64,000 bases of DNA. It comes from Oryzias latipes (taxonomy: Eukaryota > Chordata > Actinopteri > Beloniformes > Adrianichthyidae). The stretch is taken from positions 25,285,166 to 25,349,165 of the forward strand of contig NC_019867.2 in assembly GCF_002234675.1 (NCBI RefSeq). Reading direction: 5' to 3'. The stretch's first letter is position 1, and each line of letters begins with the position of its first letter. Below, piece after piece: positions 1-64,000 of the stretch. Under the pieces are notes generated by a model, which worked only from the letters and a program-made list of their open reading frames with translations, had not been told where the DNA came from and did not search any database. Made by a program: the position numbers and the translations under genes.

Positions 1-97
1 CCTAACACTACAGCTCTTCCTGCAGATGGTTATCCCACCAGAGCCTTTTTATCACGACCACAACAAAATTCGGATGTGTACGTTTTTCTGTCCACAG

Positions 98-2253
<2,156 letters not shown>

Positions 2254-4246
2254 ACAGCTACGGAAATGCCCCAAAAAGAGCTCATTATTACAAAGATCAT
2301 TAAATTTTAAACATGCGAGTTCTTTCGGAAAACAATACAGCAAAGAAGTCATTTCTGTTGACGTGCTTCATAGTATTTGTGTCCCAGTTCCACACCCCTC
2401 TTTTAACTTTTCTACACCACACACACACACATACAGGCACACTCTTTTACACACACATGGACACACACACAGACTTCTCAGTAATTGGCACTTTGTTACC
2501 CATGTCTATGTCATGCACCTTGTTGAATTGCTTTGCCCCAAATCCTTAATATTAGATCTATTTGTGGTACAAAATAAAAATGTATATTGGTTTTTAGTCT
2601 GGGAAGTAGGGGGGAAATACCAAAAATATCTGTGAATAGTTTCTCAGTGTTTGAAAATTGCTTGTAAAACTATCATGAGCTCGAATGCTTACATGACTTT
2701 TGTTCTAGTCCACCACAGCTATTGTTCTGAGCCGAAAGTTTACTTTTTTCTAGGAAACTTGACCCTGCTGTTTGTTGAGGGAGGGGGCTTGAGAAAGAAA
2801 TGATGGCTGTTCTTCCTCTGAAGGAAATGCCACAATATGTTTATGAAATTTGATTAAATTGACTTTTACAACCATGTTCATTTCCAAAAAAAAAAACTCC
2901 AGATGCGTGTCGTTCTAAGACATGCTTCTATACGGACAAATAGGAATGTTGGTAATTCTTTCCATAGTGCTAAAAAAAAGTGCAGTCCTAGTTTTAGTAC
3001 AGTTTATTTTAGTCATTGTATGACACTCCTCACTCTCAGCGTAGTTGTATTCCCGTCGGATCGACCCGACAATGAAGATAACGGCCAGCTCTAGCTTGGC
3101 ACACAGACTGGGCAGGGACCAGAGAAATCAGCAAATATCTGTTCTCCTTATTTTCCTTTGTTTTTATTTTTATTTTCCTCTTATTGTGACACTGGGAGCA
3201 GTGAGGCTCTCCAAGGTGAAGCTTTAGTTGTCTCACCAAGAGACGTTTGAAGGTATCACTGAATCCATTGTGTTCTCAGCCTGTATCCACATTGTTTTGT
3301 TACTTTTTTATATTCTCATGTATTTTTATATATATATAAATATACCTAAAATTTCCTGTCATTCACCTCCTATTCAACCATTGCTGTTTTTCAAGTAACT
3401 TGGACATCATTCCTACATTTAATCCCAAATTTCAATTAGCATGTCTTTGTTTCAGGTTAAAAGAAATGATGCATTTTCTTAAAACTGCCCGACATGACGT
3501 GTAGCCTTATTGAACTTTTCTTTCCCCAAAGAAATCCACCAATTTTGACTGAAACTTTTAAGTCTTCATTGCTGAAATTGTTTCAAGAGCTTTGCCTGCG
3601 AATGTTAGCAGAGCCCTGCCATTCATCTCTTTTTGCACACGAGACCTCTTGTATCTTTTTGGTGCTTTTGTCGAGCAATTATTTTAAAACCTATCCAGAC
3701 TTAATTTGCTTTAAAATGGCAGGAGATTGAATGTGCCTGCACACTGGGACACCCTGTGTTAATGTGTGTATCGTCTTTGTTCAGTCTCTATAAAGTACAG
3801 TATGTACATCAGAACTTACTACCTTAAAGTCATTTTGTTGCTGTTGCAGGTTTAACATGTATCCTTGCACCCCCTCCAAATGGCACTAGAGATTGTACTT
3901 TAAGTGCACCTAGTGGGGTTTGAATCTGGGGGGACTGAATGATGTGTTTAGGGTCAAGTGTTACATCGTTTTTAGTCTTTCGCCTACAACATATGAATGT
4001 GAAAAAAAATATACATTATAAAAACTGATGTGGACCAGACATGCATATGCATAACAGTAGTTCATTATATGTGTATTTAACAGTAACCTTTTTGCAAAGC
4101 AGTCAGTACAGTAGATGTTGCATTTGTTTTACCAGTAGAGGGCGGAATTGATAGATCAGTTCTTTGTTTAGTTTTTTGGGTTTTTTCTGACCATAAGCTT
4201 CTCAGGCGTGTGGCATATTATGCAGACTTCATAAAACACTAATAAA
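2254..4246 (+). other. smad2: smad2 3' UTR with polyadenylation signal
   Basis: About 2 kb of AU-rich sequence without plausible coding exons follows the smad2 stop. It includes a CA-repeat patch at 2420-2475 and ends in AATAAA at 4241-4246, the best polyadenylation signal in the stretch. Short open frames here have no family resemblance. A 13-bp CTCF-like motif (CCAGTAGAGGGCG) lies at 4132-4144. Confidence 0.6.
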
Positions 4247-4312
4247 GATTTTTATTCTCATGATTTTTGTCTGCAGTATTTATTCGTTGAGGTGAAGTTG
4301 AATGTGTATACA

Positions 4313-4400
4313 ACCTTAAAGTCTCACTCCAATCATCCTTTGATCTATTGGAAAACAAATCCCTGGGACCTTTTAGTTATGATGATCCATTGAAAAGTGA
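4313..4400 (+). repeat. Fragment of the AAAGNCCCACTCCAA inverted-repeat element family
   Basis: The text AAAGTCTCACTCCAATCATC, then TTTGATCTATTG, matches the left end of the longer copies at 21.4, 44.9 and 51.2 kb. Only the left terminus is recognisable, so this is a truncated copy just past the smad2 polyadenylation signal. Confidence 0.5.
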
Positions 4401-4986
4401 TGTTGTAATACAAATTAAAAGATGGCTATTTGTGTGTGAATGATTTATAAAAAGATGGGGACCTTTTACAGTTGCTGGTATCAAATGCCTGGAATAACTC
4501 CAAGAAATTTACAAAAATTTGAAAAAGGTGTCTTTCTCTGTCAAAATATTTTCATTATACTAAAGCGTGTCATATGGGCTACTTGGCCCATATGGGCTAC
4601 TACTGAATTATTTTCTTTTTTTTTTACATAAAAATATTATTCTTAAGGACCCAAAGTTGATTAGAAAAACTGTTCAAGTTCTTTGAACTGACATGCCTTT
4701 CCCTTTGTTGACCAGTAGGGGTAAAGCTAGGTATTTTGTCATTCTGTACTTTATATGTAAAATATATAGTTGGAGACTGAAATCGTGGGGGAAAAAATAA
4801 ATTAAGTTTGCCTTGTGTGATTAAAAACATGAATTAGTTTAAACAGACGCAGTTGAACTTCGTTTTGCGGTAACTTTTGGACAAGTAGAGGTTTTTCCTT
4901 CGTGGGCTGCCGTAGGCTTGCGTCATACGTAAATATCGCGAGCGTTGCCGGCAGTCAGTATTGCTAATTTGTTTTTCATATCTAAA

Positions 4987-5637
4987 ATGGCATTTACTTT
5001 GTATTCTCTAATCCAAGCAGCTATCTTGTGCGTCAATGCTGTGGCTGTATTACACGAAGAAAGGTTTTTAAGTAAAAGTAAGTTGCTCTTTTTTTATTTG
5101 TCTTAAACAACACTGTGGCTCCTCGTCTAGAAATTGCTTAGCGTTACGTTAGCAACTGCCAACTCACTAGGAAGACTAGCTGGAGAAAAGAAAAATATTT
5201 ACACATAAGAGTCTGTATTAACTTGTAAAATTATCTGTTTAGTTACACAAAGGCTGTCAGATATTATTTTGAGTTATTTAATCTACGCTCTTTACTAAAT
5301 CAAAACACCGGAATGATGACTGGAAACCTCAAGTGTTTAGGGGGGAAACATAACATATTTGAATCTTCTTTTTCATCTTCTTCTGGTTCAGTTGGCTGGG
5401 GGGCAGATCAAAGTGTGGGAGGATTTGGTGATGAACCAGGCGTCAAAGCACAGCTGATGAATCTCGTCCGCTCCGTAAGGACTGTGATGAGAGGTGATTG
5501 ATTGTCTCATGACAACCACACAGGTCTACACACTGTCTATAAAATGTTTTGATCGTGCTCATCTGTGTTATTACCCCACAGTGCCACTAATAGGGGTAAA
5601 TTCAGTCTGCATCGTGCTGCTGCTTCTGTTTGGATGA
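4987..5637 (+). CDS. ier3ip1: IER3IP1, small ER membrane protein
   Basis: Three exons: 4987-5077, 5392-5493 and 5582-5637, giving 82 residues, the same length as the human protein. The product reads MAFTLYSLIQAAILCVNA..., then IGWGADQSVGGFGDEP, then SQ/KAQLMNLVRSVRTVMR, and ends in a hydrophobic C-terminus (IVLLLLFG). It has an N-terminal membrane segment (about residues 1-20), a soluble loop with the GWG and GGFG motifs, and a C-terminal membrane segment (about 65-82). The family (yeast Yos1) is required for ER-to-Golgi vesicle transport; human mutations cause microcephaly with neonatal diabetes. The start is the first ATG and has the family's MAFTLYS start. The promoter side (4850-4986) is relatively CpG-rich. 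A polyadenylation signal follows at 5907-5912. Confidence 0.97.
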
Positions 5638-5906
5638 AAAAGAGTGGTCGATCAAAGTGTTCTGCCGGATGCCCATGACCTCAGGAACCCCAGTGAAGAA
5701 ACCTTTCCCGACATCCCATTCACTCGGATTCGGATCTCCTGTTTTTGATTTAACTCGGTTATTCTTAAAATAACTATACTTTCTTCCTGTAAAAAGTTAT
5801 TGGAGACATTTTAAATTTACAAGATTATAATTGTATTAGGACTCAAACTTAGAATTTACTTACCAAATGCACAATGTTAAATGTAATTTTGTTGTTGGAA
5901 AAAGTC

Positions 5907-5912
5907 AATAAA
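5907..5912 (+). terminator. ier3ip1: ier3ip1 polyadenylation signal
   Basis: AATAAA, 270 bases after the ier3ip1 stop codon, followed by a T-rich stretch. The next gene starts only about 180 bases further on, so this short interval must hold both the 3' end of ier3ip1 and the promoter of the hot-dog gene. Confidence 0.65.
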
Positions 5913-6090
5913 TTTTTTTAAAGACTTTCGCTTATGTTACTGCTATTTCACGAGTTCGTGTCGTTTGTCCCGGTTTGCTCACCGTAGAGGGGCGTGGTGT
6001 GGCAAGAGGATTGACATTGAAGTTGGATTCTTGTGATTGTTAAAATGAAAAGAAAACTTTAAGGCCATTTTTTAAACAAATGTAACTAAA

Positions 6091-9000
6091 ATGAGGGGTT
6101 GCATTATCCTGTCGGCCTCTGCCTTTTCTGCATGTTTCGTTTATGTTTACATTTACCGTTCTCACAGGTTGTTAAAAACGCACGCGCTAGCTAATAAACT
6201 TCCCAGTTTGGTTTATCTCTACACTAAGTACTGGATGAGGGTTCTCACGCGGAAACCAGGGATACTGCAAGAGACAGCCGTGACGGAGTTAGAGTACGCG
6301 GTGAAGAACTGCAGGTAAACACGGACCACCTGTAGTAAATGACGTCATTTCACAAGTCCAGCTTTGCCGGGTTTAGGTGTGACTTTGTAGAAATGCTTTA
6401 GTAGTTTAACCCGCCATACTGTGCATCACTTAAAAGAATAACACGAACAACAAAAGCAATGTGGGGATTGTCATCACACACTTTATGAAAAATGTCAGCA
6501 CAAATGCTGCACACTAGCCTTCAAGCATGGTGGTAATGGTATGATGTTCAGGGCTTTTTTATTTTTATTCATTTTTTTGTACACCAGTGTCTCCATCTTT
6601 GATTTTCTAGACCTATTGACCTGCTTGACTTTCAATCAGCCCTAACCTTGTTGTGGATCTGATGATTCCAGTCTGAACATACCGAATGCAGGTGATCAGC
6701 AACAACCAGGACTGGGTTAGCTGGAAAAGGTCGGTTGGAGACCAGAACTCTAGAACCAGGACTGGAGATCACCGTCTTCATCCAGTTTTCTTGTTGTAGT
6801 TGCTACGGTATCTCTTATAACAGGAGTCCCTTGTCTGCCTTCTGTTCTCTCATTGCTGCAATTACAAGCCAACATGTTTGTGTTTCAGTTTGTCCCTTTG
6901 ATGTCCATTCAGAACCTACCGGTAAATGGTTCCCCCTTACAGAACCTGGTTCTGCTGGACGTTTCTTCCTAATGTTCCATTTAGAGGGAGTTTTCCTCTT
7001 CAGCATCACCTTGCTTAGTCCAGGAATTTAAACAGAAAACCCTTCAATGTGACCTGTTGATTACTCATGCAGACCAGTAGTATATAGTCGAGATTACCTG
7101 GACTCAATTGGATTTGAATTTCTATAATGACTAAAGCTCTGTGCTGATATTTATTTGCTTTTTGTGTTTTGCTTTGACACAGTTGTGCACCACTGCTTTA
7201 TGATTTGAAGTGAATTAATTTGAATCCATGTTGTGGTGGGACTTCAAAAGAGCTGTGGCTCCAAAATTACGGTACCTTAAGTTAGCATCTATTTTAAAGC
7301 AAAAAGACAAGTGAATTTAATTTTTTTATAACCAGAAATAAATTCAGGCGTCAACGGGGTTTAGCGAGAGATGACATTAGTGTTTTAAGTACAACAGTTG
7401 TTGAGGCAACTTGAATTGTAAACAACATTTCTAAGTCTGCTTCTCTATTTTGATCTTTATAACATTTGTTTTTCTTATTCTTTCTGTTCTGCCATGTGAG
7501 ATTGATCAGTTTCGGGATTTCACGGCAGCAGTCTGAGGATTAATCTGGTAGTTGTGACAGTCGTTCTGAACCTGCTCTGTTTTCAAGGCTGGAGAGGACA
7601 TTGTTCAGGAGGTTCTGCAGTGCTGCAGGTTACGGTTGGGATTACCCCGATGCGGAATTCAGAGACATCCCACTGTGCTTCCCAGAATTCCTGTGTTCCA
7701 AACTTCTGCTGTTGTTGCTAACTGATGAAAACTTCAGGCTCAGTCCGGCAGGTAAAAAAATCTCTTTGACTTTCAGAATACTCAGATTACGTCTCTGTAG
7801 AGTTTGTATCCTGAAAACTATAGCGTAAACATATAGAGTTTAGATTTAGATGGATTTAACAGAGAATTTTATCTTTATTTCAGAAGCACATATTGGAAAC
7901 AAATGGGGTAAAAGTCAGCTTGGTTTGATATGTTAACTTAAAATTAAGTTAAGTTTACATCATTTTCACCTGTCTAATTTAATTCATGTTTATTTTTAAA
8001 CAGTACAGATCACCTCTTCATTTTTTCCTTTGTCTGAGTCGGTTCTTTTGTAAAACACGTTGTTCTGCACAAAACCTGGATGAAAATTTAAATATTACTA
8101 AAGTTATTTTTTCATTCCTAATTCTATTAATCCATCAGGATCGATCTAAAAAGACTGGAACTTCATTGAAACATTTATTAAAAAATAAAAAATAAAGTTG
8201 AGAATGTTTTTTGAAAAAACCTTTAGGATCTTCATTTTAAGCCTTTTGAGATACATTTGAGCTGTTTTGTCAGCATCTTTGAAGACTTACGACCAAAGTC
8301 CCTGTTTTTGTGGTCGTTTGTGACGTCTTTATTAAAACTGTCTCTCTACAACAATAATTCAATGGAAAGATCCATTGTGAGGAGAAAAACGGTTACCTTT
8401 CCTGTTTTCAAAATTCTCTTTTTGCCTTCATTTTGTTTTCCTTGATGCAATACATTTAGCTGGTAATACGGTCTAAACTGTGTTTACCCTTTATTGCTTA
8501 AAGTGAGTTAATTAGCAGTCCAGGATTTTTAGGTCAAATCAAATCCACCCCTACAGCCAAATGTAAAGGTTGAATTCCTGGTATTTATCATAATAATTAG
8601 CATTTGAACAACATGTTTACCTCTTTTCCATGTTTTTGTTGAGCTCCCGCTGTGTTAATGATTTCTTTTTCATGGAATTATTGAATTTTCTGTAAATGCT
8701 AATGTTGGGATCATCAAAAACAGAGAATTCAGGATTGTGAATTCTTTTCAGGACTCCTCCGGATGCGTCAGAGCATGCAGACGCTTCAGCCAGTCGATGA
8801 GCTGAAGAAGGGTCCATTCTCGCTGCAGGCCAGGGTTCTGGGGTATCGGCAGACCCCTGCAGGGGTGGAGGTGGACATCCGCCTGTCTGCCACCTCCCGT
8901 TCTGGATCCACAGTGTGGGAAAGCGGGCTGACCTTTTTGTCTGAAAGCAGAGATTTACCCAAGAGTAGAGACCAGAGCCAGCAGCATCACGGTGATTTCA

Positions 9001-9570
9001 CCTTGCAGTAACACCTGCATGTCGTGTGATGTTTAAGCATCAATGAAATGTTTGGATCTGTTGGTGTCAGCAGGCCTGCTAGATGAGCAAGCATGCGGAA
9101 ATGAGAAGCAGGTGGAGCTCCAAGTTCCCCGGACATCTGGCTTGCAGGGCTCATGGTCCTTCTCTCGCTACTCCCTTCAGCAGCTGTTCTCTCTGGCAGC
9201 CAGCTTTCTCAGCCTCAGTTCAGGCACAGCTTCAAGTCTCTGGATGCTGTCGGTCTGCTTGGCTGAAATCGAAAAGCACAAAGGTAAGAAAACTGAGTGG
9301 CTGCAGATGGAACTTCCCATTTCAGGACTGACAAGACCTGATCAGAGTGATTTTGTACCATCAGGGGTAGAAGTCATCACATCTCCTGTCAGAGTCACTG
9401 CACACTTCAAGGAGACCCTTCTAGTGCCGGGAAAGGTAACCGTCCGGTTTTGGGAAAAAAACGAGAATGGGGGTCGGTCTTCTGGAAAACATCTCAGCTT
9501 CTGCATGGAGCAACATGGAGGCAGCTCACCCCACTTGATCGGGTTGATCTCAAGGCCTCAGTGCAGCTAG
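6091..9570 (+). CDS. MaoC-like hot-dog domain protein, membrane-anchored, function unknown
   Basis: Five exons assemble in one frame: 6091-6314, 7588-7751, 8752-8991, 9071-9283 and 9365-9570 (348 residues). Residues 5-25 form a hydrophobic anchor. The middle (IPLCFPEFLCSKLLLLLLTDE, then PLEADING to VDIRLSATSRSGSTVWESGL) resembles the first hot-dog half of two-domain MaoC-like proteins known from actinobacteria and animals. The last exon (VRVTAHFKETLLVPGKVTVRFWE, PHLIGLI) resembles the end of the second half. The stretch where hydratases carry D-x-NPIH and the AHGMW helix reads instead SLSSGTASSLWMLSVCLAEI, so the catalytic Asp and His seem absent. I do not know a gene symbol. The exon 4 acceptor is uncertain by three bases (9071 or 9074). 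Same strand as ier3ip1, with no shared splice signals. Confidence 0.75.
6930..7150 (+). repeat. Degenerate L2-like LINE 3' end in the first intron of the hot-dog gene
   Basis: The text around CTGGTTCTGCTGGACG, TTTCTTCCTAATGTTCC and GAGGGAGTTTTCCTC, followed by GGACTCAATTGGATTTGAAT, is the familiar 3' untranslated tail of fish L2-type LINEs. It is heavily diverged and no reverse transcriptase is visible. Confidence 0.5.
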
Positions 9571-9920
9571 AATGTCGTTTTTGTATTTCTGTCACCACAA
9601 AGAGATTCCAACATTTTGTCTTATTTCTTTTGTCCTCTTTATATTTTAACAACACATTTCAATACAAAAATTGGTAACTTAGGACATCATTCTAGTATTG
9701 ATTCAGACATCTTTTACAGAAAGTGTTGTTTTTTTGTTTAAAAAGTAAAGTTTTCAGAAATTAAAAATGTGGTTTTTATTTTTCAAACACCTGCCCACTT
9801 AAAAAAAGACACAAAAAAACCTGCAAAATCCCAAAGATTTAACACATGGAGGAAGTGTTTTCCTCATAAACTATAACCTCCATTTCTGCTACTGGAAACT
9901 TCTGAGTTAATATCAATAAA
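9571..9920 (+). other. 3' UTR of the hot-dog gene with AATAAA
   Basis: AT-rich sequence follows the stop codon. AATAAA lies at 9915-9920; a weaker ATTAAA is at about 9760. No other gene is visible. Confidence 0.5.
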
Positions 9921-12900
9921 ACAGTCATTTATGGGTTTGAGGTTACCAACAAACAGGCAAAAAGAGTGAAAAAACCCTGACATTTGGATTTTAGTGTATA
10001 GATCAGCAGTAGTTCTCAGATGCAGTATAGACTATGTTAAAGCCAAAAGCTTCATAGACGCTAACCTCACAGCAAGTCGAGTTTCTTCAATAATTTATGT
10101 CTCAATACAACATCTTTCTTGTATGTGGAGGACTGCTCTTATTCCTTTATTTATAGGAGAACATCCAGTTCATCACTGTAAGAAAAGTGGCTTTCATGTG
10201 TCCCCACACCGCTTCCACACAAAAAAACGGAAATTCTTAAACTCAGAGTGAGAGATGAGTTCTGGTTCTGCAAGAAAACAGATTACAAATCTGCTTTTGT
10301 TGGAAAGATAGGGTTTAGTTCTTCAGAACAGTAAAAAAAAGTGATTTTAAAATAGAAAAATCCTTCTGTGACTGTCAGCAATATTTAATGTCAACAGCAA
10401 TGATAAGACTGTTACATTAAATGGTATCTAACAGAAACATGAATGCTTTAAATCTATACTTGTTCATATATATTTTTTTAAATATAACTTGATTTCTCTA
10501 TGTCTAAAGTTCTTTTGTTTTTTTAATAACATTTGCACTGTGTCTGGGAATGCTTTTACACATTCCCATCATTCTACATTATTCTGATGTGAAACAACTT
10601 AAGTCCAGTAAAAGCCAGCAGAAGCGGCATGGTGGGCGGTGTGATTTCAGCTGGTGGATAATCCCTGCAGCTGTCAGCGGTTGTAGTTTGTGAGTGGAGG
10701 GGAGGAGCGGGGAGTCTTTTGTCTGAGGACGTCCAGACTGGAGGAGACGGGCTGCACAGGAGCGACGCTGTTGCTGGATGATCCCTGTTTCTGTGTAATG
10801 AGACCTTTTTTTTACAGAGAGTTCATCCGTGAAGGCCGCAGGTAATGACCTCATTTGAAACGTTCAATTTAAGAGTATTATTGTAAATATGTTTCATTTC
10901 CATGTATATATTTATAAATTGAGCAAATGATGCTTTTAAATAAAAATTGAAGGATGGGACTTTTTTTTTCTAAATAGAAAATTGTTTCCTTTTTTTCATT
11001 TAAGTTCTTTCTTCCTCAGTTAAAGCTGCAGAGACGAAGAGTGATGATGTGATTCAAGTCACATCCATTTTTCATTGGTTCTTGCTCTGTAACCATTAAA
11101 GTTGAGCATGTTTACCTAAGAAAAGCTATTACACATTTATGGAGTCCTGATTCTGTCTAGTCAGTGAAGTGAAACAGCATCATTCTCCTAAAGCTCCTTT
11201 ACACAGTGAAGCACAAAACACACAGATGCTGCAATTGTTGTTTTTACAGGTTTTTATGCATTTTATTTGGAGAAAATAAGTTCTTTATATTCAAAAGTCT
11301 CCTCAGCCTTTTTACCTGATGCGTATGACATTGAACTGGACTGAAGGCTTACATTTACAAAACTGAAGTGTACGAATATTTCAAAATTCTCTTTTATTTT
11401 ACTTCAATTTTTCTTAAACTTCATTTGAAATTTGAAAAACTAGCAAAACCAATTTATTTAACTGCACAGCCATGGCGATTTTCCGTGACTAAACCAGGGC
11501 AGTTAAATAATAGACAAAACACAAAACAATTAAGTTATTATCCACATTCCACAAATATTCAATTTTAAGGATGAAACAGATGTAGGATAGTAGATTTCAA
11601 GCATGGAGGAGGAGTTATCATGGTTTTAATAGGACCAGAGTTGACCCACAAAAAAAAACACAGAGTTTTATCCAGAAGCTGAAGCTGAAGCTCTGCCAGA
11701 ACTGCCTCCAGAAAAAAGGACAAGATGGTGAAAAAAATGGAGTGCCCAGCACAAACTCCAGACTTCTGGAGCTGCTTTCAGATGAACTGAGGAAAAGGGT
11801 TCAAAGAACACAGCGTACAAGTTCAACTGCACATTTACAGAAACAAGAACGTTTTTAAAGAAAGATTCTGAAGAAAAGGTTGATTTTCACTGAAAAGCAT
11901 TTTACAAATGTTTTGAGCTGGGAAATGTGCCAGTAGTAGCCAATTTAGGTTTAGAAAACATCTAGCTAAGTTAATTTCAAGATTAGTTTTTCTAGTGGTG
12001 CAGTGAGTCATTAAACCAAACTTAACTTCAATGAACAACAGTGTCAAACTGCCAACATGTTAAAATTGTTTTAGGAAATTTTTATATTGAGAAGGATTTA
12101 AGTTTCTGCCAAATTCTTCTAATCCTCAGTCATTAAAAAACTGAAAGTCAGCGTGTGAAGACCTTTGGAGGCATTTTTTTAGTTAGAGGGCAGAGATTTA
12201 TGTTAACACAAAGTTAATATTTTAACAAATGGATCTTTACCTACCTAAACAGAAATAAGCAGTTATAGAAAACTGACCGATTGATGGTATTTTCTAAGCG
12301 GAAAGCATTGACGTCGGAAGTTCCTTGCACACCTGCAAGTTCACCACAATGCTCTGAGAAATACAACAAAAAAGATGAACAAAACCACTTATCCTAAACT
12401 TTTGTACCCCTTTATTTGATCTGGAATGACATTTGAGAGGTTGTTTAAAGTAAAAATCTACAGATCCAACCTTTCCCGTTCTTGCCTGTCTCTAGTGGCA
12501 GACTCATCATTTGAACTTTTATAGTTTTTTTTTTTTACTTTCAGAATTCTTGTTTTTAAATCAACCCTAATCCTTTAAATCAGTTTTTTGAGAAAGAAGG
12601 TTTAGTCTTCTTTTTTCTCAAAGGCTCTTTTAGATGAAAATTTGCCTTTTTCATCAAAGATTTAATCCTCAGGGAATGCGAGTTATTTTCTGCCTCTTTA
12701 AAAATAGTCATTTCGTGTATCCATTTACAGAAGCAGACATGAAATGACCGCTTGTTGTCATGTTTGCTGTTCCATTATTGTTCCTAAAAAAGCCCCCTGC
12801 AACAACTAGATCCGACCTAGTTTCTGTGTCTGTGAAGCACATGCATCACAGCCATACTGGCTTTCAACGATTTGGAGGAAATAACCTTTTTATTAAACAT

Positions 12901-13750
12901 TTTATAATACAAATCAAGAGAAATGCAAGGAATAATTAACTGAATGAAGAAAAAGCAAAACTATGCAGACTAACATTTTAAGAGATTTGCTGTGGGCTGA
13001 TCAGAAATCTAAGCAGCAAATTCATGTCTATGTTGAGATTTCTACTATAATTGAGGTTACTTGGCTTTTCTGAGCTTTTATTTGTACTATTTTACATTTT
13101 TCTTATAATTTACCTTTGATATCCTTCCTATAGTACTTCCATAACTTCTTTCTTACACGTATGTTTTCATTATATTGAACAATAATTCCATAATAAACCT
13201 AAAACGGTACAAAAAACAAAAATCTGATTTGTAAATTTAATTTTTTTTTGGGGGGGAAATTCACAAAAATTGACAAACAAACTGTTTTTATGTTTGGAAC
13301 AGAGATCAATACTGTTCTATAAAAAATAACATGCATAAATCCAAAAACAAAGCAAAGAAAAGATCAAAACAATGTGAAAAAAGTATTTTTAAAAATCTTT
13401 ACAATGTGATTGGCACACGCGTGGGCAGAGACTCTCAAGGGAATTTTTATTTTTTTGCTTTGATTTAGCCTGACTTAAAAGATTCTCAAAAGTATGACCA
13501 GAATAGTAGAAGTATAGAATAAAGTCTAATGTACTTTCATATTCAGTGCAAATTCTGTTGGTATCCATTGTTCTATCCAGTTTTCCCCCATGATCTTAAA
13601 TAAATAATAGAATGAAAGCTGTGTAGACTGCAAGGACTGTCATGCAGTTTTACAAGAATACACGTAGTCCAAAAATGTAAACTTTGAAAATCTTTGAATG
13701 TTTACTTACTTGCTTGATAATTGAAGCTTTCCTACTGTTCTCCCCAACAG
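9921..13750. other. Intergenic AT-rich stretch with one GC-richer patch, a possible first exon
   Basis: Most of this is AT-rich and shows no coding exon. The patch 10640-10842 is GC-richer and ends in GAAGGCCGCAG followed by GTAATG, a good donor; inside it a T-rich tract plus ACAG could be an acceptor at 10818. It may be an untranslated first exon of the CAAX protein gene 3 kb downstream, but no transcript evidence is available. A weak Tc1-like phrase (KHGGGVIM in translation) lies near 11600. Confidence 0.3.
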
Positions 13751-13774
13751 TTAGCAGCAGCATCCAGGCCTGCC

Positions 13775-13810
13775 ATGACTGAAGGTGGCCTTCAAGATGG
13801 AGCCGGTTAA
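13775..13810 (+). promoter_or_regulatory. Upstream ORF overlapping the CAAX protein start
   Basis: An ATG in good context (GCCATGACT) opens an 11-codon frame (MTEGGLQDGAG) that ends at 13810. It overlaps the main start at 13797 in another frame. By the general rules of vertebrate initiation such an overlapping frame would lower translation of the main protein. Confidence 0.4.
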
Positions 13811-14363
13811 TGGTTGTGCGACTCGGTGCGGTTCTCACAGCAGGAGGCACCACATCACCAAACATGATGGTCCAGGGAAGACGTCGCGTGATTCAGACAT
13901 ACTTAGCTGTAAGGAGCAAGAGTGCATTCTGGGAGATGCGTCAGTTCACAGGAAATCCACACGGATGAAGGATTCGAGCAGCCAGACCTGTTCAGGGTCA
14001 GAGGACAACTGTGTGGACCAACATAAAACCCTGACAGAGACTCTGACTCTGGCTGACTCCCACTCTGTGGATGATTCGCTGGAGAACCACAGACTTCACG
14101 GGGCGGGGATGATTTACCTCAAGGAGTTTGTTCTAATAGATGACGATGAAGATGGGGACATGTCACTAAGAGAGAAAACTGTGACAGACTTGTCAGCCAC
14201 AGATGGCAAAGCCGCAGAGTTGGTGTGTGGGAGGCTGCTGTCCACGTCCAGCTGCTCGTTGTCTGAGTGTAAAGATGATTCCTCAGCTCGTGAAGCGCCA
14301 CAACTTAAGGAGGAAGAACCTGTCCACTCAGAGAAACGCTGTTGTTTCTGCATCCTCATGTGA
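13797..14363 (+). CDS. Small acidic protein with C-terminal CAAX box, unnamed
   Basis: A single uninterrupted frame of 188 residues from ATG 13797. An in-frame TGA lies 21 bases upstream at 13776, and a likely splice acceptor (CCCCAACAG) precedes 13751, so the coding part sits in a last exon behind a noncoding leader. The protein is rich in Ser, Glu and Asp, has an acidic core (VLIDDDEDGDMSLREKTVTD), and ends in EKRCCFCILM. The last four residues CILM fit a prenylation CAAX box; the two further Cys just before could be palmitoylated, as in paralemmins and Ras proteins. I infer a protein anchored to the inner face of the membrane. It lacks the paralemmin coiled coil, so membership in that family is only a suggestion. 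AATAAA at 14665-14670 probably ends the transcript. Confidence 0.7.
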   Translation: MEPVNGCATRCGSHSRRHHITKHDGPGKTSRDSDILSCKEQECILGDASVHRKSTRMKDSSSQTCSGSEDNCVDQHKTLTETLTLADSHSVDDSLENHRLHGAGMIYLKEFVLIDDDEDGDMSLREKTVTDLSATDGKAAELVCGRLLSTSSCSLSECKDDSSAREAPQLKEEEPVHSEKRCCFCILM

Positions 14364-14664
14364 CTCTTTTCTAGCCTTGAAGGACCTCCAGAAGTTTCCC
14401 TTAAGAATCAAGTTCCCTGAGCTCTTGGGAAGCTAGCATTACTGGTCAAAGAGGAAGAAGAGAGATTTTTTCTGTTGATTTCATTGCTTTTCATTAGTTG
14501 AACCTGAAATATGTTCTAATGTCCTGCACAAATGTGTTTCAGCAAAAGGGTTAGGAATATGAGATCTATTACAGTGGAATACAAAGTATCACTGTTCAAA
14601 TGTAGGTTTCCATTTTGTGTTTTGCTTTATGTTCACACCATGTCTGTTAATATCTCATTATTGT

Positions 14665-14670
14665 AATAAA
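14665..14670 (+). terminator. Polyadenylation signal of the CAAX protein gene
   Basis: AATAAA 300 bases after the stop codon, just before a Tc1-like transposon. Confidence 0.6.
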
Positions 14671-14748
14671 CACCATCTATTCAGTTAAAGAGGCGCAATG
14701 TGTTAATTAGATGAATGAAGCAAAACAAACAAACTAAGTCACTGGTTA

Positions 14749-16275
14749 CTGTGGAGCAAAAATTATTTGTCACTGATTCTGCCGTTTTCCCCTCTTAAAA
14801 AGGTAAGTTTGGTCTGTTCATCACAGATCCACTTCAACTAAGACAGAAAGAAAAGAAAATCCAGAAAATCACATTGTAAAGAATTTATTTGTATATTGGT
14901 GCTAAAATAAAGTTTTTTTCAATAACACAAATATCACCTCAATACTTTGTAATTTAACCCTGTTTAACCATAACAGAAGTCAAACTTTTCCTGTAGGCTA
15001 TCACCAGGTTTGCACTGTAGCTGCTATTTTGGTCCCTTCCTCCATGAAGATCTTCTCAAGAGCTGTGATGTTTGGGGCTGTTGCTGGGCAACACAGACTT
15101 TCAATTTCCTCTGTTGGATTGAGGTTTAGAGACTGACTAGACCACTCCAAAATCATGAAGTGTTTTTTATGTAGCCACTCTTTTGTTGCCCGTGCAATGT
15201 GGATGGGTTCGTCATCATGGTGGAAGATCCAGACACGTTTCATTCTCAATGTTTTCACTGATGGATGGTTCTTGACCAAACTCTCACCATATGTGGCTGC
15301 ATTCATCCTTTCCCTAATATAAACCAGTTGTAATGTCCAGAAAACAGACCCAAATCATGATATTTCCATCCCCATGCTTCACAGTGGGTATGGTGTTCGT
15401 ACGATGAAGGTCGGCATTCTTCCTCCTCCAAACACGGCGAGCAACGTTTATACCAAAGTAGTCCATTTTGGTCTCATCTGGCACATGCCATTCTCCCAAT
15501 CCTCCTCTGGATTATCCAGACAGTTTCTGGAGAACTTTAGACAGTTCTGGACATGTTCTGGTTTAAGCAGGGGGACCTTTGGAGAACTGCATGATCTGAA
15601 TTCATGACAATGCTGTGTGTCACTGTCCGAATCTTTGTGGCCCCAGCTCTCTACAGGTCATTGCCCAGTTCCCTCCTATTTCTTGGCTGCATCCTCACCA
15701 CTCTCAAGGCTATTTGTTCCCCACCAGGAAATCTTGCATGGAGCTCCAGGTGAAGGAAGATTGTCATTGTCCTTGTGTATATTCCATCCTCTAATAATTA
15801 CTCCATTAGATCTCCTCTCTCCAAGCTGCTTGCTATTGGAGATCAGTTCATCCCAGTCTAGTTCAGGTCTACAGTCTTGTCCCTGGTCTACCTTGACAGC
15901 TCTTTGGTCTCGGTCATGATGGAGGGGTTGCGGTCTGACTGTTTAAAGGTGTGGACAGGTGTTTTTTATGCAGAAACTGTTCAAACAGAGGTGACCTCAT
16001 AGGTAACTGGTGGAGGATAGAAGAACTTCTTAAAGAAGTAGTGACAGGTCTGTGAGGGACAGAATTCTTGCTTGTTTGTGGGACCTAAAGCCTTATTTTC
16101 TGCACCAAGTGAATTCTTTAATAATCATACAACGTGATTTTCCTGGATTCTTTTTATTTTGTTTCCCCGTTTAAGTATATCTATGATGAACATCACAGAC
16201 CAAATTCATATTTTAAGAGGGATACCTTGCAGATGTTGCACTGCTGTAACAAAATGCTTATGTGAAGGACTCTAT
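14749..16275 (-). mobile_element. Tc1-like DNA transposon, near full length, decayed
   Basis: Long terminal inverted repeats of about 200 bp can be followed on both sides. Left text TTTGGTCTGTTCATCACAG and TCCAGAAAATCACATTGTA is mirrored on the right by TACAACGTGATTTTCCTGGA and CATCACAGACCAAA. The left end abuts TA at 14747-14748. The transposase reads on the minus strand: 15314-15499 contains DETKMDYFGINVARRVWRR and IPTVKHGDGNIMIWVCF, and 15001-15306 contains VWIFHHDDEPIHIARATKEW with SLNLNPTEE, the DDE part. The frame is broken between and beyond these pieces and the usual DNDPKHTA reads DDEPIHIA, so the copy is dead. The right terminus is the more eroded end. Confidence 0.88.
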
Positions 16276-19021
16276 TTCATGACAGCAGAGATTACACTAA
16301 CCTCTTATTAAAAACATAAGCATTGCATATTTTCTGTTTATTGAGTTATGTTTGTGTTTTGGATTCTTAATTCAGGGCATTGAATTTTATCATGTTGCTT
16401 TTTGACTTTCAGACATTGCTTCATGCAGTTCCACCAATGTACACTTTGCTGGAGTTTTTACTAACGTTTACAATAAGAAACAAAAAGAGCAGAGAGGGTG
16501 AGAGGACATTATTATCTGAATTTAACTCTGCTCCACCTTAACTGGGGGGTCTCAGTTACGTTGTAACAGAACGCGGGTTGCAGTTTAAGAGAGAAAAAGA
16601 AACAAAGAACAAACAGATGTGAACTACGCTCATTCTGAGCCCAAAAGGATATTTGTGCACAGCACAACTTCAAAGAGGTAGACCATGAAAAGGATTGATA
16701 TTATCCTGTTAGTAAGTCAGTAAATAAATAAGTAAATCTTTATTTATATAACACTTTTCACAGAGAACAACTCACAAAGTGCTTCACAATGTTAAAACAA
16801 GATAAAACCAGAGAAATCATACAAGCTGCTTAAAGCAGGTCAAGCCCAATTAAACATACTCAGACATTTTAAGTAAAACAAAGGTAAAAGATAGCTAAAA
16901 AATAAAAGGTAAATTAGATCAAGCGACATGGAGTGTCCCAGATTTCTGTAATTGGTCCAAAACGTATAAAATTTTTATTATATATTGTCAACAAGATGTT
17001 CTTTTTGCCGATCATATCTTCTTAGCAACACGGTTCAGAAGTACCTCAATGTAAAATTGATCATGGATGAAAAGCACTGAAACAAATATATCAATAAATA
17101 GAAAAAAATGTATTTGGGAGTCTACAGGTAATATGGTGACATAAAGTTAGTTATGTGACGACCAAAACGAAGGGGGCAGTCACATCCAGAGTCTGAAAGT
17201 GTTGAAATTAATTCTCCTGGAAAATGCGTGTTGAATACTTGACAAAAATATTTAAATTTTGCCGCTCTATAATATTGATTCCGTTAAAATCATAACATTT
17301 TAAAGATAATTTCTGTTGACAAAATTTTCAACAGTTTGCAAAGTTATTTTGTACAGAAAAAAACTGAATTTGTTTCAAGCAAATATTCCCCACCAGTCAA
17401 TAATATTTATATTAAGAAATTCATTTAGATTTTTATAAGGTTAGAAAAGAATGCAAAAAAGTAAAAAAAAAAAAAATACTGCCTAATTGTTTCCAAACTT
17501 TATTCAGAAATACTGAGTTTCACAAAGTGAAAGAAATGGAACAAAAGCAGTGCGTTTCAGCTGTAAAATTATAATTGTTTTTAATAATATTCATATTTAA
17601 CTGTGGAAAAAGTATACATCTTTATCTGAGAGTTTTTCACATATATTTTGTATTTATAATTAAAATTAAATCACTCTTTTTGCTTTGAAGTAAAGGTTTT
17701 TTAAAGCGTGTTATTGTATTAATCAGCTTTAGCTTTACCTGAGCTTTTTCAGTCACTGTGAAATGATACTACCTTGGTATCACATTAATTGCAACTATAT
17801 TTAACTTATCACATTTAAATGTATTATTTTAAATAAACACTCAATGTATAGTAAGATTGTCAGCGGTTAATGAATAAGATAGTAAATAGCTCAACGGGGA
17901 AGATTTTGGACTTCAAGCCTTCACTTTTCTCTGTTAATGGTTCATTTTTGACAGTGCAAACAAAGTGTTTTAAAGCTGTTATGACTGCATGAGATTTCTA
18001 GGCAGTTTGGTGCAATGTAAACATACAGAACCAAACAAAGATGTGGCGTTTTGTGAAATGTTAGATGTTAAATACAGGTATAGTGTTGTGTGAAGACAAA
18101 TGCACAGGAATGAGAACCATCCAAAGACTGTTCCTAACCAAACTCAGATCTGACAGCAACACAGTATTGAAGTGGTCTTCCATCAACACACATGGCTCAC
18201 ACATTTCATGGATTTGGTGGGGGGTCTGGAGAATGGGGGGGGTTGGGTGAATGGGTGATACTGAAAGTGGTGTGAGACACTATCTCTGTGGTTTGAGTGA
18301 CAGCGAGGCCCAAGTTGGGACCATGCTGGACCAACAGATATGAGCTCACCAGACTTATCTCCCCCTCCCACAGCTCATCAACTAAACCCCCCCCGATGCC
18401 CACCATAGAACCTGCAGGGACTCAAGGAAGGATGTTAGTGTCACTAAAGTAAACTGCCAGTCGTTTATTTGTGGATTATGATGCAGGATTAAAAGAGTTA
18501 TCGTTGCACACATGGCACCAACGTTTTCGTGTCAGTCAATTAAAATGAAGATGACTGCGAATGAAACATTCACTTAAGGCTTTATCTGACAAACACAAGA
18601 GGAAAAGAGGACCAAAAAGGCAAAAAAAAATCCAAACTTTAGATGGAAACAATAAAAAATCCCAAGTTTTATGTACACACGTGTCTGTAATATTTTGTTT
18701 CCCTTTGGGCTAATGTCCAGCTGGTTGGTCTGTTTTGCCAAATATTGCCATTATCAGTGTGTGATGAGTGTGCAGTTTACCAGTGTAGGCAATGAACCTA
18801 TCTCCAGCAGTAGTAACTGAATGACAGAAGAAGTTGTAAAAGCATCAGCTGCAGCAGACCAGAGTCGCTCTGAGGGTGACCTCAGTTCACCCGCTCTCAA
18901 AGTCTCCCAGGTCTGAGTGTTACTCCTGAGAGGGAAGAAGAACGTTTCAGAAAAAGGACGAAGGGGATGAGTAGATACCGCATCTGATCAAGTGGAACGA
19001 GGGACTGGAAGACTTGGGAGC
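16276..19021. other. Intergenic, AT-rich; susd1 promoter side
   Basis: No coding exon is visible. A repeat tail (TTTATTTATATAACACTTTTC... CACAAAGTGCTTCACAAT) of the L2/SINE type lies at about 16738-16800. G-rich tracts occur at 18218-18250. The part directly before 19022 should hold the susd1 promoter and 5' UTR, but I see no clear TATA box. Confidence 0.5.
16738..16800 (-). repeat. L2-type 3' tail fragment
   Basis: Read on the minus strand, this matches the common fish tail in which a 'GCACTTTGTGAG' block is followed by 'GAAAAGTGTTATATAAATAAA'. The fragment is short and diverged. Confidence 0.5.
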
Positions 19022-30403
<11,382 letters not shown>

Positions 30404-30502
30404 TCCTACATTAATGCGCTGTACTGGATGAGCTGTTTGACATGTTTTTGTGGCTTTTTTTATGATGGAGGACAGATATAAAGAACATAAAGACCAAAAC
30501 TG

Positions 30503-30900
30503 TAATTTTTAATATTTCTTTATTCAGATTATTGGAAATCAGGAGCAGATGTTATTTGAAAAAGATTGTATTTGTGGCGTAGAAAATATGCTGGGTGGGC
30601 CACAAACACCCGGCTCCTCTTGTAGATGAGTAGATCCATGAACGTCTTTGTTTTCCTCGTCCGAACTGGCATCTGGCTAAAAAGTGTACGGCTGGATAGT
30701 TCCAGTCTTGCTCGCCGTTTGCACAGACAATGTTAGGTCGAGGGTGCGAGGGGCTTTAGCAGTACAGCCTGTGGAGCTCTCTTTAACGGGATGGGGGGCA
30801 GGGTTGCGCCGCACCAATGGTCCCGCCCACAACTCAAAGGCCAGTTTCTACTGAACCTCTGCCAATCTGCAGAAACTATGTCATAGAAAACAACACAGGT
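30503..30900 (-). mobile_element. Truncated inverted-repeat DNA element downstream of susd1
   Basis: Shares with the copy at 20.3 kb the phrases AATATTTCTTTATTCAGAT, CAGGAGCAGATG, GGGCCACAAAC, AGATCCATGAACGTCTTTG and TCCCGCCCACAACTCA. Read on the minus strand the DNA encodes SSDEENKDVHGS after an interrupted QPYTF. Its left terminus is poor. Confidence 0.6.
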
Positions 30901-30969
30901 TTTTCAATGTTGGATAACATTGCCTTAATCATAAGACCACAGCAACGCTTTTACAGTAAATCTAAAGAG

Positions 30970-32210
30970 GACTGGAGTGGGTCTTTATCCAGATTACCTA
31001 GATTAAGTTATGGTAAATTATCTTTTCAGACTTGCTTTTTAAAAACCTTTTCTTTTTTTCTGCTTTTTTGCAGGTTTATCAGACGATATAAGTTTAGTAT
31101 TTAGTGGTGATGAGCCAAATGGAATTAGACCTCTTAACTTTACATTAATAATAATAATAATAATTTTAGGGTAAATTAAAAAAAGTGTTTCTTTACTCAA
31201 CACTGAGCTCAGAATAAAGGCACACAGCCAAAGATCACTGATAGGAAGATCAATTTGTTTTACTCCACACTCTTTAATCAAAATGTGTCAAATTCAGTTC
31301 ATGTCCCTGTAAAGAACAACTACAAATGATTCAGACGAACTAGTTTTCTCCCTGACCGCTTCAGCCTGTGCTCTGCCGGCCCCACAAACACTAGTAGAAA
31401 CAGAGCACATCCATGCACTGGGCGTTTGTTTTGCATCCGGAGCAGCTCCTTCATGTCCTTGCAGGAGCGCAGGCCAGGATCCCACCCAAAGCTCTCAACT
31501 GTGCACGCTTCCCACCATCACGTAAGTAAATGCAAATGCTTTGATTTCGGCGCTCCCGGATCCCACACGTCGTCCAGCTAAATATGCAGATAATAGACAC
31601 CGACTCACTGTCTGCATGGCTGCAGCTGTTAGCAGCAGTGAAGGAGTAGGCCAGAGGGACAAATGCTTGCTAGTTTGGAATTGATTGGAGGTTGCTGTTG
31701 TACAGCCAGCACAGGAATGGTGCATTTAACTGAACGCTCTTTCCCTTCTGTGACTCAAAGCACAAGTCTCACGTCCTGGTTTGTGTCTGAAGCGCGAGAC
31801 GCTTGGAGTTAGCTAGGTGCTGCTAAGCTAATTCAAAACGACAGTAACGCTGGATCGATCTTGACCTATGCAATAATAATAAAAACAATAGTAATATAAA
31901 GCAATAAAAAATAAAAAGCAATGTATCCACTTTAGATTAAAATACTGCTTTTTGTAATGTGGCTTAAGGACGTAATGCAACATGACGTTAGTCTTTCTAC
32001 CGTAGCAACAGATATGTGGCTTTAAATTAATAGTTCAAACTTTTGTTTTTTATGAAGATAAAATGTGAGTTTAAACAGCAAAATTTATATAGCAAATAAT
32101 TTTTAAGAACAATTTTAGTGTTAATTGTAGTGTAAAGTTGCAAGCGCTTGGATAGGATCATAGATTTTAATTATTAGTGACGCTGATAAGGGAACTTCTT
32201 ACCCAAGACA
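30970..32210. other. Intergenic; moderately CpG-rich patch 31330-31860, possible zbtb26 first exon
   Basis: No coding exon. A (TAA)n run lies at 31147-31163. The patch 31330-31860 is richer in CpG than its surroundings, and CCACCATCAC followed by GTAAGTAAAT (31524) is a good donor site; it could be an untranslated first exon of zbtb26, whose coding exon has an acceptor at 34912. This is inference from sequence context only. Confidence 0.3.
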
Positions 32211-32776
32211 CAGTGGGACAAAAATAAAATAACTTTTTTTTGGTAAATAGTCACTAGTTGTGCAAGTTTTCCCACTTAAACATTTCATTATAGGTACACT
32301 TCAAATGTGAGGGGGGGAATCCAGAATTTTTTTGTCTGATTTTCAATAATTTGTAATGTAAATGAAGTATTAGGTCAATATTAAGTTCCGTATAGGACTT
32401 TGTTTTATACCTTTTATTGGAAAGGTCAGAAACGGTTGCTGGTGTTTGGGTTCATGCGGATCTCCTCCAGAACTCTGGTGTTTTGGGGTTGTTCCTGGGC
32501 ATCACAGACTTTTAAAGATTTTCCACAGCATTGAATTGCTTCCTTTGTAGCCACTCGTTTGTTTCCCAGTTGACATGTTAAGGATCCTTGGCATGCTGAA
32601 AGATCCACCCATGTTTCACCTTCGATGCCTTTGCTTCTGGAAGGTTTTCACTCAAAATCTCTCCATACATGGACCCATTCATCCTTTCCTTTAATTGTAA
32701 AGAAGCGGCTCCAAAGTATGATGTTTCCACCCCCATGCTTCACAGTACTCATGGTGTTCTTTGGATGCATCTAAGC

Positions 32777-33435
32777 CAGGGGTCACCAACCCTGTGCCCG
32801 CGGGCAAATATTCAACAAACAACCACGGCATGTCTGTCAATGACAACAATATCAATTCTGAGATAAAGGTAGACAAAGAAAACCCAAATATGTAAACAAA
32901 TATAACTTAAAAAATAATCACTAAAAGTAAGGGTCTATTACAAAAGTTTAAATAGATCAAATAAATTACACAATTTCTGGACATTCTTATGATTCATGTA
33001 ATGTAAAGATTTTGAGAATAGGTTGAGGTGGTTGAGTAATCCATTAATGTGAGGATTAATATTCCTGTCTGTTTTTATTTACATTTATGTTTAAAAAGTT
33101 AAAATTAAGTTAAAGTTCTAAAGGTTTAAAAGTTTAGCTTTAGTGTGTTCAATAAATATTTATCTTGTTCGGCTGCAACCTAAAGTCTGTTTTGAAATTA
33201 GGCTCCCTCTGCAACTGAGTTTGACCCCCCCCTGTAATACGAGTCTAGAAAATTCATGCATGTTTTTGTGTGTAAAATGAGCAAATAAAAATAGGGCACA
33301 CAAAAGGAAGTCCTCAAATTGTGTTGTTTTTTTGTTGTTTTTTTGGGGGGGGGGTAGGAGGTTTTTAGTGGCGCCCTTCATACCACTTGGTGCCCATGAA
33401 ATAGCCCTCGGTCTCAAAAAGGTTGGTGAACCCTG
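32777..33435. mobile_element. Non-autonomous hAT element nested in the Tc1 copy
   Basis: Ends CAGGGGTCACCAACC and (complement of the right end) CAGGGTTCACCAACC, a 15-bp inverted repeat with one mismatch. It is flanked on both sides by the identical 8 bp ATCTAAGC (32769-32776 and 33436-33443), the target-duplication length of hAT transposases. The 659-bp interior is AT-rich with no transposase, so it must have been moved by an enzyme made elsewhere. The intact duplication shows it went in after the Tc1 copy. Confidence 0.93.
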
Positions 33436-33840
33436 ATCTAAGCATTTCTTCTCCTGCATACACAAGTTGAGTTTTGACCAAAAACTTATAACCACATAGC
33501 GCTTTCCCAATCCTTTTCTGGATCATCCAAATGGTCTCTAGCAAACGTCAGACGGGCCTGGACATGCACTGGCTTTAGCAGGACACATCTGACACTACGG
33601 TATTTGAGGCCCTGGGGGCGTAGTGTGTTACTGATGGTAGCCTTTGTTACTTTGGTCCCAGCTCTCTGGAGGTCATTCATTAGGTCCCCCTATGTGCTTC
33701 TGGGATTGTTGTTCACCGTTGTTGTGACCATTTTGACCCACGGTTTGAGATTTTTCATGAACCACCAGACTGACGGAAATATTTAGTGGTCTTGTATAAA
33801 TTACATTTTCCAAAAATTGCTCCCACACTTGATCACTTCA

Positions 33841-34249
33841 CTCAGAATATCTGAACATCCCTCGCCCCCGTTTCATTTGCGACCAACAAATCACTAGTGG
33901 AGATGATGATGAACATAGTTGTTGTGGGTCCAAAGCCAATACTACTATGCAACATATTTCACACATCAAACCGTTATTCAGATAAATGACAACTACACAC
34001 CTTTGATCAAACATTTCATAAAAAGACAAACATCAACTGAGCTTTAAAATCTTCTTGAAGTCACAAGGGGTTTGATTGAATGTGTGCTCGGATGTAGTAA
34101 TAATAGACAACCAGCAGATGTCGCTATTTTTAACTGAAAAGATCCGAGCAGAGTGTCGATCTCAGCCCAGTTGTGTTGAAGTTGGTCAGTGTTTCACGAG
34201 GCGTAGACTAGAGTTTGCCATCACGAGGTAAAACAAAGAATAAAATTAA
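33841..34249. mobile_element. Unclassified insert inside the Tc1 copy
   Basis: The Tc1 text runs TTGCTCCCACACTTGATCAC up to about 33840 and resumes at about 34250 with CTGCTGCTCACCAGTTGCAG. The roughly 405 bp between do not belong to Tc1. I find no inverted repeats and no clear target duplication. A CTCF-like motif (CCAGCAGATGTCGCT) lies at 34111-34125. Confidence 0.55.
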
Positions 34250-34946
34250 CTGCTGCTCACCAGTTGCAGACTCAGTTATTTTTTTTTTTTATTCTGGTGC
34301 GGGTCTGTTCCAGGTCTTTGGCCTTGGCCATAGTGAAGCTTGGAGTGCGACTGTCTAAGTGTGTGGACATGTGCCTTTTTATACTGATAACCAGTTCAAA
34401 CAGGTGTCATTAATACAGGAAATGAGTAGGGGATAGAAGAGCTAACAGGTCTGTGAGGAGCAGAATTCTGGCTTGTCTGAAGGTGACTTATTTTACTGAG
34501 ACATTTACCAACTATTTCATTAAAAATCCTAAAGTTTGATTTCCTGGATTCTTATCTCCCATTCTTTCATTCTTAGTTTAAGTGTATCGAAGATGAAAAT
34601 GACAGACCTCTTGTCTTTTTAGGAGGAAAATCCTCTGCTACACCTGCTTTCCCAAAAGAAAAAAAAGGAGTGCAGAAATGAAATCAATTCTGGATAAATG
34701 TGCGTTTCTCTCATATTTTTGTATAAAAACCAAAGCTCCATTCTAATTTGGAAACCACTCGTGCATGATCTCAGAGGAAAACCTTTCTGACATGCAGTGA
34801 AAACAAACCGTAAAGAAAACAAAATCTTGTTTTGCATGCTTTGCATAATGGTTTGCATGATTGACAGCGTGTTTAAAATAAGTGATGCGGTGTCTGGTTT
34901 TCCTCTGGTTAGGTGCGGCGCTCCTGTTGCTATTTTGTGGGTCACT

Positions 34947-36314
34947 ATGGCTCAAAACCAAGTGATCCTGCAGTTCCACTTCGCCACGTTTGGGGACTCC
35001 ATGCTGCAGAAGATGAACCTCCTGCGACACCAGAGACGTTTCTGCGATGTGACTGTGCGCATCAACCAGCTGGAGGTTCCAGGTCACAAGGTGGTGTTTG
35101 CTGCAGGCTCTTCGTTCCTGAGGGACCAGTTCATCCTTCAGCAAGACTCTAAAGAGGTCCAGATCTCTATGATCCAGGAGGCGGAAGTCGGTCGGCAGCT
35201 CCTGCTGTCGTGCTACACAGGCCAGCTGGAGTTTCCTGAGCTGGAATTGGTGCACTACCTGACAGTGGCAAGCTTCCTTCAAATGGGCCACATTGTGGAG
35301 CAGTGCACCCAAGCTCTGAGCAAGTTCATCAAGCCTGAGGCTTCACACCAGCTCAGGGTGGATGTGGACAGGAAGAGGGAGAAGAAGAGGCAGGAGGGTT
35401 TACCCTCGCCGGCACACAGAGAGCAGTCTCAGGTGCAGACTGTCCTGCAGAAGGAGGAGGAGGAGGTGGTGGAGGAGGAGGAGGAGGAAGACGAAGAGGA
35501 GGAAGAGATGGTGGTAGGCCAGGTTGAGGAAGACACTAATGATGACAGTGATGATGACGTTATAATCCAACCCAAAAGCCCTGTCCAGAGTTTGACCAGG
35601 CATTCCAGGCAGAGTATGGTGGAAAATGACATCACCATAGTGAAGGTGGAGTCTGTGTCAAACGCGGCAGAAACCTCCATCACGGGGAACTTCTCTGCCA
35701 CGCCTCCCACAGCTCTGCAGTCCCCTGAGCCCCAACACTCCCTCATCAACTCCACGGTGGACAGTCGCTGCAGTGAGATGGCGGCTCCACCCGGCATGCC
35801 CAGGTACCCGCTCAGCCCCCCTCCCCAGTCCCCACCCGCAGAGAAACACAGCGGCCACCAGAGGAACTATGACAAGCCGCTGCAGTGGTACCACCAGTGC
35901 CCCAAGTGTGCCCGGGTCTTCCGGCAACTGGAGAACTACGCCAACCACCTCAAAATGCACAAGCTCTTCATGTGCCTCCTGTGTGGGAAGACCTTCACGC
36001 AGAAAGGCAACCTGCACCGACACATGCGGGTGCACGCCGGCATCAAGCCCTTCCAGTGCAAAATCTGCGGCAAGACCTTCACGCAGAAGTGCTCGCTGCT
36101 GGATCACCTGAACCTGCACAGCGGGGACAAACCGCACCGCTGCAACTACTGCGAGATGGTGTTCGCCCACAAGCCGGTGCTGCGCAAGCACCTCAAACAG
36201 ATCCACGGCAAGAACAGCTTCGACAACGCAACAGAGGCAACCTGCACGAGGGGGGGCTGGAGTTTGATTTCTCCCAAGTATGAAGCTCCCGCCCCCCTTT
36301 TTAGTTTGAAATAG
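34947..36314 (+). CDS. zbtb26: ZBTB26, BTB and C2H2 zinc-finger transcription factor (C-terminus frame-broken)
   Basis: One large coding exon with acceptor TCTCTGGTTAG-type sequence ending at 34912; start at ATG 34947 (MAQNQVILQFHFATFGDS), matching the family start. Residues about 10-125 form the BTB domain (FCDVTVRINQLEVPGHKVVF), used for dimerisation and co-repressor binding. A Glu-rich acidic run follows (about 170-205), then EPQHSLINSTVDSR, typical of ZBTB26/ZBTB6, and four C2H2 fingers from about 312 to 425; the phrase QLENYANHLKMHKLFMCLLC marks ZBTB26. After KNSFDNA the annotated frame ends in an unrelated tail, whereas the +1 frame reads NRGNLHEGGLEFDFSQV to a stop at 36283, like human NERNVQDLTVDFDSF. 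One base is probably missing near 36228. It is a nuclear DNA-binding regulator. Confidence 0.93.
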   Translation: MAQNQVILQFHFATFGDSMLQKMNLLRHQRRFCDVTVRINQLEVPGHKVVFAAGSSFLRDQFILQQDSKEVQISMIQEAEVGRQLLLSCYTGQLEFPELELVHYLTVASFLQMGHIVEQCTQALSKFIKPEASHQLRVDVDRKREKKRQEGLPSPAHREQSQVQTVLQKEEEEVVEEEEEEDEEEEEMVVGQVEEDTNDDSDDDVIIQPKSPVQSLTRHSRQSMVENDITIVKVESVSNAAETSITGNFSATPPTALQSPEPQHSLINSTVDSRCSEMAAPPGMPRYPLSPPPQSPPAEKHSGHQRNYDKPLQWYHQCPKCARVFRQLENYANHLKMHKLFMCLLCGKTFTQKGNLHRHMRVHAGIKPFQCKICGKTFTQKCSLLDHLNLHSGDKPHRCNYCEMVFAHKPVLRKHLKQIHGKNSFDNATEATCTRGGWSLISPKYEAPAPLFSLK

Positions 36315-36395
36315 GATATCCTTTTTATAAATGTACAGCACTTTCGAAAGAGGGCCAGATCAGTAAAGCCGCTGTCAGCTTTACGATGACTAAAT

Positions 36396-36575
36396 CACAG
36401 GTCTCAAACTCCAGGCATGAAGTAGGGGGGCCTATTTGATTTCCAACAAACCAAACACTGAAGCCCCTTATTGGCTAAACACACCTGACCCAGGTAATCA
36501 GCAGCAGATGAGGCAGGACTTTTATAAAAAACCAGCAGGATGCCGGCCGTCAAGGCCTAGAGCCTGAGACCCGTG
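36396..36575. mobile_element. Short hAT-type MITE in the zbtb26 3' UTR
   Basis: Left end CACAGGTCTCAAACTCCAGG and the complement of the right end CACGGGTCTCAGGCTCTAGG form imperfect inverted repeats. The flanks are GACTAAAT (36388-36395) and AACTAAAT (36576-36583), an 8-bp duplication with one change. It is 180 bp long with no coding part. Confidence 0.8.
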
Positions 36576-36975
36576 AACTAAATGAAAGGATGGAGATGAG
36601 GGGCGGAAGAAGGCTATCCAGCTCTGCCTCACACTGTAGCTCCATTACTGTGGACTGTTTATTTTATTTTTGTCCAATGCCTTCATGTCATACTTGAACA
36701 TTCAACATTGAAACACAAAAAAAAGTGTTAGAAAGTAGTTGAATCTATAAACCAGCATGTCTTTATGTTAGGAGAACAAATGCAGACAAACATTATTCCA
36801 TTTAATGTTGTTCGGCTGTCTGTTTTACCTATGTAGATATGACGATATGAGCTTCATGCATAACGAAAAGTGTGGACACAAATGTTGATGTGTGATGCAA
36901 ACATTGCTTTGTTTTTATAGACTTTATATCAGAGATCCATTTGGACCAAATGAAGTCCTGTGTTCATGGAATGGA

Positions 36976-36981
36976 AATAAA
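36976..36981 (+). terminator. zbtb26: zbtb26 polyadenylation signal
   Basis: AATAAA about 660 bases past the reading frame and 400 bases before the next gene, so the MITE at 36396 would be part of the transcript. Confidence 0.6.
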
Positions 36982-37379
36982 ATGAATTTGTAATCCGTGT
37001 GGTGCAAGACAAAGATGTTTGCAGCCTTTGATGTGTGCGCAAAGCAGCTGGACAAGCTGTCTCTTCATTATCTGACTGTGGCATGGAAATGTGCAGTCAG
37101 ATGTTTGAAGTCAAGTTTGCTGCTGCTGGGACTCTCCCGCTGTCATTAACGGGGAGAAAACACGTCCAGCACTGATGTCAGCAAGTTTCATCAGCTGAGT
37201 AAACTGACACCAGGGGAAAGGTAGCAAGTCTGCACCACGGGGGCTTGCTACAACATTAAAAAGAAAACCACACACATTGGAATATTGTGTCTGTGCCAAG
37301 CCTGATTTGAATACAATGATTTGACTAACTATGTCCGTTCATCATCATTGCTCAGTCCGTCACAGTACATGGTGCAAAG

Positions 37380-40300
37380 ATGAGCAAAGCTGCAGGCTGC
37401 CGGGGCTTTCTGCACCATGTCTTCGACTACGAAACCGCCAAAACTCTTGTTATTCCTCACTTTGGTGTGGGAATCGTCTTCAGGTTCACTCAGCTCCTGG
37501 TGGTGCTGTATGTGGTGGGGTAAGTCCTGAACATGAATTCCTGGGTGGAGGGGGGCTGATGTGGTCCTTGATGACGGTTCAGGCATGAAACGACTATACC
37601 TGCGGCAGGTATGTGTGTGTGGTGCAGAAGGGATACCAGGAGACGGACTCTGTCATCAGCACCGTCACCACCAAAGTAAAGGGCTTTGCCTACACCAACA
37701 CATCTGATATGGACCCACGCATGTGGGACGTTGCAGATTATGTAATCCCGCCTCAGGTATTCCAGCATTTAATCCTATTCCTATTAAGGAACACACAGAC
37801 GTTGTCATGAACTGCTTTGCTTCTTTTTCTGACAGGGTGATAGCTCGTTTTTCATCTTGACCAACTTGGTTGTGACCCCTGAACAAACTCAGTCCCACTG
37901 TCCCGAGGTGAGCCACAGGCCCGCCATAACTTGATGTAATAAAGATGGGGGGGGGGGAGGGTTAGGGTGAATGAATGTCAAAGTTTTTCTCTTAACTCAT
38001 TTGTAAAGGGTTTAATTCCATGAGGTAAGAAGGAAAATGGTTTAGTCCAAAATACACAAGGAAAACCTGCAGGACACTGCTGAGTCTCACCAAGTCTTTT
38101 TGTCTAGTTTCTAGTTTAAATATCTTGTTTACACTTGATAAAAGACAAAACTTTGTTAACTACTTAAGTTAATAAATCTTGAAAATCTTTTTGAGGTGTT
38201 TTTTCATCTTGAAAACATCTTATTTGAAGCAAAATCTTGGATAAAACCAAATTATTACTATAATATTTTAAGAATAAGTTTGTGATTTATGGAAACAGGA
38301 AAGTTTAATTTAACTCGTAAAAATTTTCAGACAAATTTATGTTAAATAGTGTAATTCTAGGAATTTAAGATAAAATAGAATATATTTGGGGGGAGTGTTT
38401 GAATATGTCTATTTTAAAGATTGAAAACGTTTTTTAACATTACATTTATTTTAAGAAATCTTTTCAATTATCATATCAATATTCCTAAATGTGAGTGTTT
38501 ATTGACAATTTCAAGATTCAGTCTCATCTTGAAAGGGAAGGACATCACAATTTAAGAAGTTTTTTTACTTGTAACAAGAGAAAAACATCTTTGTTCTATA
38601 TGTTTGAACTTGTTTTGAGAAGGGCAATTTTCCCAGTGTATACCCCAAGTATTAAATATTTGTTATTTTTATAACTCCTTCTGTGTTCTCATTCTGTAGT
38701 TTCCTTATACATGCTCTTATTTTTTTGGTTCCTTGATTAGTTTTAGAGTTTTGTGAGTTTTTGGAATTAAAAAAGGTCTGCTGATTGAAATAACCAGATT
38801 TCAAAAATCAAATGAACCAAATCTAATTACAGAAAACAAGAAATCCCCTCCAATGTTACAACTAACCAAACAAGTCAAGACAGTGTTTACCGACTAACCT
38901 TCCTAAACCTTGAAGTTTAAATTGACTTATGACTTATGGTTTGCCCTCTAGTGGAAGTCTTTGGTAACTGCACTGGTTCATAGAAACTCATTTTGCAAGT
39001 GAATACATAGATGTATGTTGGCTCCAGGGTACACAGCAAAAACAGGCGAAATTGGTCAAAATATTTTCATATATTCATTTATTAACTATTTAAAGAAAAT
39101 CTGCAAATGGAGTAAGAAAAAATTTCTTACTATAAATTCTTATTTAAAAGAAAATTCTAGTCTCTAATGTTTAAGATAATTTTTACTATTGAAAAACTTT
39201 CTTAATACAATTTTTTTTTTTGCAAGACCAGAAAACAAGACATTTTGTCTTGAAACAAAGGTCTTTTTAATTAATTAAGATTCAGTTTTTGCACTGTGTC
39301 AATTTATTGTGATAAGCAAAACTGGTAACCAATGAACTGACTCAGCTTTTTTATTACTTGTTTAGCTTCAATGACTGTTGAGGAGGAAATAAGGCATAGT
39401 ATTTGGATTTTTTTTATGAGGCGAAAATCACTGAAAATCTGACAAAAAACAATCCAGGCTGTTGTTAAATTAGGCGGTCATTAGATTTGTTTAATTTTTG
39501 TAACCTTTTGTGTCTCAGAGCTTTGTTGTGTAACTGAATTAACCTGTGGTGATTACTGCTCCAGCTTCCAAACCCATCAACTGTATGCAAAGACGACTGC
39601 GATTGCATTGAAGGTTACAATGATCCCCGCAGAAACGGTAGGGTTCCCTGTCTGAAATGGCTTCAAACACCATCTGTAAATTTTAGGTCCGCATAATGAA
39701 ACTGGATTTTTTTTTAACCCAGGCATCCGGACGGGACTGTGTGAGAACTTTTCCACCACTGTCAAGACGTGTGAAGTGTTCTCATGGTGTCCACTTGAAG
39801 TGGACACAAGGCTGCCGAAGTAAGAACTGCTGTAGTGCTTCAGTTTTTGCAGGAAGGATTGCACAAACGAGACCTAACGTGATGAGTTCTCGTCCCACAG
39901 AAAGGCACTGCTGGCTGCGGCAGAGAACTTCACAGTGCTGATAAAAAACAGCATCACATACCCTAAGTTCAACTTTCACGGGTTCGTGTTCTCTTACGAC
40001 GTCGTTTGCACGCAGACACAGGTGTTTTAGGTCTCCTATCATGTGATTATCCTCTTCCTCCGTCAGAAGAAACATCCTGCCTCATGTTAACTCCTCGTAT
40101 CTGGCACACTGTGAGTTCAACCGTTTAACCGACCCTGATTGCCCCATATTCCGCCTCAAACGCATCATTTCCGAGGCGGAAGCAGACTTTCAAGAGATGG
40201 CAGTGAAGGTAAGTAAGGAATCTCAATGGAAAACCACACAGATTTTGCTAACATGTTCTTGCGTTGTTTGCTTAAAGGGTGGCATCCTGGGAATTCTTAT

Positions 40301-41085
40301 CGACTGGAGCTGCGACCTCGACTGGTGGGCCGGCAAGTGTCTTCCCAAATACAGCTTCCACCGGCTGGACAACCAAAACCAGGGTAACGATGTGGCCCCA
40401 GGTTACAACTTCAGGTGAGTCTGTTTTAATGAAAGCATTTTAAGAAGTTGATAACGCTGAAAATGGCATCATCAGGCTTATATATTTGGTTATTTTTCAG
40501 ATTTGCAAAGTTCTACAAAAGAGCAGACGGGGTGGAGGAAAGAACGTTAATCAAGGCATATGGAATCCGCTTCGAGGTCATTGTGTTCGGCACGGTAAGG
40601 CCTAAACAGATCCTAAAATCTTCTGTAGAATGAAACGTTTACTCTGCAATGATTCTGGTTTTGGATCCTTCAGGCAGGGAAGTTTGGAATTGTTCCAGCG
40701 ATAGTGAATCTGGGTGCAGCTTTATCATTTCTAAGTTTGGTATGTAAAAAAAAAAAAGTATTACATTAAAAGCAAAAGCGGCGACGCTCAGAATTTCACT
40801 GTTGCTAATATTTTCATCAGGTGCCCATTGTTGCAGACTGGGTTATGTTAACATGCATGAGAAAGAGGGATCTCTACACCAAACAGAAAGTAACATATCT
40901 GGTTGAAAGTCCTGACAGTGAACCTGTAAGTAACCATTGCTCTGAGGCTCAATGCTCTGACGTCTCTTGCATGTTTTGCTCTTGTTCATATTTGTATGCA
41001 CAAGTCTTTAACGTGTCTTTTGTTCTGCCTGTTTTCTATTTTTATTATGCAGGTTTCAATGGGGACCACCTATGGCACCCAATGA
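37380..41085 (+). CDS. P2X purinoceptor, ATP-gated cation channel subunit
   Basis: Twelve exons, the usual P2X number, encode 395 residues: 37380-37519, 37609-37756, 37836-37907, 39565-39637, 39723-39819, 39901-39981, 40067-40208, 40278-40414, 40501-40594, 40674-40739, 40821-40925, 41053-41085. The subunit has a short N-terminus with the conserved T-x-K (FDYETAK), membrane helix 1 (about 28-50), a Cys-rich extracellular loop, helix 2 (about 333-355) and a short tail with YxxxK (YTKQK). The ATP-site residues of the family are present: KVKG after TVTT, NFR in PGYNFRFAKF, and Lys in LIKAYGIRF. Trimers open a Na+/Ca2+ pore when extracellular ATP binds. It mixes P2X1, P2X4 and P2X5 features; a fish P2X8-type or P2X4 paralogue is likely, so I give no symbol. 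Two AATAAA signals lie at 41406-41416. Confidence 0.93.
38050..38650. repeat. AT-rich repeat in P2X intron 3
   Basis: Contains CTTTTTGTCTAGTTTCTAG near its left and AACTTGTTTTGAGAAGGGCAA plus CCCAGTGTATACCCC at its right, phrases typical of common fish MITEs whose ends read CAGTGCAAAAACTT. The edges cannot be fixed by eye. It explains much of the unusual length of this intron (1.66 kb, against 80-90 bp for most of the others). Confidence 0.4.
39029..39303. mobile_element. AT-rich MITE in P2X intron 3
   Basis: Left text GTACACAGCAAAAACAGGCG and the complement of the right text GACACAGTGCAAAAACTGAA form imperfect inverted ends. The interior is AT-rich with CAAGACATTTTGTCTTG. This is a known style of fish MITE; the family was not verified. 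Confidence 0.5.
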
Positions 41086-41734
41086 TTCACTCAAGCAGCA
41101 CCGAAAGTTTCTTTGTGCACCAAAATGGGATGTGCTCTAAAAATGCTATTCAGATCATTTACTAAAGCGGTTTCTGTGTGTAAATTTAAAGCAAAAGCTC
41201 CTTTGTGCTGCTGTGTCAGTTAACTCCTGAGAAAAGTTGTTGTTTTACTGTCAGTAAATCCCAAAAGTTATTCATCAGCCTAGATAGTGGATGTGCTCTG
41301 GGCAGAAAGGTTAACCCTACTGTACATTACCTTCAATGTGGGATTCACTAAAGAAACATTGATAGAAGTCTGTGTTAAAAGCAAACATTCGGTCTTTAAG
41401 AAATCAATAAAATAAAGAATTTTTTTTCTCAATTTTAGTGATACAATGACAGTTCCTTTTCCATTTCCATTTTTGATTACGCCTTTGCAAGACGAGACCT
41501 TTTGAATCCAAAGTGAGATTTTATTACCTCAACCACTTTCAGTTTCTGTCTGGCTCAGGAAGAAACTGCTACGTTGAATTAATCAGACTATAAATCAAGG
41601 AACAAGGATCATTTTACTATTGTTGCTCCAGTGAATACAAAGACATCAACAGGTCAACATTTAAGTTAGTAGTTTGCAAGCATGTTCAGGTCTAAAAACA
41701 TATTCATTTGGCAGTCACCAATTCTGCATGTTGA

Positions 41735-42110
41735 CCCATTACGTGCTGATTGTAGACTGCTTCATGTCTGTCTGGTTCGGGTCTACAAGCTTTCTCTGGT
41801 GTCTTTAGACAGCTCTTTGGTCAGAGTGGAGAGACTGCAGTCTCACTGTTTAAGGGTGTGGACAAGTGTCTTTTATACAGATAACCAGTTCAAAGAAGAT
41901 ACATAAATACTGATGGCCAGTTCTGGACAGAAGAGCTTCTTAAAGGAGTGGTAACAGGTCTGTGAGGAACCGAATTCTTGCTTATTTGTAGGAGTTAATT
42001 TATCAATTCTTTCATTAAAATCCTACTATGTGATTTCCTCGATTGTTTCCCCGCATTCTGTGTCTTGTAGCTGAAGTTTACCTAACTCCTCATATTCTGC
42101 ACTATTCTAA
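41735..42110 (-). mobile_element. Terminal fragment of a Tc1-like transposon
   Basis: Matches the right part of the 32.2-kb family: GACAGCTCTTTGGTCAGAG, GTGTGGACAAGTGTCTTTTA, AACAGGTCTGTGAGGAACCG, then TTAAAATCCTACTATGTGAT and GTAGCTGAAGTTTACCTA. Only the end near the start of the transposase gene remains. Confidence 0.75.
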
Positions 42111-42158
42111 AAATAATTAAAAAAAATTGTGTGATTTCCTTGATTTTTACTTCTGTCT

Positions 42159-42200
42159 CACTCACTCTGAACTGTCAGCTGAGACAGTTCAGAGTGAGTG
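42159..42200. repeat. Perfect 18-bp palindromic stem with 6-base loop
   Basis: Arms CACTCACTCTGAACTGTC (42159-42176) and GACAGTTCAGAGTGAGTG (42183-42200) are exact complements around AGCTGA. It directly follows a second, partial Tc1-like terminal text (GTGTGATTTCCTTGATTT at about 42130). Confidence 0.9.
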
Positions 42201-42517
42201 TGGCGTTTAAATTTTAGCATTCAAATACACACCTAGGCACAATTTCGAGTCATATATTAACCGGTTAAGCATGTTTTCGGGAAGAGGTCAAGAGTGCCCA
42301 GAGAAAACCTACACTTACACGGGGAGTACATGCAAACTTCACACAGGGAGGTCCCAGGGTCCCCTGGCTGTGAGGCAAGAGGCGCCAACCACTGTACCAC
42401 TTTGCAGCCCGCTCTCTGTACAAAGCTGACAACAACATCACAACAAGTCCTGCTACAACGTTTAACTTTAATTTTGTGCTTGAAAAATATGCATAAAAGC
42501 ATTTAAAGAAATAAACT

Positions 42518-43200
42518 AGGGGTGTAACGAGTAATTGACTTAATCAATGAATCGATTTATAGTACTACAATCCAACTGGATTGATCTGTCTGAGGGAAAT
42601 TTTTAATCAAACCAACCTGAACATTATCAAGATGAAATAAGTCAATCATATCAATATTGGAAAATGCAGCACAGTATGTTTATTTTACTATTACAATAAA
42701 AAAACAAGTACATCACAGTGGACAACACACATGTGATGACAGTAAAAAACGATCAGTCCATCATTCCAGTCCAATGTATGGAAACACTTAAAATTTAACA
42801 AAGACATGTGACCATACAGTCTGGTAGAATGTTCCAATAATGTTCCCTTTGGATTATTTTGATGTGGAAAAACAACAGCAGGCTGAACTTTAGGAAACTA
42901 AAATGTAAATGGTTTTGACATGTATTCTTGTTTGTACACATACACATAATTTACAATTGCTTATCTTGCAAGAAACACAAGGTATCTGGAAAGCTTCACC
43001 TGCACTGTTCAGTACCAGCTATTTATCTCTGAATTACACTGGTGGATTTTTGGCTAAATATGTCCCAGATCGATTTTCAGTTATTCAAATCCAGTCGGAT
43101 CCTTACAATCGAACCAAAATCGAGAGGGAATCTAACCAGCAACCACAAATTATGATATGGATGAATTGTTAAAATGAATTGGTACAAAAACATGGAAATG
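42518..43200. repeat. Probable interspersed repeat, unclassified
   Basis: Begins AGGGGTGTAACGAGTAATTG followed by repeated AATCGAT-type text, and ends with several ATCGA-rich words (ACAATCGAACCAAAATCGAG), as in common fish 'GGGGTGTAACGATT' elements of hAT type. Ends and target duplication are not clear. No gene is visible between the P2X gene and gucd1. Confidence 0.35.
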
Positions 43201-43300
43201 TGTCGACAGGTTCCAAAGAGGACACGAGAACTTTGAAGAAGGGTAGAAATAGCTTATAGATAAAGATGTTTCTACTTTTCTTTAATGACTTCTTTGACTA

Positions 43301-43302
43301 TC

Positions 43303-43357
<55 letters not shown>

Positions 43358-43445
43358 GTCTCTCTGTCTCTCTGTCTCTCTCTCTCGCTCTGTCTGTCTG
43401 TCTCTCTCTCTCTCGCTCTGTCTGTCTGTCTCTCTCTCTCTCTGT
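43301..43445. repeat. Microsatellite (TCTG)n/(TC)n
   Basis: A compound simple repeat: a pure TCTG run of about 32 bases, then mixed TCTC and TCTG blocks. It lies 400 bp upstream of gucd1 exon 1. Its minus-strand open frame (Arg-Glu/Asp-Arg-Gln repeats) is an artefact of the repeat. Confidence 0.95.
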
Positions 43446-43833
43446 CTAACATTGCATTAAATTGCCTTGAGTGAGTCCTCCACACCGCACGGGGGCAGTA
43501 GAGCAACAAGCTTGCTAAACACGACGCTTCTCCGTGGGCAGTGTTGGGCCACTAGCAAACAACTGAAAAAGTGAGGAAGACGGTGAAGGCGCTGGCAGGA
43601 CAATAACAGCGGAGTCTGTTTTTTGGAAATCCTTTTTATATTTTTGCCATGTATTGTACTTGTCAATAATCGTATGTTTGGCGGGGCTGTGTCCAAACGC
43701 GCCGTTTTCACCGTGTACCCGGCATATTTCCTCTTTAGTTGGCATAGATGAGGAAAGGCAGCCCCGCCTGCAGGGGGGGGAAACAGGACCATCGAGTTTG
43801 CTTCGAGTTAGCAAGCCGTCCTTAAAAGACTGA

Positions 43834-45964
<2,131 letters not shown>

Positions 45965-46062
45965 TGGACGCCAAAGGAGGATGCCATCGTTTTTTGTGTC
46001 ATGGTGACGCTGCAGGTCTGCCCTCTAGTGGCTCAACATCTCCTCCTTCGTTTGTAAATAAA

Positions 46063-47671
46063 GACACGTCTGACCGAACGTCTGAGGACGTCCCAGCTCG
46101 AAGGGCAACTTGATTTCAAGGGGATGGTCTTCGACCAATGGGACGGTCCAGTTTGTTTTTATTTTTAAAGACTTTGATTCCGGGAGTCGACTTCTAATCT
46201 GGTGAAAATGTGGGGAACCTGGAATATGACTTAACAGGAAGTAACGTGCAGATAATTTAGGGTTTCTATTGAAAACATGCAGCATTGTGTGCCGGCTGTG
46301 TTTGATGTGAAGCTGCTCAGTCCTCCACATGCCTTCAAAAGCCTCCACGGCATCGAGGAAGAGGAGTCCACAAACGGAGGAAAACGGTTAACAGGTGTTT
46401 TTGCGAGTCTCAGGTAAACAGTAAAGCAAACAGCAGCGCTTCGTCAATGCAACAATCACTACAGTGATAAATCCCAAGAAGATATTCGTTCAGAGCAAAC
46501 TGCTTGCTGTGTTTGTTCCATCGCCATGGTAACGCACAGTAAAAAAACAGTGTTGTGCTGGTCCAGCTGTCAACATCAGGTCATATCCTCACCGTCTCAA
46601 CTTCATTTTTTGGTTTAAAAAAAAGGCTAATGTCTGTTTTTTGCACTACAATTTTCATACAAAACACAATAGTGTTATTTAAAGAAAAACATGCTTTTCT
46701 AGATCTATAAAATGTCGACTTCCTCTAGCTCTGCTTTCTGCTGGAAAACAAACGGCACATTTGAAACCTTTCCTTTTTAAATAAACATAGAAATATATTT
46801 GCTTTATTGTGGAATTAAAATATTTGGAATCTTTAGTTTCCTCCTCTCTGAAGTGAATATTGAAGTCTTACTGTTTGTTCTTCTGTTTAATTTCAATTAA
46901 GGGAATAAACTATGAATGGGCTGTTTTTCCTAAATAAATTTGTTTTGTTTTTTTTGTTAACATCACTGACTTGACTGCTTTTTTGTCTTTCGACTGCTAC
47001 CTTTAGGGGGCGCCACAGCAAAATATCTTCCTCAATCTAATCCTATTCTCTGCATCCTTTTGTTGCTTTCTTCAGTCTCTGATCAACATGGCTGCTCTCA
47101 CCACATTTTCAGAACAGTTTTTTTTCTTTTAAAATGACAGTAAAACTAAGAAAAAGAGCATTCAATGTTGTTGAGAAAAACAGGTTTTTAAAAACAGTGA
47201 CTCTTTGTTGAGGAGGTTGCAGCCTAACTTTTGCACACCAAAGCTAAAAAAACAACTTTTGACTTTTAACTATATTTCTTTCTTTTTGACACTTTTCACT
47301 TAGCATGAATCAGTCACGAATATGACCCACATGGTGAGGACCACGCGTGTGGACGGCAGGTCTTCTGAGGTTAATGTTGGAACCATTCAGTCATTAGCCC
47401 CTCTGTGTCTTAAAGGTGTCACTTTCAACCTGGCTTTTTATAAAATTCACAAATCAAAGTATTTTATGTACAATATTCATGTTTTGTTTTTAGTACCATT
47501 CATCCAGGATGATGTTTTTACACAATCATTCATGTGTACTTTTAAGGATTGTTTTTTTTCTTTGTAGGTTTATTTGATATTATTACTGTAACTTTGATGT
47601 ATTTCATTCATTTAACATTTTGTTTAAACTCCAGCGTTTTCCTCATGGGGATCCTCTGCAACACTAATTCA
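46063..47671. other. Intergenic after gucd1, no gene seen
   Basis: AT-rich sequence with further AATAAA words (46779, 46905) that could serve longer gucd1 transcripts. A CTCF-like word (TTTAGGGGGCGCCA) lies at about 47004-47017. No exon or recognisable repeat otherwise. Confidence 0.4.
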
Positions 47672-47925
47672 GGTGGTTGGGCCGGTTGGCCAATGACCGA
47701 AGAGTCAACGGTTCAAATCCTCAGCTGTGTCCTTGGCCTAGACACTTCACCCTCCCTGCCTCCAGTGTCGCTCCACTTGTGTATGACTGATGTCCATACT
47801 CGGCAAGGCTGCCCCGGGGCAGCTGTGGCTACATCAGTAGCTTCTCATCACCAAGTATGAATGAGGACTGAATGGATAAAAGATTAACAATGGAAGTGCT
47901 TTGAACATCTGGGAGAGATCAGAAA
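47672..47925 (+). mobile_element. tRNA-derived SINE
   Basis: The head GGTGGTTGGGCCGGTTGG with B-box text GGTTCAAATCC is tRNA-like. The body has TGTCCTTGGCCTAGACACTT, GCTGCCCCGGGGCAGCTGTG and the tail AAGTGCTTTGAACAT, the order found in common fish SINEs with an L2-type tail. Confidence 0.7.
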
Positions 47926-48092
47926 AATCCAACTCATCTCCTGGGTCTGGCTGCTTGGGTCTGGCTGCCTGTTGAAGGGGGGGGGGTTGTTCTAGTATTG
48001 ATGCCCTCCATGATCATGAGTTTTTGGGGGGTTGCGGGTGTGAACATATCCCCATAATATCATTTCCTCACTTCAGTATCAAGCTAAATTTC

Positions 48093-48104
48093 CCGTCTAT
48101 TCTT
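48093..48104. repeat. Target-site duplication, left of the GC-rich retroposon
   Basis: CCGTCTATTCTT, identical to 50204-50215 on the other side of the 2.1-kb GC-rich element. Confidence 0.85.
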
Positions 48105-50203
48105 TTTTTTTTTTTAACTTGTCCTGTCCAACAGCTAGGCAGACAGATGAGAGCTGAGGGCCTCTTGTGTTGGACATATTTTACTTTAACAAGAGGGGTT
48201 ATTAATCTTCAGACAAACCAAAGGTATGTCTGAATAAACCCCTTTTGTAATTGAGGCCAAACTTTATTAATTTCAAACATGTCTGAAAATCTTTGGTGTT
48301 GGACCGGACGGAAAAGGAAAGAGGGGAAGAAGAGAGAGGGACGTTAGAGAGAGGGGGGGTAGGGGGTGATAATAGGAAGGGAAGGGGAATAAGACCATGA
48401 AGCAGCATAAAGCAACAAGTTTACTGGTTGTTAATCATTATGGTAAGGTTCAAATGTAAAAAAAAACAAAAAAAAAAAGGGCGGAGCCTGTCCACACACA
48501 CACTCAAATGTTATAAACACACCTGTTAGTTGCAAAAATGTCCACCTGTCGACATGTACAGAAAACAGATAGTGTTCACACGCATAATTATGCCTTAAAA
48601 CCAACTAGTGTGAAATATTTCAGTCATTCAGTCTGTTGAGCTAACACCTGTGCTCAGGTGAGTGTTTATGTTCTTCTAAAATGGATGGTGGAACGTGAAA
48701 AGAAGGAGGGAGAGTGCCCAGCCATCCCCACCCCAAGAACCCCACCGCACCAGCAGCGGCAGCTGGGGACGCCACACGGGAACCGGCAGGGAACAACCGC
48801 CGCCCGGGCGACCAAGCCCGCCACCCAGGCCAGGGCCAGCAGGGCCGCCGCAAGGCCCCCAGAGCCAGAGAGCAGGGAGGCACGGAGGGAAAGAGGGCGC
48901 CGCCCCAGCCCAACCAGGAGAGCAGCCCCCCCGCCGCGCCGGGAGAACCCAACGCAGGGCCCCACCGGAGAAGGACGCCCACAGCCCCAGACGAGCACCC
49001 CACCACCACCCAGGAGTTCCGGGCATCCCCCCGCCCCAACCCCAGGTACGAGCCATGACCCCCCCAAGGGAGACCCGCTCCGCACTCCAGGCAGCCATCC
49101 GCCCGGCCCACGGTTGGTCCAGGGAGGAGCAAGGCAGGGGCCCGCCGCCCCCGCCCAGAAGGGGGGAACCCCGGGGAAAAAAGAGGGCCCACAAGGGGTG
49201 TTGTAAATATGGCCCGACCAGGCTCGGCCACAGTTGGAAATTTGGCGGGGCCCAGCACTCAGGAGCAAGGACCAGAACCCACCCCCCAGGGACACGAACA
49301 CCCCCGGCTCAGATGTAATGTGAACCCCCCCACCGCGCGGAGAGAGCACCGCCGGGCCCAGGAAGCCGGCACCCCGGGGACACAGCTGCCGTTGCAAAGG
49401 GGCCCGTACCCCCCACCAGGGAAGAGGCAGGGGACAGATGGTCCTAGGTCCCACCTTCCTTGCAAAATGTGTGTGCGTGTATGTGTGTTTGAGAGAGTGT
49501 GTGTGTGCATGTGTGTGTGTTTATGTTGGGATGTATATATTGAGGGGGGAGGGGTGTGTGTACTAAGGGGGGTGCGGTTAAAATTGGCGGGTAGGGCACT
49601 AAGGGGACGTCTCCTGATTACTCACAGTGACGTCCCCTCACCCTCCCCACCAAGGGGCCCTAAATGTCTAAGGTGCGGTTAAAATTGGCGGGTAGGGTGC
49701 TAGGAGGACATCCGCTGCTTGCTGGCAGTGATGTCCAAGCACCCCCCCTACCAAGGGCCCTACATGTCTAAGGTGCAAATAAAACCGAAAGAGGGGGGGC
49801 CCACTCCATACGGCAACCACAGGAGGGGGGTCACTGCCTAGTAAACCCCCCCCCCCCCCAAGGCTCATCGCAGGCTAAGCCCCCAACCCCCTCACCCTAT
49901 TATGAGGTTATATGAGGAAGGGGTTAAGTTGGGGACAGATGATAGACTGTCCCCCGGTGGTCAAACAGCCGTCCCCCGCCCCCCCCCCAGCAAGGGGGCC
50001 AGGCCCACCCAGCCCCGGGGCCCCACCCCCGGAGGCGCAGACACCCCAGGCCCAGCACCACCACCCCCACACAGAGAGAGGGGAGCCAGAAAGCGCCGCC
50101 CCCCCCCGGAGCAAGCCCAGGCCCCCACCCCCAAACGCCGGCCCTAGAAGAGCTCTGGTCAGGCCTCGACGGGACCGAGGCAGCCAACCGGCCGGGGAAA
50201 CCG
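48105..50203 (-). mobile_element. GC-rich poly(A) retroposon, copy 1
   Basis: A 2.1-kb insert bounded by identical 12-bp repeats. The left edge is a T run (48103-48115), i.e. a poly(A) tail if the element is read on the minus strand. It is far richer in GC than its surroundings, with proline- and glycine-coding open frames on both strands, none resembling a reverse transcriptase, capsid or transposase. Two 100-bp tandem units sit at 49572-49772 and a GT-rich patch at 49465-49560. Target duplication plus poly(A) points to movement by target-primed reverse transcription, using an enzyme from a LINE elsewhere. It could be an internally deleted LINE or a composite non-autonomous element. The copy at 58.35 kb is collinear with it. 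Confidence 0.75.
49572..49772. repeat. Two tandem units of about 100 bp within the GC-rich retroposon
   Basis: Unit 1 is 49572-49672 and unit 2 is 49673-49772; both start GTGCGGTTAAAATTGGCGGG and end in GGGCCCTA-A/C-ATGTCTAAG. A third start (GTGCAAATAAAAC) follows. The same pair occurs in copy 2 at about 59844-60042. Confidence 0.85.
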
Positions 50204-50215
50204 CCGTCTATTCTT
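50204..50215. repeat. Target-site duplication, right of the GC-rich retroposon
   Basis: CCGTCTATTCTT, identical to 48093-48104. Confidence 0.85.
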
Positions 50216-50304
50216 ATTTATAAATTTATTTTCTGTCTTATAGGGTGGGGTCAGGGGTCAGAAAGCATTGTGTATTATCATATTGACTCAGTCAATGTCT
50301 TTAA

Positions 50305-50508
50305 CCCTTGTGCTATCCTAGGCACTTTAACGTTGGGAGTTGGGTCATCTAGACCCACTAGACAGTGCGTAAAACCTTTTTCTTCAATGATTTGTGATCT
50401 TCTCTGGTGTCCATGGATTACATGAAATCTTTCCACCTTTATCCACCTTTGTCGTGGTAGGGAGAACACGTCAATGCAAGGGTGGGGTCATCTAAGATAG
50501 CACAAGGG
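50305..50508. mobile_element. piggyBac-type MITE, copy 1
   Basis: Ends CCCTTGTGCTATCCTA and (complement of right) CCCTTGTGCTATCTTA, a 16-bp inverted repeat with one mismatch, flanked on both sides by TTAA (50301-50304 and 50509-50512). TTAA target use and a CCC start are hallmarks of piggyBac elements. It is 204 bp long and has no transposase. The interior includes the self-complementary GGGTCATCTAGACCC. Confidence 0.9.
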
Positions 50509-50589
50509 TTAAATTAGTTTTGTTTTTTAGTTGAAAAATAATTCTTTATTTGTGTGACAAATGTAGAAAAGGTGTTTTGTAAAAATAGT

Positions 50590-50880
50590 TTGTTTGTAAA
50601 TGCAGGAGAGCAGTTTCAGATGGTTTGGACACGTTGAGAGGAGGGACAGTGATGGTGATGATGTTGGTCAAATGATGCTGAGGTTGGAGCTGCCAGGAAA
50701 GAGGTCTAGAAGGAGAGCAGAGGAGGTTTGTGGGTGTAAAGAAAGGACGACATGGGGGTGTTTGGTGAGAGTGAGGAGGATGCAGATGATTGGCGGTGGT
50801 GAGTCCCGAAACTGAGCCTCCGAAAGGCAAAGAAAAAGAAAGGAGATATGTTTCAGCGGATGCATTTAAAAAGCGAAGTC
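50590..50880 (+). mobile_element. LINE reverse-transcriptase C-terminal fragment
   Basis: The plus frame reads FRWFGHVERRDSDGDDV, then LRLELPGKRSRRRAEEV, the well-known end of RTE/CR1-like LINE ORFs (RWFGHVERM..., LPGKRRRGRP). It ends in GGCAAAGAAAAAGAAAGG. Heavily 5' truncated, it lies just past the 3' end of upb1. Confidence 0.7.
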
Positions 50881-50929
50881 TGATTGATTTAAAAAAGGAA
50901 AATAACAGAATCTTTAGCTTTTGGTTTCA

Positions 50930-50935
50930 TTTATT
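50930..50935 (-). terminator. upb1: upb1 polyadenylation signal
   Basis: AATAAA on the minus strand, about 53 bases after the upb1 stop codon. Confidence 0.65.
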
Positions 50936-50987
50936 CAAATGCACAGTGTGTGCAGCTTGGAGTTGATGTGTAGCTGCTTGGGTTGCT

Positions 50988-54908
<3,921 letters not shown>

Positions 54909-55886
54909 TTTTGCAGTTTTCTTTAGTCTAAAGCTTCACAGCAGCAGCACAGATCAGTCTCACCGGTTTGAACACGTTTTCTGTTTCTCCTGTTATATAA
55001 TCTATAAATGCTTTGGAAAGACCAGCCTCCAGCAGGGAAGCTGACCTTTGGCTTGAGAAACCCGCTCCACCCCTCTTCTGGATCTTTTTGGAACTGAGTT
55101 CATCTATTCCTGCTTTCACACCTAAACAGACTGATCACAAAAAAGGTAAAAGATGCAACCAAGCTGCTCTGCATGCTTTCTGTCAAACTTAAAAACTCAC
55201 GAACAGCAGAACACGTTCCAACATATACAGACCACTAAGCTCATTTATTTTTACTATTTCTTTTACATTAAATTTAATTTTGTTTTTTTCTATTTTTTTA
55301 TCACTTCAGATTAACTTTTGTAATTGAATGGTCTTTCAGTGGTCAAATATTATTAATTAAATAAGTTAGAATACAAGAAAATACATTTTAAAAATAGAAG
55401 AATATTTCTCTCCCATTTTAAAGCACAAGTTTAAGCTGGTTGAAGATAAAAGGTGAATCTAAATACCTAAACTAATGATTATTTGGGCATTGTTGAATTT
55501 ATTTCCCACATTAGAAACTAAAACATAGTTTTATGGATTAAAAATACTTCATTCTTTCTAAGAAAAGAGATACGCTCTGCTTAGAGTTTTTTTTTTATCA
55601 CATTTGTTCATTATAATGTCAAGTATTTTAGACAATCTCTGTTAATTTAAAGAACACACTTTCTTAATGCTCCTGCACTTTGTTGCTTTTGGGTAACAGG
55701 TATGAAAAACATCCAAAGTCATGACACTCACTGCCTTTTATTTGTTTCTGACATGAGCTTAATTTGGGGCTTCTTCATTATTTGTAACCTATGTGACACA
55801 ATGGAAAAATCTGCTCCATGTTAAAATGTATGCTAAAGTCCTTTGATGTGAGTTAGAAACATCCGTTCAATTCAGAAACACTGATT
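54909..55886. other. Interval between upb1 and the c22orf15-like gene
   Basis: Should hold the upb1 promoter (next to 54908) and the 3' UTR of the c22orf15-like gene, with AATAAA on the minus strand at 55737-55742. Otherwise AT-rich; no repeat was recognised. Confidence 0.45.
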
Positions 55887-56808
55887 TCATGAGTTCTTGT
55901 TGGCGGTGATGTCTTTGTTTTTCTGTGTCCATCGTCTTTTGCTCTTTCTGTCCGTCTCCTTGTTAGGATGTGACAGTTTCCTCAGCAGCTCTGCAACAAA
56001 ACAAGTCCGTCATTCTGTTTTTGTCAAGCAGCAAATGTGACCTTTGACCAGCAGGGGGCCTCAGACAGCTGCTTCTTTACCAGCCGTCTTTATTACCTGC
56101 TAACTCAGGTTGACCTGAGCTGTAGTTGTTTAGGAGGGAGACATATTCCTGACTTCCAGAGGAATCATCTCCTGGAAAACATGAATCCCCGAGAACATAT
56201 TACTTCTAGCAGTAATCAGTCCGCACATCAAGCAGTCTGTGACACACCAAGAACTCTCCCCTCCAACTTAAAAATAGATCTGTTTTTTATGAAGACATTA
56301 GAAATAAATGAATGTCATTATTCAGCCTGGATATTTTCATCCTGATTTGACTTAAAAACATGTCAATGATCTGAGCTGACACTTCTCCATTAGCCGATTT
56401 GATGGACTCACGGAGGACCTGGAGCGGAACGTAGAACCGCCTCTCTGTCAGCACACTGGAGGCCAGATCCCGGCTGTGCTGCTTGGCCTCCAGGTTCATG
56501 ACTCGCCCGCTGCTGTCCATCAGGTCCACACAGTCTGTGAGGGAAAAACAGGAGATTTGATCATGCTGACTAGATTTATGGACTAATGCTGCCTGATTTT
56601 GGTTTCCCACAAGAGTTCACCTTCAAAACCCAGACCACACTTCTCCTTCAAATGTTGGATGAAATTGACTAGTTTACAGTTGAGATTAAGCAACTCCCTC
56701 CTGTCATCTGCCATCGAAACCATATGTGTCAATTCAGCAACATTCTGCGAAAACACAGCACTCAGAGCAGCATGGGAACTCACCTCCAATCAGGATTGTC
56801 ACAAACAT
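55887..56808 (-). CDS. c22orf15: C22orf15-like protein, function unknown
   Basis: Five minus-strand exons: 56784-56808, 56621-56707, 56412-56534, 56097-56171 and 55887-55990, giving 137 residues. The protein begins MFVTILIGDDRRELLNLNCK, in register with human MFIKVMFGAGCSVLVNTSCR, continues LVNFIQHLKEKCGLGFEDCV, then LTERRFYVPLQVLR, YVSLLNNYSSGQPELAELLR and KLS, matching human LLKERAIYVLVRII and YESLLENLDDHYPELAEEL. It ends with a very basic tail (KSKRRWTQKNKDITANKNS). The N-terminal part may adopt a ubiquitin-like fold; that is inference. Function is unknown. The exon 2 acceptor is the internal CAG at 56708-56710, chosen because it alone keeps the human register. Same strand as upb1, 1 kb upstream; in human both lie in 22q11.23. 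Confidence 0.88.
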
Positions 56809-58340
56809 GCTTTGCTCCTGGAAGCTGGTGAACTCCAAAATTTCTGACAGTGCTTAGAGCTGAAGATGCTATTTACTAAAGAGAGCCCATGAGGTCTTTA
56901 TAGACCAGGCATGATGGGGCATCAGTAAAAGAGTTTAGAGGCTTGGTTTTCATGCTTGCACACACACCCCTTTACCAGAAGAAGGCTCGTAAACGAGGAG
57001 ACAAAGGTCTGCAGATGTTTGTATCCATGGAGTCTGCAAACACAGATTCTTGTGCTCTCCACCTCGGAGGAAAGTGACGCAGACACAGACAATTGGGATT
57101 TTATGGTTTCCTGCAGATGTTGGTCCTTCTGAGGCTAAAACACCACTGGGCAAAATGTTTCAAATGGTTTATTACACTGAACGGAAAAATCCGATATTAC
57201 ATTTTCTCGTTATGTTTCCTTTAGAAATGATGGTTGGAAAATGTTTTTATAGAGAACTGTATCTGCCATTCCCTTTTTGCTGTGACTCAAATTTAATTTA
57301 ATGTATTTTGATTGCACTGATGAAGCTTTATGTGTAACGGAAGGGGACCTTGGAAATTTCTTTGGAAAGAGGTTTCCTTTTAACTCAAATTAACCCTTGT
57401 GCTATTCTAGCATTAACATTGGGAGTTGGGTCATCTAGACCCACTAGACAGTGCACTGAACCTTTCTTCTTCAGTGATCTGTGATCTTCACTGGTGTCCA
57501 TGGATTACATGAAATCCTCATTACCTTTATCCACCTTTGTCATGGTAGGGAGAACACGTCAATGTAAGGGGGGGGTCATGTAAGATGGCACAAGGCTTAA
57601 ACAGAAAAGTGAGGTAGATTTTTTTAAACAAAATGTAGTTAAAGGGGCATCTTTTTTAAAGAACAAACTGGAAAAATGTTTTCAAATGATCCCCAGTGCA
57701 TGTCCTGTTTGTATTGTTCAATAAGATTTTCTATTTTTTTACCATCAAAGTCTACATTCCGAGGGTGCAAAATGCCAACCTTGAATTCGCCTATAAGTCA
57801 AATGCATATTTATGTTTTGCAAAAGATGATTACATTAACTGTTATTTAAAAGAAAATATTAGAGATGTTGCCTTGCTTTGATTTTTGTACAGTAGTTTTT
57901 ACAATTCTACTACTTTTTGCGCACTTCTCTTTTTTATTTATTGTTATTTTTACACACGTTTTTAGATCATAATCTTAAGCAGCATTTAAGTTTGAAAATT
58001 GATGTTGACAATATTTTGTTTCTGACATTTAGAGGGAAAGATAAGAAAAAAATAAAATAAAAAACCAAGAAATATTCAAAAAGGAGGCCTTTTCATGCCC
58101 CAGACCAAATTTATTACCCCACCCAGTGCACCCACGGTCTATTATAGTCCTGTTCTCTTTCTAATGCCTACACATTCAGTGTCAGATACACATATGCACA
58201 CACAAAAAAAATACAAATTTAAATATACACTTAGAATCCCTTTAGGGGTCACAGGTCTGCTGGAGCCTATCCCAGGTACTGTTGGGTGCAACCTGAATAT
58301 GTTGCAGGAACACACACACACATCCACACCTGAGGCAATT
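56809..58340. other. Intergenic stretch between the c22orf15-like gene and retroposon copy 2
   Basis: The c22orf15-like promoter should lie just right of 56808. Besides the piggyBac-type MITE at 57394-57596 I see only AT-rich unique sequence and a CA-rich patch near 58195 and 58310. Confidence 0.4.
57394..57596. mobile_element. piggyBac-type MITE, copy 2
   Basis: Collinear with the copy at 50305 (for example TTGGGTCATCTAGACCCACT and GGTAGGGAGAACACGTCAAT). Ends CCCTTGTGCTATTCTA and (complement) GCCTTGTGCCATCTTA, flanked by TTAA at 57390-57393 and 57597-57600. Confidence 0.88.
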
Positions 58341-58349
58341 TTTTTTTTA

Positions 58350-60195
58350 ATTTTTTTTTTAACTTGTCCTGTCCAACAGCTGGGCAGACAGATGAGAGCT
58401 GAGGGCCTCTTGTGTTGGACATATTTTACTTTAACAACAGGGGTTAGGAATCTTCTGACAAACCAGAGGTATGTCTGAATAAACCCCTTTTGTAATCGAG
58501 GCCAGACTTTATTCATTTTAATCGTATTTGAAAATCTTTTGTGTTGGACCGGACGGAAAAGGAAAGAAAGGAAGAAAAGAGAGGGATGTTAGAAAGGGGG
58601 GGGATAGGAGGGTGATCGGGGGGGGGGGGGGGGGGGCAAAACCATGAAGCAGCATAAAGCAACAACCTACTGGATGTTTATCATTAGGGTGAGGTTCAGA
58701 TGTAATACAAAGGGCAGGGCCTGTCCACAAACCCACTCAAATGTTATAAACACACCTGCTAGCTGCAAAAATGTCCACATGTCAACATGCACACAATACA
58801 GATAGTGTTCACACACGCATACTTATGCCTTCAAACCAACTAGTGTGAAATATTTCATTCAATCAAGTAAACTATTTATGTAAATGTGACCTATTACTGT
58901 GCTCAAGGGAGTGTTTATGTTCTTCTAAAATGGATGGTGGAATGTGAAAAGAAGGAGGGAGAGTGCCCAGCCATCCCTACACCAAGACCCCCACCGCAGC
59001 AGCTGCGGCAGCCAGAACCCCCTAATGCCACACGGCAGCAAGCAGAGAACAACCGCCCCCCGGGCGATCACATCTGCCACCCAGGCCAGGGCCATCAGGA
59101 CCGCCCCGAGGCCCCCAGAGCCAGAGAGCTGAGAGGCACGGGGGGACAGAGAGCGCTGCCCCAGCCCAACCAGGAAAGCAGCCCCCCCCCGCCGCGCCAG
59201 GAGGGCCCAACGACGGGCCCCACCCGAGAAGGGTGCCCACAGCCCCAGACGAGCACCTCATCACCACCCAGGAGTTCTGGGCATCCCCCCGCCCCAACCC
59301 CGGGTACGAGCCATGACCACCCAAGGGAGACCCGCTCACGCGCTCCAGGCAGCTACCCACCCGGCCCACGGTTGGTCCAGAAGGGAGCAAGGCAGGGGCC
59401 AGCCATCCCCGCCCAGAAGGGGGACACCCCAGGGAGAAGGGCCCACAAGGGTTGTTGTAAACGTGGCCCGACCAGGCTCGGCCACAGTTGGAAATTTGGG
59501 GAGGCCCAGCACCCGGGGGCAAGGACCAGAACCCACTCCACAGGGACACGGACACCCCTGGCTCAGGTGTGATGTGATCCCCGGCTTCTGGCCTTGCCAG
59601 AAGGCTCAGGGATCCCTCTCCCTGCGTTGACAGAGGGCCACCGGGCCCAGGAAACCAGCACCCAGGGGACATGGCCGCCGTTGCCAAGGGCCCAGTACCC
59701 CCTACCAGGGATGGGGTAGGGGACAGATGGTCCAAGGTCCCACCTTCCTTGCGAAATGCGTGTGTGAGGGTGTGAGTGTGCATGTGTGTGTGTTTATGTT
59801 GGAATATATATTTTGAGGGGTGAAGGGTGTGTGTACTAAGAGTGTGCAGTAAAAATTGGTGGGTAGGGCACTGAGGGGACATCTCCTGATTACTCACAGT
59901 GATGTCCCATCACCCTCCCCACCAAGGGGCCCTAAATCTCTGAGGTGCGGTTAAAATTGGTGGGTAGGGCGCTAAGAGGAGATCTGCTGCTTGCTGGCAG
60001 TGATGTCCAAGCACCCCCTGTACCAACGGCCCTACATGTCTAAGATGCAAATAAAACTGAGAGAGGGGGGGGCCATTCCATACGGCAACCATGGGAGGGG
60101 AACCACTGCCAAGTAGCTCCTCCCCCCAAGGTGCATCGCAGCCTAAACCCCCCACCCCCTCACACTAATATGAGATTATATGAGGAAGGTTAAGT
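58350..60195 (-). mobile_element. GC-rich poly(A) retroposon, copy 2 (5' truncated)
   Basis: Same order of text as copy 1: T run, CTTGTCCTGTCCAACAGCT, GACAGATGAGAGCTGAGGGC, TTGGACCGGACGGAAAAGGA, ATGTTCTTCTAAAATGGATG, then the proline-coding GC block and the two 100-bp tandem units, ending at TATATGAGGAAGGTTAAGTT. It lacks the last roughly 270 bp of copy 1 (49935-50203), which would be the 5' end on the minus strand, the usual truncation of retroposed DNA. The two copies differ at many single positions and small gaps. A target duplication is not evident. Confidence 0.75.
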
Positions 60196-60222
60196 TATTC
60201 TTTTTCTATGAAGTTATTTTTT

Positions 60223-60470
60223 GGTAAATGGCGTATACTTATACAGCACTTTTCTACCTTTCTCCAGCCCCAAAGTACTTTACAGTCACAGACCCATTCA
60301 CACACTGCTAGCGGCTCTGCTGCCAAACACTGGCAACAACCTACCTAGAGGTAAGGTGGGATTCAGAGTCTTGCCCAAGGACACTTCAACACATGGGTGG
60401 GTAAAGTGGGAATTGAACCTGCAATATTCCGATCGAAGGTTGACCGCCCCACCACTGCACCACGGCCGCC
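60223..60470 (-). mobile_element. tRNA-derived SINE, minus strand
   Basis: Read on the minus strand: GGCGGCCGTGGTGCAGTGGT (A box side), GGTTCAATTCC (B box), then TGTCCTTGGGCAAGACTCTG and the L2-like tail GTAAAGTACTTTGGGG... AAGTGCTGTATAAGTA. A typical fish SINE. Confidence 0.8.
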
Positions 60471-62025
60471 ATTGAAGTAAAAATAACACTTCATTCACAA
60501 AATGACTTCCCAGTTTGATACGTTTTATTATTCATACAGATATGATTTTAACAATATTACCATTTCATATCAAAAACCTTTCCTGAGCAAAATGAATACA
60601 CATGAAAACTTCACTTCAAAGGTACCAAAAGAAACTGATCCTCAAGAATCTACCAGAACAATGTTAAATAGAAATATTGACATGTTTGACGTGAAATCAA
60701 AAGACGTGTTCATTTGACGATAAAGTGTGGAAGGTGGTTTTTGTTCTCTGGTTTATTATGTTTATAGTGGATTTTTTTTTTTACTTTTACCATTAGTTTG
60801 ATAAAATGTTGAAATTTTAAAGGGAGGAGGTCAAAAACATTAACATTTATATAATTTATACTTTACCAATTAAAGTTGTGAAAAGGTCCAGATTTCACGT
60901 CTTTCTATGAATTGAATGGGAGAACTTTCTCAAAGTTACAGTGATGATGAAAGGAACCTGACAGTTGCTCACAGGCTTTAGAGATCTCACTTTGGGAAAC
61001 ATCAGCAGAGTTTTAGTGTAGACTGCAGATACAACAAATATAAATATTCAAATAACAACAAATAAATACATCTAGCTTAAATTAATTGGTATAGCAACTA
61101 ATCATTTTTTTTAATTAAATCCAAATTGGTCAAACATGATCCGATTTTTCTCCATTTTGCAAAGATTTTCTTTTTCTTTTTACCCTATTTGCTAATGTCT
61201 CACCCAAAGTTCTTGTCAAAGTTCCAGTCCTTTGAAAAATACAACTGTGGCTTTCATTTATTATGGCAGTCGGTTATACTTTTCTTGGCAACTTAGATTT
61301 TTTCTCTCAAAGATTCATCTTGACTTTTTTGTTAAAGGTGGGTTTTTATTCCCTTGATGTTCAGCTTTAATAGATGTTTCTGTACTCTAAAGAAGATTTT
61401 TACAGCTTTACTCAAACTGAATAAGAACAAAGAATCCAAAAGAAAGGTTTCAGAGACAAGTCGCCGCTAAACGCTTAACAACTTGAACCCACAGGGGAGT
61501 TGAGACAAAAGCTGCCATGATAATGGATTCCAAATATAGCCAAACCACTTCGGGGATTCATCTCCTGCATGGGGAACCAGGATATTTGACACAGTTTCAT
61601 GGACTTTCAGATCTCATATATTTCACAAAAGCCTGCTGTTCCCACAGCTACTGATTTTTATGATCACTGCAGAGCGGAACTACAATAAAGCGTCTACATT
61701 CTTCCTCCTCACAGCAGTGCAAAGTCAGAGAAGAATATGCATCGTCACATTCTGACAAAAAAAAATGAAATAAAAAGTACATTTAAACATGCTGATGTTT
61801 AAAAAAAAGGATGAGTGTGTGCATCGGCCTTCTTTAACATGTTCAGCTCTCTGGACCACAAGCAGTGATTTCAGACTCTACGCAACAGTGTGTAAATACT
61901 AATGGGGGCATTTCCTTGAAGCTTGGATGTGAGTTTTCATGGTATCTCATGGACTCTTCCAACTTACTTTGGTTTTCAGACCCTGAGCAGATGTTTTCTA
62001 GCAAAGCTCCTGGATTGGGGGGGTG
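60471..62025 (-). other. adora2a: adora2a 3' UTR side and intergenic sequence
   Basis: No coding exon. The right part must be adora2a 3' UTR. Candidate minus-strand AATAAA signals lie at 61345-61350 and at about 61257. The left part is AT-rich unique sequence. Confidence 0.45.
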
Positions 62026-63013
62026 TCAGGACAACCTGTCCGGCTCACAGAAGCAGCTCTTGCTGCTTTGTCTGCTGAACAGTGACGAGACCTGGGCCGA
62101 GCTGAGGTTCTGTTTCAGAACCTCTGGATCAGCACCGTCCTGATCTTGCTCTTCGAGCTGTGAATGATGGATCAGAGGAACCTCAGTCTGAGAGAGGGCC
62201 GGCACCGCACAGGGACTAGAACAGTGAGACATGACAAAAGACAGAGGGAGGTGTGACACGGATACCAGACCGCCCCCTACAGGAGACGTCTGTGTGGCGC
62301 AGCACGGAGAGTTCTTGCTGCCACTGTGCTCTTTGAGGAGGTCAAAGCTGTTGGCCTTGAATCTGATGGAGTCTGTGATGCTGTTGTGAGTGGAGTTGTG
62401 CTCGCTCCAGCTGTTCTCCAGCGACTGCTGCTGGCCCAGGATGTGGCGCCGGATGATCTTTCGGAATGTTTTCCGAAACTCGCGGATGCGGTAGGCGTAG
62501 ATAAAGGGGTTGATGACCGAGTTGGCATGAGAGAGGATGATCGCCACGTACAGGATCGCCAGATGAGGGCGGTGGCAGTGAGGACAGAAGAGGGTGAAGC
62601 AGTTGATGATGTGCAGGGGCAGCCAGCAGACTGCAAACAGACCCACGATAATGGCCAAGGACTTGGCAGCCTGGACTTCTTTCTGCAGAGTAGAGCGCGA
62701 CTTCTCTCCGTGGAGGGCTTTCACCTCCATCAGCTTGAGCTGATGCCGTGCTGCCATGAAGATGCACAGGTAGATGGCCAGCATCAGAACCAGGGGGATC
62801 AGGACACAGGCAAAAAAGTTAAAGTAGACCATGTACTCCATGTCGACCACGTCCTCAAACAGGCAGTGCATCAGGCCGGACGGGCAGGTGCCGTTGGCAC
62901 TCTTTGGGAGCCTGTGCCAGCCCATCATGGGCGTCAGACCGATGACGATGGACAAAGCCCAGCAGATGGCGATGATTCCTCGAGCCCGCTGGCTTGTCAC
63001 CAAACTGTTGTAC
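62026..63013 (-). CDS. adora2a: ADORA2A, adenosine A2A receptor (last coding exon)
   Basis: A single minus-strand exon with acceptor at 63014-63015 encodes about 328 residues from the second intracellular loop to the end ([20 protein letters not shown]). It covers membrane helices 4 to 7: TM4 [20 protein letters not shown]; loop 2 with Cys; TM5 [21 protein letters not shown]6 [20 protein letters not shown] with the CWLP motif; TM7 [16 protein letters not shown] with NPxxY. The long Ser-rich tail follows. In the A2A receptor TM6 Asn (HIIN) and TM7 Ser-His bind adenosine; all are present. It couples to Gs and raises cAMP. The split at R|Y in loop 2 is the conserved intron position of adenosine receptors, so exon 1 (TM1-3) must lie beyond 64000. 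The tail is about as long as the human one but diverged. Confidence 0.97.
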
Positions 63014-64000
63014 CTAAAAATGCAGACGGTAAAAATATTGAGCATAAAAAAAAACAAATCATCAGGAATACACGATGGTGAAATAAACATGCAAATCGTG
63101 TTGCTTGTTTCCCCCCGGAGCTAAAGAAGAGAAACAAAAACTAAGACAGTTTTCCAGGATTCCTTGACGGAATGACTCTATTTTGGGTTGGCCTGATCCA
63201 CAGTGTGGGAGAGCAGCTGAGATGTTTGGCTTGTTTTTAGCACATTCTTAGGATGTTAAAGTGCAAAGGTTAACACTGCAAAAACAACCCCCATCAGGGA
63301 TGCAAAAAAAAGAAAAAAAAGAAGAGGAAACCTCTGCGTGGAAAAGAGTAAACACTAAAACTGAAAGACAGAGTGACGCTTCCTGGCGTGGGGTTCTTCT
63401 GGCGCAACAAGAGGAGGAGGTGTTGCATCGCTGGGAGACAAACATCTGAAAATATGTTCCAAGGAAATTAAAGGGTAGTGAGACTGAAGGTCTCTGAGGG
63501 AATTCAGAGTCTGTATAACCAATTAGAGCGATATTTATATGATTTCTCTTGGGGGTGGGGGAACCCTCATGGGACTTGTGATTTCTAGAGGAACATCTTT
63601 AGCCAAAAAAAAAAAAAAAAGTGTCTGTTTGTGGGGAGCTAGGAAAAACTTAAACCCAATACAGGAAATTTATGACATATAATTACCAGTATGAATCCCT
63701 TTGAGACAAGTATGTTGTAATATTTGGCTATATAAATAAAATTGAATTGAATTTAAACAAAATAATAAATCACCCATAAAACTGTAATGCCACTAAACTC
63801 ATGGTGAATTTGCCCCATTGACTGCACATGAGAACTAGACTGAGTGACTCCTCCCCAAATGCATTCAAACCCAGAAGAACCTGTTTGTTCAATAAAGCCA
63901 AAATCCCACTGACTTCTGTTGAGAAATAAACAGCTACTCAGTCGTCCACCCTTTTGATGCTCTTGCTAATGCAATTTTTTTTTCGTGATATTTTTTTCTT
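63014..64000 (-). other. adora2a: adora2a intron (to the window edge)
   Basis: Intron between the loop-2 split and the unseen first coding exon. No exon is visible. Near 63697-63756 is an L2-type tail. Confidence 0.6.
63697..63756 (+). repeat. L2-type LINE 3' tail
   Basis: CCCTTTGAGACAAGTATG followed by TTTGGCTATATAAATAAAAT and TGAATTGAATTT, the standard 3' end of fish L2 LINEs. Confidence 0.7.

Follow-up and report, generated by a model that had tools for sequence, protein, structure and literature searches.

The SVA (SINE-VNTR-Alu) elements of hominids combine a GC-rich block, tandem units and a poly(A) tail within a length of about 2 kb. Short elements are also known that derive from LINEs by internal deletion; these so-called SIDEs include Persaeus, a derivative of CR1 (PMC6740152). 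For the LINE-1 (L1) clade itself, two reports give a GC content of 36.3 +/- 2.1% for the ORF2 of fish L1 (PMC7140322) and of 46.3% for the 3' UTRs of mammalian L1 (PMC9099904). Our literature searches listed nothing on point about SVA-like elements in fish, non-autonomous LINEs or the untranslated regions of fish L1; some of the queries were too broad or badly worded, so that such work may nevertheless have been published. Here, we describe two insertions in a stretch of 64,000 nucleotides from the medaka, Oryzias latipes (contig NC_019867.2; hereafter the window). We conclude, with very little doubt, that both are dead copies, truncated at the 5' end, of an autonomous LINE of the L1 clade in this fish. 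Both lie wholly within the long GC-rich 3' UTR of that LINE, and neither is composite or internally deleted; the insertion is real but ordinary.

The first insertion (copy 1; 48105..50203, minus strand) is flanked by an exact 12-mer, CCGTCTATTCTT, which occurs exactly twice in the window: at 48093..48104, the left target-site duplication on the 3' side of the sense strand, and at 50204..50215, the right duplication on the 5' side. With 0.01 expected in the window, two copies of this 12-mer appeared in none of 100 shuffles. Between the duplications lie a T run and then about 2.09 kb, with a GC content of 66% over 48700-50203 and 40% over 48106-48700. Since the T run stands at the left edge on the plus strand, the sense strand of the element is the minus strand and the T run is its poly(A) tail. 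The initial annotation had described an exact 12-bp duplication around some 2.1 kb of GC-rich DNA with a T run at one edge, and this description holds. Within the GC-rich part, two tandem 101-bp units, and no more, occupy 49571..49776 (minus strand); the same pair of units is present in copy 2 (59844-60049) and in L022, the full-length relative considered below.

The second insertion (copy 2, minus strand) derives from the same LINE 3' UTR, is likewise truncated at its 5' end and is older. Compared with the whole L022 element, whose positions 6097-7909 it matches at 83% identity, it extends over 58341..60189; by pairwise comparison with copy 1, it extends over 58351-60196. The shortened collinear copy that had been noticed 8-10 kb away is confirmed: it is 83% identical to copy 1, collinear with it, and ends early on the sense 5' side, the side away from the T run. 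The flanks of copy 2 gave no clear target duplication: the 12-mers and 14-mers that came closest have 2-3 mismatches and consist largely of T.

The two copies differ at 237 of 1785 aligned columns. Mismatches affect 33% of the 164 CpG-context columns versus 11% of the remaining columns, a roughly threefold excess that fits decay of methylated CpG after insertion. The counts per 50-column bin are more uneven than in 2000 permutations, and some parts of the source elements may thus have been under constraint. One of the best conserved stretches is the 3' terminal block that adjoins the poly(A) (48105..48202, minus strand; 3 mismatches in 98 columns), with p = 0.03 for the minimum over 80-column windows and no significance with windows of 40, 50, 60, 70 or 100 columns. 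This block contains the arms GTCCAACA...TGTTGGAC, and a conserved 3' hairpin was considered and rejected: the arms are present in both copies but fold no better than shuffles. On the sense strand, C/T differences between the copies (95) outnumber A/G differences (56; 48105-50203 against 58341-60196).

Two further candidates were set aside. A coding body is ruled out by the absence of any Pfam family in the tested frames of the window copies, by the lack of codon-phase bias in the substitutions between copy 1 and copy 2, and by several indels between them that break the frame, their lengths not being multiples of three. An LTR-like pair around the 8-kb interior is ruled out because copy 1 is bounded by a duplication and tail of its own, and copy 2 has a different, shorter end. 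Ten of the 47 frames listed for that interior were scanned and gave host-like gene exons or nothing. Rfam gave no match across the window. As expected for a fish repeat, exact patterns of the element had no match in viral, bacterial or archaeal contigs, and blastn found none in phages or plasmids. Short DNA strings of the element were not found in paper texts.

Several neighbouring features can be recognized. Carbon-nitrogen hydrolase exons, presumably those of upb1, lie at 51748-53394 (minus strand), with the likely last coding exon near 51068; copy 1 is located less than 1 kb downstream of the stop of this upb1-like gene, on the same strand. IL2RG-like exons (56287-56789) and an adenosine A2A receptor exon (62029-63120) are also on the minus strand, and a BTB zinc-finger gene (34791-36311) is on the plus strand. 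A pair of short repeats, 88% identical (50301-50513 and 57390-57601), resembles a MITE, tentatively of the piggyBac type; the ends of its first copy read TTAACCCTTGTGCTATC / GATAGCACAAGGGTTAA.

What kind of family do the two copies represent? The initial annotation favored an SVA-like composite retroposon. Such an element would be non-autonomous, assembled from modules of separate origin and mobilized in trans by a LINE, and the window copies do offer grounds for this reading in their GC-rich body, two tandem units, poly(A), duplication and lack of Pfam matches. The genomic relatives of copy 1, however, provide no family-specific 5' end. The genome from which the window comes (734,051,031 bases in 25 contigs) was searched with copy 1, and 40 of 4014 first-look candidates were scored, one of them the window copy itself. 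All 39 of the other scored matches are 95-98% identical to copy 1 and reach its 5' edge, extending to query position 2112 or 2114 where the sense 5' edge of copy 1 is at 2111. Upstream of this edge, each of the 19 relatives studied with 1.5-kb flanks (L002-L020) shares sequence with the others, over distances from about 65 nt (L004) to the full 1.5 kb available; the upstream flank of the window locus (L001) is not common to them. It follows that copy 1 stops early and the family does not. This continuation in 19 of 19 relatives argues against a separate family that starts at 50203 with its own promoter, and also against the view that the copies bearing ORF2 are chance fusions.

Stretches of 10 kb were read at 19 of the 39 places, 12 of them picked from the top 20 and 7 being the last of the ranking. 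All 19 are collinear with one element, for which the L022 copy (7909 nt without its tail) serves as the reference. Seven start at element position 1-3 (L022, L026, L028, L030, L031, L035 and L039); the remaining 12 have inner starts that are all different, two of them (1952 and 1957) lying 5 nt apart. ORF2 sequence is present in 18 of the 19 places, and the L032 copy starts at 5549, past the ORF2 stop, much like copy 1. The final 225 nt of the element are missing from L038. The L021 element is split by a second family member: the nested copy (L021:1472-4037) is 91.6% identical to the L022 3' UTR and sits in a host element 99.7-99.8% identical to L022, which suggests recent insertion of more than one 3' UTR lineage.

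These counts also bear on the idea that the window copies are processed copies of a host non-coding or messenger RNA. Such an origin would account for the poly(A), the duplication and the lack of LINE protein in the copies themselves; it is contradicted by the 39 near-identical relatives and by the LINE ORF2 sequence in 18 of the 19 read at 10 kb, and we give it practically no credence.

In the sense direction, the 7909-nt element is made up of an ORF1-like frame, an ORF2 of 1,256 aa and a 3' UTR of 2.64 kb. The place of ORF1 in L022 is taken by a 288-codon stretch that is open from stop to stop. The 288-aa frame gives weak matches below the cutoff, mostly to coiled-coil families and none to an RNA-binding family, and it has no convincing relative among solved structures (best E 0.055); its product may be a protein like the ORF1 protein of fish L1. 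Among the 12 loci listed, the 1256-codon ORF2 is open at full length in L022, L026 and L028. The L022 ORF2 holds the Pfam families Exo_endo_phos (1.5e-17) and RVT_1 (1.1e-41) and, among solved structures, is closest to human L1 ORF2p, which it matches over residues 11-1179 (3.6e-166), the best R2 protein reaching 2.7e-19. The probable assignment to the L1 clade draws on this ORF content and similarity. Differences among the three full-length ORF2 frames fall mainly in third codon positions (positions 1/2/3: 5/6/19 for L022-L026, 2/8/19 for L022-L028 and 3/6/8 for L026-L028). The three ORF2 pairs that involve L031 show 127-133 differences, evenly spread, probably because of an indel that breaks the position-by-position comparison, given that the L031 frame is shorter.

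When the ORF2 of the family was used as a tblastn query, it found zero matches in the window. The earlier remark that no reverse transcriptase is seen was thus correct for the window and wrong for the family; since relatives that encode the enzyme exist, its absence is a property of the window. Longer collinear members that code for reverse transcriptase are what the genome search with the element turned up, and this finding, named in advance as one that refutes the SVA-like reading, does refute it in those terms.

The position of the GC-rich DNA within the element is equally informative. From the ORF2 stop to the tail, the L022 element has 2638 nt with a GC content of 62.7% (69% over the first 2 kb), compared to 37.6% for ORF2. 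The open frames in the GC-rich 3' UTR match no Pfam family, and they show no codon-phase bias when compared with a 91.6% identical relative or, as far as copy 2 extends, with copy 2. Copy 1 aligns with L022 (L022:7389-9496) in a single alignment of 2109 columns at 98.2% identity, from element position 5813 to the end, and begins 541 nt downstream of the ORF2 stop. The main alternative in the initial annotation was an internally deleted LINE, with a 5' UTR joined to a 3' UTR as in insect SIDEs. A GC-rich block that precedes an AT-rich tail could indeed be a 5' UTR, and mammalian L1 5' UTRs are described as GC-rich in one report (PMC9099904). In L022, however, the ORF2 stop comes before the GC-rich block, and because copy 1 is collinear, in that one alignment, with a relative of full length whose 3' end is uninterrupted, no internal deletion is encountered; for both window copies, this alternative is very hard to sustain. 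The same result weighs on the SVA-like reading, as the whole body of copy 1, together with its tandem units, corresponds without a break, at 98% identity, to the 3' UTR of a copy that bears ORF2. With relatives that encode reverse transcriptase collinear with the copies, a composite element mobilized in trans has become extremely improbable. The SVA-like look arises because the protein-coding part was left behind, so that the 3' UTR alone is in view.

How would truncated copies of an autonomous LINE have come to lie in the window? At a nicked target, reverse transcription of the LINE RNA would have started from the poly(A) end, the process called target-primed reverse transcription, and would have halted within the long 3' UTR, such that the ORFs were never copied in. 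The observations behind this scheme are the poly(A), the duplication around copy 1, the collinear copies that code for endonuclease and reverse transcriptase, and the staggered 5' ends; the mechanism of priming, and the supply of the enzyme by the LINE itself, would follow from established LINE biology. The original proposal that a LINE enzyme inserted an RNA copy is well supported by the poly(A), the 12-bp duplication and the staggered 5' ends of the relatives.

Target duplications of 10-19 nt after the A-rich tail, counted without a shuffle control, are found in 13 of 16 testable relatives, at distances of up to 33 nt from the common 5' start; the 16 exclude L034, L038 and L023, the last because of its short flank. 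The search found none for the other three, L022, L025 and L028. Combined with a common 3' end and 5' ends that scatter, these duplications give the textbook picture of target-primed reverse transcription that ends early. A duplication that starts with A is expected for an L1-type endonuclease. The duplications of the relatives begin with A on the sense strand, some of these A's possibly belonging to the tail. Extra nucleotides separate the duplication from the shared start in L026 (3), L030 (33), L031 (27), L035 (7) and L039 (13), and four of these five end in GGA. The L028 copy repeats roughly the initial 20 nt of the element. The extra 5' nucleotides and the L028 repeat point to an uncertain or variable 5' start.

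The relatives of copy 2 tell whether the older layer has the same source. In a genome search with copy 2, in which 40 of 6804 candidates were scored, the 39 other best places are 83-89% identical to it. Twelve relatives (L040-L051) were chosen among the matches that reach the edge of copy 2, and all 12 have homologous sequence past this 5' edge, ending at varied points, which places the older layer in the same LINE. The extension amounts to at least 61 nt in 11 of the 12, with L040 marginal (14 nt plus a weakly matching G-rich segment). L051 and L044 both have a deletion in the stretch read; the one in L051 joins on 68 nt from the end of ORF2. Three of these 12 older copies (L043, L047 and L049) stop at or near one G tract at element position 5894-5911, a possible site at which reverse transcription stalls.

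Perhaps the 2.64-kb GC-rich 3' UTR is selected rather than ballast, for example in the control of RNA export or as a stalling zone, a proposal that we consider unlikely. A stalling zone in the 3' UTR would make many new copies harmless 3' UTR fragments. The LINE family may already be in Repbase/Dfam. In the medaka, 14.3% of the genome was assigned to 'unclassified' repeats in one survey (PMC4746887). A LINE whose 3' UTR exceeds 2 kb and is opposite to its ORF2 in base composition sets an annotation trap: its 5'-truncated copies resemble an unrelated non-coding family.

L1 3' UTRs are usually shorter than 2.64 kb, and it is mildly odd for an AT-rich fish L1 to carry one that is both long and GC-rich; our few literature searches listed nothing on this combination. 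The window copies are similar to SVA in their GC-rich block, tandem units, poly(A) and length of about 2 kb, a matter of resemblance only; they differ in that the body is the 3' UTR of one LINE, with two units, no foreign module seen and no separate 5' end. They are like SIDEs, as described in PMC6740152, in LINE origin and absence of coding capacity, and differ in being plain 5' truncations. In the composition figures cited above, mammalian L1 3' UTRs have 46.3% GC (PMC9099904) against 63% over 2.64 kb here, whereas the ORF2 is close to that of fish L1, with 37.6% GC against 36.3 +/- 2.1% (PMC7140322). The closest known system is the L1 clade. This LINE has in common with it a single ORF2 in which endonuclease precedes reverse transcriptase and which resembles human L1 ORF2p along its full length, as well as poly(A), target duplications, 5' truncation and an upstream frame with weak coiled-coil matches.
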